A DNA stretch of 64,000 nucleotides from Micromonospora globispora. Its GTDB lineage: Bacteria; Actinomycetota; Actinomycetes; Mycobacteriales; Micromonosporaceae. Below, in pieces: positions 1-64,000 of the stretch. The notes beneath the pieces are model-generated. The model was given only the letters and a program-made list of their open reading frames with translations. It made no database searches and had not been told where the DNA came from. Location: NCBI RefSeq assembly GCF_003857015.1, contig NZ_QGGF01000076.1, positions 1-64,000 of the forward strand. Reading direction: 5' to 3'. The translations under genes were made by a program, and so were the position numbers. Every line of letters begins with the position of its first letter. Within the stretch, counting starts at the first letter, position 1.

Positions 1-91
1 GCCGACGCCGTGCTCGACCACGCCCACCTGAAGCTGGCAGCCGCTTCGGCGGTACCGCCGACCGCCGTCCCAACACTCCGAAGGGAAGCAG

Positions 92-1084
92 ATGAGTCAC
101 GGCCTGACCTACCCGGAGGCGATCGTCATCGGCGCCCTGCAGGGGGTGACTGAGCTGTTCCCGGTGTCCAGTCTCGGGCACAGCGTGATCCTGCCGGCGC
201 TGATCGGCGGCCGCTGGGCCCGCGACCTGGACGTATCGGCGCCGGAGTCGCCGTACCTGGCGTTCGTCGTCGGGCTGCACGTGGCCACGGCGCTGGCCCT
301 GCTGGTCTTCTTCTGGCGGGACTGGGTACGCATCATCCGCGGTTTCGTCTCGTCGGTGCGGCACCGCCGGGTCGCCGGCCCGGACGAGCGGCTGGCCTGG
401 ATGGTCATCCTGGCGACGATCCCGGTGGGGCTGGCCGGGCTGTTGCTGGAGCACACGTTCCGTACCGTCCTCGGCCGGCCGGCGCCGGCCGCGGTGTTCC
501 TGATGCTCAACGGGTTGCTGCTGTTCGGCGCCGAACGGCTGCGCCGACGGGCCGCGACGGCGGAGCCGATCGGCGCGCGGGCCGGGGACCCGGTGCCGGT
601 GCTGGTCGGCCCGGACGGTAAGGGGACGGTGTTCGCCTCGTCGGCCGCGGGCGGACCCGCCGGTACGCAGTCCGCCGTCGACCTGGCCTCCGATCGCCGC
701 CTGGCGGCCGGCAGCATGGGCGGGGCCGTGCTTATCGGCAGCGCCCAGATCCTCGCCCTGCTGCCCGGGATCAGCCGCTCCGGCGCCACCATGGCGGCCG
801 GCCTGCTACGCGGGTTCACCCACGAGGACGCCGCCCGGTTCTCCTTCCTGCTGGCCACCCCGGTGATCCTGGCCGCCGGGGTGCTCAAGCTGCCCGACCT
901 GTTCGGGGACCTCGGTGCCGGCATCCGCGGCCAGGTGCTCATCGGCAGCCTCGCGGCGGGGCTGTCCGCCTACGCCGCGGTGAAGTTCCTGACCCGGTAC
1001 TTCGAGACCCGCACGCTCACCCCGTTCGCCATCTACTGCCTGGTCGCGGGGTTCGTCAGTCTGATCTGGCTGGCCGTGGCCTGA
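92..1084 (+). CDS. uppP: Undecaprenyl-diphosphatase (UppP/BacA family)
   Basis: Integral membrane phosphatase that converts undecaprenyl diphosphate to the monophosphate, recycling the lipid carrier for peptidoglycan and other cell-wall polymers. Both family motifs are visible: ELFPVSSLGH near residues 21-30 and PGISRSGATM near 225-234, embedded in hydrophobic helices. At 330 aa it is longer than the usual ~270-280 aa; the excess is a hydrophilic Gly/Ala-rich insert between about residues 150 and 205, probably a loop. A GGGAAG stretch lies just upstream of the ATG. The upstream flank (1-91) shows no recognisable gene. The family is also linked to bacitracin tolerance. Identification is secure; regulation is not visible. 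Confidence 0.95.
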   Translation: MSHGLTYPEAIVIGALQGVTELFPVSSLGHSVILPALIGGRWARDLDVSAPESPYLAFVVGLHVATALALLVFFWRDWVRIIRGFVSSVRHRRVAGPDERLAWMVILATIPVGLAGLLLEHTFRTVLGRPAPAAVFLMLNGLLLFGAERLRRRAATAEPIGARAGDPVPVLVGPDGKGTVFASSAAGGPAGTQSAVDLASDRRLAAGSMGGAVLIGSAQILALLPGISRSGATMAAGLLRGFTHEDAARFSFLLATPVILAAGVLKLPDLFGDLGAGIRGQVLIGSLAAGLSAYAAVKFLTRYFETRTLTPFAIYCLVAGFVSLIWLAVA

Positions 1085-1292
1085 CGACGACCCTCCCCAG
1101 CGAAGCCAACCCGGAGTTCCCAGCCGCCCTCGGCATCGACGAGAACGACAGACTCTGCGCCAACTCCCAACGACCGCCGCCACCCGCGTTCCACGAACAT
1201 TCAAAAGCCCATTACGCCGAGGCCATTCGGCGGGCCGGCCGGGCGGGCTAGCTTCGCGCCGTCATGCAAACCGGACGGAGCTGAGGTGTTTC

Positions 1293-2372
1293 ATGTTCGT
1301 ACGTCGCGTCCTGGCGAGCCTGGCGGTGGTGCCCGCACTCGTCACGCTTTCCGCACCAACTGCCGCTTCCGCGGCGACGGCCGACAATCCCGGTGTCGTG
1401 CTGCCGCAGAAGACCCACTTCGACCTGCAGGCCCACCGAGGTGGCATCGGCATGACGACCGAGGAATCGCTGGAGGGGTTCGCCAAGGCGATGCGCCTCG
1501 GGGTCAGCACGCTGGAGCTGGACACGCACGTCACCAAGGATGAGAAGGTCGTGGTCAACCACGACCGGCAGATCAGCGCCCAGAAGTGCCGCGACACCGG
1601 ATCGGTCACGCCCGGGGATCCGATGTACCCGTACGTCGGCAAGTACATCAAGGACCTCACCCTGGCCCAGATCAAGACCCTGGACTGCGGATATCAGCAG
1701 CTGCCTGGTTTCCCCGAGCAGGAGCAGATCAAGGGCTTCCGGATGGTCGAACTCAAGGATGTGCTGGACCTCGTCAAGAGCTACCACGCCAACCAGATCA
1801 AGCTGAACATCGAGACCAAGGTCGAGGCGGGCGCGCCGGACCAGACCGCGCCGCGTGAGCTGTTTGTCCGCCGGGTCTACGAGGAGATTCACGCGTCCGG
1901 GATCGAGGAGCAGGTCACCATCCAGTCCTTCGACTGGGGCGCGCTGAAGGAGATGCACCGGCTCGCGCCGACCTGGCCGCTGGTCGCGCTGACCAACTAC
2001 GACTTCCTCCAGGTCGGCAAGCCCGGCGCCTCGCCATGGCTCGGCGGCCTCGACGCCGACGACTTCGGCGGCGACTTCGTGAAGGCCGCCGCCACCATCC
2101 CCGGCGTCACGGCCCTGTCTCCCGTCTACGGCTTCCCGCAGAACGGAAAGTTCGGCGACCCCGGATTCCACTTCTACGTCGACGAGACGATGGTGACGGA
2201 GGCGCACGCCCGCGGCATGAAGGTCATCCCCTGGACCTGCGACGACCCCGCGACCGTCCAGGCACTGATGGACATGGACATCGACGGCATCATCACCAAC
2301 TACCCCAACCGCGTCCGGCAGATCATGTCCGACCGCGGCATGCGCCTGCCCAAGCCATACGAGCCGCGCTGA
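1293..2372 (+). CDS. Secreted glycerophosphodiester phosphodiesterase
   Basis: Hydrolyses glycerophosphodiesters (deacylated phospholipids) to glycerol 3-phosphate and an alcohol outside the membrane. A clear signal peptide covers about residues 1-27 (MFVRRVLASLAVV...AASA). The GDPD TIM-barrel motifs follow in order: QAHRGG near residue 48, the metal-binding LELDTH near 75 and VNHD near 90, with the C-terminal GIITNYPNRVRQ that closes the barrel. Length (359 aa) suits a secreted single-domain enzyme. The gene stands alone; its product could feed the glycerol 3-phosphate dehydrogenase (glpD) 31 kb away, but that link is only metabolic. The ATG at 1293 starts a textbook signal sequence, which fixes the start. 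Confidence 0.92.
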   Translation: MFVRRVLASLAVVPALVTLSAPTAASAATADNPGVVLPQKTHFDLQAHRGGIGMTTEESLEGFAKAMRLGVSTLELDTHVTKDEKVVVNHDRQISAQKCRDTGSVTPGDPMYPYVGKYIKDLTLAQIKTLDCGYQQLPGFPEQEQIKGFRMVELKDVLDLVKSYHANQIKLNIETKVEAGAPDQTAPRELFVRRVYEEIHASGIEEQVTIQSFDWGALKEMHRLAPTWPLVALTNYDFLQVGKPGASPWLGGLDADDFGGDFVKAAATIPGVTALSPVYGFPQNGKFGDPGFHFYVDETMVTEAHARGMKVIPWTCDDPATVQALMDMDIDGIITNYPNRVRQIMSDRGMRLPKPYEPR

Positions 2373-2383
2373 CCACTCGCGAT

Positions 2384-2423
2384 GGCCTCCGGGCGCGGTG
2401 GGTCTCCGCCGTCACCGGAGGCC
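2384..2423. terminator. Possible hairpin terminator after the glycerophosphodiesterase gene
   Basis: GGCCTCCGG (2384-2392) pairs with CCGGAGGCC (2415-2423), a perfect 9-bp stem, but across a long 22-nt loop and without a T-run. It lies 12 nt after the stop codon. It may be a weak intrinsic terminator or chance. Confidence 0.3.
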
Positions 2424-2484
2424 TCGCTACGTGCTCAGGAATGATCTGGGCACCGCTGCGCGACTGACTTCTGGTGCTATCGGA

Positions 2485-2715
2485 GGGAGCTCCCGTCACA
2501 TCACCGGAGTGATCCTCCCCGCCGATCCGAGTAGCCGGGCGGCGCGGACCCTGCGGGTGAGTAGCGACCGGGGCGCAACCTGGCGCCCGGCCCTGGCGCT
2601 GTCCGGTCTTCCGGCCGCCTACTCGGATCTGGTTCAGCTCGACGCCAACACGGTCGGCGTGCTCTGCGAGACGGGCAACTTCGGGACGTACGAGACGATC
2701 ACGTTCCGGGGACTC
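2485..2715 (+). pseudogene. Relic of a sialidase (GH33-like) 3' end
   Basis: The frame here encodes RTLRVSSDRGATWRPALAL followed by YSDLVQLDANTVGVLCETG and YETITF, which matches the C-terminal beta-propeller blade of secreted exo-alpha-sialidases (an Asp-box-like SSDRGATW, then the typical VGVLCETG...Y..I.F ending). No start, signal peptide or catalytic N-terminal part precedes it. After about 2715 the frame drifts into non-coding-like sequence. I infer a sialidase gene destroyed by deletion, with the adjacent IS3 fragment a possible agent. The exact ends are uncertain. Confidence 0.6.
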
Positions 2716-2978
2716 CACCAGGCTCGGGGCGGTTCACAGCGACCCGCCACCTTCCCCCATCGTGCTGACGCTGGCCGGTTGCCTGACCGCCCTGACGCCC
2801 GCCTGGGCGTCGTTCACGGCGCCTCGGGGAAGAGGCGCCGGGCGTTGGCTGTGGCCACGGAACGCCAGGTGGTCCCTGCTACGGGAGACTCGGCCGCGTC
2901 GACCGCCGCGATGTGGGCATCGGCTACCAGGGGCGGGGTCCAGTGACGTAGTACAGGCCACGCAGTTGCTGCACCGCG

Positions 2979-3230
2979 TCAGGGCCGGGTGACGTGTCCG
3001 AAGGCAGGAACAGCCGCATGAACTCGTTGAGACGGTCGGCCAGGACGGGACCGCGCCACTCCGCGGATCATTTCACCGAGCGCCTGATCGGCGGCCGGCC
3101 GGGCCGAAACCGGCCGACTCCGCCAGTCGTGGTAACCCGAGGTCGACACTCCGAACACCCGGCACGCCACCGCCACCGCGATCCCGCCGGCGGCGAGATC
3201 AGCGACGACCGGGTAGATCCTTTTGGGAGG
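2979..3230 (-). pseudogene. IS3 OrfB N-terminal fragment
   Basis: The frame reads RIYPVVADLAAGGIAVAVA and then GVSTSGYHDWRSRP, the conserved N-terminal HTH_21 region of IS3 OrfB transposases. It degenerates after ARSRPGRPSQRVHA and stops at 2979, before any of the DDE catalytic residues. It is joined to orfA through the usual frameshift region. It is non-functional as it stands. Confidence 0.7.
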
Positions 3231-3509
3231 ACGTTCTCCCGCGCGCGAAATACGCCGCGGCCGGAACCAGGATCTCGTTCTCCACCTCCAGCCGCCGCTT
3301 CTCCCTACGCAGCGCCGCGAGCTCTTTGCGTTCCTCGCTGGTCAAGCCCTCGCGCTTACCGTCGTCGGTATCGGCCTGGGCCAGCCAGTTCCGCAGGCAC
3401 GACTCGGCGATTCCCAAATCCTTCGCGATCTCCCGGATGGGCTTGTCCCTCAGCCGCCGGGCCAACTCGACTGCGCGCTGACGAACTCCGGCGGGTGTGG
3501 TGCGGGCAT
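3199..3509 (-). pseudogene. IS3 OrfA (HTH transposase subunit), frameshifted near its start
   Basis: DNA-binding subunit of an IS3 transposase: the helix-turn-helix REIAKDLGIAESCLRNWLAQ is followed by a leucine-zipper-like charged helix (KELAALRREKRRLEVENEIL). The typical start MPAPHPPEF is encoded by the ATG at 3509, but the body of the protein continues one frame over (QRAVELARRLRD), which fits a one-base loss near 3486. A second disturbance near 3240 turns the expected AKENVLPK-like end into ARGRTSSQK. An A-rich site (CCAAAAGG, minus strand, about 3220-3227) sits where IS3 elements make their programmed -1 shift into orfB. Confidence 0.7.
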
Positions 3510-3723
3510 CCGAACTCCTCCCTCGGCGACCAGTGTCGCCTCAGCTCAGGTGTCCGGGAAAGCGGGGAAAGCTCACCAGGTCGACGTGGTCACCCTCGCC
3601 GCCCGCGAGATCGGTGTGGCGAATCGATGCCGGTCGCCTCCCGTTCCATGAACGTTCAGCCAGCTGCCCCTCCCTGCGTTGTGTGCCGTCCCTAAGTTGC
3701 TTGAGGCGACGAAAGGAGGGCTC

Positions 3724-4665
3724 ATGGACGCACCTCTCGCAATCCGGGCTCGCGGGATCACCAAGTGTTTTGGCGATGTGGTCGCACTCGACGACATCGA
3801 TCTGGATGTGGCGCAGGGGCAGATCCACGGCTTGGTCGGGCCCAACGGCGCCGGCAAGACCACATTGCTCGGCCTCCTGCTGGGCCTGGCCGTCGCCGAC
3901 AGCGGCCGCCTCGAGATCCTGGGTACGCCGGTCGGGCGGGCGCTCGCCGCCCCCGACGGTGTCGCCGGCTTCGTGGACGGGCCCGGCCTCTACCCCTCGC
4001 TCACCGCCAGGCAGAACCTCGCCGCGCTGGCCGCTCTCCGCGGCTGCGACGCGCGGACAACGGGGATCGGCGACGTGCTCGACCAGGTCGGGCTCACCGA
4101 TGTCGCTGACGACCGGGCGAGCGGCTTCTCCCTCGGCATGCGTCAGCGGCTCGGGCTCGCCGCCGCCCTGCTCACCAAGCCCCGGCTGCTCGTGCTCGAC
4201 GAACCTTCCAACGGCCTCGACCCGGCCGGCAAAAAACACGTACACAGTGTCCTCACCCGGCTCGCGACCGATGGGGCCAGCGTCGTGCTCTCAAGCCACC
4301 GCATGGACGACCTCGAGGCACTGTGCTCCGAGGTCACCATCGTCGCCACCGGACGGGTCGTCTTCTCCGGCCCGCTGACCAAGCTGGCCGCCGAGAACCG
4401 TGAACTCGACTACCGGCTGCTCACCTCCGACCCGCAGGCCGCCCGCCGGTTGGCTGGCGACACGGCCGGCATCCGCGTCGTCGACGGCGCCGGGGCACGG
4501 CACGACGCTGAGGTGCTCGTCCTGCGCGCGTTGGTGCCCGCCCTGGACGAGCTGGTGGTGCGGCTCGTGCACGCGGGCGTTGCGGTGCGCGAGCTCGCAC
4601 CCGTGGTGTCGCCGCTCGAGGCCGCGTTCCTAGCCCTGACGGAGCAGCAGGAGGCCAGCCGATGA
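3724..4665 (+). CDS. ABC transporter ATP-binding protein
   Basis: Cytoplasmic ATPase of an ABC-2 type exporter. The motifs are in order: Walker A GPNGAGKTT near residue 39, a signature-loop variant FSLGMRQRLGLA near 134 in place of LSGGQ, Walker B LLVLDEPSNGLDP near 155, and the switch histidine in SSHRMD near 191. The FSLGMRQ signature is usual for the BcrA/drug-resistance branch. A roughly 100-aa C-terminal extension follows the nucleotide-binding domain. I chose the ATG at 3724 because GGAGGG lies 5 nt upstream; a longer frame to 3679 lacks a ribosome site. The stop overlaps the permease start (ATGA), so the two are translationally coupled. The substrate is unknown. Confidence 0.92.
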   Translation: MDAPLAIRARGITKCFGDVVALDDIDLDVAQGQIHGLVGPNGAGKTTLLGLLLGLAVADSGRLEILGTPVGRALAAPDGVAGFVDGPGLYPSLTARQNLAALAALRGCDARTTGIGDVLDQVGLTDVADDRASGFSLGMRQRLGLAAALLTKPRLLVLDEPSNGLDPAGKKHVHSVLTRLATDGASVVLSSHRMDDLEALCSEVTIVATGRVVFSGPLTKLAAENRELDYRLLTSDPQAARRLAGDTAGIRVVDGAGARHDAEVLVLRALVPALDELVVRLVHAGVAVRELAPVVSPLEAAFLALTEQQEASR

Positions 4666-6011
4666 CCGCGACCATCGCCCACGCTGCCGGTGCCCGCCGG
4701 GCCTCGGTGGCGCGCGGCTACCGCTTCGAGCTGGTCAAGCTGGTCTCGCAATGGCGGATCCGCTTGCTGGTCCTCGCCTGCTGGATCGCGCCGGCGCTCT
4801 TCGTCGCCGCGGTGAGCCAGCAGAGCTCGCTGCCCGTCGACACCCTCTTCGGTCGCTGGATGCACGCCACGGGGTGGGCCGGACCGCTGGTGGTGCTCGG
4901 TTTCGCGGGCACCTGGGCGCTGCCGCTGCTGACCTCAGTGGTCGCCGGCGACGTGTTCGCCTCCGAGGACCGGCTCGGCACATGGCGCCACCTGCTCGTG
5001 GCGGTTCGGTCGCCTCGACGGATCTTCGCAGCGAAGGCACTGGCCAGCCTCACCGTCATCCTGCTGCTCGTGGTCGGGCTGGCCTGTTCCAGCGCGGCCG
5101 GCGGGGTCGTGGCGGTCGGCAACCACCCGCTGGTCGGCCTCGACGGCCACCTGCTGACCCCGGCGGACGCCGCCGGGAAGGTCCTGCTCGCCTGGGTCTG
5201 CGTACTCGCCCCGACCCTGGCCCTCGCCGCGATCGGACTACTCGGGTCCGTCGCGCTGGGGCGGTCCCCGATGGGACTGCTGCTGCCCGCGCTCGTCGCG
5301 CTCGCGATGCAGCTCGCCCAGATGCTGCCGCTCCCCGTCGCCGTCCGCCTGGCCCTGCCCAGCTACGCCTTCATCGCCTGGAACGGTCTGTTCACCAGCC
5401 CGGCACAGCTCGGCCCGCTCCTGATCGGCATCGTGGTCAGCCTGGTGTGGGCCGTGACCGCGACGGCGCTGGCTTACCTGCTTTTCCTGCGACGCGACTT
5501 TACCAACCCAACCCACGATGGCTCGGGGCGCCGCGCGGTCACCGCTGCGGTCCTGCCGCTCGTCGGGCTGGTCGCCGTGACGGCCGCGGTCGTCGCCGCG
5601 GCGACCCCGGCCTCGGGCTCCGGGATCGAGCAGGACAAGGTGCAGCGCGCGGTGGCCACGGCATTCGCCCACCTCTACCGCATCCAGACCAGGCAGCTCA
5701 ACCGCCCCGACGTCACCGAAGCGCAGCTGAAGGCCACGGCGACGTGCAACAAGGGCGGTGGCAAGGTCGCCGCCGAGGGGCCGGGCAACGACTGGCGTTG
5801 CATCGTCTCCTGGCATCTCCCCGACGTCGAGGCCGCAGGGACGGCCATCTATCAGCTGGACGTCACCGCAGATGGGCGGTTCGTGGCCGACGGCGACGGA
5901 CCGAAGGAAGTGAACGGCTACTTCCTGGTGCGGACCCCGGCCGGGGACGCACCGAACCCGCTATGGCAGTTCGACGGCATCGTCGAACTGCTCCCCACCA
6001 CGAAGGGATAA
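4662..6011 (+). CDS. ABC-2 type permease with a C-terminal extracytoplasmic domain
   Basis: Membrane partner of the preceding ATPase. About six hydrophobic segments span residues ~20-270 (for example LLVLACWIAPALFVAAV and LLLVVGLACSSAAGG), as in ABC-2 permeases. Another membrane segment (VLPLVGLVAVTAAVVAAAT, about residues 295-313) is followed by a soluble ~135-residue tail with two cysteines (TCNKGG and WRCIVSW) that could form a disulfide outside the cell. This tail is not part of the basic permease fold and may gate or bind substrate. The next gene begins only 4 nt after this stop, so the secreted phosphoesterase is probably co-transcribed. Confidence 0.85.
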   Translation: MTATIAHAAGARRASVARGYRFELVKLVSQWRIRLLVLACWIAPALFVAAVSQQSSLPVDTLFGRWMHATGWAGPLVVLGFAGTWALPLLTSVVAGDVFASEDRLGTWRHLLVAVRSPRRIFAAKALASLTVILLLVVGLACSSAAGGVVAVGNHPLVGLDGHLLTPADAAGKVLLAWVCVLAPTLALAAIGLLGSVALGRSPMGLLLPALVALAMQLAQMLPLPVAVRLALPSYAFIAWNGLFTSPAQLGPLLIGIVVSLVWAVTATALAYLLFLRRDFTNPTHDGSGRRAVTAAVLPLVGLVAVTAAVVAAATPASGSGIEQDKVQRAVATAFAHLYRIQTRQLNRPDVTEAQLKATATCNKGGGKVAAEGPGNDWRCIVSWHLPDVEAAGTAIYQLDVTADGRFVADGDGPKEVNGYFLVRTPAGDAPNPLWQFDGIVELLPTTKG

Positions 6012-6015
6012 GTCA

Positions 6016-8775
6016 ATGCAGGTAACACGCCGCCGTCGGCGTGTCGGGAAGGACCCCTCCGGCCTTCTCGGTCGACGCATCGGCCGCCGGATGCCCCTCG
6101 TAACGGCAGGCGCCACCGCTGTCGTCGTCGCCGCCGGCACCGGCATCGCTTTCGCCCAGACGCACCAGTTCGGCACCGACCAGGTCGGCCAGACCACCGA
6201 CCAGGGCCTGGTCGTGTCCGACGACCAGTACATCAACCCGATCGGCGAGCGCCTCGTCATCAACAACGGCAAGATCATGTCGTCTTCGGTCAGCCCGGAC
6301 GGCACTCACGTCGCGGCGGCGGTCGCCGACGGTGGGATGGCGCTGGCCATCGTCGACCTGAAGACCTGGAAGGTGCAGCAGCTCGTCGGCAACAACGCGG
6401 CGGCGAACCTGCGAATCAGCGGCAACGACGTGGGCCAGGAAGGCCCCACGTACTCGCCCGACGGTTCGCAGCTGTGGCTGGGCCAGGCCGACGGCTACCG
6501 TAGGTTCACCGTGAACCCGGACGGCACCCTCGCCAACCCGACGTTCATCCGCATCCCGCAGGACGGGCCGAAGCGCGCGCTGGCGGATGAGGCAGTGTTC
6601 TCGCCCGACGGCTCCACCGTGTACTCCGCCGTCAACGGCCAGAACCGGGTGATCGCCATCGACGCGGCGACCGGGGCCATCCAGCAGAGCTGGGCCGTGG
6701 GCAACGGCCCGCGTGACATGATCAAGGTCGGCAGCAAGCTCTACGTCAGCAACGAGGGCGGGCGGAAGGCGTTGCCCGGCGACACCACGATCAACTCCTA
6801 CAACACTCAGGTACCGGCCGACCCGGTGACCGCTGCCACCACCACCGGCACGGTCAGCGTCATCGACCTAGCGAACCCGGCCGCTGCCATCGCGAGCATC
6901 GACGTCGGTCTGCACCCGACCGCCCTGTACGCCAAGAACGGGGCGCTGTTCGTCACCAACACCGCCACCAACGACGTGTCGGTCATCGACACCGCGAGCG
7001 ACAAGGTGGTCCAGACCATCGCCACTCAGCCGTGGCCGGAGGCGACGGTGGGCTACGAGCCCGACGCGGTGACGCTCACCGACGACGGTCGCCTACTGGT
7101 GACGCTCGGCCGCGCCAACGCGGTCGCCGTCTACCGGTACACGACCCCGCTGGAGCCGGTCAGCTACGTCGGCCTGCTCCCGACGGACTACTTCCCCGCG
7201 GAGATCACCACCGTCGGCAACGACGTGCTGGTCTCCAACACCCGGGGTATCGACGCCCGCCGCCCCACCAACAGCGCCGCGCACGGCACCCACGACACGA
7301 CGTCGAGCCTGCAGCGGTTCACGCTGCCCAGCGACGATGTCATCAAGTCCGAGACCGGCAAGATCTTCAGCCAGAACGGCTGGCACGGCGGCTCGGTCAC
7401 GCTGACTGAGGGCGACGGCGACGCGAAGCCGGTGCCGGTCCCGCTGCGGCTCGGCGACCCCTCGACGATCAACCACGTCTTCCTGATCGTCAAGGAGAAC
7501 CGGACCTACGACCAGGTCTTCGGGGACGTCCCGCGTGGCAACGGCGACCCGTCGCTGGCGCAGTTCGGCGAGAACGTGACGCCGAACCAGCACGCGATGG
7601 CTCAGCAGTTCGGGCTGTACGACAACACCTACGACGTCGGCACGAACTCGGCCGAGGGTCACAACTGGCTGATGCAGGCCGACAACCCGGAGTACACCGA
7701 GTCCTCGGCCGGTGAGTACATCCGCAGCTACGACACGGAGGACGACGCTCTCGGCCACCAGCGGACCGGCTTCCTCTGGACCGGTGCGCAGGCGGCCGGG
7801 AAGACCGTGCGGAACTTCGGCGAGTTCCACCAGTTCCTGACCAAGCCGGCCGGCGCGAGCTGGCAGAACCTGTACTGCGACACCAAGAACATGACGGCGA
7901 CCGGGCAGGACACCGCCTACCCCATGGTCTCCTCCTCGCCGATCCCGTCGCTCAACAACGTGTCGGTGCCCGGCTTCCCGAAGTTCGACACCGGTGTCCC
8001 GGACGTCTACCGGTCCGAGATCTGGAAGCGTGACTTCGAGAAGAACGGGCCGGCGAACCTGAACATGTTCTGGCTCTCCAGCGACCACACCGGTGGTCCG
8101 CCGAACGGGGCCGCTCAGGTCGCGGACAACGACCTCGCGGCCGGCAAGATCGTCGACACGATCTCGCACAGCCCCTACTGGAAGGACTCGGCGATCTTCA
8201 TTGTCGAGGACGACTCCCAGGCCGGCCTCGACCACGTCGACGGCCACCGTGCCCCGATCCAGATCATCAGCCCCTGGGCCCGGCACGGCGTCGTCGACAG
8301 CCACTACTACACGCAGATCACGATGATCCGGACCATCGAGCAGATCCTCGGGATCCACCCGATGAACCAGAAGGACAGCGCGGCCAGCCCGATGCGTGGG
8401 GCGTTCACCCAGAGCGCGGACTTCACGCCGTTCACCGCGCTGCCCAACCGGACCTCGCTGACCATGGGCCTGAAGACCCCGCCTGTCTGCGGCCTGGACA
8501 CCCCCGCGCCGCAGAACCCGAACGCCACGGCCGCACCGTCGGGGAAGGTGCCGGCGGACAAGCAGCAGGTGGCGGCGCAGTGGGACGAGTGGAAGTCGCA
8601 CCAGCGGCTGACCGGGCCTGACGCCAAACCCGACTTCGCGAACCCCGCGCAGATGAACCACTTCACGTGGTACGAGACGCACGAGTGGACGAAGCCGTAC
8701 CCGGGCGAGGACAAGATCTTCGCGCCAGAGGACGTGCCGGGCGCCTACATCCCGTCCTCGGAGTCCGACGGCTGA
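6016..8775 (+). CDS. Secreted YVTN beta-propeller fused to an alkaline phosphatase-like phosphoesterase
   Basis: Large exported protein of 919 aa. An arginine-rich N-terminus and hydrophobic stretch (about residues 27-47) give export. Residues ~60-470 carry YVTN-type beta-propeller repeats (VSVIDLANP, DVSVIDTASDKVVQTI). Residues ~490-800 are a phosphoesterase domain: KENRTYDQVFGD, SAEGHNWLMQADNPEY and a late VEDDSQAGLDHVDGHRAP block with metal-ligand-like D/H residues. This propeller-phosphoesterase fusion is widespread in actinomycetes and its substrate is unknown. It lies directly behind an ABC exporter gene pair with 4 nt spacing, so function with that transporter is possible but inferred. 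A strong hairpin terminator follows. Confidence 0.88.
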   Translation: MQVTRRRRRVGKDPSGLLGRRIGRRMPLVTAGATAVVVAAGTGIAFAQTHQFGTDQVGQTTDQGLVVSDDQYINPIGERLVINNGKIMSSSVSPDGTHVAAAVADGGMALAIVDLKTWKVQQLVGNNAAANLRISGNDVGQEGPTYSPDGSQLWLGQADGYRRFTVNPDGTLANPTFIRIPQDGPKRALADEAVFSPDGSTVYSAVNGQNRVIAIDAATGAIQQSWAVGNGPRDMIKVGSKLYVSNEGGRKALPGDTTINSYNTQVPADPVTAATTTGTVSVIDLANPAAAIASIDVGLHPTALYAKNGALFVTNTATNDVSVIDTASDKVVQTIATQPWPEATVGYEPDAVTLTDDGRLLVTLGRANAVAVYRYTTPLEPVSYVGLLPTDYFPAEITTVGNDVLVSNTRGIDARRPTNSAAHGTHDTTSSLQRFTLPSDDVIKSETGKIFSQNGWHGGSVTLTEGDGDAKPVPVPLRLGDPSTINHVFLIVKENRTYDQVFGDVPRGNGDPSLAQFGENVTPNQHAMAQQFGLYDNTYDVGTNSAEGHNWLMQADNPEYTESSAGEYIRSYDTEDDALGHQRTGFLWTGAQAAGKTVRNFGEFHQFLTKPAGASWQNLYCDTKNMTATGQDTAYPMVSSSPIPSLNNVSVPGFPKFDTGVPDVYRSEIWKRDFEKNGPANLNMFWLSSDHTGGPPNGAAQVADNDLAAGKIVDTISHSPYWKDSAIFIVEDDSQAGLDHVDGHRAPIQIISPWARHGVVDSHYYTQITMIRTIEQILGIHPMNQKDSAASPMRGAFTQSADFTPFTALPNRTSLTMGLKTPPVCGLDTPAPQNPNATAAPSGKVPADKQQVAAQWDEWKSHQRLTGPDAKPDFANPAQMNHFTWYETHEWTKPYPGEDKIFAPEDVPGAYIPSSESDG

Positions 8776-8792
8776 CGTAGGCTGATCGCGTC

Positions 8793-8834
8793 AAGGGACC
8801 CCTGGCCGGCGTCACCGCCGGCCAGGGGTCCCTT
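8793..8834 (+). terminator. Strong intrinsic terminator hairpin
   Basis: AAGGGACCCCTGGCCGGC (8793-8810) pairs perfectly with GCCGGCCAGGGGTCCCTT (8817-8834) around a 6-nt loop GTCACC. It starts 17 nt after the phosphoesterase stop. The 18-bp perfect stem has no U-tract, as is common for actinomycete terminators. It ends the apparent 3724-8775 operon. Confidence 0.9.
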
Positions 8835-8954
8835 CTGTCCCCTGTGTTGAGGATGGGCAGCGCCTGCTCGTAACCTCGCCGCCCCGACCCCCAGCATCCT
8901 TCGCACCCGGCCTCGCGGTCGCCATCGGGGTACTGGTCCCGGTTCCACCGGCCT

Positions 8955-8969
8955 ATCGATGGTGTTGAT
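8955..8969. promoter_or_regulatory. Possible ArsR/SmtB-type operator
   Basis: ATCGA-N5-TTGAT (8955-8969) is an imperfect inverted repeat, 4 of 5 positions symmetrical, resembling the ATCAA...TTGAT core bound by several ArsR/SmtB regulators. It lies 7 nt before the ATG of the ArsR-family gene, a place suited to autoregulation. The repeat is short and the assignment tentative. Confidence 0.35.
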
Positions 8970-8975
8970 GGAAGG

Positions 8976-9347
8976 ATGGAAGACGTGGGAACTGCGAAAA
9001 CTGCTACGCCTGCCATCTCGCCGCTTGCCGGCGAGCCGATCAAGCGTGCCGATGCCGAGCGGCTCGCGGGAGTGCTGAAGGCATTCGCCGACCCGGCCCG
9101 GCTGCGACTGCTCAGTCTGATCCAGTCCGCTCCGGAGGGCGAGGCGTCCGTCAGTGACCTCACCGCGCCGCTCGGGCTCTCCCAGCCCACCGTGAGCCAT
9201 CACCTTCGGATCCTCACCGAGGCCGGCCTGCTCGAACGCGAGAAGCGCGGCGTCTGGGCGTACTACCGCCTGGTGCCGTCCGCGATCGCGGCGATCGCCG
9301 ACCTGTTGACGCCGCCCCGCAAGCGGGCCACGAAGAGGGCCCGCTGA
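8976..9347 (+). CDS. ArsR-family winged-helix regulator lacking metal cysteines
   Basis: Small homodimeric DNA-binding protein (123 aa). The winged-helix core is clear: ADPARLRLLSLIQ, then SDLTAPLGLSQPTVSHHLRIL as recognition helix, and REKRGVWAYYRL as the wing. In arsenic- and cadmium-sensing relatives the segment before the recognition helix reads CVCDL; here it is SVSDL, and the protein has no cysteine at all, so it cannot sense As(III) through that site. The ligand is therefore unknown. A GTG at codon 4 (8985) is an alternative start with better spacing to GGAAGG. It lies about 630 nt from the convergent 10.0-13.1 kb genes, so control of them is possible but unproven. Confidence 0.88.
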   Translation: MEDVGTAKTATPAISPLAGEPIKRADAERLAGVLKAFADPARLRLLSLIQSAPEGEASVSDLTAPLGLSQPTVSHHLRILTEAGLLEREKRGVWAYYRLVPSAIAAIADLLTPPRKRATKRAR

Positions 9348-9977
9348 ACGGCACCGTCGAGGAAGGCGCCGTCGCAGAGGGCTAGCAGGATGATCCGATG
9401 CGCATCACCCCTCGCCTCGTGGCGTCCTTCCGCGTGCCGGCGAACGCTCCGCGCGTACCCGGTGACGCCAGCGAAGGTACGCGCTGGGCCACCCCCCGGA
9501 GACGGCTCTGGCGCTGGCCAGCGCCGCGGGGCACCCTGGCCCTCGTGGGAGTGGGCGCGGCCGAAGGGGGCCGACCGGCAGCCGTGGCTTCCGCTCCTGA
9601 CGGCCGGCAGAGTGGCCGGCGACGCGGCGGCCGATGGGTGGCTATTCGCCGAGCAGGTGACCAAACATCGCCGCCTGTGCGGCGGGTGCACCCTCGCCGC
9701 CGCGGTCACCGTGGCGGCCGTGCCGTTCACCCTGCCCGAGGCACGCCGGGCCATCCGAGCGCTACGCAGGCGCGGCTGAGCCCTCGCCTACCGCAGCACA
9801 CGTGGCCGCCGCCCGGCCCAAGCGGTCCCGGCCGCGACCCCCATCGGCGCGAAGCGTCTCGACGGTCGCAACAGCGGCGATCCGCAGCCGTGGCGGACCG
9901 GTTACCCGGCGACCGGGTACGGCGACGCTGGGGGCTTGGCGGCGTCCACCGGGGATGTGAGGCAGCACGCGGGATGG
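9348..9977. other. Gene-poor gap with a possible small-membrane-protein relic
   Basis: No convincing intact gene. A plus-strand frame at 9390-9779 ends in WLFAEQVTKHRRLCGGC followed by a hydrophobic segment (LAAAVTVAAVPFTL) and PEARRAIRALRR, which looks like the tail of a small membrane protein, but its first half is of low complexity and has no recognisable domain or ribosome site. I could not place it in a family. It may be a decayed gene or chance. Confidence 0.3.
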
Positions 9978-10616
9978 TCATTCCATCTCGCCGGTGGTGG
10001 GGTCTTTGGTGGCCGTGCCCGAGCGGTCCCGAGGAACCGTTGTGCGCCACAGTGCGTGCCGGCGTTCGGCCTCGGACTTCGCCGTGGCGAGCGAGTCGGC
10101 GACGGTAGCCTCCCATCGCCGTGCGACAACCGCCGCCCAGCCGACACCCAGCACCCAGCCGTCGCTGCCCATCTCGCCGGTGTACTCCAGCCGGGTGTGG
10201 CCGTCGTCGACGGCGGTGAGGGAGAAGCGTTCACGAACGTGCGGCACGGGGCCGCGCACGAGGCGGAAGTCGACGGTGTCGGGGCGGGTGAAGGTAACCG
10301 TCTCGACCGTCTGGGTGACCAGACCACGTCCAACCGGCGTATGGTGGGCGGCCAGGACCATCCCGTCACCGCGTTCCAGCACCTGAATCTTCTCCCGCTG
10401 CGCCCTCGTGGGCCGGCCGAGGTAGGGCTGGGCGATCACGTCGAAGACCAGCTCACGGGGCGCGGCGATGTCGAGCACCTTCGGCCCGAGCGCGCGTGTC
10501 CGCCGGCCGATGCCCAGATCCAGGGTGAGCCGGCCGGTGACCAGCCCCAGGTACCCCACCACGCCCACTGCCGCCGATGTCACGGCCGCGATGGTCAAGC
10601 CGAGCCGTGCTGCCAT
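9978..10616 (-). CDS. SRPBCC (START-like/polyketide-cyclase-type) family protein
   Basis: A hydrophobic N-terminus (LGLTIAAVTSAAVGVVGYLGLV) suggests a membrane anchor, followed by a helix-grip domain: IAAPRELVFDVIAQPYLGR, then TVDFRLVRGPVPHVRERFSL and TRLEYTGEMG, the strand pattern of SRPBCC lipid- or ligand-binding proteins. The likely start is the ATG at 10616 with GGAG a few nt upstream. It is the last gene of a probable three-gene minus-strand run after the ArsM-like methyltransferase (46 nt gap) and the Tes-like radical SAM enzyme. A hydrophobic-ligand binder beside a lipid-type radical SAM enzyme is suggestive. The ligand is unknown. Confidence 0.82.
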   Translation of the reverse strand: MAARLGLTIAAVTSAAVGVVGYLGLVTGRLTLDLGIGRRTRALGPKVLDIAAPRELVFDVIAQPYLGRPTRAQREKIQVLERGDGMVLAAHHTPVGRGLVTQTVETVTFTRPDTVDFRLVRGPVPHVRERFSLTAVDDGHTRLEYTGEMGSDGWVLGVGWAAVVARRWEATVADSLATAKSEAERRHALWRTTVPRDRSGTATKDPTTGEME

Positions 10617-10662
10617 GATCGTCTCCAATCTCCTGTCCGGTGTCCGGATTCGCCGTTCGGGG

Positions 10663-11472
10663 TCAACGCGGCTTCGTGGCTGTTAGCAGCGCGTAGCCGA
10701 GGACACGATCGGCGACGGCGGCGCGGGCGGTGGCCAGCACCGCCGGGGCGCGGTCGAAGTCGACGCCGAGGGCCTCGGCCCGTGCTCGTGCGGTCATCCG
10801 CATGACGGTGAGGCGGGCCTCGATCTGGTCGATCATGGCCGCGATCGTGGTGTCGTGGCGTTCGATGCGGGTGACCCGCAGCCCGGCGGTCGTCAGCAGG
10901 GCGTGGTACTCGTCGACGGGGCGGGCGTCACCGATACAGGCGATCGACGCGCCCAGCCCGGTCAACTCGGGCGGGAGCCGGTCGGCCTCGACGGTGACGT
11001 CGGTGATGCCGAGCCGGCCGCCGGGGCGCAACACCCGGGCGAGCTCGGCGGCGGCGGTGGGCTTGTCGGGGAAGGTGCAGAATGCGCACTCGCACACGAC
11101 CACGTCGAAGGATCCGGCGTCGACGGGTAGCCGCTCGGCGTCACCCACCTGGAACCGGATGCGGTCGGCGAGGCCGGCGGCCTGTGCCGCGCCGGTGGCG
11201 AGGGCGACGTTGGCGTCGGACAGTTCCACGCCGGTGACGTCAACCTCGTACTCGGTCGCGAGCGTCAGAGCGGTGGTCCCCCGGCCACTGGCCACATCCA
11301 GCACCCGCGCGCCGGCACGCAGGTCCAGCCGGTCGGCCAGCCGGCGGGTGAGGGCGAGGCCACCGGGGTGGTAGGAGTCGCCGAGCAGCAGGGCCACCAC
11401 GTCAGAACCGTACGTCGCGGCGCAGCACGCCTTGGCCCGGGCGGCCGAGGACGGCTGGATCGGCACGCTCAT
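10663..11472 (-). CDS. ArsM-like SAM-dependent methyltransferase
   Basis: Class I methyltransferase (269 aa). SAM-binding motif I is VLDVASGRGTTALTLA near residue 60, followed by VTGVELSD and FQVGDAERLPVDAGSFDVVVC. Cysteines lie where arsenite methyltransferases carry theirs: a CC pair near residue 16 (KACCAATYG), CECAFCTF near 130, and SIACIGDARPVDEY near 175. The last matches the ArsM segment that contributes a metal-binding Cys. Arsenite or another soft acceptor is therefore plausible, though other acceptors cannot be excluded. Its ATG overlaps the stop of the radical SAM gene (ATGA), so the two are made together. No ArsB, ArsC or Acr3 gene is nearby. Confidence 0.82.
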   Translation of the reverse strand: MSVPIQPSSAARAKACCAATYGSDVVALLLGDSYHPGGLALTRRLADRLDLRAGARVLDVASGRGTTALTLATEYEVDVTGVELSDANVALATGAAQAAGLADRIRFQVGDAERLPVDAGSFDVVVCECAFCTFPDKPTAAAELARVLRPGGRLGITDVTVEADRLPPELTGLGASIACIGDARPVDEYHALLTTAGLRVTRIERHDTTIAAMIDQIEARLTVMRMTARARAEALGVDFDRAPAVLATARAAVADRVLGYALLTATKPR

Positions 11473-13112
11473 CGGATCCCTCGGCCGACGTTGGTGCGGT
11501 CCGGCGCGATGGGGCGCCCGCCGTCCGGGCGCTGCCCCGCCCCGCTCCCGGCGATCTTCGAACCGTAGGGCGAATCGGTGAGGATCGGCTGCAGCGGCCG
11601 GGCGTTGGGCACGACGTCGGCGACCGGTATGCCGGACATCTGTTCGCGGACCTGTTCGCGGTAGCCGACGGAGTTGTAGGCGCAGAACGGAATCAACCTG
11701 CCGTCCGGGGTGATCTCCTCGACGCAGCACTTCATCAACTGTTTGACGTTGAGGGTGTACGGGTCCTGAAAGTCCTGGATGACGATCATGAAGGCGCGGT
11801 CCGTGAGGTTCGCGATCGCCTCGGGCAGGTTGATGCCGCAGGCGTCGGCGCAGTCCAGCGCCGCGGCGGTCTGGGCGAGGCGGTCGCGCGTGGTGTCGGT
11901 GCCCATGAACGCCGACGCCGACCACAGCTTTTCGAGGGCCTCCCGTACGGCGTAGTCCGGCACGACGCGGTTGGAGACGTAGTCGAGGTAGTCCTCGACG
12001 TTGAGCAACCTGGGGATCGGCACCACCGCGAAGTCCGGGGTGCCGGGGACGCCTTCGGTGAGCAGGTAGGTGATCGACCGGCAGGTCGGGAAGCAGCACG
12101 GCACCGGGAAGAAGTCCTTGGCCTGGAACCAGTCGGGCAGCTGCTGCGCGATGAGGTGGATGATGTCGGAGTTGGTCAGCCGGTTCAGCGGGTCGAAGGC
12201 GACGTGCCGGCCGGAGTGGGTGACCGGCTGGAACGACACGCTGCGCACCGCCGGGTGGGCCAGGCCGTGGCTGATGATGGCGCCGAGTTCGTGTTCGTTG
12301 AGGCCACGTTCGACCGCAGCGACGAGGGTGACGGTCAGGCCGACCTCGGCGCAGTTGTCGAGGGCCTTCTGCCTGATGGCGCGCAGGTCCCGGCCGCGGA
12401 TTTCGCGGTGGGTGCGTTCGTCGAACCCGTCGAACTGGAGGTAGATGTTCACCGCCCGGCCGGGCCGGTTGCGCTCACCCAACGCGGCGACGAACCGCTT
12501 GTCGCCGGCCAGTCGGATACCGTTGGAGTTGAGGTTGACTGCCCTGATCGGGCGGGCCTGGGCGGCGTCGATGAACTGCAGGATCTGCTTGTGGATGGTG
12601 GGTTCCCCGCCGGAGAACATCACCACCTCGGCCTCGCCTTCGCTTTCCACGAACACGTCGAGCATGCGTTCGCACTGCTCCAGTGTGATGGAGTAGCCGT
12701 CGGGTTGGTGGCCGGAGTCGGCGAAGCAGATGGGGCAGTCCAGGTTGCAGCCGGTGTTGACCTCGATGATGCCCAGGCAGGCGTGCTGTTTGTGTTCCGG
12801 GCACAGCCCGCAGTCCGACGGGCAGCCGTCGATCACCTCGGTCTGAAAGGTCAAGGGGATCGTGCCGGGCTTGTTGAACCGGGCCGAGTCCAGGTACATC
12901 TGCGCGTCGCCGTACACCAGCGCCTCGAACTGGCCGTGCTCCCGGCAGCGTTTACGCAGGTATACCTTGTCGTCGCGGATGTTGACCTGGCCGTCGACGA
13001 CGACCTTGCATACCGGGCAGATCGACTTGGTGTACTCGACGAACACCTCGTCACGGTCCCGCTTCACCGGCGGTGATACGGCGGGAACGGGGGCAGGTTC
13101 GACAGCGGTCAT
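11469..13112 (-). CDS. Radical SAM enzyme of the tetraether lipid synthase (Tes/MJ0619) family
   Basis: About 547 aa. The N-terminal metal site reads SICPVCKVVVDG...KRCREHGQF. A second cysteine cluster is CPSDCGLCPEHKQHACL, and the radical SAM cluster is CNLDCPICFA, the CX3CX2C motif binding [4Fe-4S] and SAM. C-terminal clusters CCFPTC, DCADACG and KCCVEEITPDGRLIPFCAYN complete the pattern seen in Tes and MJ0619. Archaeal Tes couples lipid chains through sp3 carbons; MJ0619 methylates a pterin precursor. The ATG at 13112 follows GAGGAG. It is first in a run with the ArsM-like and SRPBCC genes. The family is secure, the substrate unknown; radical chemistry on a lipid or pterin is the leading inference. 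Confidence 0.88.
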   Translation of the reverse strand: MTAVEPAPVPAVSPPVKRDRDEVFVEYTKSICPVCKVVVDGQVNIRDDKVYLRKRCREHGQFEALVYGDAQMYLDSARFNKPGTIPLTFQTEVIDGCPSDCGLCPEHKQHACLGIIEVNTGCNLDCPICFADSGHQPDGYSITLEQCERMLDVFVESEGEAEVVMFSGGEPTIHKQILQFIDAAQARPIRAVNLNSNGIRLAGDKRFVAALGERNRPGRAVNIYLQFDGFDERTHREIRGRDLRAIRQKALDNCAEVGLTVTLVAAVERGLNEHELGAIISHGLAHPAVRSVSFQPVTHSGRHVAFDPLNRLTNSDIIHLIAQQLPDWFQAKDFFPVPCCFPTCRSITYLLTEGVPGTPDFAVVPIPRLLNVEDYLDYVSNRVVPDYAVREALEKLWSASAFMGTDTTRDRLAQTAAALDCADACGINLPEAIANLTDRAFMIVIQDFQDPYTLNVKQLMKCCVEEITPDGRLIPFCAYNSVGYREQVREQMSGIPVADVVPNARPLQPILTDSPYGSKIAGSGAGQRPDGGRPIAPDRTNVGRGIR

Positions 13113-13384
13113 GAGTGCTCCTCGCGGCAGCGTTGTTCTGCTTGCCCTGATCAGCCTCGCTCGGGCTAACCACATCCTTCCGTGAACACGCTTACGTAAC
13201 CGGGACTCCGCGGAGCCGGTCGCGTCCGGCATTGCGAAAAGCGACGCGCCGACGCGCGAAAGCGCCCATCCGCCTCCAAGCCACGGCGTGGTTCCCGTTT
13301 CGGCCTTCCCGCCATCCCTGGACGCTGGACGGGTGATCACGACTCCCGCCCCGCGTCGCATGGCTCATGGCAGGGTGCGCAGGA

Positions 13385-13760
13385 CATCTTCGATCGCCCG
13401 GTGGATGGCCCGGGTAGGCGTAGATCATGTGGCGGAACCGGTCCACCCGGCCCTGGCCGTGCACCGCGACGGCCGCCGGCAAGAACCTCTCGGCCGGCCG
13501 GGCCGGCGAGGTGGCGTCGACGAGCAGGTCGCCTGGGCGGTGGGATCCACGCCGACGGTGTCCACGCCCCCGACCGCGCACAAGGCGGCCGCCCTTGCCG
13601 ACGAACCGGTCCACCGCGACCTGGTCGTTCCAGTCGTCGGTGGCCGCGTCCCGGATCCGCGCCGCGACCACCGGCCACTCAGAGCACACTTCGGCGTGCT
13701 CACCATCCCGGCGGCCCGCCAGGCCTCGGCCAGCAAATCCCCGGCACGGATCATCATCTT
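13385..13760 (-). pseudogene. Relic of a pyridine nucleotide-disulfide oxidoreductase
   Basis: Fragments of a dihydrolipoamide dehydrogenase/mercuric reductase-type flavoprotein appear in order but in different frames: MMIRAGDLLAEAWRAAGM, then VAARIRDAATDDWNDQVAVD plus RFVGKGGRLVRGRGR (N-terminal FAD domain), then, after a deletion of most of the protein, a C-terminal dimerisation piece VDRFRHMIYAYP. The CxxxxC redox site and the NADH domain are missing. It is clearly inactive. It marks the start of a decayed 13.1-18 kb zone. Confidence 0.65.
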
Positions 13761-13949
13761 GGTCGCACACAGGCCACAGGCCGCCCACCAGCTCACCAGC
13801 TCACCAGCGACCCGGCCAGCCTGGGCAGGATCACGACGCCTGCACGGCGGGGCGGACCCGGTGAGGAGCGGACGGGACTGGGGAGTGACACGGCCGTCGC
13901 CGGCATGGGAGGCTACCGGCGAGTAACGTCGTCGACGAAAGGCAGCGAC

Positions 13950-14876
13950 ATGACGGACGTGGCGGATCCCAGCTGGCAGAAGCCGTCGGCGCTCGACCCG
14001 GCCGTCGTGCGCCGCGCCTGGCGGGTGACCGAGCCCCTGCATGCGATGATCTACTTCGTGCCCGAGGCGCACGAGCGGTACGCCGCCCTCGGCCTCGCGG
14101 AGCCGGCCGGCTACTTCGCCTCCCGGGCGGCTGCCCTGGGGCCGGTCGGCCCCGGCCCGGTCGTCGCCAGCTTCTTCAACTTCAACCCGGACCTCGTCGC
14201 CCGGGTGCTGCCGGCCGCCTGGGAGCGGGCGACGCCGGCGGCCGTGCTGGCCGCCCGGCTGGAGGCCGCCGGTACGGCCCTGACCCGCGCGCTCGGCGAC
14301 GCGGTGCACGGCCCGGAGATGGTCGAGGCCGCTGAGCTGGCCCGTCGCGCCGCCGAGTCCGCCACCGCCTACCCTGAGGGGCGGCCACTGTTCGCCGCCC
14401 ACGCCGCGCTGCCCTGGCCGGAGCAGCCGCACCTGATCCTCTGGCAGGCCCAGACGGTCCTGCGGGAGTTCCGCGGCGACGGGCACATGGCCGCTCTGGT
14501 GCTCGCCGGCCTGACCGGGTTGGAGGCACTGGTGCTGCACGCCGCGTCCGGCGAGGTGCCGGTCCGCTTCCTGCGCCGCACCCGCGGCTGGAACGGCGAG
14601 CAGTGGGCTGACGCGGTCGAGCGGCTGCGCGGGCGCGGGTTGATCGAGGGCGACGAGCCGGCCCTGAGCGACAGCGGACGGGCGCAGCGCGCGTGGATCG
14701 AGGCGGCCACCGACCGGCTCGCCACGCCCGCGTACGCGGTGCTCGGCGCCGACGGGTGCGCCCGCCTCGCCGAGCTGACCCGGCCGATGAGCCGGGCAGT
14801 GGTCGACGCCGGACTGCTCAACGTCGACAACGCCGTGCCGTCGCGTGCCGACCGGGTGGCGTCCCGCTCGACGTGA
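13950..14876 (+). CDS. SCO6745-family protein
   Basis: A 308-aa protein matching the actinomycete SCO6745 family, named after a Streptomyces coelicolor protein. Visible hallmarks are the N-terminal ALDPAVVRRAWRVTEPLHAM and YFVPEAHERY, the VVASFFNFNP segment, and a C-terminal winged-helix-like stretch (EQWADAVERLRGRGLIEG...LSDSGRAQR). It is cytoplasmic with no membrane segment. The function is not established. The ATG at 13950 follows AAAGG at 7 nt; the longer upstream frame lacks a ribosome site and reads over the oxidoreductase relic. It stands alone between decayed regions. Confidence 0.78.
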   Translation: MTDVADPSWQKPSALDPAVVRRAWRVTEPLHAMIYFVPEAHERYAALGLAEPAGYFASRAAALGPVGPGPVVASFFNFNPDLVARVLPAAWERATPAAVLAARLEAAGTALTRALGDAVHGPEMVEAAELARRAAESATAYPEGRPLFAAHAALPWPEQPHLILWQAQTVLREFRGDGHMAALVLAGLTGLEALVLHAASGEVPVRFLRRTRGWNGEQWADAVERLRGRGLIEGDEPALSDSGRAQRAWIEAATDRLATPAYAVLGADGCARLAELTRPMSRAVVDAGLLNVDNAVPSRADRVASRST

Positions 14877-15549
14877 GCCCGGCTCAGTTCTTCTCTGCTC
14901 CGCGCTGCTCGCCCGGGTCTTTCCGAGTGGCGATGCGCCGCTGCATGGTTGGCCGCGGAACGGTTAGGCGACGGCAAGGTTTCAGGGCCCGCAGTCGGGC
15001 ACTGTCTATTGTCGGCCGGTCTCGTCAGCCGTTCCGCGGTCAGTGTCCGCGGACACGAACGGGCTGCGCATGCGGGCCATCGTGGCTGCGCTTACGTCTA
15101 CGGCCCGCCCGCAGTCGCGGTCGGTATCCCCGTCCCCCTCTGAACCGAAGGGATTCAGAGCGGGCGGCATCATATCTGGCAAAACGGCTCCAAGATGTAC
15201 AGAGCAGCGCACAACGGATTCGCTAGCAGCTGCAAGCCGGGAAGGAGGAGGGCGGTTGGGACGGACCACTGGCCATCGCTCACCCGCTTCGACAGCCTAC
15301 CGCTCTCCCGCCCAATTGCACGCGGTGAGGCGTGACCGGGGCAATAGGCCCTCGCGCCAACCCGGGACTGCCGCCGTTGCCGGCCAGGCGGCGAACAACG
15401 TTGCGGCGTTTTGATCGGCTGACTCGATCGCAAGCCCCCTGGGCGTGAGGTGGACTGCCTTGAGCGTCGACCATGCCCGCTGCAACGCGCTGGTTACCGA
15501 TGCGACGCTGGTTTCCAGAAGGTGCGCGACGCCGGACAGGAGGCACGAA
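14877..15549. other. Gene-free stretch with one perfect palindrome
   Basis: I find no supportable gene on either strand; short frames here are arginine/proline-rich noise. The only structured element is GTGTCCGCGGACAC at 15043-15056, a perfect 14-bp palindrome resembling a TetR-type operator but with no gene immediately beside it. It precedes two gene relics. Confidence 0.4.
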
Positions 15550-15690
15550 ATGACCGAAGACGACCTTCGGGTCGCGGTGGTGGCGAACGTCGCGAACAGG
15601 CGGACCTGCTCGCCACGCTGCGCCCCGATCAGTGGGATGCGCTCACGTTGGGTGACGGCTGGAGGACTGGGGTCAGACGTGACCGACGGG
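15550..15690 (+). pseudogene. Relic of a mycothiol-dependent maleylpyruvate isomerase N-terminal-domain protein
   Basis: Starts MTEDDLRVAVVANVAN, then after a shift near 15593 continues in another frame as EQADLLATLRPDQWDALTLGDGWR. That second piece is the signature of the DinB-fold maleylpyruvate isomerase N-terminal domain (DLLATL-P-QWDA-L--GW). The rest of the protein is absent. It is non-functional and typical debris of an actinomycete gene. Confidence 0.55.
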
Positions 15691-15705
15691 CACAATGCGA
15701 CGGTG

Positions 15706-15860
15706 TCAGATCTTGCTGAGCCGATCGGCTACGCCCATCCCGGTGACGCCGGCGCGGACCTGGTGGCCGCCGGCGCTGACCTTCAACGGTGAACGCGTCA
15801 TCGCCGCTCAAGCATTGGTGCTGCCGCGCTCCGGCGGCCCCGAAACATCCGGGGCAGCGC
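15706..15860 (+). pseudogene. Degenerate copy of the DUF1737 gene found intact at 24265
   Basis: The GTG-started frame reads SDLAEPIGYAHPGDAG and stops at a TGA in 15790-15792, while PALTFNGERVIAAQALVL continues in another frame. The 5' flank (GGGCACAATGC) and both coding ends match the intact gene at 24265-24477 (MSDLSQPLRYR...SPALTFNGERVIAAQALVL), but an internal segment is lost. It is a decayed paralogue or duplicated fragment. Confidence 0.7.
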
Positions 15861-15900
15861 CGGATAGTGACGTACGGTCAAGCGGCCACGCGTCGGGGCG

Positions 15901-16813
15901 TCAGCGGACGATGACAAGGTTGGCCATGTCGACCACCGGCCGGTAGCCGAGGGCGGCGTAGATCTTGTTCGAGGTCGGGTTCGCCTGGTCGGTGAACAGG
16001 CACACCCGGGCACCCTCGGCCTGGATCCGCCGGGAAACCTCGGCGACCGCGTTGCTGGCCCAACCGCGCCCGCGCTGGGCCGGCGGCGTGTACACCGGGC
16101 CCACGCGCACGACCCCGAACGACGGCGGGTTGGCAGCGGTGAGGTGCACCCGCTCCCCTGCCTCGTCGACCCAGAACCACACCCGTCCGGTCTGGAGTCG
16201 GCGCACCACGTCCGCGCGGTCGGGCACTTCGTGCGCACTGGCACCGCGCTGGCGGCCGGCCTGTTCGTCGGCGTCGCCCATGAACGCCCCGAACCACTCC
16301 GTCACCAGGCCCACGTCGTCCTCGGTCGCGACCTGCAACCCGCCGGGCACCGGCGCCGGCCACACCAGCTCGCCGAGCTCATGCAGGCGCGTGTGCTGGG
16401 CGACCTCGACCTGGCCCCCGCCGAGCCGGGCCAGCTCAGCGGCGCACGTTTCAACGGCAGGAAGGGCACCGTTGACCGCCGGCACATCCTCCCCGCGCTC
16501 GTGCAACGCGGACGCCAAGGCCATGGCCGCCTCGTCGGGCATCGGCAGCAGGAACGGCGGGTACGGCGCGAACGGCGCCAGTCCGCATACCGGCGCCGAC
16601 CAGAGCACCGGATGCGTCCCTCACCACCAACCACCAGTTACGGTCGGGCTGCGCGATCCCATCGGCCTGCTGCAACGACAACCGGTGCGCGACCGTGGTC
16701 ACGACGGTGCAGACGACCGGATCGGCGGCCAGGTAGACACCGGCTGCGGCAAGGAACTCGCCCGGATCGGTGCAGAACTGCAGCCGCGGTCCGGCCGGCG
16801 GGCTTGCGCTCAT
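15901..16813 (-). pseudogene. GNAT-family N-acetyltransferase, frameshifted
   Basis: Two overlapping frames make one GNAT protein of about 304 aa. The first (start ATG 16813, or GTG 16819) runs from SASPPAGPRLQF to VVRDASGALVGAGMRT. The second continues APFAPYPPFLLPMPDEAAM to the end, including the acetyl-CoA-binding region VGPVYTPPAQRGRGWASNAV and the terminal YAALGYRPVVDMANLVI. One extra G near 16578 causes the break; the coding quality on both sides is otherwise intact. Either a recent mutation or a sequencing error is possible. The TnpB element's left repeat starts only 11 nt upstream of the ATG, so the native promoter was probably displaced, which favours real decay. Confidence 0.75.
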
Positions 16814-16823
16814 CCGCACAAGC

Positions 16824-16854
16824 TAGCGCGGTGTCCATTAACGTTCGCCGGGTT
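16824..16854 (+). repeat. Left inverted terminal repeat of the TnpB element
   Basis: TAGCGCGGTGTCCATTAACG plus GTTCGCCGGGTT. It pairs with the right end at 17840-17870 with two mismatches. A short internal dyad (TTAACGTT) is also visible. Confidence 0.75.
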
Positions 16855-16936
16855 GGTTTGCGTTAGGGAAGTGTCGTACGGGTGGTGTTGGCTACGATTC
16901 GTGCCTCGCCGTCGGGATCCTGCCGCGCCGCGGGTC

Positions 16937-17856
16937 GTGCACCGCACGGCTCGTCTCGGGTTGCGGGTGACGCCGGGGCAGCGGCGCCGGTGTTTCGGGT
17001 TGCTGCGCTCGGCTGGTGACGTGTGGGCGTGTGTGGTGGAGGTCAACGCGTGGCGGCGGCGCCGCCACGACCCACCGCTGGCCGGCTATCAGCAGTTGTG
17101 CCGGGAGTTGGCGGCGTCTGGGCCGGGCACCGCATGCACCTCGCCGACAGCAAAGCCCGCCGCCGCGCCGTCGCCCGCCGCGCACCGAAACCTGGTCAGC
17201 GGGGTTCCCGGCGGTGGCGGCAGTACCGCCGCCGGGCGCGGCTGGTGGAGGGCCGGCATCGGCGCAGAGTCCGTCAGGCCCAGCATGAAGCCGCCCGCCA
17301 GGTCGTGTCCTGGGCGGTAGAGCAGCGGGTCGGTGTGCTGCACGTCGGTGACCCGCGAGGGGTGCTGGACAGTGATGCGGGGCGGCGGCACAACCTGCGT
17401 CTACGGCAGTGGCAGATCGGCCGGCTCCTGCAGGTCCTCACCGACAAGGCCACCCTGGCCGGCATCACCGTCCATCTGGTCGACGAGCGCGGCACCTCGT
17501 CCACCTGCCCCGCCTGCCGCGCACGCGTTCCGAAACCTCGTGGCCGGACCTTGTCCTGCCCGCGCTGTCGATTCTCCGGGCACCGTGACCTGGTCGCGGC
17601 CGCCAGCATCGCCACCCGTGTTCCGGGCGGCGGACCCACCACCCCGACAGCCGTCGTGCTGCCGCAGGTGGTCACGCACCGTCGAGCCGGTCGACACCTC
17701 CCCGGTGCCGGCCAGTCCCGACGTGACCCCCGCCGCCCACAACAGGCGGCGCGAGGATCAGTTGGCCCGCGGAGGCCCGCCCCACCACCTGGTGGGGAGT
17801 CGCTCGCCCACCCGGCGAGGATCCACAACGCGCACCGGGAACCCGGTGAACGTTAG
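16937..17856 (+). pseudogene. tnpB: TnpB (RNA-guided nuclease of IS elements) with internal deletion
   Basis: The N-terminal part RTARLGLRVTPGQRRRC...DVWACVVEVNAWR runs in one frame to about 17125, then the C-terminal part continues in another frame from HRMHLADSKARRRAVARR. The C-terminal part holds the zinc ribbon (CPACRARVPKPRGR...CPRC) and the last RuvC motif (HRDLVAAASIATR). Between them most of the wedge domain and the RuvC-I aspartate segment are missing; the junction falls in GGGCCGGGCACCG. The residue usually acting as RuvC-II Glu is also not obvious (VLHVGDPRG). The protein cannot cut DNA. It ends at a TAG inside the right terminal repeat. Confidence 0.8.
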
Positions 17857-17870
17857 TGGACACCGCGCTA
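17840..17870 (-). repeat. Right inverted terminal repeat of the TnpB element
   Basis: Plus strand reads AACCCGGTGAACGTTAGTGG followed by ACACCGCGCTA. The TAG stop of tnpB (17854-17856) lies within it. Confidence 0.75.
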
Positions 17871-18026
17871 CCCACCGCGCCCCCACAGCGGCAGCTGATA
17901 TTTCCACCGTCGCGGACCTGCAGGGGCCGCGCAGCAGCCGGAATGCTGGGCGAAACCACGAGACGCACATGCACGTCCGCGGCGTACCGCCCCGCCGACC
18001 GGCGCGAGTATCGATAACATCCCCGG

Positions 18027-19159
18027 ATGCTTGATCAACGGTGCGACGAGCTGGAAGCCGCAGCGCGAAGTTCCGACCCTGTCGCGTTCCAGATGGGCAT
18101 CCCCCTGGTGTGGGAGGCGGCACAGGGCGCTGATCCGGGCGAGTTGGACCGGGCTCTGGGGCGGATCCTGGCCCTATTCGAGGATGCGCCGCTGGGCATC
18201 GGTGGCCAGTGGCCGTGCTGGCAGGGGCCTTCGTGGAGGATGGCGCCGATCCGGACGGCCTGGTTGCCCCGGTCGTCGCCGGCCTCGGGCGGTCGCTGGA
18301 CGTATCGGCGCAGTTCGCGGCGGCATGGCGGTCGATCGTCGGTGATCGTGCGGAATTGCCGGAGCCGGTCAACGAGCAGACGGCATTCGACGCCGCCATC
18401 ACCGCGTTGACCAATCGGCGGCGTCGCCTCCCCTGGCGGCGGCGACCGACAGGGCTGTCGGAGTACGACGCCTTTGTCCTGGCCGAAGGCTGGTTCTCGT
18501 CGGCCCAGTGGGCATTGGCGGCCACGACTCTGCTGCAGATCGCCCAGGTCCGGACAGGGTTTCCGTCGCGCGGGCAACTGGCCGAGGCGGTTGGCCGGGT
18601 GGCACCGCTTCGGCCCGATCTGCAGTGCCTCGATGGACTGTTGGAAGTGCTTGACGACGAGCAACTGGTGGTGCTGCACCGGCCCAGCGGGCGAGGGTTC
18701 GAGGTGACGATCAGCGGGGTCGGGGACAACTTCCAGTTGCACACCCTGCTGGCCGCCACCCTCAGCGGTGACCCGGCCGCCGGGTTACTGGAAGGTGTTG
18801 CGCCGGATCCGTCCTGGGTCGCGGCGGCCACCGACGGACCGCTCCAATCGGACGGGGGCCGGATCAGGGGTCAGTTCAACCTGGTCGACGCCTATGGCGA
18901 GTGGATCTGGAACGAGGGCAGGCCGGCGGACATCCCGGTGCTGGACGGGCGTCGCGTGGTGGTGCTCGATCCGCCGCCGTACCTGTGGACGTGGAACATC
19001 GGCCGGACGTATCCGATGCTGCACCCTGAGGTGCGGTTGGATCGGGTGCTGCCGGTCGATGAGGCGGCCGGGTGGCTGTCCCGCGTCGCCGCCCCGTCGA
19101 AGATGAAGAATCGGCCTGGGCACGTGCACATCCAGCGGGGGGCAGGCGACGAGCGGTAG
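18027..19159 (+). pseudogene. Hypothetical protein, frameshifted near its N-terminus
   Basis: I do not recognise a family. A first frame (MLDQRCDELEAAARSSDPVA...LFEDAPLGIGGQ) and a second frame (VAVLAGAFVEDGADPDGLVAPVV... to the end) join into one acidic cytoplasmic protein of about 377 aa if one G is restored near 18208. The second part includes a hydrophobic helix (AFVLAEGWFSSAQWALAATTLL) and ends SKMKNRPGHVHIQRG. No signal peptide or known motif is seen. The second frame alone (GTG 18209) lacks a ribosome site, so the short version is unlikely to be the native gene. Either a mutation or a sequencing error would explain it. Confidence 0.65.
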
Positions 19160-19341
19160 CAGTAGCCGAGGTGATCCTCCGAGGTGGCAAGGCCGCCACA
19201 CGGGGACAATGGCTGGTCAGGCCCTTGCCGTCAACCCTTCGCGAGCGTAGGAAGAACAGCACGCCGCCCAGCGCTCCTTTCACCACCGTCGGTTTCGTGC
19301 ATCGTGAACCGTCCACCCCGTCCCCCGGCAAGGAGATGCGT

Positions 19342-21378
19342 GTGACCATCCCCAAACGGCTCCGTCTCGCCCTGTCCGTGCTGGTGACCATGGGTGCCGT
19401 ACTGCTCGGTCCGGCCGCCGCGGCGGAACCGCCCTCGGTGCCGCCGCAGCCGTCCGCGTACGGCGCCTGCGACCCGATCGACCCGACGGCGTGCCTGTTG
19501 CCGTTCCCGAACGACTACTTCACCGTGCCCGATCCGGCCAGCCCGACGGGCAGACGGGTGCAGTTCGAGGCCTCCTCGATGCCGACCAACGTGCGCGGCG
19601 TTCCGATCGACCAGACGGAATGGAACCGGCAGGACGGGTTCAGCCCGGGCGAGCCGATCCTGGTGCACGTTCCGGGATTGGATGCCAGGGCCACGGGCAT
19701 CGCGCCGGTGACCGACATCGGCCGCTCGCTGGCGCCGGACGCGCCGATCGTGCTGGTCAACACCGCCACCGGCGAGCGCACACCGTACTGGGCCGAGCTG
19801 GACGCGCACGCCACCGGTCAGCCCGACCGGCAGCTGCTCATCATCCGGCCGGCGGTGGCGCTGAACGAGGGCACCCGGTACGTCGTCGGCCTGCGCGGCA
19901 TGCGGAACAGCAACGGGGCGGTCATCCCGGCGCCGGCCGCGTTCACGGCGTACGTCACCGGCGCGGGCGTCGACGCCTTCGACCCCCGCGTCCCGCAGAT
20001 GAAGCGGATCCTCGCCGACCTCACCACCGCCGGGGTCAAGCGCGGCGACCTCTACCTGGCCTGGGACTTCACGGTGGCCAGCCGGCAGGGTCTGACCGGC
20101 CGGATGCTGGCGGTCCGGGACGACGCGTTCGCCGGCCTCGGCGCGGCGGCACCGTCGTTCACCGTCACCCAGGTCACCAACTACACTCCGGAGCAGGACT
20201 CGCGGATCGCCCGGCAGGTGAGCGGCACCATCGGCGTACCGTCCTATCTCACCGGCAGCGGCGGGCCCGGTTCGCGGCTGCACTACGGCCCGGCCGACGG
20301 CGACGGGAGAGCGGGCACGTCGTACGCCATGCCCACGCCGTCCGGGGCGACGCTGCAGGCCGACTTCGTGTGCAACATCCCGCGCAGCGCCTCCGCCACC
20401 AGCCCGGCACACCTCTCGCTCTACGGCCACGGCCTGCTCGGCAGGCCGACCGAGATCAACGCCGGCAACGTCAAGACCATGTCGGCCACCCACGACTTCA
20501 CCTTCTGCGCCACCAGCTGGATCGGCATGGCCAACGCCGACGTCCCGTACGTGGCCGGCGCCTTCACCAACCTCAGCGCCTTCCCCGCGGTGGTGGACCG
20601 GCTGCAGCAGAGCTTCCTGAACTTCCTCTTCCTCGGCCGAACGATGATCCACCCGGACGGGTTCGTCGCCGACCCGGCGTTCCAGGACGCCACCGGGCAG
20701 CCGTTGATCAACGTGCCGGGTGGGCTGCACTACGACGGCAACAGCCAGGGCGGCATCAACGGTGGTGCGCTCACCGCCGTCGCCCAGGACTGGACCCGGT
20801 CGGTGCTCGGCGTGCCGGCGATGAACTACTCCACGCTGCTGCAGCGCAGCGTCGACTTCGCGCCGTTCCAGTCGATCATGGACGGGTACTACCCGGACAA
20901 GGTCGACCAGCAGCTGATCCTCGCTCTGCTCCAGATGCTGTGGGACCGGTCCGAGGCCAACGGGTACGCCCAGCACATGACCGACAACCCGTTGCCGGGC
21001 ACCCCGTCGCACCAGGTGCTGATGCACGTGGCCTTCGGCGACCACCAGGTCTCCCCCGCCGCCGCCGAGGTCGAAGCGCGCACCATCGGCGCCCGCCTGC
21101 ACACCCCGGCCCTCGCCGATGGGTGGTCACTCGACGTGGAGCCGTACTGGGGCATCGCACCGATCCCGGCGTACCCGTATGCCGGTTCCGCGATCGTGAT
21201 CTGGAACAGCGGTCAGGCGTACGCGCCACCGCCCACGAACCTCGCCCCGGCCGGCCCCGAGTACGGCGCCGACCCGCACGAGTTCCCGCGCGCCCAGCTC
21301 GGCGCGCAGGAGCAGAAGGCGAGGTTCCTGCTCACCGGCGAGATCATCGACGTCTGCGCGGGAGGGCCCTGCCCGTGA
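19342..21378 (+). CDS. Secreted alpha/beta-hydrolase-like protein
   Basis: About 678 aa with a signal peptide (LRLALSVLVTMGAVLLGPAAAA). The mature part starts with ACDPIDPTACLLPFPNDYFT, a pattern seen in secreted bacterial proteins of unknown function. A hydrolase-like region includes HLSLYGHGLLGRPTE and the nucleophile-elbow-like GNSQGGINGGAL, with an H in HVAFGDHQV that could complete a triad. Substrate unknown; an esterase or lipase role is possible but unproven. AAGGAG sits directly against the ATG at 19336 but has ideal 6-nt spacing to the GTG at 19342, so I chose the GTG. The gene is convergent with the efflux gene downstream. Confidence 0.8.
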   Translation: MTIPKRLRLALSVLVTMGAVLLGPAAAAEPPSVPPQPSAYGACDPIDPTACLLPFPNDYFTVPDPASPTGRRVQFEASSMPTNVRGVPIDQTEWNRQDGFSPGEPILVHVPGLDARATGIAPVTDIGRSLAPDAPIVLVNTATGERTPYWAELDAHATGQPDRQLLIIRPAVALNEGTRYVVGLRGMRNSNGAVIPAPAAFTAYVTGAGVDAFDPRVPQMKRILADLTTAGVKRGDLYLAWDFTVASRQGLTGRMLAVRDDAFAGLGAAAPSFTVTQVTNYTPEQDSRIARQVSGTIGVPSYLTGSGGPGSRLHYGPADGDGRAGTSYAMPTPSGATLQADFVCNIPRSASATSPAHLSLYGHGLLGRPTEINAGNVKTMSATHDFTFCATSWIGMANADVPYVAGAFTNLSAFPAVVDRLQQSFLNFLFLGRTMIHPDGFVADPAFQDATGQPLINVPGGLHYDGNSQGGINGGALTAVAQDWTRSVLGVPAMNYSTLLQRSVDFAPFQSIMDGYYPDKVDQQLILALLQMLWDRSEANGYAQHMTDNPLPGTPSHQVLMHVAFGDHQVSPAAAEVEARTIGARLHTPALADGWSLDVEPYWGIAPIPAYPYAGSAIVIWNSGQAYAPPPTNLAPAGPEYGADPHEFPRAQLGAQEQKARFLLTGEIIDVCAGGPCP

Positions 21379-21415
21379 TGCCGTGACCGGTCGTGCGATC
21401 CACGCAGACAGCCGC

Positions 21416-21444
21416 GGGGCCGTCGAGCCACGCCCGACGGCCCC
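21416..21444. terminator. Bidirectional hairpin terminator between convergent genes
   Basis: GGGGCCGTCG (21416-21425) pairs perfectly with CGACGGCCCC (21435-21444) around a 9-nt loop. It lies in the 76-bp gap between the secreted hydrolase stop (21378) and the efflux gene stop (21455), so it can serve both. Confidence 0.7.
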
Positions 21445-21454
21445 GACGGATGTC

Positions 21455-23038
21455 TCAGTGGATCGCGACCGGCGTCGGAGGCTGCTGCTCCTGCTGGTTG
21501 TCGGCCAGGTGCGACGGCTGGCGCCGCCGCGGCAGCAACGCGGCCGGGATGAACGTGGCCAGCACGAGCGCGAACGCGACCCAGAAGGTGGTGGCGAAGG
21601 AGCTGGCCGCGAAGTCGAGGCCGCGTTCGATGAGCGACGGGGGCACCGGGAACTGCTGGGTGAGCGCCGGCTGCTGCTGCACGGCGATGGCCAGCCCAGC
21701 CTCGGTGACCGGCTCGCCGCTGGGAGCCGTCACACCGGGGATCGGCTGGGAACCGTTGAGCTCGTTGGTGAGGATCACCGACATCACCGCCGCACCGATG
21801 GAGCCACCGATCTGCTGGAGGATGTTGACCAGCGTGGAACCGCGGGCCACGTCCTGGGCGTGCAGGGTCCTCAGCGCCGAGGTCATCATCGGCATCATCG
21901 TCCCGCCCATGCCGAGGCCCATGACGAACAGGGAGCCGCAGAGCAGCCAGTACGAGGTGTGCGGGTCGACCTGGGTGAACGTGAAGAACCCGGCCGCGAT
22001 GAGCACCAGCGCGAACGGCACCGTACGGCCCACCGGCACCCGGTCGGCCAGCATGCCGGCGATCGGCATGGTCATCATCGCGCCGATGCCCTGTGGCGCC
22101 ATGAGCAGGCCGGCGGTCAGCGTCGACTCGCCGCGGATCTGCAGGAAGTAGCTCGGGAACAGCAGGCCGGCACCCATGAAGGCGATGATGAACACGAACA
22201 GGGTCACCGCCGCGATGGTGAGGTTGCGGTTCGCGAACAGCCGCAGATCGAGCAGGGGGTGCCGGGGCTTGAACGAGTAGGCGACGAAGGCGACCACGAG
22301 CGCCGCGCCGATCAGCATCGGCAGCCACACCTCGGTGTCGGCGAACGTGCCGGCTTCGGGCAGCGAGGATACGCCGTAGAGGAACAGCGCGAGCCCCGGC
22401 GAGAGCATCAGCATGCCGAGGAAGTCGAACGACTCCGACGGCTCGGGGTTGTCCTTCGGCAGTGCGAGCAGCGCGTAGACCAGCGCGATGGCGCCGATCG
22501 GCAGGTTGATCAGGAAGATCCAGTGCCAGCTCGCCGTGTCGATCAGCCAGCCGCCGAGGATCGGGCCGCCGATCGGACCGAGCAGCATCGGGATACCGAG
22601 GACGGCCATCAACCGGCCGATCCGGTGCGGCCCGGCCGCCCGGGTCATGATCGTCATGCCCAACGGCATGAGCATGCCGCCACCGAGGCCCTGAAGCACG
22701 CGGTAGCCGATCAGCTCGGTGATCGTGTCGGCGGTGGCGCACAGCCCGGATCCGATCGTGAACAGCGCCAGCGCGATCATGTAGAGGCGCTTCGTGCCGA
22801 ACCGGTCGGCGGCCCACCCGCTGAGCGGGATCACCGTGGCCAGCGCGAGGGTGTAGCCGGTCATCGTCCACGCCACTCGGGCGTACGACGCGTCGAACTC
22901 GCTCTGGAACGTCGGGATCGCGACGCTGACGACCGTCACGTCGAGGATCGACATGATGGCACCGAGAACGACAACTCCCGCCACCTTGAGGACCGCGGCG
23001 TCGAGCTTGTCCGATGCCGCGGCAGGTTGGTTGATCAC
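21455..23038 (-). CDS. DHA2-family MFS efflux transporter (EmrB/QacA type)
   Basis: Inner-membrane proton-coupled drug exporter, 527 aa and about 14 hydrophobic segments, as expected for DHA2. Motif A-like sequence GWAADRFGTKRLYM follows helix 2, motif C-like GPIGGPILGGWLID lies in helix 5, and the N-terminal ILDVTVVSVAIPTF is the usual DHA2 helix 1. The start is GTG 23038 with GGGAGA 8 nt upstream. No regulator adjoins it. The substrate cannot be read from sequence. Confidence 0.93.
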   Translation of the reverse strand: MINQPAAASDKLDAAVLKVAGVVVLGAIMSILDVTVVSVAIPTFQSEFDASYARVAWTMTGYTLALATVIPLSGWAADRFGTKRLYMIALALFTIGSGLCATADTITELIGYRVLQGLGGGMLMPLGMTIMTRAAGPHRIGRLMAVLGIPMLLGPIGGPILGGWLIDTASWHWIFLINLPIGAIALVYALLALPKDNPEPSESFDFLGMLMLSPGLALFLYGVSSLPEAGTFADTEVWLPMLIGAALVVAFVAYSFKPRHPLLDLRLFANRNLTIAAVTLFVFIIAFMGAGLLFPSYFLQIRGESTLTAGLLMAPQGIGAMMTMPIAGMLADRVPVGRTVPFALVLIAAGFFTFTQVDPHTSYWLLCGSLFVMGLGMGGTMMPMMTSALRTLHAQDVARGSTLVNILQQIGGSIGAAVMSVILTNELNGSQPIPGVTAPSGEPVTEAGLAIAVQQQPALTQQFPVPPSLIERGLDFAASSFATTFWVAFALVLATFIPAALLPRRRQPSHLADNQQEQQPPTPVAIH

Positions 23039-23463
23039 AAACGGTCTCCCTGTGCTCGATCGGGTTTGAGGGGGTGGCGGCAGCGCGCCTGCCGGCGCGT
23101 GGGGTCGCGTGCGGGGCGGACGTCCGGAGGCAGACTAACCAGCAGCACCGACAGTTGGCGCTCGGATTACCGACACCGGCCGCGGCGGGCGGCACCGACC
23201 GTTGGCAGCCCGCCGTCAGCATGACGTGCCTTCCGGGGCGGCGGGCGTGCTGGGTCGGCCGGCCGCACCCGTTCGAGGAGGCGTCCGCCACTGGTCCCGG
23301 AACGGCGATCAGCCGGGCCGGGGGCGGATGGTTGGTGGCCGACGTCGCGGAAGGCAAGGTCGGGGACAGCGCCGTGGCGGATCAACCAGCCACCATGCTG
23401 AGCCTTGTACGCAGCGTCAGATACGGACTGTACGGGAGGCGGGACGTACCTGATGATGGCCTG
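23039..23463. other. Divergent intergenic region, no gene seen
   Basis: Separates the minus-strand efflux gene from a plus-strand membrane protein gene. An open plus-strand frame from 23074 joins the membrane protein but has no signal, ribosome site or recognisable sequence. No clear operator palindrome was found. Confidence 0.5.
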
Positions 23464-24138
23464 ATGACGAGCGTGAATGTTGACGATGGGCGCGGTCCGT
23501 CCCTACGGCTGGCGGCGACCGGCGCGTTGGTGTTCGCCCTGCTGTTCGTGGTTCATCACGTGCTGCAGGGAACCGGGCCGGCCAGTTCGTCGGCGGCCAA
23601 TGTCGCCTCGTACAACGTCGCCCACCGCGGTGCCCTGCTGGCCAGTGAGGTCGCGCTCGGGCTCGGTCTGCTGGCGTTCATCGCCTTCCTCGCCCCGTTC
23701 GTGGTGGTCATCTGGCGGGCCGGGCAGGAGACAGTGGCGGTCGCCGTGCTGGTCGCTGGCACCATCTTTCTCGTCCTGGGGTTCATGTCGACCGCGGCGG
23801 AGACGGCGCTGGTCGCCGTCGCCGACAGCAACGAGCCCGGCGCGGTCGAGGCGCTGAATCAGCTGCAGGGCCGCACGCCGGTCGTATGGTCCGTGGCCGC
23901 CCTGGCCGCGGCGGTCTCCGTAGCGGTTCTGCGCAGCGGGCTGTTGTGGCGGTGGCTGCGGATCAGCGGGCTGGTCCTTGCGGGAGTCTTCCTGTTGGCG
24001 TCGATCTCCAACCTTGTCGGACGCGACGTCGAGGGCGGCTACTCGCTCATCGGGGTGGGCCTGTTCGTCGCCTGGATGCTGGCCCTGTCGGCCGGCCTGT
24101 GGCGCGCCGGGTCCAACCCCACACCGAGCCGTGTGTAG
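23464..24138 (+). CDS. Polytopic membrane protein of unknown function
   Basis: About 224 aa with six hydrophobic segments: LAATGALVFALLFVVHHVL, ALLASEVALGLGLLAFIAFL, VAVAVLVAGTIFLVLGFM, a segment near WSVAALAAAVSVAVL, ISGLVLAGVFLLASI and LIGVGLFVAWMLALSAGLW. It resembles actinomycete DUF4386-like or unnamed membrane proteins, but I cannot assign a family with certainty. The ATG at 23464 starts MTSVNVDDGRGPS just before helix 1; upstream in-frame starts are possible and the ribosome site is weak. It stands alone. Confidence 0.7.
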   Translation: MTSVNVDDGRGPSLRLAATGALVFALLFVVHHVLQGTGPASSSAANVASYNVAHRGALLASEVALGLGLLAFIAFLAPFVVVIWRAGQETVAVAVLVAGTIFLVLGFMSTAAETALVAVADSNEPGAVEALNQLQGRTPVVWSVAALAAAVSVAVLRSGLLWRWLRISGLVLAGVFLLASISNLVGRDVEGGYSLIGVGLFVAWMLALSAGLWRAGSNPTPSRV

Positions 24139-24264
24139 CCCGCCGGGGCGTCCCCCCCGGCCACCCGCACGCGTCCGCTCCTGCCGCTTGCCGCTCGGCA
24201 GAGCACGACGGGGCGTAACCGCGACTGCTCAGCTCCGGCGTGGCCGGGCGGGCACAATGCAACG

Positions 24265-24477
24265 ATGTCGGATCTTTCTCAGCCGCTCCGCTACCGCCTC
24301 GTCACCGGACCCGATGACGCTGCATTCTGCGCCCGCGTCAGCGGCCTTCTCGACCAGGGCTATCAGCTGTATGGATCGCCGGCACTGACCTTCAACGGCG
24401 AGCGCGTCATCGCCGCCCAAGCGCTGGTGCTGGCCGGCTCCGCCGGAACCGAGGCGCCCGAGAGCAGCACACGCTAG
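24265..24477 (+). CDS. DUF1737-domain protein
   Basis: A 70-aa cytoplasmic protein that is essentially one DUF1737 domain: LRYRLVTGPDDAAFCARVSG, then GYQLYGSPALTFNGERVIAA and QALV. These small beta-alpha-beta proteins have no established function. The 5' flank and both ends of the gene recur in a degenerate copy at 15706-15860, so this is the intact member of a duplicated pair. Confidence 0.85.
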   Translation: MSDLSQPLRYRLVTGPDDAAFCARVSGLLDQGYQLYGSPALTFNGERVIAAQALVLAGSAGTEAPESSTR

Positions 24478-24522
24478 ACGGCCCTTGGCTGTTGCGGCCT
24501 GTCGCCCGCTGCCGGTCCGGCC

Positions 24523-24945
24523 TCAGAGGTTGAGCGGCCCTGGGCTGGTGGCCAACTCCTGGAACCGCTCGCGCGGGTTGGGCACCAGCCGCCGGGCCGA
24601 CAGGTCGAGCAGCCCGCCCACCCCGGTCAGCGTCGCGACCTGGGTGCCGTCGGCGCGGGTGTAGTCCTGGACGATCTGGAAGGTCTTGCCCTCGCCCCAG
24701 CGGAACTCGCAGGACACGTCCACCTCGTCCCCACCCCGCAGCTCGCGCAGGTATTTCAGGGTGACCTCCAAGGCGACAGGTCCCACCCCGCTGGCGATGA
24801 GCCGGTCCTGCGAGATGCCGGCGGCGCGCAGGCACTCCCACCGGGCGTGCTCGCCGTATTGCAGGTAGACGGCCTGGTTCAGGTGGCCCTGGGTGTCGAG
24901 CTCGTAGCCGCGGACGGCGACGCGCACCCGGAACGGATCTCCCAT
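24523..24945 (-). CDS. Acyl-CoA thioesterase (4HBT hotdog fold)
   Basis: About 140 aa. The N-terminal motif RGYELDTQGHLNQAVYLQYGEHARW is the 4-hydroxybenzoyl-CoA thioesterase-type active-site segment, with D in YELDTQGH and the N-Y-L-Y pattern of the hotdog helix. It should hydrolyse acyl- or aryl-CoA thioesters in the cytoplasm. The ATG at 24945 begins MGDPFRVRV, where family members start. It is divergent from the alcohol dehydrogenase gene with about 120 bp between them. The substrate is not evident. Confidence 0.88.
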   Translation of the reverse strand: MGDPFRVRVAVRGYELDTQGHLNQAVYLQYGEHARWECLRAAGISQDRLIASGVGPVALEVTLKYLRELRGGDEVDVSCEFRWGEGKTFQIVQDYTRADGTQVATLTGVGGLLDLSARRLVPNPRERFQELATSPGPLNL

Positions 24946-25064
24946 GTGGTGGAGCCTAACGGTGGGTACGACACCGGCCGGCGGGTGGTGGACCGGCCCC
25001 TGACGGCACATGCCGCAGGTCAGGCGGGGGGTCGGGCGGGCCGGACGACCGGTGGCGTGTGAAG

Positions 25065-26123
25065 ATGCGGCGCATGCGTGCGGTGATCTACGACGAGTTC
25101 GGTGCCCGACCCGAGGTGCGAGAGGTGCCGGATCCGGTGCCGCCGTCCGGGGGCGCGGTCATCCGGGTCGAGGCGACCGGCTTGTGCCGCAGCGACTGGC
25201 ACGGTTGGCAGGGACACGATCCGGACATCCGCCCGCCACACGTCCCCGGCCACGAGTTCGCCGGCGTGGTCACGGCGGTCGGTGCCGGCGTAACCGGCTG
25301 GCGACCCGGCGACCGGGTCACCGCCCCGTTCGTCTGCGCCTGTGGGCGGTGCCCAGCCTGCCTGTCCGGCGACCAGCAGGTCTGCGAGCGGCAGACGCAG
25401 CCCGGCTTCACCCACTGGGGCTCGTTCGCCGAGTACGTGGCGGTGCAGAACGCCGACGTCAACCTGGTCCGGCTCCCCGATCACCTGGACTATCCCGCCG
25501 CGGCGGCACTCGGATGCCGCTTCGCCACGGCCTTCCGGGCCGTGGTCAGCCAGGGTCGGGTCGCCGCCGGCGAGTGGGTGGCGGTGCACGGCTGCGGCGG
25601 AGTGGGGCTGTCCGCGGTGATGATCGCGGCGGCGTGCGGCGCCCAGGTGGTGGCGGTCGACGTGGCCCCCGGGGCGCTGGAGCTGGCCAGAAGCTGCGGG
25701 GCCACGGTCTGTCTGGACGGCAGTAGGCTCACCGGACCCGGCGCGGTGGCCGCGGCGGTTCGGGAGGCGACCGGCGGCGGTGCCCACCTGTCGCTCGACG
25801 CGCTGGGCAGTCACGCCACCTGCACCGCCTCCATCGAGAGCCTGCGCCGGCGCGGACGGCACGTGCAGGTCGGACTCCTCCCCGCCGCCCAGGGCCGCCC
25901 GGCCCTGCCGATGGAGCTCGTGATCGCGTACGAGCTGGAACTCCTGGGCAGTCACGGCATGCCGGCGCACGCGTATCCCGAGCTGCTCCGGCTGGTCACC
26001 GCCGGTGTACTGCGCCCCGCCGATTTGATCACCCGCACGATCGGCCTCGACGAAGTACCCGACGCGTTGGCCGCGATGGATCAGCCTGCTCGCGGCGGGA
26101 TGTGCCTCATCCGCGCCAGGTGA
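25065..26123 (+). CDS. Zinc-dependent alcohol dehydrogenase (MDR superfamily)
   Basis: About 352 aa NAD(P)-dependent dehydrogenase. The catalytic zinc ligands are visible (GLCRSDWHGW, then GHEFAGVV). The structural zinc loop CACGRCPACLSGDQQVC has four cysteines. The Rossmann nucleotide site is HGCGGVGLSAVMIA followed by VVAVDVAP. The ATG at 25065 or at 25074 could be used; the conserved part begins MRAVIYDEFG at the latter. Closest in pattern to zinc-binding alcohol/threonine-type dehydrogenases. The gene is monocistronic and divergent from a thioesterase gene. Confidence 0.9.
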   Translation: MRRMRAVIYDEFGARPEVREVPDPVPPSGGAVIRVEATGLCRSDWHGWQGHDPDIRPPHVPGHEFAGVVTAVGAGVTGWRPGDRVTAPFVCACGRCPACLSGDQQVCERQTQPGFTHWGSFAEYVAVQNADVNLVRLPDHLDYPAAAALGCRFATAFRAVVSQGRVAAGEWVAVHGCGGVGLSAVMIAAACGAQVVAVDVAPGALELARSCGATVCLDGSRLTGPGAVAAAVREATGGGAHLSLDALGSHATCTASIESLRRRGRHVQVGLLPAAQGRPALPMELVIAYELELLGSHGMPAHAYPELLRLVTAGVLRPADLITRTIGLDEVPDALAAMDQPARGGMCLIRAR

Positions 26124-26547
26124 GCTCGCGAGTACAGACCCGGTGACGTTCAGGTGACGGAGGGGCCGCAGGGCGAGACCTTGCGCAAGCTTGGACACCA
26201 ACTTTCGTCGGTCTGTAGAAAAGTCTGGTCGCCAGCGGCAGAAGCTATGGACACATGAACATATGTTTTGTAGCGTCAGCCGCATGACGACAGGGTTTCG
26301 TCGATGTGACGCGGCAGGCATACGCGGGTTCGGTGGCCTGACCGCAATCGAGACGCCAGCGCACAACAACGGCTGACAGCCGGTCGACACCTGACCTGAC
26401 CCGACCCACCCTGACTCCCCGACCCTTCGCCCGTCACCGGGCGACGGGCGGGTCACGACTGCCCAGAAACCGGACCGTCCACACAGGAGGAACAAGCCAG
26501 TACGTCCCCGACCTGCCCCGGTCAGTCCTCAGTAGAAGGAGAGGCAG
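26124..26547. other. Long 5' region of the PQQ-type dehydrogenase gene with an AT-rich island
   Basis: No gene seen. It contains a possible promoter (TTGGAC 26191-26196, 17-nt spacer, TGTAGA 26214-26219) and an unusually AT-rich patch with the perfect palindrome AACATATGTT at 26258-26267. If the promoter is right, the mRNA leader is about 320 nt, long enough for regulation, but I recognise no riboswitch class. Confidence 0.4.
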
Positions 26548-28659
26548 ATGAAGAGACGATTCGCGCTCGCCGTAGCGGGCCTCACGATCACCGGCCTTGT
26601 CGCCACGCCCACCGTCTCGATGGCCGAGCCCGGCACGACCGCCGCGCCGCCCGATACGAACTTCCAGAAGGTCACCCTCAACGACAACCCGGGCGAGCCG
26701 ATGGACCTCGCCGTGCTGCCGGACAGCCGGGTGCTGCACGTGACCCGCGCCGGTGAGGTCTGGCTGCACGACCCCGCCACCGGCCGTAACACGATCGCCG
26801 CCACCCTGGACGTCTACCGGCACGACGAAGAGGGCCTGCAGAACGTCGCGATCGATCCCAACTTCGGCAAGGCCGGCAACAACTGGGTCTACCTGTACTA
26901 CTCGCCGCCGATGAACACCCCGGTCGACGACCCGTCGACCCCGAACGTCAACGAGGGCGACGCGCCGGGCTGGGGCACCGCTGACGACTTCGCGCCGTTC
27001 AAGGGGGTCATCCGGCTCTCCCGGTTCCGGCTCGTCAAGGACAAGCTGGACCTCGCCACCGAACAGCAGATCCTCGACGTACCGGTCGACCGGGGCATCT
27101 GCTGCCACGTCGGAGGTGACATCGCCTTCGACGCCAAGGGCAACCTGTACCTGTCCACAGGCGACGACACCAACCCGTTCGAATCCGGCGGATACACGCC
27201 CCTCGACGAGCGTCCCGGCCGCAACCCGGCCTACGACGCGCAGCGCAGCTCGGCCAACACCAACGACCTGCGCGGCAAGATCCTGCGCATCAAGGTCCGC
27301 GATGACGGGTCGTACACCATCCCGGCCGGCAACCTCTTCCCGAAGGACACGCCGCAGACCCGGCCCGAGATCTACCTGATGGGGCTGCGTAACCCGTTCC
27401 GGATCGAGTTCAACCGCCCGGCCGACGAGCTGTACATCGCCGACTACTCGCCGGACGCGGGCCAGGCGGATCCGCTGCGCGGGCCGGCCGGACACGGCAA
27501 GTGGGCCGCGGTCCGGAAGGCCGGCAACTACGGATGGCCCTACTGCGCCACCGCCCAGCTGCCGTACGTGGACTACGACTTCGCCACCGGCCAGTCCGGC
27601 GCACCGTTCAACTGCGCCGCGCCGGTCAACGAGTCGCCGCACAACACGGGGCTGCGGGAGCTGCCACCGGTGCAGCAGCCGGACGTGTGGTACACGTACG
27701 GCCCCTCGGCGCAGTTCCCCGAGCTGGGCACCGGCGGGATCGGACCGATGGCCGGGCCGGCGTACCAGTTCGCCTCCCCGACGACCCGGGGGCGTACCCC
27801 GGTGGCGTGGCCCGCGTACTACGACGGGATGCCGCTGTTCTACGAGTGGACCCGGGACTACGTGAAGGGCTTCCACCTCGACTCCAGCGGCGACCTGGCC
27901 GGGATCGAGCCCGTGCTCCCCTCGGTCACCTTCGACAACCCGATGGACCTGGAGTTCGGCCCGGACGGCGCGCTCTACGTCCTCGAGTACGGCGACGGCT
28001 TCTTCAGCGAGAACCCGGACGCGCAGCTCGCCCGGATCGACTACACCGGCTGGACCGGCAACCACACCCCGGTTCCGCAGGCCTCGGCCACGCCCACCAA
28101 CGGCATCGCGCCGCTGACCGTCACGTTCTCCAGCGACGGCACCACGGACTACGACGGCGACCGGCTGTCGTACGCGTGGGACTTCGACAACGACGGCAAG
28201 GTCGACTCGCGCACGGCGAACCCGACCTTCACCTACCGGGAGAACGGCCTCTATTACGCCACGCTCAAGGTGAGCGACCCGGGCGGCCTGTCGGCGTCCG
28301 CGTCGGTCCGGATCGTGGTCGGCAACGCCGCGCCGGTGGTGGAGCTGGTCAAGCCGGTCGACGGCCAGCCCTTCGCCTTCGGCGACACCGTGCAGTTCGA
28401 GGTGAAGGTGACCGACGACCAGCCGGTGGACTGCTCCCGGGTCAGCGTCACGTACGTCCTCGGCCACGACACGCACGGGCACCCGCAGACCACGGCCAAC
28501 GGCTGCACCGGCTCGATCCAGACGACGGTGCCGTCCGGCCACGACCCGGCGACCGACGACCTGAGCGCCGTGTTCGTCGCGTCCTACACCGATCCCGGTG
28601 GTGACGGGCTGCCCTCCCTGACCGGAACGGACCAGGTCGTCCTGGTCCCCAGCGCGTAG
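26548..28659 (+). CDS. Secreted PQQ-type sugar dehydrogenase (GSDH-like) with PKD domain
   Basis: Signal peptide at residues 1-26 (MKRRFALAVAGLTITGLVAT...SMA). Residues ~40-505 form the six-bladed soluble glucose dehydrogenase/sorbosone dehydrogenase propeller: MDLAVLPDSRVLHVTRAGEVW, YRHDEEGLQNVAIDPNF, HVGGDIAFDAKGNLYLSTGD and EIYLMGLRNPFRIEFN. A PKD domain follows (APLTVTFSSDGTTDYDGDRL...YAWDFDNDG), then a final beta domain. Such enzymes oxidise aldoses or related sugars using PQQ, though cofactor dependence in this branch is not certain. A Tat-exported sugar isomerase gene follows 20 nt later, suggesting an operon for extracellular sugar processing. Confidence 0.92.
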   Translation: MKRRFALAVAGLTITGLVATPTVSMAEPGTTAAPPDTNFQKVTLNDNPGEPMDLAVLPDSRVLHVTRAGEVWLHDPATGRNTIAATLDVYRHDEEGLQNVAIDPNFGKAGNNWVYLYYSPPMNTPVDDPSTPNVNEGDAPGWGTADDFAPFKGVIRLSRFRLVKDKLDLATEQQILDVPVDRGICCHVGGDIAFDAKGNLYLSTGDDTNPFESGGYTPLDERPGRNPAYDAQRSSANTNDLRGKILRIKVRDDGSYTIPAGNLFPKDTPQTRPEIYLMGLRNPFRIEFNRPADELYIADYSPDAGQADPLRGPAGHGKWAAVRKAGNYGWPYCATAQLPYVDYDFATGQSGAPFNCAAPVNESPHNTGLRELPPVQQPDVWYTYGPSAQFPELGTGGIGPMAGPAYQFASPTTRGRTPVAWPAYYDGMPLFYEWTRDYVKGFHLDSSGDLAGIEPVLPSVTFDNPMDLEFGPDGALYVLEYGDGFFSENPDAQLARIDYTGWTGNHTPVPQASATPTNGIAPLTVTFSSDGTTDYDGDRLSYAWDFDNDGKVDSRTANPTFTYRENGLYYATLKVSDPGGLSASASVRIVVGNAAPVVELVKPVDGQPFAFGDTVQFEVKVTDDQPVDCSRVSVTYVLGHDTHGHPQTTANGCTGSIQTTVPSGHDPATDDLSAVFVASYTDPGGDGLPSLTGTDQVVLVPSA

Positions 28660-28679
28660 ACCCCAGAGAAGGAGTCATC

Positions 28680-29627
28680 ATGTGTTACGGATTCGACGGA
28701 GAGGCCGCGCTGCGGCGGTCCGTCCTTGACCGACGGAGCCTGCTGCGCGGTTCGGTGGCGGCGCTCGCCGGCGTCGGGCTCGCCTCGGCGGGGATCGGCG
28801 CCACGGCGGCGTCGGCCACCACCCGGACCACCGGGCTGCAGCACGTACCCCCGGGCCTGATCAGCATCCAGCTCTGGACGGTACGCGACGCGCTGTGGGG
28901 CGCGCCGGGGTACGACGCCACCCTCACCCGCCTCGCCCAGATCGGCTACCCGCGCGTGGAGTTGGCGCTCGGCTACTTCGGGCGTACCGCTGCCCAGCTG
29001 CGCCAGTTCCTGGACGGCATCGGCATCAGGGCCAGCTCCAGCCACGACGGGATCAGCGCGGACGCGACCGCCCTGGAACAGAAGATCCAGAACGCGCTCA
29101 CCCTGGGCCAGTCCTTCATGGTGGTGCCGTACCTGTACTCAGAGCGCGAGGACGACTGGAAGCGCTGGGCGGAACAGATGAACGTCGAGGCCGCGGCGGC
29201 GGCCGCCGCCGGCCTGCGGTATGGCTACCACAACCACGCCCACGAGTTCACCATCGACCTCGGCGGTGGCAAGCGCCCCTGGGACGTGCTGACCGCGGAG
29301 CTCGACCCGAAGCTCGTACACCTGGAGGTCGACCTCTACTGGGCCGTCACCGGCGGCATCAACTCCGGCGACGGCGTGGCCGACCCCGAGGGCTTCGCGC
29401 TGGACGTCATCCGCACCGCGCCGCAGCGGGTCCTGCAGTACCACGTCAAGGACCGGCACGAGTCCAACGGCGACATGGCCGACCTGGGCACGGGGATGAT
29501 CGACTTCGCTCGGATCTTCCAGGAGCACTCGGCCCTCGAGTACATCGTCGAGAACGACACCCCCGATGTGACACCGCAGCAGACCGCCGAGGTCGGCTAC
29601 CGCTACCTGCGCAAGCTGCGGTTCTGA
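28680..29627 (+). CDS. Tat-exported sugar phosphate isomerase/epimerase-like protein
   Basis: A twin-arginine signal with RRSLLRG at about residues 19-25 is followed by a hydrophobic core (SVAALAGVGLASAGIGATAA), predicting folded export. The mature protein is a xylose isomerase-like TIM barrel: ISIQLWTVRDAL, YHNHAHEF, HLEVDLYWAVTGG and YHVKDRH, with the usual metal ligands (E, D, H, E), ending YIVENDTP. The N-terminus MCYGFDGEAALRRS precedes the Tat motif and is itself a recurring actinomycete leader. GAAGGAG precedes the ATG. It is second in an operon with the PQQ-type dehydrogenase, so both probably act on the same secreted or environmental sugar. Confidence 0.9.
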   Translation: MCYGFDGEAALRRSVLDRRSLLRGSVAALAGVGLASAGIGATAASATTRTTGLQHVPPGLISIQLWTVRDALWGAPGYDATLTRLAQIGYPRVELALGYFGRTAAQLRQFLDGIGIRASSSHDGISADATALEQKIQNALTLGQSFMVVPYLYSEREDDWKRWAEQMNVEAAAAAAAGLRYGYHNHAHEFTIDLGGGKRPWDVLTAELDPKLVHLEVDLYWAVTGGINSGDGVADPEGFALDVIRTAPQRVLQYHVKDRHESNGDMADLGTGMIDFARIFQEHSALEYIVENDTPDVTPQQTAEVGYRYLRKLRF

Positions 29628-29750
29628 ACGACCCCGGAAAGAGTTTACGGCCGCCAGGGCCGGCGTCTGGCTCATGGGAGATGTGCCAGAATCACCGGCC
29701 CTGGTGGCCGTCACCCACCAGGTCGAGGCCGACTCACCCGGACCGAAAAA

Positions 29751-29773
29751 CGGCCGGCTACAGGAGCCGGCCG
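29751..29773 (-). terminator. Intrinsic terminator overlapping the acyltransferase stop
   Basis: On the minus strand CGGCCGGCT, a 5-nt loop and AGCCGGCCG are followed by TTTTTC: a 9-bp GC stem and a T-run. The acyltransferase stop codon lies within the hairpin. It is one of the few terminators here with a U-tract. Confidence 0.85.
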
Positions 29774-30915
29774 AGCGGAGTGCGCTCGATGATCAGCCAG
29801 CCGAGCCAGAAGCAGGCCGGAACGGCCAGCGCCCCCACCAGCGGGGCTTTGGCCTCGGCCGGCAGGGGTAGCGGGCGGGCCGCGATCGCCAAGGTCAGCA
29901 GGACGGGTCCCTGCACGACGAATGCGGCGTACGCGGCGCGGCCGCAGGCCGCCGACAGCGGCCCCCCGTCCACCAGGCGGCGCTGTGCCGTGCCGAGCGC
30001 CCACACCGATCCGGCGACCACCAGGCATGCCTCCACGGAGGCCAGCAGCAGCGCCTGCCAGTGCCAGCCGCCGAGGAACGGGGTGGCGGCCTCGGCGAGA
30101 CTCGACACACCCAGCGCGACAGCCAGCACCGGTACCGCGCCCAGCGTGCCCGCCACCGCGAGCCCGCAGGCGTGCCGCACGCTCTCCGGCACGTTGCCGA
30201 TCCACCCGTGCCGGGCCCCGACGACGCCCAACCCGAACATCCCCAGGCATTGCGGCCACTGCCACAGGTGCAGGTCGAGGATCTGGGTGCTCCGGGCGGG
30301 GTACCACAGCCGGACCACGAACGAGGCGACCGCAACGGCGACGGCGAGCGCGACCAGCTGACGACCGCCGAACGGTCCGGGGTGGGGTCGAGGGTGCCGA
30401 CCCAGCCGGGTGGCGACCCAGCGCCAGGTCGCGTACGCGAGGGAGAAGTACAGCAGCACCTCGGCGAACCACAGCGGGCCGGAATCCAGGAAGGGCTTCC
30501 GGTGCGTGAAGGCCCACCAGTACGAGACGCGGAAGCCGGCCGAGCGGTAGGCGGCCCACATGAACAGGGGCCAGAGCAGTCCCAGGAAAACCAGGAACGG
30601 CACACCGAGCCGCAGGATCCGCTCGCCCGCAAACCGTGCCGGCCCCTTGCGGGTGATGGCGGCGGGCGAGAACAGTCCGGCCAGGAAGAAGAAGGTGCCG
30701 ACGACGAAGAGCGCCGACGGGCCGATCAGGACGGCCAGCACCAACTCTGATCGGCGGTCGAACGTGACCTCGTTGACCTCGTCGTAGGGCCAGCCGCCGA
30801 TCGCCGAATAGCCGACCAGGGCATGACCGGCGATGATCCACGCCACCATGGCGGCCTTGAGGTTGTCTATCGCAGGCAGGCGTTGCAATCGCCGGCCCTG
30901 GACGACCGTGGACAT
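29758..30915 (-). CDS. Membrane acyltransferase (acyltransferase 3 family)
   Basis: About 385 aa with roughly ten hydrophobic segments. The N-terminal RLPAIDNLKAAMVAWIIAGHAL carries the histidine of the acyltransferase-3 (OafA-like) active site, followed by FFFLAGLFSPAAITRKGPARF and RILRLGVPFLVFLGL, the family's conserved arginine-rich loop. It probably O-acylates a surface glycan or lipid at the cytoplasmic membrane. The ATG at 30915 has GGAGAG 9 nt upstream. Its neighbours give no specific substrate. Confidence 0.88.
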   Translation of the reverse strand: MSTVVQGRRLQRLPAIDNLKAAMVAWIIAGHALVGYSAIGGWPYDEVNEVTFDRRSELVLAVLIGPSALFVVGTFFFLAGLFSPAAITRKGPARFAGERILRLGVPFLVFLGLLWPLFMWAAYRSAGFRVSYWWAFTHRKPFLDSGPLWFAEVLLYFSLAYATWRWVATRLGRHPRPHPGPFGGRQLVALAVAVAVASFVVRLWYPARSTQILDLHLWQWPQCLGMFGLGVVGARHGWIGNVPESVRHACGLAVAGTLGAVPVLAVALGVSSLAEAATPFLGGWHWQALLLASVEACLVVAGSVWALGTAQRRLVDGGPLSAACGRAAYAAFVVQGPVLLTLAIAARPLPLPAEAKAPLVGALAVPACFWLGWLIIERTPLGRLL

Positions 30916-31021
30916 ATGCAAATTCTCTCCGGCACGGGCCCGCACATCGATGGGGTCCACGGCCCAAAAGACTGCCCGTATGACCGCTGCACAAGCGGGG
31001 ACGTCGCGGCGCGGTCCTGCG

Positions 31022-31200
31022 AAGGGTGCTCAGCGAGTTCCTCCAGCGGGATGAACCCGGCGAGCACGGCCACCACGACACCCACGATGATGGTGATGCG
31101 GTGCGGGGTACCGAACCGCGGATGCACCCGGCTCAACCAGCGCGGCAGCAGCCCGTCACGACTCATGGCGAATGCGGGTTCGATGCTCTCGGCAGGCGCC
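31022..31200 (-). pseudogene. Relic of an APC-family amino acid permease
   Basis: The minus strand reads PAESIEPAFAMSRDGLLPRW, LSRVHPRFGTPHRITIIVGV and VVAVLAGFIPLEELAEHPS, which is the conserved loop and following helix of basic/neutral amino acid permeases (FAMSRDGLLP). The rest of the ~450-aa protein is missing on both sides. It lies in the gap downstream of the molybdopterin oxidoreductase. Confidence 0.75.
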
Positions 31201-31205
31201 GCAGG

Positions 31206-33425
31206 TCAGGCGGGCTCCACGCCCACCGGGATGCCGTTGAGCACGACGTTGCCGGAGAGCGGGTCGACGGCCGTCTCGTCGGTGAGCACGTTGCTGTTGA
31301 CGCCGGCGTGCGCGCGCGCCACCGACTGCCGGGTGCCCGGCACGTCGTGACCCCACCCGTGCGGCAGGCTGACCACGCCCGGCATGGTGTCGGCGGTCAG
31401 CTCCACGGCGACGACGACCGACCCGACCCGCGAGGAGACGCGCGCGGTGTCCCCGGCGGCCAGCCCGAGCTTCGCCGCGTCGTCCGGATGCACCTGCAGG
31501 GTGCAGCGGTCCCGGCCCTTCACCAGCGCCGGCACGTTGTGCATCCAACTGTTGTTCGACCGCAGGTGCCGGCGGCCGACGAGGACGAAGCCCTCCGGCG
31601 GCGCGTCGCGGGCCTCGTGCAGCCGGACCACGTCGGCCGCGATCGGCGGCGGGCACAGCTCGATCGTCCCGCTCGGCGTGTGCAGCACCTCGGGCAGCCG
31701 CGGCCGCAGCGGCCCCAGGTCGATGCCGTGCGGATGGTCGAGCAGCCGGGTCAGGGACAGCCCGTCCGGTCGCTGTCCGAACAGGTCGCCGTACGCGCCG
31801 AGCCGCAGCCGCGCGTCGAGGAGACGTTCAGCCGGCCGGTGCCCGGCGAGCAGCGCCCTCAACTCGGCCGCCGGCCGGCCCAGTCCCTCAGCCGCCTCGG
31901 CGAGGACCTGGCCGAGCAGGCGCTCGTGCAGCACCGCCGGGTCGGCGCCGGCGCTCTGCCCGGCGGCGATCAGCGTGAGCCGGGCGAGGATGTCGCACTC
32001 GTCGAGACCGTCGGGATCCAGCGGGAGCGCGGGCGGCGAGTAGCTCGCCACGTTGCGCACGGCCAGGGTGAGGAACGCGAAGTCGTAGTGTCCGGTGCGG
32101 GCGGGGTCGGGCGGCGGCAGCACCACGTCGGCGTGCCGGGTGGTCTCGTTCAGGTACGGGTCGACGCTGACCATGAAGTCGAGCGAGGCGAGCGCCCGAT
32201 CCAGCCGCTCGCTGTTCGCGGTGGACAAGACCGGGTTTCCGGCGACGGTGATCAGCGCCCGGACCTGGCCCTCCCCCGGCGTGGAGATCTCGTCGGCCAG
32301 CGTGGCGACCGGCAGCTCGCCCTTGACCTCCGGCAGGCCGCGCACCCGGCTGGCCCAGCGTCCGGTGCGGAACCCCTTGCCGGGGCCGGCGGCACGCGCT
32401 CGCTGGTGGGCGGCGAGGGGGAACATCGCCCCGCCCGGGCGGTCGAGGTTGCCGGTCAGCACGTTGACCACGTCGACCAGCCAGCTCGTCAGCGTGCCGA
32501 ACGCGACCGTACTGGTGCCGATGCGCCCGTACACCGCGGCCGTGGGGGCGGCCGCCAGCTCGCGGGCGAGCTGGCGGATGCGCGGCGCGGGCACCGCGCA
32601 CCGCTCGGCGACCCGCTCGGGAGCGAACGCCACGGCCAGCTCCCGGACGCCGTCGAGGCCGGTGACGTGCTCCGCCAGCCGGCCGAGCCGGACGAGGTCC
32701 TCGTCGAAGAGGGTGTGCACGACGGCGAAGAGCAGCAGCGCGTCGGTGCCGGGCCGGATGGGCAGGTGCTCGTCGGCGGCGGCGGCCGTGCGGGTGCGCC
32801 GGGGGTCGACGACCAGGAACCGGCCGCCGCGCGCCTGCAGAGCCCGCAGCCGGCCCGGGAAGTCGGGCGCGGTGCAGAGGCTGCCGTTGGACTCGAAGGG
32901 GTTGGCGCCGAGCAGCACGAGCAGGTCGGTGCGGTCGAGGTCGGGCACCGGGATGGCGTTCGGGTCGCCGTAGAGGTAGCCCGAGGAGACGTGCTTGGGC
33001 ATCTGGTCGACGGTGCTGGCGGAGAAGACGTTGCGGGTGCCGAGCGCCCGCACCAGGGGACCCACGTGGAGTCCGCCGGCCATCGTGTGCACGTTGGGGT
33101 TGCCGAGGTAGACGGCGACCGCGTCGCGGCCGCCGACCCGGGCGGCCGCCAGCCCGGCCTCGACGGCGGCGAACGCCTCGTCCCAGCCGACCTCGCGCAG
33201 CGTGCCGTCGACGCGCAGCAGCGGCCGGCGCAGGCGATCCGGGTCGGCGAGAAGCTGCGGGAACGCGGCCCCCTTTGGGCAGACGAAACCGTGGCTGAAG
33301 ACGTGCTCGCCGTCGCCGCGGGCGTGCGTCACCCGGTCGTCGGCGATGGTCAGTGTCAGTCCACAGGTCGCCTCGCACAGTGGACAGGTGCGGTACGCCG
33401 TGCGCGTTGCGGTCGTCCCCGGCAT
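31206..33425 (-). CDS. Molybdopterin-dependent oxidoreductase (formate dehydrogenase/nitrate reductase-like)
   Basis: About 739 aa. The N-terminal [4Fe-4S] ligands are TCPLCEATCGLTL and VCPKG (CX2CX3C...C). The molybdopterin domain includes VSSGYLYGDPN, LLVLLGANPFESNGSL and RGGRFLVVDPRRTRT, and the C-terminal bis-MGD domain includes LQVHPDDAAKLGLAAGDTAR and GVVSLPHGWGH. It has no Tat signal and so is probably cytoplasmic. No partner iron-sulfur or membrane subunit is adjacent, and the substrate is unknown. Start ATG 33425 follows GAAGGGG. A perfect TetR-type palindrome sits 21-38 nt upstream of the start, so expression is likely repressor-controlled; the repressor is not next to it. Confidence 0.9.
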   Translation of the reverse strand: MPGTTATRTAYRTCPLCEATCGLTLTIADDRVTHARGDGEHVFSHGFVCPKGAAFPQLLADPDRLRRPLLRVDGTLREVGWDEAFAAVEAGLAAARVGGRDAVAVYLGNPNVHTMAGGLHVGPLVRALGTRNVFSASTVDQMPKHVSSGYLYGDPNAIPVPDLDRTDLLVLLGANPFESNGSLCTAPDFPGRLRALQARGGRFLVVDPRRTRTAAAADEHLPIRPGTDALLLFAVVHTLFDEDLVRLGRLAEHVTGLDGVRELAVAFAPERVAERCAVPAPRIRQLARELAAAPTAAVYGRIGTSTVAFGTLTSWLVDVVNVLTGNLDRPGGAMFPLAAHQRARAAGPGKGFRTGRWASRVRGLPEVKGELPVATLADEISTPGEGQVRALITVAGNPVLSTANSERLDRALASLDFMVSVDPYLNETTRHADVVLPPPDPARTGHYDFAFLTLAVRNVASYSPPALPLDPDGLDECDILARLTLIAAGQSAGADPAVLHERLLGQVLAEAAEGLGRPAAELRALLAGHRPAERLLDARLRLGAYGDLFGQRPDGLSLTRLLDHPHGIDLGPLRPRLPEVLHTPSGTIELCPPPIAADVVRLHEARDAPPEGFVLVGRRHLRSNNSWMHNVPALVKGRDRCTLQVHPDDAAKLGLAAGDTARVSSRVGSVVVAVELTADTMPGVVSLPHGWGHDVPGTRQSVARAHAGVNSNVLTDETAVDPLSGNVVLNGIPVGVEPA

Positions 33426-33445
33426 CGCGGGCCCCTTCCCATGGG

Positions 33446-33463
33446 ATACCGACTGGTCGGTAT
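33446..33463. promoter_or_regulatory. TetR-type operator upstream of the molybdopterin oxidoreductase
   Basis: ATACCGACTGGTCGGTAT is an inverted repeat with 8-bp perfect arms around a 2-nt centre, a classic TetR-family operator form (ACCGAC..GTCGGT). It lies in the 114-bp gap between glpD and the oxidoreductase start. The cognate regulator is not adjacent. Confidence 0.75.
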
Positions 33464-33539
33464 GTTGGCACGCCGCCGAGCGGCTGTCACCCCCTGGCGA
33501 ACGGCTCCGGCGGTGTGCGGGCACACCGCCGGTGCCGGC

Positions 33540-35264
33540 TCAGGCCGCCACGACCGCCGCCGGCACCTCGTCGGGCGCGCCCAGCCGGACGGCGTCGGCC
33601 GCCACGTCGTCGGGCTGCTCGTGCGCGGCCCGCTCGGCCCGGACCCGCGCCACGTAGTGCGCCACCTCCCGGTCGACCCGCGCGTCGTCCCAGCCAAGGA
33701 CCGGTGCCATCAGCGTCGCCGCCGGCCGGGCGGCCGTCAGGCCCCCGTCGAAGCTCTCGATCGAGATGTGGGTGCGCCGGGTCAGCACGTCCTCCAGGTG
33801 CAGCGCTCCCTCGGCGGACGCGGCGTAGACGACCTCCACCCGCAGGTAGTCCTCCGCACCGTCGAGCGGCTCGCCGAGCGTGGGGTCCTCCCGCAGCAGC
33901 GCCAGCACCTCGTCGACGGCGGCACCGTAGCGGCGCAGCAGGTGCGCCACGCGCGCGACGTGCAGGCCGTACTGCTGCGCCAGCCGCCGGCGCTGGTTCC
34001 ACCGGGCGACGGAGCCCTCCGCGCCCAGCAGTGGCACGACGTCGGTGCACGAGGCGGGAACTGCGCCGCCGAGGCCGCGCACGGCCTCGTCGACGGCGTC
34101 GCGCGCCATCACCCGGTACGTCGTGTACTTGCCGCCGGCCACCATCACGAGTCCGGGCACCGGGCTGACCACGGTGTGCTCGCGCGACAGCTTGGCGGTC
34201 GCATTGGGCTCCCCGGACAGCAGCGGGCGCAGGCCGGCGTACACACCCTCGACGTCGTCGCGGCTCAGCGGGGTGGCCAGCACCTGGTTGACGTGCTCCA
34301 GCAGGTAGTCGATGTCCCGGCTGGTCGCCGCGGGATGCGCCTTGTCCAGGTCCCAGTCGGTGTCGGTGGTGCCGATCAGCCAGTGTCGGCCCCACGGGAT
34401 CACGAACAGCACGCTGGTCTCGGTACGCAGGATCAGGCCGGTGCGCGACCGGATCCGGTCGCGCGGCACCACCAGGTGGATGCCCTTCGAGGCGCGCACC
34501 TGGACCTGGCCACGCTCGCCCACGAGAGCCTGGGTGTCGGCGGTCCACACCCCCGTGGCGTTGATGACCTGCCGGGCGCGCACCTCGAACACCCGGTCGG
34601 TCTCCAGGTCGTGCACCCGTGCTCCGGTGACCCGGGAACCCTCGCGCAGGAAACCCACCACGCGGGCCCGCGACAGCGGGTGCGCCCCGTGCGCGGCGGC
34701 GGTGCGGACGAGGAAGGTCACCAGCCGGGCGTCGTCGACCTGAGCGTCGTAGTACTGCAGGGCGCCCACCAGCGCCTCGGGTCGCAACGACGGGCATGCG
34801 CGCAACGCCCCGCGGCGGCTCAGGTGCCGGTGGGCCGGCACCCCGCGCCCGTGGCCGCCGGACAGGCTCATCGTGTCGTAGAGCAGCACGCCGGCGCCGG
34901 CGTACAGCCGTTCCCAGCCCCGGTGGCGCAGCGGGTAGAGGAACGGCACCGGCCGCACCAGGTGCGGGGCGAGCCGCTGCAGCAGCAGGCCCCGCTCGCG
35001 CAGAGCCTCGCGGACCAGCCCGAAGTCGAGCATCTCCAGGTAGCGCAGGCCGCCGTGGATCAATTTGCTGGACCGGCTCGACGTGCCGCTGGCCCAGTCG
35101 CGGGCCTCGATGAGCCCGACGGACAGGCCGCGGGTGACCGCGTCGAGGGCGCAGCCGGCGCCGGTGACGCCACCGCCGATCACCAGGACGTCCAGTTCCT
35201 GGCCGCTGCCGAGGGCGGCCAGGGACCGCTCGCGGGCGGCCGGTGACAGTGTCGCGGAATGCAT
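33540..35264 (-). CDS. glpD: Glycerol-3-phosphate dehydrogenase (FAD-dependent, GlpD)
   Basis: About 574 aa flavoprotein that oxidises glycerol 3-phosphate to dihydroxyacetone phosphate and passes electrons to quinone at the membrane. The FAD Rossmann motif is DVLVIGGGVTGAGCALDA near residue 25. GlpD signatures follow: SSRSSKLIHGGLRYLE, VFVIPWGRHWLIGTTDTDW-type core and VMVAGGKYTTYRVMA. A C-terminal helical domain (ARVAHLLRRYGAAVDEVLAL) completes the family length. The ATG at 35264 follows AGGAG. It lies 79 nt after glpK on the same strand and is probably co-transcribed with it under the IclR regulator. Confidence 0.95.
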   Translation of the reverse strand: MHSATLSPAARERSLAALGSGQELDVLVIGGGVTGAGCALDAVTRGLSVGLIEARDWASGTSSRSSKLIHGGLRYLEMLDFGLVREALRERGLLLQRLAPHLVRPVPFLYPLRHRGWERLYAGAGVLLYDTMSLSGGHGRGVPAHRHLSRRGALRACPSLRPEALVGALQYYDAQVDDARLVTFLVRTAAAHGAHPLSRARVVGFLREGSRVTGARVHDLETDRVFEVRARQVINATGVWTADTQALVGERGQVQVRASKGIHLVVPRDRIRSRTGLILRTETSVLFVIPWGRHWLIGTTDTDWDLDKAHPAATSRDIDYLLEHVNQVLATPLSRDDVEGVYAGLRPLLSGEPNATAKLSREHTVVSPVPGLVMVAGGKYTTYRVMARDAVDEAVRGLGGAVPASCTDVVPLLGAEGSVARWNQRRRLAQQYGLHVARVAHLLRRYGAAVDEVLALLREDPTLGEPLDGAEDYLRVEVVYAASAEGALHLEDVLTRRTHISIESFDGGLTAARPAATLMAPVLGWDDARVDREVAHYVARVRAERAAHEQPDDVAADAVRLGAPDEVPAAVVAA

Positions 35265-35343
35265 CCGTCTTCTCTCTCCTGCATCGGGGTGGAGGGTGAT
35301 CGGCGGCGGGCGCCGGCCGCCCGGATCCTTGCGGGGGGCGGCG

Positions 35344-36861
35344 TCAGCCGACGTCGACCCAGTCGAGGGTGCGCTGGACCGCCTTCTTCCACCGGGCGTA
35401 GCCGTTCTCGCGCTGCTCCGGCGACCAGGCCGGCTGCCAGCGCCGGCTCTCCTTCCAGTTCTCGCGCAGCTCATCGGTGTTCTTCCAGAACCCGACGGCG
35501 AGGCCGGCGGCGTACGCGGCACCGAGCGCGGTGGTCTCCGCGACCACCGGTCGGCTGACCGGCACGCCGAGGATGTCCGCCTGCAGCTGCATGCACAGGT
35601 CGTTGACGGTGACGCCGCCGTCGACCTTGAGGCACTCCAGGTGCACCCCGGAGTCCTGCTCCATGGCCTCGGCCACGTCGCGGCTCTGGTAGCAGATGGA
35701 CTCGAGGGTGGCCCGGGCGAGGTGGGCGTCGGTGATGAACCGGGAGAGACCGACGATCGCGCCGCGGGCGTCGGAGCGCCAGTACGGGGCGAACAGGCCG
35801 GAGAACGCGGGCACGAAATAGACCCCGCCGTTGTCCTCCACCTGACGGGCCAGGATCTCGCTCTGCGCCGCGCTACTGATGACCTTGAACTGATCGCGCA
35901 GCCACTGCACGGCCGAACCGGTGACCGCGATCGAGCCTTCGAGCGCGTATACCGGCGCCTCGTCGCCGAACTGGTAGCCCACCGTGGTGAGCAGCCCGGC
36001 CCTCGACCGTACGATCTCCGTGCCGGTGTTGAGGAGCATGAAGTTGCCCGTGCCGTAGGTGTTCTTCGCCTCGCCCGGGGCGAAGCAGACCTGCCCCACC
36101 GTGGCGGCCTGCTGGTCGCCCAGGTCGCCGGTCAACGGGACCGGGCCGGTGAAGGGGCCGTGCGGCACGGTGCTGCCGTACGAGCGCGGGTCCGACGACG
36201 GCCGGATCCGCGGCAGCATGGCCCGGGGGATGGTGAAGAACGACAGCAGCTCGTCGTCCCAGTCCAGCGTCTCCAGGTTCATGAGCATGGTGCGGCTGGC
36301 GTTGGTGGGGTCGGTGACGTGCACCCCGCCCTCGGTGGCGCCGGTGAGGTTCCACAGCAGCCAGGTGTCGGTGTTGCCGAAGACGGCCTCGCCCCGCTCG
36401 GCGGCCTCCCGGACCCCGTCGACGTTCTCGAGGATCCACTGGATCTTCCCCGCGGAGAAGTACGTCGCCGGCGGCAGGCCGGCCTTGCACCGGATGACGT
36501 CGCCCCTGCCGTCGCGTTGCAGGGATGAGGCAATGCGGTCCGTGCGGGTGTCCTGCCAGACGACGGCGTTGTAGTAGGGCCGGCCGGTCCGGCGGTTCCA
36601 CACCACGGTGGTCTCGCGCTGGTTGGTGATGCCGAGCGCGGCCAGATCGGAGGCGACCAGGCCACGGGCGTTCATCGCGGTCTGGATGACCGTCTGGGTC
36701 CGTTCCCAGATCTCGAGGGGGTTGTGCTCCACCCAGCCGGCCTGCGGCAGGATCTGCTGGTGTTCGAGCTGGTGACGCCCCACCTCGTTGCCGCCGTGGT
36801 CGAAGATCATGAAGCGGGTGCTGGTGGTGCCCTGGTCTACCGCGCCGACGAAGTCAGCCAT
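35344..36861 (-). CDS. glpK: Glycerol kinase (first copy)
   Basis: 505-aa FGGY kinase that phosphorylates glycerol with ATP to sn-glycerol 3-phosphate. Signatures are [18 protein letters not shown] (ATP site), [25 protein letters not shown] and the FGGY C-terminal motif [20 protein letters not shown]. It is divergent from the IclR gene with a 200-bp gap holding an inverted repeat, and is upstream of glpD. A second full-length glycerol kinase gene lies just beyond IclR (37873). The two proteins differ substantially in sequence (for example [16 protein letters not shown] against [15 protein letters not shown]), so this is not a recent tandem duplication. Confidence 0.96.
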
Positions 36862-37007
36862 GCCGGGTGTCTCCTTCTGTGTCCGTCGCGAGGATGCGGG
36901 TCGGCGGATGCCGGAGGCGCGGGCGAGCTCGGTCGATAACTGGCGGTAGGGAACGCCGCCGTGCGGTGAACGTAGGAAACCCTCGCGGCCGGGTCAACGA
37001 ACCGCGG

Positions 37008-37020
37008 TCGACAATGTCGA
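37008..37020. promoter_or_regulatory. Candidate IclR/GylR operator
   Basis: TCGAC-AAT-GTCGA: perfect 5-bp arms around a 3-nt centre, in the divergent glpK/IclR intergenic region, 42 nt before the IclR start. In Streptomyces the IclR-family regulator GylR controls the glycerol operon. The position is persuasive; the site itself is inferred. Confidence 0.5.
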
Positions 37021-37061
37021 ACACTGTTGCGGCAGCCGGAACGGGGCTAGCATTCGGCCCC

Positions 37062-37829
37062 ATGCCCGGTCAGGTGCAGTCCATCGCGCGGGCAGCGGCG
37101 ATCCTCAGGCTGCTGGCCAGCAGCTCCGGCCGGCTCGGCATCGGGGAGATCGCCCGGTCCCTCGACCTGGCCAAAGGCACCGCGCACGGCATCGTCCGCA
37201 CCCTGCAGGACGTCGGCTTCGTCGAGCAGGACAAGACCTCCGGCAAGTACCAGCTCGGGGCGGCCCTGCTGCACCTGGGCACCAGCTACCTCGACGTCAA
37301 CGAACTGCGCTCACGCGCCATCAACTGGGCCGACCCGCTGGCTGCGCGCAGTGGCGAGGCCGTCCGCGTCAGCACCCTGTTGGACGGCAAGGTGCTGGTG
37401 GTCCACCACGTCTTCCGGCCCGACGACACCCTGCAGACCCTCGACGTCGGGTCCCTGCTACCCCCGCACGCCACCGCGCTCGGCAAGGTCCTGCTCGCCT
37501 ACGACGTCGGCGCGGCCAACGCGGTCATGCGGGGCGAACCCGAGCCGTACACCCGGCGCACGCTGGTCACCGCTCGGGCCCTCACCCGGGCGCTCACCGA
37601 GATCCGGGACAACGGCTGGGCCGCCGAGATCGAGGAGATGACCCTCGGCGAGGCGGGTATCGCCGCGCCCATCCGAGGCTACGGCGGCCTCGTCGTCGGC
37701 GCGATCGGGCTCTCCGGTCCGGTCGACCGCGTCTGCGACGGGCAGGGCCGCCCCCGCCCGACGCTCGTCGCGTACGTCCGCGACGCCGCACGCGCGGTGT
37801 CCCGGGATCTCGGCGCGGCGCGCTGGTGA
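37062..37829 (+). CDS. IclR-family transcriptional regulator of glycerol genes
   Basis: About 255 aa. The N-terminal winged helix-turn-helix spans [30 protein letters not shown] and [19 protein letters not shown]; the IclR effector domain follows with [33 protein letters not shown] and [24 protein letters not shown]. It resembles GylR, the glycerol operon repressor of Streptomyces, and lies between two glycerol kinase genes. The ATG at 37062 ([12 protein letters not shown]) is where relatives begin; a longer frame from 36867 has no support. Glycerol or glycerol 3-phosphate is the likely effector (inference from context). Confidence 0.92.
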
Positions 37830-37872
37830 TCCGTCCACCCTGCCCCGCCGTCCGCGCCAGAGAGGACGAGGA

Positions 37873-39396
37873 ATGACTGACAGCTACGTCGTCTCCATCG
37901 ACCAGGGCACCACCTCGACCCGCTGCATCGTGTTCGACCGGCGGGGCAACCTGGTCTCGGTGGCGCAGCGGGAGCACCAGCAGCACTTCCCCCGGCCCGG
38001 CTGGGTGGAACACGACGCGCTGGAGATCTGGCGCAACGTCGGGAAGGTGGTGCCCCGGGCCCTCGCCGAGGCCGGCATCGTCGCGGGCCAGGTCGCCGCG
38101 ATCGGCATCGCCAACCAGCGGGAGAGCACCGTGGTGTGGGACCGACACACCGGCGTACCAGTGGCGCCGGCGATCATCTGGCAGGACACCCGGACCGACG
38201 AGCTGGTGGAGACGCTGGCCCGGGCGCCCGGCGCCGAGGACCTCCGGCAGCGCTGCGGGTTGCCACTTGCCACGTACTTCTCCGGCCCGAAGCTGCGCTG
38301 GCTGCTCGACCAGACGCCCGGGCTGTACGAGCGGGCTGAGCGTGGCGAGGTGCTCTTCGGGACGATGGAGAGCTGGCTGATCTGGAACCTCACCGGCGGC
38401 CCGGACGGCGGTCTGCACTTGACCGACGTGACCAACGCCAGCCGAACCATGCTGATGGACCTGCGTACGCTCGGCTGGCACCCGGACTCGCTGGCCTTCT
38501 TCGGGATCCCGGTCGCCATGCTGCCCGGGATCCGCTCCTCGTCGGAGGTGTACGGCACCGCCACCGCCGTCCTGCCCGGCGTGCGGATCGCCGCGGCACT
38601 CGGCGACCAGCAGGCCGCCCTGTTCGGCCAGACCTGCTTCGCGCCGGGCGACGCCAAGTGCACCTACGGCACGGGCAGCTTCCTGCTGCTCAACACCGGC
38701 GCGGAGCCGGTGCACTCCCGCCACGGGCTGCTCACCACCGTCGGCTACCAGATCGGCGGCGAGCCGGCCGTCTACGCCCTGGAAGGCTCCATCGCGATCA
38801 CCGGCTCCCTGGTGCAGTGGTTCCGCGACCAGCTGGAGCTGATCAGCACCGCGCCGGAGATCGAAACCCTCGCCCGCACGGTGGACGACAACGGCGGCTG
38901 CTACATCGTGCCGGCCTTCTCCGGGCTGTTCGCGCCGCACTGGCGCAGCGAGGCGCGCGGGGTGATCGTCGGCCTCACCTCGTACATCACCAAGGGGCAC
39001 CTGGCCCGCGCGGTGCTGGAGGCCACCGGCTGGCAGACCCGCGAGGTGGTGGACGCGATGAACGCCGACTCCGGCCTGGAGCTGACCTCCCTGCGGGTGG
39101 ACGGCGGGATGACCGCGAACAACCTGCTGATGCAGTTCGTGGCCGACGTGCTGGCGGTGCCGGTGGTGCGCCCGATGGCCGCCGAGACGGTCTCCCTCGG
39201 CGCGGCGTACGCCGCCGGGCTGGCGGTCGGCTACTGGCCCGACCTGGAGGGGCTGCGCAGCAACTGGCACCTCGCCGCCCGCTGGGTGCCGAAGATGGAC
39301 GACGCCATCCGCGCCGAGGAACGGGAGAACTGGCAGCGCGCGGTGGAGCGCACCTTCGGCTGGATCAAGCCCGAGGCCCGGGCCGCCAACGCATGA
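37873..39396 (+). CDS. glpK: Glycerol kinase (second copy)
   Basis: 507-aa FGGY kinase. [53 protein letters not shown] and [20 protein letters not shown] are all present, so it should be catalytically competent. It starts 43 nt after the IclR stop, with GAGAGGACGAGGA in front, and probably shares its transcript. Relative to the first copy it has [10 protein letters not shown] in place of [10 protein letters not shown] and a shorter segment near residue 235. Whether both act on glycerol or one has shifted to a related polyol cannot be decided from sequence. Confidence 0.95.
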
Positions 39397-39492
39397 CCGA
39401 CCCGCTGGACGCGCGCCGCCCGGTCAGCACCTTGTCGTCCGCCTCCGGAACTACGGGGCCGAAGCGAGGTCCAACCGGTCGCCGCAGCCAAC

Positions 39493-39506
39493 TTACCGGC
39501 CGGTAA
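39493..39506. promoter_or_regulatory. Perfect palindrome in front of the DUF1330-like gene
   Basis: TTACCGGCCGGTAA, a perfect 14-bp palindrome only 9 nt upstream of the ATG at 39516, where it would cover the promoter or ribosome site. The form suits a TetR- or GntR-type repressor. Confidence 0.55.
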
Positions 39507-39515
39507 CATGTGTCC

Positions 39516-39815
39516 ATGCCCGTCTACGCCCTCGCGCAGATCTCCATCCACGATCGACCGCGGTACGACCGTTACGTCGCCGCGTTCATGCCCGTCCTGC
39601 TCCGCTACCGCGGACGGCTCCTGGCCACCGACGAGTCGCCGCGGGTGGTGGAAGGGACCTGGCCGTACGACAAGGTGATCCTCATGGCGTTCGACAGCCG
39701 GGAGGACTTCGAACGTTGGTCCACCTCCCCGGAGTACCGCGAGATTTCCCGCGACCGGGAGGCCGCCACCGAGGGTGTCGTCCTGCTGGTCGACGGGATC
39801 CCCGCGCGCCGCTGA
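39516..39815 (+). CDS. DUF1330 family protein
   Basis: 99-aa dimeric alpha+beta-barrel-type protein. MPVYALAQISIHDRPRYDRY, RGRLLATDE and VVEGTWPYDKVILMAFDSRE with DFERWSTSPEYREISRDR follow the DUF1330 pattern closely. These proteins have no assigned reaction. GTG at 39510 is an alternative start. There is no good ribosome site, and the palindrome at 39493-39506 leaves little room for a leader, so a very short or leaderless mRNA is possible. Confidence 0.88.
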   Translation: MPVYALAQISIHDRPRYDRYVAAFMPVLLRYRGRLLATDESPRVVEGTWPYDKVILMAFDSREDFERWSTSPEYREISRDREAATEGVVLLVDGIPARR

Positions 39816-39895
39816 GCCGCGACCTGTCCCAGCGTCACGACGGCTTCCCGCCTGGCGGCGAGCGTCAGTGCGGATACGACGTGCACGTGGTGTGG

Positions 39896-41131
39896 TCAGG
39901 CAGGGCTGTTCCGCCTCGCGGCGGCCTGGCGACGCAGTTCGTGGCGCGCCAAGGCGTTCTTGTGCACCTCGTCGGGTCCATCGGCGAATCGCAGGGTGCG
40001 GATGCGCGCATAGGCGCCGGCCAGCGGAAAGTCCTGGGAGAGGCCAGCGGCGCCGTGCACCTGGATCGCCTTGTCGAGGATCCACTGGACGGCCGCGGGG
40101 GTGGCGATCTTGATCGCCTGGATCTCGGTGTGCGCGCCCTTGTTGCCGACGGTGTCCATCAACCAGGCCGCCTTGAGCACCAGCAGGCGCAGCTGCTCGA
40201 TCCGCACCCGGGACTCGGCGATCCAGTCCCGGATCACCCCCTGCTCGGCCAGCGGCTTGCCGAAGGCGGTCCGCTGCTCGGCGCGGGCGCACATCAGCTC
40301 GACGGCCTGCTCGGCGACCCCGATCGAGCGCATGCAGTGGTGGATGCGGCCGGGACCGAGACGGGCCTGGGCGATCGCGAAGCCATCGCCTTCGCCCCCG
40401 ATCAGGTTCTCGACCGGCACGCGTACGTCGTGGAACTCCAGCTCGGCGTGCCCGCCGTGGTCGTGGTCGTCGTACCCCAGCACCTCCATGCCCCGCTTGA
40501 TCTCCAGGCCCGGGGTGTCCCGCGGGACCAGCACCATGGACTGCTGGCGATGCCGCTCGGCGTTCGGGTCGGTCTTGCCCATGACGATGAAGATCCGGGC
40601 GTTCGGGTTCATCGCACCGGTGATCCACCACTTGCGGCCGTTGACGACGTACTCGTCGCCGTCCCGCTCGATCCGGGTGGAAATGTTCGTCGCATCCGAG
40701 GACGCCACGTCCGGCTCGGTCATGGCGAACGACGACCGGATCTCACCTTCCAGCAGCGGTTCCAGCCACAGCTTCCGCTGCTGCTCGGTGCCGAACATCG
40801 CCAGCACCTCCATGTTGCCGGTGTCCGGGGCGGCGCAGTTCAGGGCGGCGGGCGCCAGGTGGCTGCGCCCGGTGATCTCCGCGAGCGGGGCGTACTGCAG
40901 GTTGGTGAGGCCGGCCCCGTGCTCGCCCGGCAGGAAGAGGTTCCACAGCCCTCGCTTCCGCGCCGCGGCGCGCAGCTCCGCGAGCACGGGCACCGAGTCC
41001 CAGGCCCAGCGGTTGCCGAGCTGCCCGAGCTGCTCGTGGAAGGCGTGCCCGGCCGGGTAGATGTGGGTGTCCATGAAGTCCAGGAGGTTGTCGCGCAGCC
41101 CCTCGGTCCTCGGGTCCAGGGCGAAGTCCAT
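39896..41131 (-). CDS. Acyl-CoA dehydrogenase (ACAD10/11- or LvaC-like)
   Basis: 411-aa flavoprotein. [57 protein letters not shown] (flavin/substrate region) and the C-terminal [17 protein letters not shown] are typical of the branch that includes mammalian ACAD10/11. Its ATG shares one base with the stop of the upstream APH-type phosphotransferase (TGATG), so the two are strictly coupled. In the LvaA/LvaC and ACAD10/11 systems, such a pair turns a 4-hydroxyacyl-CoA into an enoyl-CoA through a phosphorylated intermediate. The same role here is likely but inferred. It is the last gene of a seven-gene operon. Confidence 0.93.
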
Positions 41132-42159
41132 CAGTGCTCCTTCAGGTAGGTCAGGCCCGCGTCGAGCAGCAGCTCGGTGACCTCGCCGAGGCGCTCGAAG
41201 CCGGAGCCGACGGTCTGGCCACGCAGGTGGCGGTAGTGAATGCCCTCGAGGATCGCGGCCAGCTTGAAGGCCGCCAGGCCGAGGTAGAAGCCCAGTCGCG
41301 GGAGGTCGCGGGTGCTGCGTGCGGCGTACCGCTCGAGGATCTCGTCCTCGGTCATAAAGCCGGGCGCGGAGGACGCGTCGGCCACCGCTGTGCCGACGAG
41401 CCGGCCGAGACGCTGGTAGAGCACCAGCAGCGCCAGGTCGGTCAGCGGGTCGCCGAGGGTGGCCATCTCCCAGTCGATGACGGCGGCGAGGCGGTCACGG
41501 TCGTCGGTGAGGACGTTGTCGAGGCGGTAGTCGCCGTGCACGATGCCCGGCGCGGACCCGGTCGGCACGCCGGACGCCAGGCGGGCGTGCAGCTCGTCGG
41601 CGGCCGGCAGATCCCGGCAGTACGAGGCGTCGAGCTGCTTCTTCCAGCGACGCACCTGCCGGGCCAGGAAGCCCTCGGGCCGGCCGAAGTCCGCCAGCCC
41701 CACGGCCGCCGGGTCGACCGCGTGCAGGGCGGCCAGGGTGTCGACGAGCCTGGTCGAGATGACCCGGGTACGGTCCGGGCCGAGCCGATCGAGTTCGGCC
41801 GCGTGCCGGTACGCCGTACCGTCGACCCGCTCCATCACGTAGAACGGTGCACCCAGCACCTGGACGTCGGAACAGAGCGCGTAGGTCGCCGGCACCGGCA
41901 CGTCGGTGGCCTGCAGCGCCGACATGACGCGGTACTCCCGGGTCATGTCGTGCGCGGTCGCCAGCACATGCCCCAGTGGCGGCCGCCGGACGATCCAGCT
42001 CTTCCGTCCGTCACTGACCTCGTAGGTGAGGTTGGACTTTCCGCCGGCGATCAGCCGGGCGGTCAGACCCCCGGCCGCCCCGGGCACCGAGGCGGCGAAC
42101 CAGTCGGAGAGCCGGGCCAGGTCGAGGCCCAGTGGGTTCTGCCGTGCGGGGGCGATCAC
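41131..42159 (-). CDS. APH-fold phosphotransferase (acyl-CoA-linked kinase, LvaA-like)
   Basis: About 342 aa protein-kinase-like fold. [19 protein letters not shown] is the nucleotide loop, [12 protein letters not shown] carries the catalytic Asp and Asn (HGDxxxxN), and [20 protein letters not shown] gives the metal-binding Asp. It resembles the kinase domain fused to human ACAD10/11 and the bacterial levulinate-pathway kinase LvaA. The GTG start at 42159 overlaps the MaoC stop (GTGA) and its own stop overlaps the acyl-CoA dehydrogenase start. The inferred job is phosphorylation of a hydroxyacyl-CoA. It is not an antibiotic-resistance gene by context. Confidence 0.9.
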
Positions 42160-42608
42160 GGCACCAGGATGCTGACGGTCTCGACCACGCAGGCCGGTTT
42201 CTCGGCACCGGCCCGCTCGATCGTCACCTTCGCCGTCAGCTGGTAGCCATCGCGGGCGGGCACCAGCGACAGCAGCTCCACTCCGGCACGCACCCTGGAG
42301 TCGACGGGGACCGGAGATGGGAAGCGGAGCTTGTTGGCGCCGTAGTTCACACCCATGGTCAGCCCCTCGACCTGGTACACCTGCCAGACCAGCATCGGCA
42401 CCAGCGACAGGGTGAGGTACCCGTGCGCGATGGTGCTGCCGAACGGGCCGTGCGCCGCCTTCTCGGGATCGACGTGGATCCACTGGCGGTCACCGGTCGC
42501 CTCAGCGAAGGCGTCGATCTGCTGCTGCGTGACGGTGTGCCAGTCGGAGTAGCCGAGGTGGGTGCCGACAGCCTGCTCCAGCTCCTCGACGCCGTGGAAG
42601 ACCTTCAT
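42156..42608 (-). CDS. MaoC-family (R)-specific enoyl-CoA hydratase
   Basis: 150-aa hotdog-fold hydratase. TGDRQWIHVDPEKAAHGPFG and STIAHGYLTLSLVPML are the MaoC active-site segment with the catalytic Asp and His. It adds water to enoyl-CoA, or removes it, giving (R)-3-hydroxyacyl-CoA. The gene starts at 42608 or at the preceding ATG 42611, just after GGAAAGGAAAG, and follows the FabG-like gene by 16 nt. With the SDRs it can carry out the hydration and oxidation steps of beta-oxidation in this operon. Confidence 0.92.
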   Translation of the reverse strand: MKVFHGVEELEQAVGTHLGYSDWHTVTQQQIDAFAEATGDRQWIHVDPEKAAHGPFGSTIAHGYLTLSLVPMLVWQVYQVEGLTMGVNYGANKLRFPSPVPVDSRVRAGVELLSLVPARDGYQLTAKVTIERAGAEKPACVVETVSILVP

Positions 42609-42624
42609 CATCTTTCCTTTCCGC

Positions 42625-43380
42625 TCAGGCCTTCGGCCCGCCGGCGACGTACAGCACCTGGCCGGACACGAAGCCGGCACCCTCGCTGACGAAGAACGAC
42701 ACCGCATGCGCGATGTCCTCCGGCTTGCCGGTGCGGGCGACCGGGATCTGCGCCGCGGCGGCGTTCTTGAAATCGTCGAACGACATGCCGATCCGCGCTG
42801 CGGTGGTGGCCGTCATGTCGGTCTCGATGAAGCCCGGGGCGATGGCGTTCGCGGTGACACCGAACTTCCCGAGTTCCAACGCGAGCGTCTTGGTGAAGCC
42901 CTGCAGCCCGGCCTTGGCCGCCGCGTAGTTGGCCTGTCCGCGGTTGCCCAGGGCCGAGGTGCTGGACAGGTTGACGATCCGGCCCCAACCGGCCTTGGTC
43001 ATGTAGCCCTGCACGGCGCGGGTCATCAGGAACGAGCCACGCAGGTGCACGTTCATGACCGCGTCCCAGTCGTCGGCGGTCATCTTGAACAGCAGGTTGT
43101 CCCGGGTGATGCCGGCGTTGTTGACCAGCACGGTGGGCTCGCCCAGTTCCTCGGCGATCCGGGCCACGGCGGCCTGCACCGCCTGCTCGTCCGCGACGTT
43201 GGCGCCGACGGCCAGGGCTCGGCCGCCGCCGGCTTCGATCTCTTCGACGACCGGCTTGCACGCCGTTTCGTCCAGGTCGACCACGGCGACGGCGAAGCCG
43301 TCCCGGGCGAGCCGCTTCGCGACGCCGGCGCCGATGCCTCGGGCCGCTCCGGTGACGACGGCGGTGCGGGTGGTGGTCAT
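42625..43380 (-). CDS. Short-chain dehydrogenase, 3-oxoacyl reductase (FabG-like)
   Basis: 251-aa NAD(P)H-dependent SDR. The Rossmann motif is AVVTGAARGIGAGVAKRLA, NNAG is VLVNNAGITRDNLL, and the catalytic Ser-Tyr-Lys are in VNLSSTSALGN and NYAAAKAG. The C-terminal GQVLYVAGGPKA is FabG-like. It should interconvert 3-oxoacyl and (R)-3-hydroxyacyl thioesters, the step adjoining the MaoC hydratase that follows 16 nt later. It lies 87 nt after the quinone-oxidoreductase-like gene in the same direction. Confidence 0.92.
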   Translation of the reverse strand: MTTTRTAVVTGAARGIGAGVAKRLARDGFAVAVVDLDETACKPVVEEIEAGGGRALAVGANVADEQAVQAAVARIAEELGEPTVLVNNAGITRDNLLFKMTADDWDAVMNVHLRGSFLMTRAVQGYMTKAGWGRIVNLSSTSALGNRGQANYAAAKAGLQGFTKTLALELGKFGVTANAIAPGFIETDMTATTAARIGMSFDDFKNAAAAQIPVARTGKPEDIAHAVSFFVSEGAGFVSGQVLYVAGGPKA

Positions 43381-43467
43381 AGGGGTCGACTCCTCGGTGG
43401 GTGCGGGATGTGACAGGTCAGCACGGGGCTGCGGCCGTGGTCGGCCGTTGGGACAGGCCGGGGGTGC

Positions 43468-44451
43468 TCACGAGACGTACGCCACGCGGCCGACGGTGCG
43501 GCCGTCGGCAAGCCCCTGCATCCCGCCGGCCACCTCGTCGAGCGCGAGGCGATTGCTGACCAGGGGTCGTACGGTGCCCTGCGCGGCCAATGCGGTGAGG
43601 GCACGATGGCACTCGGCGACGGCTGGCGGGTCGTAGCGGTGGTAGAGGCCCCAGTGCAGGCCGACGATCGAGTAGTTCTTCACCAGGGCGTGGTTGAGCG
43701 CGGCGGACTGGATGTGACCACCGGCGAAGCCGACCACGAGGATCCGACCCTCGAAGGCGATGCACCTGGTCGAACGCTGATAGGTCTCGCCGCCGACCGG
43801 GTCGTAGACGACGTCGGCGCCCCGGCCGCCCGTCTCGGCCTTGACCACCTCGACGAAGTCCTCGTCGCGGCGATCCACGACCACGTCGGCGCCCAGTGCG
43901 CGGGCCACCGCCGCCTTCTCCGGACCACCCACGACGCCGATCACCCGAGCGCCGGCCGCCTTGCCCAACTGGACCGCGGCGCTGCCGACGCCGCCGGCCG
44001 CGGCGTGCACCAGCAGCGTCTCGCCCGCGCGCAGCCCGGCCCGACGGTGCAGGCCGAACCAGCCGGTCTGGTACCCAATGTAGAGAGACGCCGCCTCGGC
44101 GTCGTCGAGCTCCGCGGGCGCGGGGAACGTGGTCGCCGCATTCAGCAGCGCGAGCTCACCGAATCCGCCGAACGGCAGCACCGCGCCGCCGAGCACGCGG
44201 TCGCCGAGGGCGAACCCGTCAACGCTCTCCCCGAGCGCGACCACCTCGCCACACAGCTCGACACCCGGGGTGAACGGAAGCTCCGGTTTGACCTGGTATT
44301 CGCCACGGCACATCAGAACGTCGGGGAAGTTGGCCGGACAGGCAAGCACCTTCACCACCACCTGCCCGGGGCCCGGCTCCGGGTCGGCCACGTCGACGAG
44401 CCGCAGCACGTCGCGGGGCTCACCGAGCTCGGCGACCCGCCATGCTCTCAT
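43468..44451 (-). CDS. NADPH:quinone oxidoreductase-like MDR enzyme
   Basis: About 327 aa zinc-free medium-chain reductase. MRAWRVAELGEPRDVLRLVD is the usual start, GVELCGEVVALGESVDGFALGDRV is the MDR core, and the NADPH motif is LLVHAAAGGVGSAAVQLGKA with VIGVVGG. Cofactor-binding Tyr-like residues lie in GLHWGLYHRY. It probably reduces an enoyl- or quinone-type alkene. The ATG at 44451 overlaps the preceding SDR stop (ATGA). Its place in the operon suggests reduction of an unsaturated acyl-CoA intermediate (inference). Confidence 0.9.
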   Translation of the reverse strand: MRAWRVAELGEPRDVLRLVDVADPEPGPGQVVVKVLACPANFPDVLMCRGEYQVKPELPFTPGVELCGEVVALGESVDGFALGDRVLGGAVLPFGGFGELALLNAATTFPAPAELDDAEAASLYIGYQTGWFGLHRRAGLRAGETLLVHAAAGGVGSAAVQLGKAAGARVIGVVGGPEKAAVARALGADVVVDRRDEDFVEVVKAETGGRGADVVYDPVGGETYQRSTRCIAFEGRILVVGFAGGHIQSAALNHALVKNYSIVGLHWGLYHRYDPPAVAECHRALTALAAQGTVRPLVSNRLALDEVAGGMQGLADGRTVGRVAYVS

Positions 44452-45230
44452 CGGACTGCCCCCTGGTCCTCGAGTCGTCGCTGGAGCTTGTTCATGCCGT
44501 TCAGCCAGCGGTCGGTGTCGGCGGCGCGGTGCGCGTAGTAGCTGGCCACCTGGGGATGCGGCAGGACCAGGAACCGGTCGTCGTGGAGGGCCTGCCACGT
44601 GGCCTCGGCGACGTCCTCGGGTGCGAGCGCCGCGTCGTGGCTGAGCAACTCCTGCAGCGGCCCGGCGTTGTCGAGCATTCGGGTGTGGACGCCCTGCGGG
44701 CAGATCGCCTGCACCACGACTCCCCGGTGCCGGTAGGTCATCGACAGCCACTCCGCGAAGGCGACGCAGGCGTGCTTGCTGACCGAGTAGGTGGCACTGC
44801 CGATCATGGTGAGCAGCCCGGCCGCGGACGCGGTCATGACGAACCGACCCGAGCCGCGCTCGACCCATGCGGGTACCAGCAGTCGCGCGGCCCGCACGTG
44901 CGCCATGACGTTCACCTCATGGATGGCTGCCCAGTCCTCCTCGGTGGCACCCAGCCCGTGGCCACGATCGATTCCGGCGTTCCCGAACCAGATGTCGATG
45001 CTGCCCAGGTGGCCTCGGGCGGCGTCCACCAGCGCGGCGACACCCTGCTCGCCGGCGGCGTCGCCGGGAGCGGCGTAGCCGCCGATCTCCTCGGCCACCC
45101 GGACGGCTGCCTCGGCGTCGAGGTCGTTGACGACGACCCGCGCTCCCTCAGCAGCGAGTCGGGTGGCCAGAGCACGGCCGATGCCACGGCCGGCGCCGGT
45201 GACGACGACGCCCTTGTCCTGTACCGGCAT
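44448..45230 (-). CDS. Short-chain dehydrogenase/reductase
   Basis: 260-aa SDR. KGVVVTGAGRGIGRALATRLA is the NAD-binding motif and VVNDLDAE ends strand 2 with an acidic residue favouring NAD. The catalytic residues are in FVMTASAAGLL and ATYSVSKHACV. The longer C-terminal arm (EDVAEATWQALHDDRFLVLP and HPQVASYYAHRAADTDRW) matches a steroid/polyketide-type SDR subgroup. Starts at 45230, sharing a base with the stop of the preceding SDR, and ends overlapping the MDR gene. The substrate is probably a hydroxyacyl-CoA. Confidence 0.9.
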   Translation of the reverse strand: MPVQDKGVVVTGAGRGIGRALATRLAAEGARVVVNDLDAEAAVRVAEEIGGYAAPGDAAGEQGVAALVDAARGHLGSIDIWFGNAGIDRGHGLGATEEDWAAIHEVNVMAHVRAARLLVPAWVERGSGRFVMTASAAGLLTMIGSATYSVSKHACVAFAEWLSMTYRHRGVVVQAICPQGVHTRMLDNAGPLQELLSHDAALAPEDVAEATWQALHDDRFLVLPHPQVASYYAHRAADTDRWLNGMNKLQRRLEDQGAVR

Positions 45231-46012
45231 CAGGCACCTCCGGTCAGCGTGACGCCGCCGTCGACCACCAGCAGCTGACCTGTCATCCAGGCAGCGTCCT
45301 CGGAGAGCAGGAACGCGACGACGCCGCCGATGTCCTCCGGGACGCCGAGCCGCTTGAGCGGGTACGCCGCTGCGACCTGCTCCTCCCGACCCTCGTAGAG
45401 GGCGGTGGCGAATTTCGTCTTCACCACAGCCGGCGCGACGCCGTTCACCCGGATGTCCGGCCCGAGCTCCACGGCGAGCTGCTGGGTGATGTGGGCGAGC
45501 ATCGCCTTGCTGGCGCCGTAGAAGCCGATGCCGGGCGCGGGCCGGAGGCCGGCCACCGAGGAGACGTTGACCACGGCGCCACCGTGCGCCTTCATCCAGC
45601 CCCGATGGACCTGCTGCACCCACGACAGGGCGGCGAGGCAGTTCACGTCGAAGACCTTGCGGGCCACCGCCAGGTCCATCTCGACCATCGGGCCGTACGC
45701 CGGGTTGATACCGGTGTTGTTGACCAGCAGATCGACGCTGCCGAAGGTGTCGACTGCACGCCTGACGACCTCGGCCTGGTGGTCGACATCGTCGGCGTGG
45801 CCGGCGACGCCGAGCGCGTGCTCGGGGCCGAGCTGGGCGACCGCCTGGTCGAGCGCCTCCTGCTTACGGGCGGTGATGACGACCTTGGCACCCTCGGCGA
45901 CCAGCCGCTCGGCAATGGCCAGGCCGATGCCCCGGCTGGCACCGGTGACGATCGCGGTCCGTCCGCTGAACCTCGTTGACGTGGCTGTTGGTTCGCCACC
46001 CCGTGTGGTCAT
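45230..46012 (-). CDS. Short-chain dehydrogenase/reductase (first gene of catabolic operon)
   Basis: 260-aa SDR with AIVTGASRGIGLAIAERLV, LLVNNTGINPAYGPM, VVNVSSVAGLRPA and FYGASKAMLAH, ending GQLLVVDGGVTLTGG. It heads the seven-gene minus-strand operon running to 39896, with overlaps between most genes. The promoter region to its right (46013-46199) is shared with a divergent TetR gene and contains a TAAGC-N4-GCTTA inverted repeat 38 nt upstream of this start. The reaction is oxidation or reduction of an acyl-CoA hydroxyl group, by context. Confidence 0.92.
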   Translation of the reverse strand: MTTRGGEPTATSTRFSGRTAIVTGASRGIGLAIAERLVAEGAKVVITARKQEALDQAVAQLGPEHALGVAGHADDVDHQAEVVRRAVDTFGSVDLLVNNTGINPAYGPMVEMDLAVARKVFDVNCLAALSWVQQVHRGWMKAHGGAVVNVSSVAGLRPAPGIGFYGASKAMLAHITQQLAVELGPDIRVNGVAPAVVKTKFATALYEGREEQVAAAYPLKRLGVPEDIGGVVAFLLSEDAAWMTGQLLVVDGGVTLTGGA

Positions 46013-46049
46013 GACAGACGCTCCGGCACGATGACCCCTACGAGGTTAC

Positions 46050-46063
46050 TAAGCGCTTGCTTA
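46050..46063. promoter_or_regulatory. Candidate TetR operator of the acyl-CoA catabolic operon
   Basis: TAAGCGCTTGCTTA: arms TAAGC/GCTTA around GCTT, in the divergent gap between the first SDR (46012) and the TetR gene (46200). The shape and place suit a TetR repressor of acyl-CoA catabolism released by an acyl-CoA; the link to the adjacent regulator is inferred. Confidence 0.65.
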
Positions 46064-46199
46064 CGATACATTGGTGGAGTGTGCGACAGCTCGACGGCCG
46101 GCGTCAACAGGTCTGACCCGGCGGAAGTTGTCCGCCTCGTCCGTCGGCGGCCGTGATATCAATGCCGGGCGAGGCTGAGGGAGAAAGGATGGACGCGCG

Positions 46200-46796
46200 T
46201 TGACCGACACCGCCGAGCAATCCCGCGCCGACGCGACCCGCGCGCGGCTGCTGGAGGCGGCCGTCAGCGCGTTCGCCGAGCGAGGCTTCCACGCCACGAC
46301 AACACGCGACATCGCCGCCGCGGCCGGGCTGAGCCCAGCCGCGCTCTACGTGCACCACAAATCGAAGGAGGAGCTGCTCTACCTGATCTCGCGGTCAGGA
46401 CACGACCAGGTGCTCCGGCTGGTGCAGGACGCGATCGCGTCATCCGACGACCCGGCCACGGCGCTACGCCGGGTCGTCCACGACTTCGTCGTCTTCCACG
46501 CCCGCGACCACACCAGCACGCGCGTCGTGAACTACGAGCTGGCCGCACTCAGACCCGAGCATCTCGCCGAGATCCGCGAACTCCGCCACCGCATCGACCA
46601 GGCGATCCGTCAGCTCGTAGAGGCAGGCGTCGCCGCCGGGGTCTTCGACGCCCCGGACCCGAAAGTGGCGGCCGCGGCCCTGCTGTCACTCGGCATCGAC
46701 CTCGGTCGGTGGTACCGCCACGACGGCGACTGGAGCCCCGAGTACCTCGCCACTCACTACGCCGAGATGGCGCTCCGCGTCGTCGGCGCTCGCTGA
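46200..46796 (+). CDS. TetR-family regulator
   Basis: 198 aa. The DNA-binding domain is RARLLEAAVSAFAERGFHAT plus TRDIAAAAGLSPAALYVHHKSKEELL, followed by an all-helical effector domain rich in Ala and Leu. It resembles KstR2/FadR-like repressors that respond to acyl-CoA. The start is TTG 46200 (an in-frame stop lies close upstream), with AAGGA about 10 nt before it. It is divergent from the seven-gene catabolic operon and is its probable repressor. Confidence 0.88.
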   Translation: MTDTAEQSRADATRARLLEAAVSAFAERGFHATTTRDIAAAAGLSPAALYVHHKSKEELLYLISRSGHDQVLRLVQDAIASSDDPATALRRVVHDFVVFHARDHTSTRVVNYELAALRPEHLAEIRELRHRIDQAIRQLVEAGVAAGVFDAPDPKVAAAALLSLGIDLGRWYRHDGDWSPEYLATHYAEMALRVVGAR

Positions 46797-46917
46797 GCGG
46801 TACGCCCGGATCCGGGCGTTCGTGGCGCGGACGAGGAAGCCCTCGACCACCCGCTCGATGTGGACCAGACCGCGAAATTGACGTGCACCGCACCGCTCGG
46901 CGCTCTACGTTTCCGCC

Positions 46918-47661
46918 GTGACCCTGGACATCGTGACCCTGGCGGACCGCCCCGACCTCGCCCCGCTGCTCGACGAGGACTTCGACGGGGCGTGGCCGCA
47001 GTTCATGCTCTGGGATCCGATGGGCGCGGTGTACTACAACATCGCCCACGACCTGTATCCCGAGTTCGTGTTCGCCGCCGTCGACCCCGCCGACCCCGGA
47101 CGCGCCGTCGCCCGGGCGTACGCGGTGCCGTTGCGCTGGACGGAGCCGGAGCTTCCGGACGGCGGCTGGGACCGGGTGATCCAGCGGGCCACCATCCAAC
47201 GCCTCACCGGCGCCACCCCGAACATCGTCTCCGCCATCGAGATCTGCATCCGACCCGACCGGCGCGGGAGCGGGTTGTCCGGGTTGATGCTCACCGCCAT
47301 GCGGGAGGCCGTCGGGAAACTGGGGTACGACACGCTGGTCGCGCCGGTCCGCCCGAGCGGCAAGCACACCCAGCCCGACCTGCCGATGACCGAGTACGTG
47401 ACGCGGGTCCGCCCGGACGGCCTGCCGGTCGACCCGTGGCTGCGGGTACACGTCCGCGCCGGCGGACGGATCGAACGCGTCGCCCCGCGGTCGATGGCCA
47501 TCACCGGGACGCTCGCCGACTGGCGCCGCTGGACCGGCCTGCCCTTCGACACCAGCGGACCGGTGCATGTGCCGGGGGCGCTCGTGCCGGTGCTCTGCGA
47601 CGTGGCGCACGATCACGCCGTCTACGTCGAGCCCAACGTCTGGGTCCGGCACCGGCTGTAG
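46918..47661 (+). CDS. GNAT-like acetyltransferase-fold protein
   Basis: 247 aa. The central IRPDRRGSGLSGLMLTAMREA is the acetyl-CoA-binding RxxGxG/A loop and helix of GNAT enzymes, with SAIEICIRP as the preceding strand. The surrounding sequence (WPQFMLWDPMGAVYYN; YVTRVRPDGLPVDPWLRVHV) is typical of an actinomycete subgroup that has been annotated variously. The acceptor is unknown. The GTG at 46918 is the first plausible start. It lies alone downstream of the TetR gene. Confidence 0.75.
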   Translation: MTLDIVTLADRPDLAPLLDEDFDGAWPQFMLWDPMGAVYYNIAHDLYPEFVFAAVDPADPGRAVARAYAVPLRWTEPELPDGGWDRVIQRATIQRLTGATPNIVSAIEICIRPDRRGSGLSGLMLTAMREAVGKLGYDTLVAPVRPSGKHTQPDLPMTEYVTRVRPDGLPVDPWLRVHVRAGGRIERVAPRSMAITGTLADWRRWTGLPFDTSGPVHVPGALVPVLCDVAHDHAVYVEPNVWVRHRL

Positions 47662-47706
47662 CGACCACGACGGCACTCCACGCCGAGTCGCTCTTCCGCC
47701 ATCTTC

Positions 47707-48039
47707 CTACGGCCGGATGTCCAGGGCGCCGATCAGGCCGTCCCGCATGGTGAAGCGGTGGCGCAGCCGGACGGGGCTGCCCGCAAAGGTGCCTGAGACG
47801 AGGGTGGTCACCACGAAGTTGCCGCCGGCCTCCTCCTCCACCGTTTCCGGTACGGCCTTGTAGTCGTACTCGGCGGCGGTCCGCTCGCGCCAGGCCCGGA
47901 TCGCCGCCGGGCCGTCGTAGGTCCGCTCCTCGTCGGCGACGATCGCGTCGTCCGTGAAGCAGGAGACGAAGGCGTCGATGTCGTTTTCGCCGATCACCCG
48001 GTAGTAGCGGGCGACCACGTCGGGAAGGGTGACTGTCAT
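47707..48039 (-). CDS. SnoaL-like/NTF2-fold protein
   Basis: 110-aa cone-shaped alpha+beta barrel protein: LPDVVARYYRVIGENDIDAF, VSCFTDDAIVADEERTYDG and PAAIRAWRERTAAEYDYKA, then VVTTLVSGTFAGSPVRLRHRFTM. This fold serves polyketide cyclases, dehydratases and binding proteins alike, so the job cannot be read from sequence. It is monocistronic and there are no partner genes. Confidence 0.85.
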   Translation of the reverse strand: MTVTLPDVVARYYRVIGENDIDAFVSCFTDDAIVADEERTYDGPAAIRAWRERTAAEYDYKAVPETVEEEAGGNFVVTTLVSGTFAGSPVRLRHRFTMRDGLIGALDIRP

Positions 48040-48227
48040 ATGGCTCTCCTCAGCGTCCCGCTGGATTCATCGGCCGCACGCTTACCCCGCCACGCCCGCC
48101 TCGCACCTCGGCCGCTCCGCGGGGCACCCGTCGCACGGAGCGCCGCCACGAGTCAGCAGCGCGAGAACAGCCGACCCGGCATCAGGTGGCCCGCATGGAG
48201 CGCGCCGCCGTGGGTAGCCGACAGGAC

Positions 48228-48428
48228 ATGGCTGGTTCTGTTGCGCATCTGCACGGCGGGCCACTCGATGGCACGACCCAGGAACTAGGCAATCCCGACG
48301 AAGTTGTGGAATTCACCCACCAGGGCCGGGACGGCACCTGGTACGTGGAGTACCGCAGGGATCGGCGCGCCGACAACGGCTGGCATTACGAAGCCACCGG
48401 CGGGATGGACAAGCAGGATGAAGAGTAA
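48228..48428 (+). CDS. Small hypothetical protein
   Basis: A 66-aa frame (VAHLHGGPLDGTTQELGNPD...NGWHYEATGG) resembling small actinomycete and phage-like proteins that begin with LHGGP-DG. No function is known. Upstream in-frame starts exist (GTG 48186, ATG 48195); the ribosome site is weak for all. It is convergent with the NYN-domain gene, whose stop is only 5 nt away. Confidence 0.5.
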   Translation: MAGSVAHLHGGPLDGTTQELGNPDEVVEFTHQGRDGTWYVEYRRDRRADNGWHYEATGGMDKQDEE

Positions 48429-48433
48429 GCCGG

Positions 48434-49510
48434 TCACGATGGTCGCGTCGTGACCAGGTAGTCGTCCGCTTCGGGGCTCCACTGCAGATGCACGACGCCG
48501 CTGGTGGCGGCCGCCTTGCAGAACTGAAGGAAGCTGCGGTAGCCGAGCTTCTTCTCGCTGAAGTCCGGCCGCACCCGACGAAGCTGGTTCTTCAGGCCGG
48601 ACAGCGGCACCTCGCCGTCGTCACCGGCCAGGTCCGTGACCACGCTGCGCAGGAGCCCGAACGCCACCTCCCGATCGCCATGCTCGGGCAGGGAGACCTC
48701 GGGGTCGCCCTTGGCGGGGCCCTCGGCCAGTTCGATGACGTTGTGCGCGGCGAGGTGGCGCAGGAGCTCACCGAAGGCGCGGAACCCGTAGTCCGACTCG
48801 CTGAAGGTCGGGTCCTTGCGGAGCAGGGTGCGCTTCAGCGTCGAGGCGGTCACCTCGCCGCTGGAGCTGCCTTGCAGGCCAGCCACGGTCTGGGCCACGA
48901 AGACGGCGAGCGTGTCGACGTCGCGTACCGGCTCCTCGACCTCCGGTTGGGGCTCCGGCTCCTGCTCCACCTGCTGCGGCTCGGGCGCCGGCTGCCGGGC
49001 CGGGCGGCCGCGCCGGCCGCGCGTCGGAGCGAGGTCGAGTCCCTCCAACCGGTCGTAGTAGAGGAACTCGTCGCAGGCGGGCGGGAGCAGTGCGGACGTG
49101 GACTTCTCGACTCCGACGCCGATGACGCGCTTGTTGAGCTCGCGAAGCTTGTGGACCAGCGGGGTGAAGTCGCTGTCGCCGGTGCAGATCACGAACGTCG
49201 AGATGTACTCGCGCTCGAAGGCCAGTTCCACCGCGTCGACGGCCATCTTGATGTCGGCCGCGTTCTTGCGCGACGCGCCCATGCGCTGCGGTATCTCGAT
49301 GAGTTCGACGTGGGACCGGGTGAGCATCCGGCGGTCCTCGTCGAAGTAGGACCAGTCGGCGTACGCGCGACGCACCACCACCCGCCCCCGCTCGGCGAGG
49401 GCGTCGGCGACGGGGCGGAAGTCGAAGGCCATGCCGCCGAGGTGATCGCGTGCCCCCAACGCGAGGTTCTCGTAGTCGAGGAACAGGGCGATCCGGTCTT
49501 CGTGATCCAC
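48434..49510 (-). CDS. NYN-domain (PIN-like RNase) protein with two LOTUS/OST-HTH domains
   Basis: About 358 aa. N-terminal NYN domain: RIALFLDYENLALGARDH, RAYADWSYFDEDRRML, NAADIKMAVDAVELAF and FVICTGDSDFTPLVHKLREL hold the acidic residues of the PIN-like active site. A Pro/Glu-rich linker (about residues 165-200) is followed by two OST-HTH/LOTUS-type repeats, one near TVAGLQGSSSGEVTAS with YGFRAFGELLRHLAAHNVI and one near SDFSEKKLGYRSFLQFCKA-type sequence. LOTUS domains bind RNA (G-quadruplexes in studied cases), so this is a likely RNA-targeting nuclease. The GTG start at 49510 is used; a longer frame to 49603 is possible. Confidence 0.9.
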   Translation of the reverse strand: MDHEDRIALFLDYENLALGARDHLGGMAFDFRPVADALAERGRVVVRRAYADWSYFDEDRRMLTRSHVELIEIPQRMGASRKNAADIKMAVDAVELAFEREYISTFVICTGDSDFTPLVHKLRELNKRVIGVGVEKSTSALLPPACDEFLYYDRLEGLDLAPTRGRRGRPARQPAPEPQQVEQEPEPQPEVEEPVRDVDTLAVFVAQTVAGLQGSSSGEVTASTLKRTLLRKDPTFSESDYGFRAFGELLRHLAAHNVIELAEGPAKGDPEVSLPEHGDREVAFGLLRSVVTDLAGDDGEVPLSGLKNQLRRVRPDFSEKKLGYRSFLQFCKAAATSGVVHLQWSPEADDYLVTTRPS

Positions 49511-49571
49511 GCGAGCCACCCTACGCCCGGTCCGCCTCAGCCACCGAGGACTTCGCCCGCCCTGCGCGCCG

Positions 49572-50351
49572 TCAGGTGTGGTCCTCGGCGATCGAGTTGC
49601 CACCGTCGACGATGATCAGCTGCCCGGTGACGTAGCCGGCGTCCGGGGCGGCCAGGAACGCGACCACGGCCGCCACCTCCTCCGGCGTACCGGACCTGCC
49701 GACCGGCGTCCGCCGACCGGCCGCCAGCTCATGCTCGGTGGCGGAGCCGGTGGCGATCCATCCCGGCGCCACCGCATTGACGGTGACACCCCGCGACGCC
49801 GTCTCGACCGCCAGGGCCCGGGTGAGCCCGAGCATCGCCGCCTTGGCCGCGTGGTAGGCCGCGTCGTTCGGGTACGCCGACACCGGGCCGGAGGTGGAGG
49901 CGACGTTCACGATGCGCCCGTACCCGGCGTCGCGCATCGCCGGGAGGGCGGCGCGGCTGACGTAGAAGGCGGTGGAGACGTTGCGGTGCAGGCCGCGCTC
50001 CCACTGCTCGTCGCTCATCTCGGTGGTGGCGACCGGGCCCTCCGGGCTGGCGAGGGAGGTCATTCCGGCGTTGTTGACCAGGATGGTCACCGGGCCGTGG
50101 TCGGCGACCGCCGCCGCGACCAGGCCCGCGGCCTGGTCGGGGTCGGTGAGGTCGGCGACGCGGCCGGTGGCGGGAATGCCTTCGGCCTCGAGCTCGGCAG
50201 CCCGCAGGTGCACCCGCTCGGTGGTGGACGTCAGCGCGACGCGGGCGCCCAGCATCCCGAGCCGCCGCGCGCAGGCGAAGCCGATGCCGCTGCTGCTGCC
50301 GCTGCCGGTGACCAGCGCGACGTGTCCCGCCAGGGGCTGCGCGCCGCTCAC
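49572..50351 (-). CDS. Short-chain dehydrogenase/reductase coupled to a transaminase
   Basis: About 259-aa SDR. HVALVTGSGSSSGIGFACAR is the nucleotide motif, with an unusual Ser-rich loop; ILVNNAGMTSLAS, VNVASTSGPVSA, AYHAAKAAMLG and GQLIIVDGGN complete the family pattern. The GTG start (50351) overlaps the transaminase stop (GTGA), so they are co-produced. A transaminase/reductase pair can interconvert amino alcohols, amino acids and keto acids. The natural substrate is unknown. Confidence 0.9.
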   Translation of the reverse strand: MSGAQPLAGHVALVTGSGSSSGIGFACARRLGMLGARVALTSTTERVHLRAAELEAEGIPATGRVADLTDPDQAAGLVAAAVADHGPVTILVNNAGMTSLASPEGPVATTEMSDEQWERGLHRNVSTAFYVSRAALPAMRDAGYGRIVNVASTSGPVSAYPNDAAYHAAKAAMLGLTRALAVETASRGVTVNAVAPGWIATGSATEHELAAGRRTPVGRSGTPEEVAAVVAFLAAPDAGYVTGQLIIVDGGNSIAEDHT

Positions 50352-51697
50352 GCCAGGAGTTCCGCGACGGCCGCCTCGAACACCTGGGAGTGGTGGTCCA
50401 CGTCCGCGGCGGTCGTCGCGGGCGACATCAACGCCATGTTGTGGAACGGCGTGAGCAGCACCCCCCGGTTGGCCAGGTACAGGTGCAGGTAGTCCTCCAG
50501 GTCGGCGTCGGCCGCCCGCGCCGAGGAGGTCCCGTCGCGCGGCGCCGGGCGGACGAACCGGTACTCCGCACGAGCACCCAGCTGGCTGATCGACCACGGC
50601 AGGTCGTGCGCTTCGATGACCGTGGTGACCGCATCGGTGAAGCTCGTCGCGAGCTCCGTCATCTGCGCGAACGCGGAGTCGGTGAGCACGTGTTCGAGGG
50701 TGGCTCGCGCGGCGGCGACCGACAGCGCGTTGCCGGCCAGCGTCCCGCCCACGCCGCCCATGTCGACCAGGTCCAGGTCGTCGCGGCCGAGGATCGCGTC
50801 GGCCAGCTCGGCGGAGAGGCCGTACGCGCCGATGGGTACGCCGCCGCCGATGGCCTTGCCGATGGTGACGATGTCCGGCGCCAGCTCCCACGCGCTCGTG
50901 CAGCCACCCGGGCCGGCGGAGAAAGTGTGCGTCTCGTCGTTGATCAACAGGGTGCCGTGCTGACGGGTCAGCCGACGCACGGCCTCCAGGTAGCCCGGCT
51001 CGGGCAGCACGATGCCGATGTTGGTCAGCGCCGGCTCCATGAGGACGGCGGCGACGTCGCCGTGGGCGAGTTGCCGCTCCAGCCCCTCGACGTCGTTGAA
51101 CTCCGCCACCCGGCTGGTCAGCGTCACGTCGCACGGTGCGCCGACGTTGCCCGGCCGGCTGGCCCCCTCGCCGTCCTCCCCCACCACGATGAGCGACTCG
51201 TCCACGCTGCCGTGGTAGCAGTAGCTGTTGACGAGGATCTTCGGCCGGCCGGTGACCGCGCGCGCCAACCGGATCGCCCACCGGTTGGCGTCGGTGGCGG
51301 TCAGCGAAAAGCTCCACCTGGGCAGACCGAACCGGCGGGTCAGCTCGGCGCCCACCCACTCGGCGTCCTCGGTCGGCATCATCGCCGTCGCTCCGCCGAG
51401 GGTGGCCAGCCGCCGGGTCACCGCCTCCGTCACCGCGGCCGGGCTGTGTCCCGCCATGGCGCCGGTGTCGCCCAGGCACAGGTCGACGTAGCCGTGGCCG
51501 TCGAGGTCCACCACGTGGCTGCCGCGTGCGGAGTCCAGGTACAGCGGGAAGCCGGCGGCCTGCTTGTTCATCCAGGTCATCGGCACCCGACCGAACAGGT
51601 GCTCGGCCCGCGCGTACGCCGCCGCCGACCGCGGATTCCGTCGGACATAGCTGTCGCGCTCGCGTACCAACAGGGAGGTGAGCCGGCGGCGGTCCAT
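50348..51697 (-). CDS. Class III aminotransferase (glutamate-1-semialdehyde aminomutase-like)
   Basis: 449-aa PLP enzyme. The pyridoxal lysine is in IVTIGKAIGGGVPIGAYG, and INDETHTFSAGPGGCTSAW carries the Asp-E-x-H motif that contacts PLP. GSVDESLIVVGEDG and LCLGDTGAMAGHSP resemble glutamate-1-semialdehyde 2,1-aminomutase-like transaminases, but the protein differs from HemL in its N-terminal extension (MDRRRLTSLLVRERDSYVRR). It is divergent from a TetR gene, with a 17-bp palindrome between them, and is coupled to an SDR gene. Confidence 0.9.
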   Translation of the reverse strand: MDRRRLTSLLVRERDSYVRRNPRSAAAYARAEHLFGRVPMTWMNKQAAGFPLYLDSARGSHVVDLDGHGYVDLCLGDTGAMAGHSPAAVTEAVTRRLATLGGATAMMPTEDAEWVGAELTRRFGLPRWSFSLTATDANRWAIRLARAVTGRPKILVNSYCYHGSVDESLIVVGEDGEGASRPGNVGAPCDVTLTSRVAEFNDVEGLERQLAHGDVAAVLMEPALTNIGIVLPEPGYLEAVRRLTRQHGTLLINDETHTFSAGPGGCTSAWELAPDIVTIGKAIGGGVPIGAYGLSAELADAILGRDDLDLVDMGGVGGTLAGNALSVAAARATLEHVLTDSAFAQMTELATSFTDAVTTVIEAHDLPWSISQLGARAEYRFVRPAPRDGTSSARAADADLEDYLHLYLANRGVLLTPFHNMALMSPATTAADVDHHSQVFEAAVAELLA

Positions 51698-51754
51698 GGG
51701 TCCTCCAGGAGACGAGGTGGAGACGGCGAGCGGGGTCGCCGGAATCTAGCGCAC

Positions 51755-51771
51755 TGTCAGCGGCGCTGACA
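51755..51771. promoter_or_regulatory. Palindromic TetR operator between transaminase and TetR genes
   Basis: TGTCAGCGGCGCTGACA: perfect 8-bp arms around one base. It lies 58 nt from the transaminase start and 105 nt from the TetR ATG, so one site could control both promoters. Confidence 0.75.
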
Positions 51772-51875
51772 ATGGCATTGACATGAAGTCGCTGCCGCCG
51801 TGGCCAGGTATGGGTCGCGAGCGGCGGTGTGATCTGCTGACACCTGCAGGACCACGACGAGGAGGACGGTCTCCG

Positions 51876-52607
51876 ATGGCGAAGCAGGCCAAGACCGAAC
51901 CCGGGACCTCCCCGGAGCCAACGTCCGGGCCCACTCGCTCGTCAGGGGCGAGGAGACGGGCGACGCTCTCGCGCGAGGTCATCCTGAACGCGGCCATGCG
52001 ACTGGCCGACAGCGAGGGGACGTCCGTCCTGACGCTCACCCGCCTCGGGCGTGCGCTCGGGGCCGACCCCACCGCGCTCTACCGGCATTTCCGCAACAAG
52101 GACGAGCTCCTGCTCGCCATGGGCGACCAGCTCATGGCCGACGCGGTCGCCGGGATCGAGCCGGGCACGAGCTGGTTGGACACCCTCCGCAGCGCCGCCT
52201 GGTCCATGCGGCGGGCCTACCTGGCGCGTCCTGCGCTCGGGGCCCAGTCGGCAGCACGCTTCACCGGCGGTGCGGCCGAGATGCGGCTCGTCGACACGAT
52301 CACCGCCGAGTTGACGAAGGCGGGACTTGAACCGGACGCCGCCGCCCGTCACTGCCGGGCCTTCGCCGAGGTCGTCCTCGGGCACATCGGCATCACCGCG
52401 GCCCTGCTCAGCCTCTCCCCTGAGCAACAGGAGCTGGACGTCGCGATCGGCCTGCGAGTCTACGGCACCCGGCACCTCGGGAAGCAGTCGCCGGGTCTTC
52501 CCCAGGTGGCCACCGCCCTCGAGGACGAGAACGAGGTGTTCCGGACGGTCCTGGAGACCTACCTCGAAGGGTTACGTGCCACCGTTTCCGCGGCGCGGGG
52601 CCACTGA
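51876..52607 (+). CDS. TetR-family regulator of the transaminase/SDR pair
   Basis: About 243 aa. HTH: SREVILNAAMRLADSEGTSV, LTRLGRALGADPTALYRHFRNKDELL. The C-terminal domain (TetR_C type) follows with ARHCRAFAEVVLGHIGITAA. An N-terminal tail of ~30 residues rich in Ser/Thr/Pro precedes the HTH. The ATG at 51876 follows GAGGAGGAC. It is divergent from the transaminase/SDR pair. The 3' end overlaps the convergent hexapeptide gene by 49 bp. Confidence 0.9.
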   Translation: MAKQAKTEPGTSPEPTSGPTRSSGARRRATLSREVILNAAMRLADSEGTSVLTLTRLGRALGADPTALYRHFRNKDELLLAMGDQLMADAVAGIEPGTSWLDTLRSAAWSMRRAYLARPALGAQSAARFTGGAAEMRLVDTITAELTKAGLEPDAAARHCRAFAEVVLGHIGITAALLSLSPEQQELDVAIGLRVYGTRHLGKQSPGLPQVATALEDENEVFRTVLETYLEGLRATVSAARGH

Positions 52608-53221
52608 GGAGGTTCCGCCGAGACGTCCCGCCAGCCGTGCACCTCAGCCAGCAACGCGGCCATCACCTGGTCGTGGAGCCGTCCCTGGTCGGCCTCGGTG
52701 GTCGCGAAAGCGATATCAAAGAAGTCCGCGCCCGCCAGTTTCCTCGCCTGCTCGACGTCGGCGGTGCTCAGGTAGCCGTCGCGGGTGGGCGCTGCGATGT
52801 GGCGCATGCCGATGCGCGTCTCCTCGGGCAGCACGGTTCCCGCGTGCACGATCGCCCCGGCACCGATCCGGCTCCGGTCACCGACGGCCGCACCCTGCAG
52901 CACGATCGCACCGGTGGCCAGGTAACAGTGCCGCCCGACCGCACAGCCGGTGAGTGCGGAGAGTGGAGAGACCAGAGTGCGGGTGCCGATGCGGACGGGA
53001 AAGGCGGGCCGGCCGCGCCCACCCACCGCGCGGATCACGCTTCCCGCGAAGACGATCGCCTCGGCGGCGATCTCGACGGGAGGCCCGCCGCTCTCGATGA
53101 CGACGCCGTGGTCGACATAGGCACCGCCGCCGATCGTCACGTCACCGATGACGGCCGCCGTCTCGGCGATCGTGGCGGTGGCGTGGATGTCGGGACTCAC
53201 GCCGTTCCGGGTGATCAGCAC
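52559..53221 (-). CDS. Left-handed beta-helix (hexapeptide repeat) protein, gamma-carbonic-anhydrase-like
   Basis: 220 aa. Hexapeptide repeats run from VSPDIHATATIAETAAVIGD through VFAGSVIRAVGG, CYLATGAIVLQGAAVGDRSR and IGAGAIVHAGTVLP, as in gamma-carbonic anhydrases and related acyltransferases. Only some of the expected metal-binding histidines are visible (VDHGVVIE, RHCYLATG), so enzymatic activity is uncertain. The C-terminal helix-rich tail (DFFDIAFATTEADQGRLHDQV) is an actinomycete feature. It overlaps the TetR gene at its 3' end on the opposite strand. Confidence 0.82.
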   Translation of the reverse strand: MLITRNGVSPDIHATATIAETAAVIGDVTIGGGAYVDHGVVIESGGPPVEIAAEAIVFAGSVIRAVGGRGRPAFPVRIGTRTLVSPLSALTGCAVGRHCYLATGAIVLQGAAVGDRSRIGAGAIVHAGTVLPEETRIGMRHIAAPTRDGYLSTADVEQARKLAGADFFDIAFATTEADQGRLHDQVMAALLAEVHGWRDVSAEPPQWPRAAETVARNPSR

Positions 53222-53267
53222 GGATGGCGCCTCTCGTCGGCGCGGCTCAACGGCACCGCCGGCCCGG

Positions 53268-53657
53268 TCACGGTCCGTGAGGCACGGGCTGCGCCAGGGC
53301 TTGGACCTCCGTCGGCAGTTGCGCCATCGCGTCCTGGAACTCGTCGGGCCCGACCACGCGGTGCAGGGTCTGCAGGACGGCCCCGGCGCCCCGCTCGGCG
53401 ACGGCTTCCTCCACCCCCGCGCGGTCCGCCACCCGCCGGAGGAATTCGTCGTACGCGAACACCTCCGGCTCCTCCGGCCGGGCCCTGGCCAGGAGGGGGC
53501 GTAGCTCGTGGGCGACGTGGTCCGCCAGGTCCGCCGCCTGGCCGCCGCTGATCCGCTCCGCGAGCGTGCGCAGGGTGGCCTCGGTCAGGGACTGCGCCGT
53601 CTGCGCCGAGACGCCGGCCCGTGCGGCCACCTTCTCGAAGAACCCAAGCTCAGCCAT
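53268..53657 (-). CDS. DUF2267 family protein
   Basis: 129 aa, two homologous helical repeats: FFEKVAARAGVSAQTAQSLTEATLRTLAERISGGQAADL-type and FLRRVADRAGVEEAVAERGAGAVLQTL. DUF2267 proteins are often stress-induced in actinomycetes but have no known reaction. An alternative-sigma-type promoter lies just upstream (GTTT-N15-GGGTA, 53694-53717). It is divergent from another small stress-like gene. I split the long motif here only for reference; the repeats are at about residues 5-45 and 70-105. Confidence 0.88.
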   Translation of the reverse strand: MAELGFFEKVAARAGVSAQTAQSLTEATLRTLAERISGGQAADLADHVAHELRPLLARARPEEPEVFAYDEFLRRVADRAGVEEAVAERGAGAVLQTLHRVVGPDEFQDAMAQLPTEVQALAQPVPHGP

Positions 53658-53693
53658 GCCTGCCCGTCCTTCCTGTCGCGGAGACAGCGTGGC

Positions 53694-53717
53694 TACCCGG
53701 AGCCACCGGCCACAAAC
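53694..53717 (-). promoter_or_regulatory. Stress-sigma-type promoter of the DUF2267 gene
   Basis: On the minus strand GTTT (53717-53714), a 15-nt spacer and GGGTA (53698-53694) match the GTTT-N14-16-GGGTAT pattern of SigB/SigF/SigH-type group 3 sigma factors in actinomycetes. It lies 37 nt before the start codon. Confidence 0.6.
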
Positions 53718-53740
53718 GAGAACCGTTCGGGTAGGGGTGC

Positions 53741-53766
53741 GTTTGTCCGCGTTGGGCGCGGGGACT
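53741..53766 (+). promoter_or_regulatory. Near-match stress-sigma-type promoter of the small gene at 53803
   Basis: GTTT (53741-53744), 16-nt spacer, GGGACT (53761-53766), one or two mismatches from GGGTAT. It is 37 nt before the start, mirroring the promoter of the divergent gene. Confidence 0.4.
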
Positions 53767-53802
53767 CGCGCGACGAAGCACCCACACGGGGAGGAGCAGC
53801 TG

Positions 53803-54063
53803 ATGAAGATCCACGACCCGTCCAGCCAGGCGATGCAGAAGGACTACGAGGTTTCCGACATCGAGCGCCTGATGGGCAAGCGGGACTGGAAGAACTACGA
53901 CGAAGTGATCAAGTGGCTGCAGAAGGAGGGTGACGAGGACCGACGGTTCACCCCCGGCGAGGTGCAGCACATGATCGACGACTTCTCCCGGGCCCGGGAC
54001 AAGAAGATGGACTTCGTCCGTGATCCGGAGCAGCTCCACCAGAAGCTCAAGAGCAGCCGGTAG
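53803..54063 (+). CDS. Small conserved hypothetical protein
   Basis: 86-aa charged helical protein (KIHDPSSQAMQKDYEVSDIE, LMGKRDWKNYDEVIKWLQKE, ARDKKMDFVRDPEQLHQKL). GAGGAG lies 6 nt before the ATG. It is not a family I can name. Its stress-type promoter candidate and the divergent DUF2267 gene suggest a stress role. It is cytoplasmic, with no membrane segment. Confidence 0.75.
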   Translation: MKIHDPSSQAMQKDYEVSDIERLMGKRDWKNYDEVIKWLQKEGDEDRRFTPGEVQHMIDDFSRARDKKMDFVRDPEQLHQKLKSSR

Positions 54064-54180
54064 GGGCGTTGTCCGGTCCGCCGTCGAGAGGTCGGGTCGC
54101 GCTGGAGAATCCGGCGCGGCCCGGTACGCACATCCACGACCAGGACCATCGAATCGGTCGAGAGCCAGGGGGCGTAGGGC

Positions 54181-56016
54181 ATGCGGCAAAGCGTCACGGT
54201 GGAGCCGGAGATCACCGGCCGCGAGTCGGTGGGACTGGCCGATGTGGTGTGGGAGAACGCGCAGCGGTACCCGGACACGGTGCAGTTCCTGCGGCCGGAC
54301 CCGGACCGCCGGTCGTGGCCGACGCACCGGCCCGGGCCCGGTGACACGTCCGCGGTGACCTGCCGGGAGTTCCGTGACGACGTGCTGACGGTGGCGCGCG
54401 GCCTGATCGCGGCAGGGGTGGAGCCGGGAGCCCGGGTGGCGCTGATGAGCCGGACCCGGTACGAGTGGACGCTGGTCGACTACGCGCTCTGGTCGATCGG
54501 GGCGGTGACCGTGCCCGTGTACGACACGTCGAGCGCCGAGCAGCTGGCCTGGATCCTCGCCGACTCGGGCGCGGTGGCCTGCGTGGTGGAGACGGCCGAT
54601 CACGCCGCGATGCTGGCCGGCTTACGGGACGGGCTGCCGGCACTGGGCCAGGTCTGGCAGATCGACTCCGGCGACCTGATCCGGCTGGCGGAGCAGGGCC
54701 GGACCGTCGATGACGAGCGGATGGACGCCCGACGTGGCGCGGTGTCGGAGCGGGACACGGCGACGATCGTCTACACCAGCGGGACGACGGGCCGACCGAA
54801 AGGCTGCGTGCTGACGCACCGCAACATCTTCCTCGACGTCGGCAATGCGACGGCGGCGTTGCCGGAGTTGTTCAATCCTGGCGCCCTGACGGTGCTGTTC
54901 CTGCCGTTGGCGCACGCGTTCGCCCGGATGATCCAGATAGGCGTGGTGCTGAAACGAGCGACGATGGTGCACAGCGCCAGCATGGGCGGCGTCCTGGACC
55001 AGCTGCGCCGGTACCGGCCGACGTTCATCCTCGCCGTGCCCCGGGTGTTCGAGCGGGTGTACAACCGGGCCCGGCAGAAGGCCGTCGACGAGCACCAGGG
55101 GTGGCTGTTCACCGCCGCGGACCGGGTGGCGGTGCGGTACAGCCGGGCGCTGGACACCCCGTCCGGCCCGGGACCGGTCCTCCGGCTGCTGCGGCGCGGC
55201 TTCGACCTGCTGGTCTACCGGAAGCTGCGGGCGGCGTTCGGCGGGCGATGCCGCATCGCGATCGTCGGCGGCGCCCCGCTCGGTGAGCGGCTCGGGCACT
55301 TTCTCCGCGGGGCCGGCCTGACTCCGCTCGAGGGGTACGGGCTGACCGAAACCTCTCCGGCGCTGGCGGCGAACCGGCCGTCCGCGATGCGGATCGGCAC
55401 GGTCGGCCGGCCGCTACCCGGCGTGGAGATCGCCATCAGCGACGACGGGGAGGTCCTCGTCCGGAGCGACGTGGTGTTCCAGGGCTACTGGAACAACCCG
55501 GACGCCACCCGCGAGACGTTCACCGCCGACGGCTGGTTCCGCACCGGCGACCTCGGCAACCTCGACTCCGACGGTTATCTGACAATCACCGGACGCACCA
55601 AGGAGATCATGGTGACGGCGGCGGGCAAGAACGTCGCTCCCGAACCGATCGAGGATCGGGTGCGCGCGCACCCGCTGGTCAGCCAGTGCATGCTCGTCGG
55701 TGACCGCAGGCCGTACATCGCCGCGCTGATCACCATCGACCCGCAGGCCTGGTCCCGCTGGCGAACCGCGCACGGTCACCCGGACGCCTCGGTGGCCGAG
55801 CTGCGCGACGATCCCACCCTGCACGGCGACGTCCAAGCCGCGATCGGCGAGGCCAACAGGTCGGTTTCCAAGGCGGAGGCGATCAAGACGTTCCGCATCC
55901 TGCCCGACGACTTCACCGAGGCCGGCGGCGAACTCACCCCCACCTTGAAGATCAAACGCGAGGTCGTGCAGCGACGCCGCACCGCCGAGATCGACGCCCT
56001 CTACATCGGTCACTAG
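54181..56016 (+). CDS. Long-chain-fatty-acid-CoA ligase (AMP-binding, FadD15-like)
   Basis: 611 aa. The AMP-binding P-loop is TIVYTSGTTGRPKGCVLTHR near residue 196; GYGLTETSPALAANRP near 384 and GWFRTGDLGNLDSDGYLTITG near 450 complete the adenylating core, ending with the C-terminal catalytic lysine region LTPTLKIKREVV. It activates fatty acids to acyl-CoA via acyl-adenylate. It could supply acyl-CoA to the beta-oxidation-like operon at 39.9-46.0 kb, which has no ligase of its own, but it is 8 kb away. It is preceded by a short spacer after the small stress-like gene. Confidence 0.93.
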   Translation: MRQSVTVEPEITGRESVGLADVVWENAQRYPDTVQFLRPDPDRRSWPTHRPGPGDTSAVTCREFRDDVLTVARGLIAAGVEPGARVALMSRTRYEWTLVDYALWSIGAVTVPVYDTSSAEQLAWILADSGAVACVVETADHAAMLAGLRDGLPALGQVWQIDSGDLIRLAEQGRTVDDERMDARRGAVSERDTATIVYTSGTTGRPKGCVLTHRNIFLDVGNATAALPELFNPGALTVLFLPLAHAFARMIQIGVVLKRATMVHSASMGGVLDQLRRYRPTFILAVPRVFERVYNRARQKAVDEHQGWLFTAADRVAVRYSRALDTPSGPGPVLRLLRRGFDLLVYRKLRAAFGGRCRIAIVGGAPLGERLGHFLRGAGLTPLEGYGLTETSPALAANRPSAMRIGTVGRPLPGVEIAISDDGEVLVRSDVVFQGYWNNPDATRETFTADGWFRTGDLGNLDSDGYLTITGRTKEIMVTAAGKNVAPEPIEDRVRAHPLVSQCMLVGDRRPYIAALITIDPQAWSRWRTAHGHPDASVAELRDDPTLHGDVQAAIGEANRSVSKAEAIKTFRILPDDFTEAGGELTPTLKIKREVVQRRRTAEIDALYIGH

Positions 56017-56292
56017 ATCGAAAATCGCTGCCCGCAGGTCGGCCGTAAGACCGGCAAATACGGAGATATGCCGATCCATCTTTTGTTGCCCCAGGACAAT
56101 TAACAGACGTGCGGGGGCCGTCCCCTACGGCCTGGGAGCGCTCCGCGCCTTCCAGTGGAGATCACCTCAAACCACCCACCCGGTTGCCCGGGGCAAATTG
56201 CACGCGAAGACCTATTCCGTCGGGACGTATCGAGCACTACCTTCTGATCAGCCCGAATACCGCGGGCCTCCCACCTCCCAGGAGGCATCCCC

Positions 56293-59058
56293 ATGGCCTT
56301 GCTGCTCACCAAGCGCAGGCGGGTCGCGGCGGTGACCGCCACCGTGGTCGCCGCCGCAGCGGTTACAACCGCCGGCCTGCTCTACAACATGGACGACAAC
56401 GAGCCGCACTACCGCGGCTATCTCGAAAGAATAGGTGGCGAGGAAGAGGAGGAGGGGCACGGCGTCGAAGGCATCGTCGGCGACCCCGAGTCCGAGTCCT
56501 CGGAAATCCTCAGCTCGATCACCTCCGTGGCCAACGCGCGCCTGGCGCCCTACGGTTCCGTCGCCGCCGGCCAGCTCTCCTCCAGCCTCGGCGACTTCCG
56601 GTCCCTCGCCTCGAACGGCAGCACCTGGTCCGAGGTGACGAACCTGCCGTACGACGCGGACGACCCGAACTACCGCGACCCGAACTTCTCCAACTCCTCC
56701 GGCGGCGCCGGTTACGTCGCCGGTCGGGTGACCGGCCTCGCCGCCGGCGGCGGCTACCTCTTCGCGGGCGGCGCCAACGGCGGCGTCTTCCGCAAGAAGC
56801 TGAACAACCTCGACGACCCGGCGGACGACGGCAAGTGGCAGGCGATCTCCGACAGCATCCTCTCGCTGTCCACCGGCGACCTGGAGTACCACGACGGCGC
56901 CCTCTGGTACGCGACCGGTGAGGCCAACACCGGCGCGACCTCGTACGTCGGCGCGGGCGTGTTCCGCAACTCGCGGGCGGCCAGCTCGGACCTGGCCACG
57001 GCGCAGTTCACGGACACCGACCGGCTCGGCGGCACCGAGCTGGAGAGCCGTGGCATCAACAAGGTCCGCTTCGACGACGTGACGCACTGGGCGTACGCGG
57101 GCACCACCCGCGGCCTGTGGCGCTACCCGCTGGACAAGAGCAACAAGCCGGTGGCGGGCAGGACGTGGACCAACGTGTTCATGCCGAACCCCACCGCGGA
57201 CAGCAACATCAGCCAGCCGTACAAGAACATCGTCAACGACGTCGCCATCGACGACGCCGGCGGTGTCCTGGCCAACGCCGCCTGGCGCAATGGGGACGCC
57301 AGCTACAACGGGTTCTACTACAGCGCCACCGGCGCCCCGAACACCTTCACCCAGGTCAACCCGCAGGGCGCCCTCGGCTACCAGCAGGTCGGCAACACCG
57401 AGTTCGCGTGGGGCACCGACGCGGCGGGCAAGAAGAGCGTCCTGTACGCCGTGGTCGAGTCGCCGACGAAGCTCAGCCACTCCCCCATGACCGTGCTCTA
57501 CGGCGTCTTCAAGTCGGCCAGCGGCACCCTCGCCGGGCCGTGGACACAGATCGCGGACAGCGGCAAGCTGCAGGCCTCCGGCTCGGCGCTGAGCGGCGCC
57601 AACGGCCTCTACTACCGGCCGGGCGTGCAGGCCTGGTACAACAACTTCATCCTGGCCGAGCCCGGGCACCCGGATCACGTCTGGCTGGGACTCGAGGAGG
57701 TCTACGAGACCACCAACGGTGGGTCGAACTGGACCACCCCGGGCCCCTACTGGAACTTCGGTCTGAAGTGCTGGGCGATCTCCGACGCGGAGAACACCTG
57801 CCCGCAGACGACCCACTCCGACCAGCACTCGGTCATCACGTACGGCAACCGGGTCTACGTCGGCAACGACGGCGGCGTGAAGTCGCGGCCGGTCAACGGG
57901 ACGTTGGACAGCCTCGGGCACGCGAAGGACTGGGCGAACCACTCTCAGGGCCTGGGCACCCTGCAGTACTACTCGGTCGGCGTCGGCGTCGACCCGCAGC
58001 GGGGCGGCTACGCGATCTCCGGCGGCCTGCAGGACAACGGCGGCTCGCTGCTGCGCGGCGACCGCAAGGACAACCAGGGCAACGCCGAGATGGTGTCCCC
58101 GTTCGGCGGCGACGGCGGCGACATCATCGTCGACTCGAAGAACGGGTGCCACATCCTCGACGAGTACGTCTACCTCGAGCTGTGGATGACCACGACCTGC
58201 GGTCAGACCGACGGGTCGAAGAACGCCGTCATCGACCTGGCCGTACCGGACGCCAACCCGCGCTTCACCGCGCCGTTCCGGCCCGTCCGGGGCTCGGAGA
58301 ACACCGGTGACCACGCCAGCGAGCGCTGGGTCGCCGGCGGCAACTCGATCTGGACCCACGACCTCGGGTTCTCCACCACGGAGGAGCAGGCCGAGTCGCT
58401 GGCCAACCACGGCTGGACCAAGCGGGCCACGCTGGGCTCGACCGGCCGGATGGTGGTCGGGCTCGACGCGGTGGCCGACCCGACCGCGAAGCAGGACGCC
58501 ACGAAGGACGTCGTCGTCGCGGCCTGGTGCGGCGAGAGCAACTGCAACAGCGGCGGCTTCACCCGCGGCGTGCAGACCAACTTCGGCGGCAGCTGGCACG
58601 AGCTGGACTTGACCGGGCTGCCCTCGCGGTACCCGAGCGCCGTCCACATCGACAGCGTCTCCGGCAACGCCGCCACGGTCTACCTGGTGTTCAACGGCTA
58701 CAACCGCCGCTTCATCGAGGGCCCCGGCGCGCAGCAGGACCACGTGTGGAAGGGCGTCCTCACCAAGGACGGCAAGGTGACCTGGACCAACGAGTCCGCC
58801 GGCACGCCGGACGTACCCGGCACCGACGTCGTGCGCTACGGCAGCAAGCTGGTGGTCGGGACCGACTACGGCGTCATGGTCGGCACGATCGACAGCGCCG
58901 GTGCGGTGAGTGACTGGAAGCGGATCGGCGGCGTCTCCGGCACCACCGGCGCCCTGCCGCTGACGACGGTGTTCGACTTGACGGTCGGCGCGGACGGCTA
59001 CCTCTACGCGGCCACCCACGGCCGCGGCATCTGGAAGACGCCGCTCAGCCTGCTGTAG
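56293..59058 (+). CDS. Large secreted BNR/sortilin-type beta-propeller protein
   Basis: 921 aa. A hydrophobic segment at residues 10-31 (VAAVTATVVAAAAVTTAGLLY) exports or anchors it. A Glu-rich patch (GGEEEEEGHG, about residues 47-56) follows, then a long BNR/Asp-box propeller: YLFAGGANGGVFRKKLNN, ALWYATGEANTGATSYVGAG, ETTNGGSNWTTPGPYW, YVGNDGGVKSRPVNG, ending LYAATHGRGIWKTPLSLL, a typical final blade of VPS10/sortilin-like glycosyl-hydrolase-fold proteins. Cysteines (LKCWAISDAENTCPQ, WCGESNCNSG) suggest disulfides. AGGAGG lies 8 nt before the ATG. The ligand or enzymatic activity is unknown. Confidence 0.88.
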   Translation: MALLLTKRRRVAAVTATVVAAAAVTTAGLLYNMDDNEPHYRGYLERIGGEEEEEGHGVEGIVGDPESESSEILSSITSVANARLAPYGSVAAGQLSSSLGDFRSLASNGSTWSEVTNLPYDADDPNYRDPNFSNSSGGAGYVAGRVTGLAAGGGYLFAGGANGGVFRKKLNNLDDPADDGKWQAISDSILSLSTGDLEYHDGALWYATGEANTGATSYVGAGVFRNSRAASSDLATAQFTDTDRLGGTELESRGINKVRFDDVTHWAYAGTTRGLWRYPLDKSNKPVAGRTWTNVFMPNPTADSNISQPYKNIVNDVAIDDAGGVLANAAWRNGDASYNGFYYSATGAPNTFTQVNPQGALGYQQVGNTEFAWGTDAAGKKSVLYAVVESPTKLSHSPMTVLYGVFKSASGTLAGPWTQIADSGKLQASGSALSGANGLYYRPGVQAWYNNFILAEPGHPDHVWLGLEEVYETTNGGSNWTTPGPYWNFGLKCWAISDAENTCPQTTHSDQHSVITYGNRVYVGNDGGVKSRPVNGTLDSLGHAKDWANHSQGLGTLQYYSVGVGVDPQRGGYAISGGLQDNGGSLLRGDRKDNQGNAEMVSPFGGDGGDIIVDSKNGCHILDEYVYLELWMTTTCGQTDGSKNAVIDLAVPDANPRFTAPFRPVRGSENTGDHASERWVAGGNSIWTHDLGFSTTEEQAESLANHGWTKRATLGSTGRMVVGLDAVADPTAKQDATKDVVVAAWCGESNCNSGGFTRGVQTNFGGSWHELDLTGLPSRYPSAVHIDSVSGNAATVYLVFNGYNRRFIEGPGAQQDHVWKGVLTKDGKVTWTNESAGTPDVPGTDVVRYGSKLVVGTDYGVMVGTIDSAGAVSDWKRIGGVSGTTGALPLTTVFDLTVGADGYLYAATHGRGIWKTPLSLL

Positions 59059-59074
59059 CGGGGCGGCGTGAGAA

Positions 59075-59108
59075 CGGTGGCCGGGCGCAGACGAGCGCCC
59101 GGCCACCG
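59075..59108 (+). terminator. Terminator hairpin after the BNR-repeat gene
   Basis: CGGTGGCCGGGCG (59075-59087) pairs with CGCCCGGCCACCG (59096-59108), a perfect 13-bp stem around an 8-nt loop, 16 nt after the stop codon. Confidence 0.8.
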
Positions 59109-59205
59109 GCATTGACGCGTACGCCGAGGCGGGCGGGCCGAACGTGGCGGCAATCAGGGCGTCCGGCGACCTGACTCACCCGGCGGGTTGGCCGTCAGAT
59201 CTCGG

Positions 59206-60420
59206 CTACCCCACCCGTTGACCAGAATTCCTCGGCCTTCGCGGTAGAACTTTGACGAGGAGCAGCGCCAGGGCGAAGGCCTGGATGCCGGCCACGGTGA
59301 GGATGACGGCGGTGATCGAGTAGTCGTAGAGGGCACCGGTGAGCAGCCCCCCGACGAGGGTTGCCCCGCCCAGACCGGCGGCGAAGATACCGTAAGCGGT
59401 GCCTCGCCGAGCAGCGGGGACGATGTCGGCGATGGCCGCCCGCATGGTGGATTCCTGGATGCCGAGCACAGCGCCCCAGGCCAGGACCCCGGCGACCGCG
59501 ACTGCCGAGGTGGTGAAGGCAGCCAGCGGGATCAGGGTGGTCAGAACGGGTACGGCGGCCAGGACCCGGAAGCCGGCCCGGTCGTACAGGTATCCGGAGG
59601 CCAGCGCGGCGACCGCGTCGATGGCCATCGCACCGGCGTACACCACAGGGACCACCGCCGCCGGTACGACGTGCCGTGTGGCGAGGTGGAAGCTGAGCAC
59701 CCCGAAGGTGGCGTAGCCGGCCGTGGTCAGCACCGTGAACGCCAGGTAGGTCCAGAACACGCGGGGTAGCCGGCCGGCCGGTGGGGCGGGCGCTGCACCG
59801 GGTCGAGGGCCGGGTTCGAAGCGACGCGGGTCGGGCACACCGGCGCGCAGCCACAGCAGCAGGAGCATCGTCGCCACAGCGGGTACGGCCAGGGCGAGGA
59901 ATGCGGGCCGGTAGTTGTAGCCGGTGGCGGCCAGTACGGCGGCGACCAGCAGCGGCCCGGCAACGCCGCCGGCCTGGTCGAGCGCCTCGTGGACGGCGAA
60001 GCCCTTGCCTCGGCCTACGGCCGCAGCGGCGTGGGAGAGCATGACATCCCTCGCCGGGCCGCGGATCGCCTTGCCGGCACGCTCCGCGATGAACAGCGCC
60101 GCAGCGAGCCACAGCGCGGTGGTCAGCCCGAGCGCGGGGACGGCGACGATGGTCACGGCGTAGCCGACCAGGACGAGCGGCCAGTAGGCCCGGGTACGGT
60201 CGGCGAGCGGCCCGGTGGCCAGCCGCCCGGTCAGGGCGAACGCCTCCCCGGCGCCGGTGACCAGCCCGACGAGGGTCGCGGATGCGCCGAGGGTGGCCAG
60301 GTAGGGGCCGATGACTGACCGGGCACCCTCGTACACCACGTCCGACAGCAGGCTGACCACACCGAAGGCGGTCACGAACCGCCACGGCGTCCACCTGATG
60401 GTGAGCGCGGTGGTTTTCAC
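59206..60420 (-). CDS. MFS transporter
   Basis: About 404 aa with roughly 12 hydrophobic segments (FVTAFGVVSLLSDVVYEGAR, VLVGYAVTIVAVPALGLTT, VFWTYLAFTVLTTAGYATFG, TAVILTVAGIQAFALALLLV). The motif GPLADRTRAYWPLVLVG follows helix 2 as in motif A. SLLSDVVYEGARSVIGPYLA is characteristic of a branch found in actinomycetes and archaea. The substrate is unknown. The start is GTG 60420; its ribosome site is weak. It is divergent from the kinase/Thg1-like operon with a 173-bp gap. Confidence 0.88.
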   Translation of the reverse strand: MKTTALTIRWTPWRFVTAFGVVSLLSDVVYEGARSVIGPYLATLGASATLVGLVTGAGEAFALTGRLATGPLADRTRAYWPLVLVGYAVTIVAVPALGLTTALWLAAALFIAERAGKAIRGPARDVMLSHAAAAVGRGKGFAVHEALDQAGGVAGPLLVAAVLAATGYNYRPAFLALAVPAVATMLLLLWLRAGVPDPRRFEPGPRPGAAPAPPAGRLPRVFWTYLAFTVLTTAGYATFGVLSFHLATRHVVPAAVVPVVYAGAMAIDAVAALASGYLYDRAGFRVLAAVPVLTTLIPLAAFTTSAVAVAGVLAWGAVLGIQESTMRAAIADIVPAARRGTAYGIFAAGLGGATLVGGLLTGALYDYSITAVILTVAGIQAFALALLLVKVLPRRPRNSGQRVG

Positions 60421-60593
60421 CTGTGCAGTCTGGCCTAATGGCAAGCTGGTCGGGCGTGGATCAGACCAGCAGGCCCAACGAACCGCCCGCGGTGCGCGCG
60501 CATATCGGCCCCGCCACCCCGGCGGCGGACGGATCCACCGCGTCGCCCCCGTCGATGTCGGCAAACGGGGGTCAAGCGGTACCGGAGGCGGTG

Positions 60594-61058
60594 GTGGACG
60601 GGCTGGAACTGGCGATCTTGATCGGTCTGCAGGGGTCGGGCAAGACGACGTTCCGCCGGCGCATGTTGGCCGACAGCCACGTGGTGGTGAGCAAGGACGC
60701 GTTCCCGAACGCCCGCCATCGTCAGCGCCGTCAGATGCGTCTGGTCAACGAGGCCCTGGCCGCAAGGCATTGCGTCGTGGTGGACAACACCAACCCGTCA
60801 CCTCAGGAGTGGCAACCGCTGATCGAGGCTGCCCACGCCCACGGCGCGATGACGGTCGGGTACTGGTTCCCGCCCGATCTGCCGGCGGCGCTCGACCGCA
60901 ACGCCGCTCGTGCGGATCGGGACCGGGTGCCGGACGTTGGGCTGTATGACACGCTCAAGCGGCTGCGACGCCCTCGCCAGGCCGACGGATTCGACCGGCT
61001 GTACGAAGTCCGGCTCGACGGCAGGGGCGGGTTCCAGGTAGAGCCCATGGAAGGGTGA
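60594..61058 (+). CDS. P-loop kinase of the polynucleotide kinase (PNK-like) family
   Basis: About 154 aa. Walker A is LIGLQGSGKTTFRRRM; HVVVSKDAF supplies the acidic residue after strand 2 and HCVVVDNTNPSPQEW resembles the VVDNTN motif of T4-PNK-type kinases. It should phosphorylate a 5'-hydroxyl end or a small substrate. I chose GTG 60594 because GGAGG sits 5 nt upstream; longer frames back to 60423 have no ribosome site and low-complexity sequence. Its stop overlaps the Thg1-like start (GTGA), so the two are translationally coupled. A role in RNA end repair is inferred from this pairing. Confidence 0.85.
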   Translation: MDGLELAILIGLQGSGKTTFRRRMLADSHVVVSKDAFPNARHRQRRQMRLVNEALAARHCVVVDNTNPSPQEWQPLIEAAHAHGAMTVGYWFPPDLPAALDRNAARADRDRVPDVGLYDTLKRLRRPRQADGFDRLYEVRLDGRGGFQVEPMEG

Positions 61059-61818
61059 AAGTGGTGGACGTCAAGGAGTTCGAGGCCCGGCAACGGGCCC
61101 GAGAGTACTTCCACTCGTTGAGCGTGCTACCAGGTGCCTGGACGGTGATCCGGGTCGACGGGCGGGGCTTCTCCCGGCTCACCGAGCAGCGTTTCGACAA
61201 GCCGTTCGATGCCCGGTTCTGCGACCTCATGGTGGTCACCGCCCAGGCGCTGCTGACAGAACTGGGTGGCCGCTACGCCTACACCGAGAGCGACGAGATC
61301 TCGGTGTTGCTCGATCCTGCCTCCGACCTGTTCGGCCGCGGCGTGGAGAAGCTCGTGTCGATTTCGGCAGGCGTCGCCTCCGCGGCGTTCACCCATGCGG
61401 CCACCGAGCCGGCTCACTTCGACGCCCGCCTCTGGGTCGGGGTCGGGGTCGAGGATGTCGCCGACTACTTCTCCTGGCGGCAGTCCGACGCAACCCGCAG
61501 CGCGCTCAACGGCTGGTGTTACTGGACTCTCCGAAAGGACGGCCAGTCGCCTCGGCAGGCCAACCGCACGCTGGACGGAGCCGGTACGTCGGACAAGAAC
61601 GAGCTGTTGTACCGCCACGGCATCAACTTCAACGACCTGCCCACCTGGCAGCGGCCGGCATCGGACTGTGGTGGGAAACCTACGAACACCAGGGCTTCGA
61701 TCCCGTACGCGCCACCCCCGTCACCACCACCCGCCGCCGGATGAAAACCGAACGCGAGCTACCGATGAAGGACGCCTACCGGCAGCTCATCACCGCCGTC
61801 GCCACAAGCCGAAACTAA
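61055..61818 (+). pseudogene. Thg1-like 3'-5' polymerase (tRNA-His guanylyltransferase family), frameshifted near the C-terminus
   Basis: Thg1-family proteins add nucleotides in the 3'-5' direction to tRNA 5' ends. The catalytic core is intact: TVIRVDGRGFSRLTEQRFD (metal-binding Asp), YAYTESDEISVLL (Glu-Asp-Glu metal site), and LNGWCYWTLRKDGQSPRQAN plus GTSDKNELLYRHGINFNDLP. A one-base loss near 61653 then throws the last part into another frame, where GIGLWWETYEHQGFDPV and MKTERELPMKDAYRQLI continue to a stop at 61818; unshifted, the frame ends at 61744. Restored, it is about 254 aa. Break-real or sequence-error is undecided. The GTG start is coupled to the upstream kinase. Confidence 0.85.
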
Positions 61819-61941
61819 ACGCATCGGCAGCAGACCCCGACATGCTCGGACCTGTGCGAGAACTCGAGAGGCCGACATCTCCATCCGGTCGATCACGGAT
61901 CGCATCGGGGGCACGAACCGGGCGGCATCGCTCGGTGCAGC

Positions 61942-62109
61942 GGCACGGTGATGTGGATGTCCGGCCGCTACGACGGCGTCGTCTACGCCATCGACACCCG
62001 CGACGGTCACCTGATCCGGAAGATCGCGGTGGGTACCGAGCCGCACGGCCTGCTGGTCTGGCCGCAGCCCGGTCGCTACTCACTCCGCCATACCGGGACC
62101 ATGCGCTGA
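61942..62109 (+). pseudogene. 3' relic of a YVTN-type beta-propeller protein
   Basis: The frame MWMSGRYDGVVYAIDTRDGH and LIRKIAVGTEPHGLLVWPQP ends GRYSLRHTGTMR; this is a terminal beta-propeller blade (V.AIDT..G..I..I.VG..PHGL.VWPQ). No upstream part of the gene exists. The remainder of the 61819-62221 gap shows no gene. Confidence 0.65.
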
Positions 62110-62221
62110 GCACCACGTCCGACCAGCGCTCACCGGCCCACGACTACGATCGGGCAGCTCCGCGTTACCGTCCGCCGTCTGCCACATTGGGCCCAGGTGG
62201 GTCCGGCCGCACGGCCGAGGG

Positions 62222-63127
62222 TCACACGCCGGCGGCGGTGACGATCGCGTCGGTGGCGAAACCGAGCAGCAGCCCGGCCAGCAGACCCCAGGTGAAGATG
62301 TGCTTGGGGCCCATTCGGCGACCGACGGCGAGCAGCTCGATGACCACGTACAGGATCGACCCGGCGGCCAGCGCCAGGAACGCGACGCTGATGAGGTCGT
62401 TGGTGAATTGCTGCCCGATCAGTGTTCCCAGGAAGGTAGGCCCGCCACCGATCAGGCCGAGCGCAGCCAGGTAGCCCCAGGACGGGCGTGTGCCCGCAGC
62501 AGCCAGGGGCGCCACGATGCCGAAGCCTTCGGTGGCATTGTGCAACCCGAACCCGATGATCAGCAGCACGGCCAGGGCGATCTCCCCCTGGGCAGCCGAG
62601 TTGCCGATGGCCAGTCCCTCGGCGAAGTTGTGTAACCCGATGCCGACCGCGATCAGCAGGGCGAGCTGCCGGGCAGGGCTGCCCCAGGCCCCCCGATCCG
62701 CACCAGCAGCTACGGGCGCGAGAGCGGTGGCGCCGCGTTCGGCGGCCGGGGCGGCGTCACCCGCGCCGACGCTGACAGCCACCGGCGGGCTCACCACAGC
62801 AGCCACCGGGGGGCTCATTCGCGCACGGCGGCCAGCCATCCACCGGTCGAAGTACACCAGCCCGAGCAGCCCGACCGCGAGACCACCGCCCAGTACCACC
62901 CCGTCGACGACAGCCGAGCCGTAGGCCTGCTTGCCGACCGCCTCGTCGAGGGGCTCCCACGCGTGCGTGAGGACGTCCCACAGCAGGAACAGCAGGATGC
63001 CGATGGCTGTGGCGTTGAGCAGCGCCCGCATCCGCGGCGCTGGGCTGCGCAGCCGTCCGATGGGCAGGCCGAGAAAGATGGTGAACCCGGCGATGGCACC
63101 GAGCAGGGCAATCTGGGACGCGGACAC
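62222..63127 (-). CDS. ZIP-family divalent metal transporter
   Basis: 301 aa with about eight hydrophobic segments. The ZIP signature in helix IV is GIGLHNFAEGLAIGNSAAQG and in helix V GFGLHNATEGFGIVAPL, giving the HN..EG metal site. A variable loop rich in Ala, Pro and Val lies between helices III and IV (about residues 105-150), usually the metal-responsive loop. It should import Zn(II), Fe(II) or a similar ion. GTG 63127 follows GGAG at 7 nt. An iron-box-like operator is located 35-53 nt upstream, so it is probably induced under iron limitation (inference). Confidence 0.93.
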   Translation of the reverse strand: MSASQIALLGAIAGFTIFLGLPIGRLRSPAPRMRALLNATAIGILLFLLWDVLTHAWEPLDEAVGKQAYGSAVVDGVVLGGGLAVGLLGLVYFDRWMAGRRARMSPPVAAVVSPPVAVSVGAGDAAPAAERGATALAPVAAGADRGAWGSPARQLALLIAVGIGLHNFAEGLAIGNSAAQGEIALAVLLIIGFGLHNATEGFGIVAPLAAAGTRPSWGYLAALGLIGGGPTFLGTLIGQQFTNDLISVAFLALAAGSILYVVIELLAVGRRMGPKHIFTWGLLAGLLLGFATDAIVTAAGV

Positions 63128-63161
63128 GGGCTCACTCCGACGACGGGAATACAGACGAGTG

Positions 63162-63180
63162 TTAGGTTAGCCTTGCTATA
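63162..63180. promoter_or_regulatory. DtxR/IdeR-like iron box upstream of the ZIP transporter
   Basis: TTAGGTTAGCCTTGCTATA matches the DtxR-family consensus TTAGGTTAGSCTAACCTAA at 14 of 19 positions; the left arm TTAGGTTAG is perfect. It is 35 nt before the start codon, where bound repressor would block the promoter. Confidence 0.75.
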
Positions 63181-63398
63181 CCCGTGGAACAAGTCCGGCC
63201 TTTAGCATGGCACCGTCCGCTCGCAGCTCAAGCTGGGGGGACCCTCCCAGGTACCGGCACCACCGACGGTGAAGGTGCGTCGGCGCTCGGCGAACCCGAG
63301 CACGAGGTTGGACCGGGCCCGGGCCGGCGGGAGCTGCCACCATGGCGGCGCCCACCGACCTTGGCCGGATACTCCGAGAACAGCCTGCGGCTGCCTGG

Positions 63399-64000
63399 TC
63401 ACCGCTGCAGGGCAGGACTCCTTCCGTCCGTCGGCACCGCCGGCGACGTGTCCCGCTTTGTGATGCTCAGGTAGACGACCAGTGCCAGGATCGTCGCCAG
63501 GAACAGGACGCTGGTCACGACCGTGCCCAGACCGAGACCCCCGTCGTCCTGGGCCTGGGACAGGTAGTCGCCCAACGACGCGCCGAGCGGGCGGGTCAGG
63601 ACGTAGGCGATCCAGAAGGCCGGGATCGCGCCCAGCCAGGACCGGGAGTACACCGCCGCCACCAGAGCAATCAGAGCGCCGAAGATGAGCCCGGACCGCC
63701 AATAGCCCAGATCCATGCTTTCCGCCAGCAGATCCCCCGCGGCCGTACCGAGGGCGAACGTGAACAGGATCGCCGCCCAGTAGAACCCCTCCCGCCGGGA
63801 GGTGACGATCGTGTGGATCGACAAGGTGCGCTCGCTGCGGTACCAGGCCATGAACGTCGCCGCGAGCGCCACGGCGAAGACGGCCGTGGTGACCTCCAAC
63901 GGCACGCCGAGGTTGTCCACCAGGTTGTCGGTGATCAGCGTGCCCACGATGCTGATCAACACGACCGCCAGCCAGTAGACCCAAGGAACGTACCGGTCGG
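63399..64000 (-). CDS. COG4705-like membrane protein (partial, runs off the window)
   Basis: The visible C-terminal ~200 aa hold at least five hydrophobic segments: YVPWVYWLAVVLISIVGTLI, TDNLVDNLGVPLEVTT with VFAVALAATFMAWY, GFYWAAILFTFALGTAAGDL, IFGALIALVAAVYS and VLFLATILALVVYL. The pattern RSERTLSIHTIVTSRREGFYW and GTAAGDLLAES matches COG4705 membrane-anchored proteins of unknown function. The N-terminus lies beyond 64000. It is separated from the ZIP gene by about 270 bp without visible features except the iron box. Confidence 0.8.
   Translation of the reverse strand, partial: DRYVPWVYWLAVVLISIVGTLITDNLVDNLGVPLEVTTAVFAVALAATFMAWYRSERTLSIHTIVTSRREGFYWAAILFTFALGTAAGDLLAESMDLGYWRSGLIFGALIALVAAVYSRSWLGAIPAFWIAYVLTRPLGASLGDYLSQAQDDGGLGLGTVVTSVLFLATILALVVYLSITKRDTSPAVPTDGRSPALQR

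Follow-up and report, generated by a model that had tools for sequence, protein, structure and literature searches.

A Tes-like radical SAM enzyme paired with an ArsM-like methyltransferase in actinomycetes and haloarchaea

Genes at the locus

We examined a stretch of 64,000 nucleotides from Micromonospora globispora (contig NZ_QGGF01000076.1, positions 1 to 64,000), here called the window. A radical SAM gene and a methyltransferase gene lie together on its reverse strand, followed by a gene for an SRPBCC protein, and an ArsR-family gene lies beyond on the forward strand:

8976..9347, plus strand: ArsR/SmtB-family regulator, without any cysteine
9978..10616, minus strand: SRPBCC (START-like) protein, ATG start (10628 if the start is TTG), N-terminal hydrophobic stretch recognized by eye
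10663..11472, minus strand: class I SAM methyltransferase, 269 aa, DVU_1556/ArsM-like, with C16-C17, C129 and C179
11469..11472, minus strand: ATGA overlap of the radical SAM stop (TGA, 11471-11469) and the methyltransferase start (ATG, 11472-11470)
11469..13112, minus strand: radical SAM enzyme, 547 aa, placed in the Tes/TrsS superfamily by homology
13118..13122, minus strand: AGGAG, likely ribosome-binding site of the radical SAM gene, recognized by eye

Within the radical SAM enzyme the predicted metal sites and additional cysteines are:

C32, C35, C56, H59: rubredoxin site
C97, C101, C104, H107: N-cluster
C122, C126, C129: radical SAM cluster
C344, C462, C463, C477: C-terminal cysteines
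C340, C425: extra cysteines

A preliminary description of this DNA had reported that the radical SAM stop codon overlaps the methyltransferase start; the overlap is the ATGA listed above, and it suggests that the two genes may be translationally coupled. The radical SAM motifs quoted in that description are all present in the 547-aa protein, and the AGGAG lies five bases upstream of its ATG. No in-frame TGA was found in the window's radical SAM gene. A TGA flagged in two orthologue matches (G780, locus L226, and G845, locus L227) had been considered as a selenocysteine codon; in L226 this reading was rejected, the codon being the ordinary stop. The SRPBCC gene starts 46 bases after the methyltransferase gene and its product passes the PF10604 cut-off (30.3 versus 27.4 bits), which, with the hydrophobic stretch, agrees with the anchored SRPBCC protein described here before.

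A homologue of Tes without the Tes signature residues

The radical SAM protein matches the Pfam families Radical_SAM (80.5 bits) and HMPTM, a zinc ribbon (61.9 bits). Its best match in the PDB is the tetraether synthase Tes (also GDGT-MAS or MJ0619; structures 7tol and 7tom), with homology to 7tol that is nearly full-length (E 1.5e-75). Among NCBIfam profiles the best match is TrsS (NF045646; 320.2 bits, below the cut-off of 490), and the Tes profile NF045702 scores 314.4 bits, below its cut-off of 450. Tes and MJ0619 had been listed side by side in the preliminary description; the family was right, and MJ0619 is Tes itself (PMC9433317, excerpt).

Individual positions were compared in an alignment where 43 rows, selected from 118 sources, stood alongside the Tes chain. 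Tes residues C9, C12, C33 and H36, then C73, C77, C80 and H83, and then C98, C102 and C105 all align with cysteine or histidine in the window enzyme, H83 being our own assignment of the conserved histidine described for the N-cluster. The four C-terminal cysteines (C344, C462, C463 and C477) also align with those of Tes. Superfamily membership, as claimed earlier, is upheld. The N-cluster ligands are absent from two of the 28 rows that come from loci with an adjoining methyltransferase, hereafter linked rows.

The window enzyme departs from Tes at two other positions, where Tes Met439 is replaced by Gln446 and Tes Tyr459 by Glu466. In the 28 linked rows the first position is Gln in 23, Glu in three and Thr in two, and never Met; the second is Glu in 25, Val in two and Gln in one, and never Tyr. 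Both residues are described as completely conserved in 1000 archaeal Tes homologues (PMC9433317, excerpt). The enzyme further differs from Tes in its methyltransferase partner and in two extra cysteines. Of these, C340 is Cys in 28/28 linked rows and in 0/15 other rows, and C425 in 28/28 and 1/15, respectively; a second alignment, with 19 rows of actinomycete orthologues, shows both to be invariant. AlphaFold gave a poor model of this enzyme (mean pLDDT 59.7). Identity as Tes was rejected on the loss of Met439 and Tyr459 and on the NF045702 score, and the suggestion that the enzyme is Tes-type in function was not supported, both residues being lost and both NCBIfam scores lying below the cut-offs. 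Judged by its sequence, the radical SAM enzyme is a homologue of Tes that keeps the aligned metal ligands, yet it is not a Tes. It has been proposed that bacterial relatives of Tes make membrane-spanning lipids (PMC8941075 and PMC11868695, excerpts); because most of the relatives examined here split into two groups by partner and the linked rows lack the Tes signature residues, such inferences from bacterial relatives need care.

An adjoining methyltransferase with ArsM-type cysteines

The best NCBIfam match of the methyltransferase is the DVU_1556 family (NF045667; 132.8 bits, below the cut-off of 155), and the arsenite methyltransferase profile NF008823 scores 94.7 bits, below its cut-off of 263. 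A methyltransferase from a deep actinomycete pair (L168) passes NF045667, with 158.9 bits. TrsS and DVU_1556 are therefore the best NCBIfam matches of the two window proteins, yet both window scores fall below the cut-offs. The TrsS and DVU_1556 genes probably neighbour each other elsewhere. These nearest families are already in NCBIfam, the DVU_1556 family is uncharacterised, and for neither did we find a known function; membership of a family with a known unrelated function was an outcome that the preliminary description had named as telling against its proposal. TrsS appears in the selenoprotein table of a 2026 review, in an excerpt that assigns it no function (PMC13188914).

As an ArsM-like reference we used the L198 protein, encoded in a different genome within the genus group; it scores 187 bits against NF008823 and so lies below the cut-off of 263. 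C129 of the window methyltransferase aligns with the cysteine of the SNC motif of this protein and C179 with that of its GEC motif, which we take to correspond to the arsenic-binding pair C174/C224 of algal ArsM. Both positions are Cys in 27/27 rows, drawn from actinomycetes and two haloarchaea. The N-terminal CC also aligns, its two positions being Cys in 24 and 25 of the 27 rows and absent from both haloarchaea. At the YGCG position of ArsM no aligned cysteine was found. Most ArsM proteins have four conserved cysteines needed for catalysis (PMC8552651, excerpt). The earlier proposal of ArsM-type cysteines is supported; it had overlooked C129, the more telling of them.

The AlphaFold model of the methyltransferase is good (pLDDT 86.4). 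The predicted fold is nearest to AtmM, MitM, a sarcosine/dimethylglycine-type enzyme, RebM and cyclopropane-type enzymes (Z about 25-29), and most matches listed are to small-molecule, phosphoethanolamine, prenyl-diphosphate or cyclopropane-type methyltransferases. ArsM is absent among the 50 matches listed, an absence that weighs neither way.

Conservation of the gene pair

Defining an orthologue in the genus group by a match at E 1e-40 or better, we found the radical SAM gene in 15/160 genomes, which indicates that the gene is accessory. Scanning genomes of bacteria and archaea returned 276 relatives, and the best 80 of these were kept for the analysis of loci; judged by title, every one of the 80 is from an actinomycete. 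These loci overlap in genomes with those of the genus group, and four genomes appear twice among them (Streptomyces sp. WZ.A104 and CC228A, Amycolatopsis echigonensis, and the metagenome-assembled genome Dino_bin41). In 80/80 of these loci (best 80 of 276) the next gene downstream of the radical SAM gene gives a methyltransferase match; the match is split between frames in L112 and partial in L076. The preliminary description had also named a gene order unique to this strain as telling against it, an outcome that did not occur. A plasmid of Mycolicibacterium vanbaalenii carries the pair, with 80% identity in the radical SAM gene, and a distant version with an adjoining methyltransferase is present on 5/5 of the haloarchaeal plasmids found, the radical SAM match being in two pieces on the Halalkalicoccus plasmid. 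Chance does not account for this observation, given the Radical_SAM and HMPTM scores, the match to 7tol at E 1.5e-75 and the methyltransferase adjoining in 80/80 loci (best 80 of 276).

Among the 15 genomes of the genus group with the orthologue, the three-gene run was kept in 5, and a fixed three-gene operon was rejected. A gene for an SRPBCC protein lies near the pair in 36/80 loci (best 80 of 276), comprising 33/40 from Streptomyces and 3/40 from others, so that this protein is a loosely conserved partner and not the fixed third gene first proposed. The conserved coupling claimed for the locus accordingly holds for two genes and fails for three: the conserved unit is a two-gene core of radical SAM enzyme and methyltransferase.

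Relationships among the radical SAM enzymes

On the phylogenetic tree the window enzyme belongs to a clade of 23 linked rows, all actinomycete (support 100/100), and a second clade, equally well supported (100/100), holds ten rows that lack a methyltransferase. Rows from haloarchaea fall together with Tes and with two unlinked rows. A single clade of all linked rows was unsupported (p-AU 0.019 in a test on 22 of the 44 rows, with a program warning of long branches), so that the extra cysteines C340 and C425 may be either an ancestral trait or the result of convergence.

A different Tes-like group has a partner of its own. An Lgt-like gene lies less than 1 kb from the radical SAM gene in 14/14 loci examined, 13 of them from genomes and plasmids of Actinomycetota and one from Persicobacter. 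One Lgt-like protein was scanned and passes PF01790 with 126.6 bits; the rest were assigned by similarity. No Lgt-like match was found at the methyltransferase-linked loci, and the unlinked loci L173-L176 lack both the methyltransferase and the Lgt-like gene. Most of the bacterial Tes relatives examined thus fall into two partner groups, with either an ArsM-like methyltransferase or an Lgt-like protein.

Genomic context of the pair

We examined the neighbours of the pair by tblastn, up to 8 kb on each side, in the best 80 of the 276 loci, because a simple codon-usage gene caller overlooked or fused some genes (L169, L172 and L187 are examples). Half of these loci (40/80, best 80 of 276) are from Streptomyces, so the counts are not independent. 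Neighbours in the best 80 of 276 loci are CRP (40), DUF427 (34), MauE (32), FAD disulfide reductase (27), CDP-alcohol phosphatidyltransferase (26), TlpA-like (17), DUF3179 (16), CcdA (14), MerR (12), ArsR (9) and ArsC-like (4) proteins. Also found in this set (best 80 of 276) are a small membrane protein c4 (31 loci), a membrane protein c14 (14) and small Cys-Cys membrane proteins c34 (13) and c32 (7). The FAD disulfide reductase is also near 2/13 loci without the methyltransferase.

DUF3179 is the sharpest neighbourhood signal. It occurs in 9/394 genomes of the class, in which the radical SAM orthologue, counted at 73% identity or more, occurs in 14/394; the two are found together in five (Fisher p 3.0e-6, kinship ignored). 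In three of these five (G734, G760 and G769) DUF3179 lies within 1 kb of the orthologue; the remaining two genomes have them on separate contigs. Poisson figures for DUF3179 assume genomes of 4-6 Mb and ignore kinship. The window's genome gave no DUF3179 match.

On the haloarchaeal plasmids, DUF3179 is near the pair in 3/5. A redoxin or peroxiredoxin together with DUF547 is encoded directly upstream on three of five and a dihydrolipoyl dehydrogenase near the pair on three of five, and the haloarchaeal loci also hold DsrE and TauE/SafE genes. In Halorarius the radical SAM gene is preceded by one for a low-molecular-weight phosphatase that reaches 62.6 bits for arsenate reductase (cut-off 174.3). 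The thiol-redox neighbourhood of the pair is therefore found in two domains of life.

Arsenic genes lie close to the pair at a few loci. In Streptomyces spirodelae (L124), genes for Acr3 (434.9 bits, cut-off 282.8), an ArsR-family protein and an ArsC-like protein assigned by clustering come directly after the pair, and a similar set in L065 (Acr3, 435.7 bits) lies three genes away. Acr3 is found in 2/80 loci (best 80 of 276) against about 0.1 expected, by a Poisson estimate that takes 41 copies in 118 genomes as background, assumes genomes of 4-6 Mb and ignores kinship. The presence of Acr3 close to the pair in L124 and L065 is suggestive only. An arsenic operon, sought at the pair in the window as a Cys-bearing ArsR and the arsenite pump Acr3, was not found: the ArsR there has no cysteine, and the window's genome gave no Acr3 match. 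The idea that an arsenic operon always accompanies the pair was rejected, since Acr3 is in 2/80 and ArsC-like genes in 4/80 loci (best 80 of 276) and the window's genome has no Acr3 match.

Possible functions of the pair

Radical SAM enzymes paired with a methyltransferase are known from other pathways. ArsL/ArsM, of arsinothricin, and ArsS/ArsM, of arsenosugars, are radical SAM and ArsM pathways, and in the former the radical SAM enzyme is proposed to form the carbon-arsenic bond before ArsM methylates (PMC8552651, excerpt). ArsL likely has a single cluster (same excerpt), whereas the window enzyme is Tes-like with more metal sites; the window shows no arsenic operon. The C10P/C10Q cyclopropanase is likewise a two-component radical SAM and methyltransferase system, with a HemN-like radical SAM enzyme where that of the window is Tes-like (PMC6050322, excerpt). 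A literature search for the function of the pair, with most subscription papers outside its reach, gave no recognized match, and one for DUF3179 with MauE and for radical SAM with organomercury gave nothing recognized as this system. The statement that no product is known for this gene set accordingly stands within that search.

The pair may be the core of an accessory two-enzyme pathway whose product could have arsenic, sulfur or a comparable soft element at its centre. We tentatively favour, with a probability of about 0.4, formation of a bond between carbon and such an element followed by methylation, with arsenic first and sulfur second as candidates. This reading draws on the Tes-like enzyme, the ArsM-aligned cysteines and the thiol-redox neighbourhood in two domains. 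Also in its favour are the retained Tes ligands, the presence of C340 and C425 in all linked rows, the constant pairing of the genes, the association with DUF3179, the arsenic genes of L124 and L065 and the known ArsL/ArsM and ArsS/ArsM pathways. During its reaction Tes bonds carbon of the substrate to sulfur from the C-terminal cluster, giving an intermediate (PMC9433317, excerpt), so carbon-soft-element coupling lies within the chemistry of the fold. What was observed is the protein families, conserved metal ligands, gene pairing, cysteine conservation, DUF3179 and thiol-redox neighbours; the substrate, the element, the order of steps and a role for the SRPBCC protein are inferences. The radical SAM enzyme would generate a 5'-deoxyadenosyl radical, which would abstract hydrogen from a hydrophobic substrate at an unreactive carbon; that carbon would then be bonded to a soft element held at or near the C-terminal iron-sulfur cluster and the extra C340. 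The methyltransferase would grip the new centre between C129 and C179 and methylate it, while thiol-redox neighbours would keep it reduced. Trivalent arsenic would be the leading candidate, by comparison with ArsL followed by ArsM in arsinothricin, and sulfur the second.

The organoarsenic product suggested in the preliminary description is possible. It is doubtful, in the fuller form, that a Tes-type enzyme attaches a hydrocarbon chain to As(III) or sulfur for an ArsM-type enzyme to methylate, as a third independent route to organoarsenicals (or one to organosulfur lipids) in actinomycetes and haloarchaea.

Several observations weigh against soft-element coupling. The window ArsR has no cysteine, its genome gave no match for Acr3 or DUF3179, and Acr3 is found in 2/80 loci (best 80 of 276). 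The methyltransferase scores below the ArsM cut-off, no cysteine was found aligned with the YGCG position, and its predicted fold ranks nearest AtmM, MitM, RebM and cyclopropane-type enzymes. The N-cluster ligands are missing from two of 28 linked rows, a single clade of the linked rows is unsupported (p-AU 0.019, long branches), and the FAD reductase is also near 2/13 unlinked loci. The CDP-alcohol phosphatidyltransferase and SRPBCC neighbours would suit a lipid equally well.

The pair could alternatively carry out methylthiolation, with sulfur of the C-terminal cluster inserted into a C-H bond and the resulting thiol S-methylated, no metalloid being involved. The substrate-sulfur intermediate of Tes (PMC9433317, excerpt), the thiol-redox neighbours and the DsrE, TauE/SafE and redoxin genes of the haloarchaeal loci are consistent with this, but a plain thiol methyltransferase would have no evident need for two ArsM-type cysteines, and arsenic genes lie close to the pair in L124 and L065; we regard it as somewhat unlikely. 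That the enzyme instead couples or modifies fatty or isoprenoid chains, with the methyltransferase and SRPBCC protein acting on the same lipid, would fit its homology to Tes, the predicted closeness of the methyltransferase fold to cyclopropane and prenyl-diphosphate methyltransferases, and the nearby SRPBCC (36/80) and CDP-alcohol phosphatidyltransferase (26/80) genes (best 80 of 276). Lipid tailoring is nonetheless unlikely: Met439 and Tyr459 of Tes are replaced by Gln and Glu, the pair is present in haloarchaea, which are reported to make only archaeol (PMC8941075, excerpt), and the DUF3179 and thiol-redox genes are left unexplained.

It is improbable that the pair makes or breaks a metal-carbon bond as part of a thiol-redox detoxification of organomercury or some other soft metal. 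A MerA-like FAD reductase in one representative (346 bits, below the cut-off of 454), MerR-family regulators (12/80) and the small Cys-Cys membrane proteins c34 and c32 (best 80 of 276) argue for it, as does a protein with similarity to the DF (seleno)protein family (47.4 bits, cut-off 70; 7/80 loci, best 80 of 276), but neither MerB nor a MerA above its cut-off is present among the representatives scanned. Pterin methylation, an option of the preliminary description that goes back to the older view of MJ0619 as a class D methylase and is echoed in the Pfam name HMPTM of the N-terminal zinc ribbon, is very improbable, because the authors of the MJ0619 structure could not corroborate such activity and found a lipid substrate (PMC9433317, excerpt).

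If carbon-to-soft-element coupling followed by methylation is the correct reading, the radical SAM enzyme would be a new type of enzyme for making carbon-arsenic or carbon-sulfur bonds. The finding would apply to genera such as Streptomyces, Salinispora and Amycolatopsis, which are open to tests by gene deletion and metabolomics.

Variants and neighbourhoods of individual loci

Relatives of the radical SAM enzyme in other genomes and on plasmids, each locus designated by an L-number, included the following features:

9840-11474, radical SAM orthologue of L188 (genome G146)
about 10138-10143, candidate frame break in the L112 methyltransferase (one Streptomyces)
8001-9235, candidate frame-broken radical SAM gene of L253 (one haloarchaeal plasmid)
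8345-16345, neighbourhood upstream of the pair at L131 (Mycolicibacterium vanbaalenii plasmid)
10708-15859, genes following the pair at L061 (Salinispora), read by eye
12910-16600, redox and ArsC-like neighbours at L106

In the L188 orthologue, arginine replaces the first rubredoxin cysteine (SIRPVCK). The L112 methyltransferase and the L253 radical SAM gene are possibly frame-broken copies.

Immediately upstream of the pair at L131 lie genes for a second radical SAM protein, which scored 535.7 bits against the Rv1681 family (cut-off 380), an acyl-CoA dehydrogenase, a PhnD/SsuA-like protein, CcdA and a disulfide oxidoreductase. By eye, the L061 pair appears to be followed by CbiMNQO transporter-like genes, CopC and other copper/iron proteins; two ArsC-like genes, a chromate transporter, a thioredoxin reductase and a thioredoxin-like protein lie a few genes from the pair at L106.

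A Tes-like group beside an Lgt-like gene

Tes-like enzymes that lack the methyltransferase partner form a distinct group (L132, L133, L177-L186, L195 and L196), whose carriers include mycobacterial plasmids; an Lgt-like (diacylglyceryl transferase) gene lies within 1 kb at all 14 loci examined. In the alignment, the ten sequences of the group's main clade lack the N-cluster cysteines and carry lysine at the position of Tes Met439, whereas Persicobacter L133 has methionine there, as does Tes. The Tes-like and Lgt-like genes are a candidate lipid-modifying pair.
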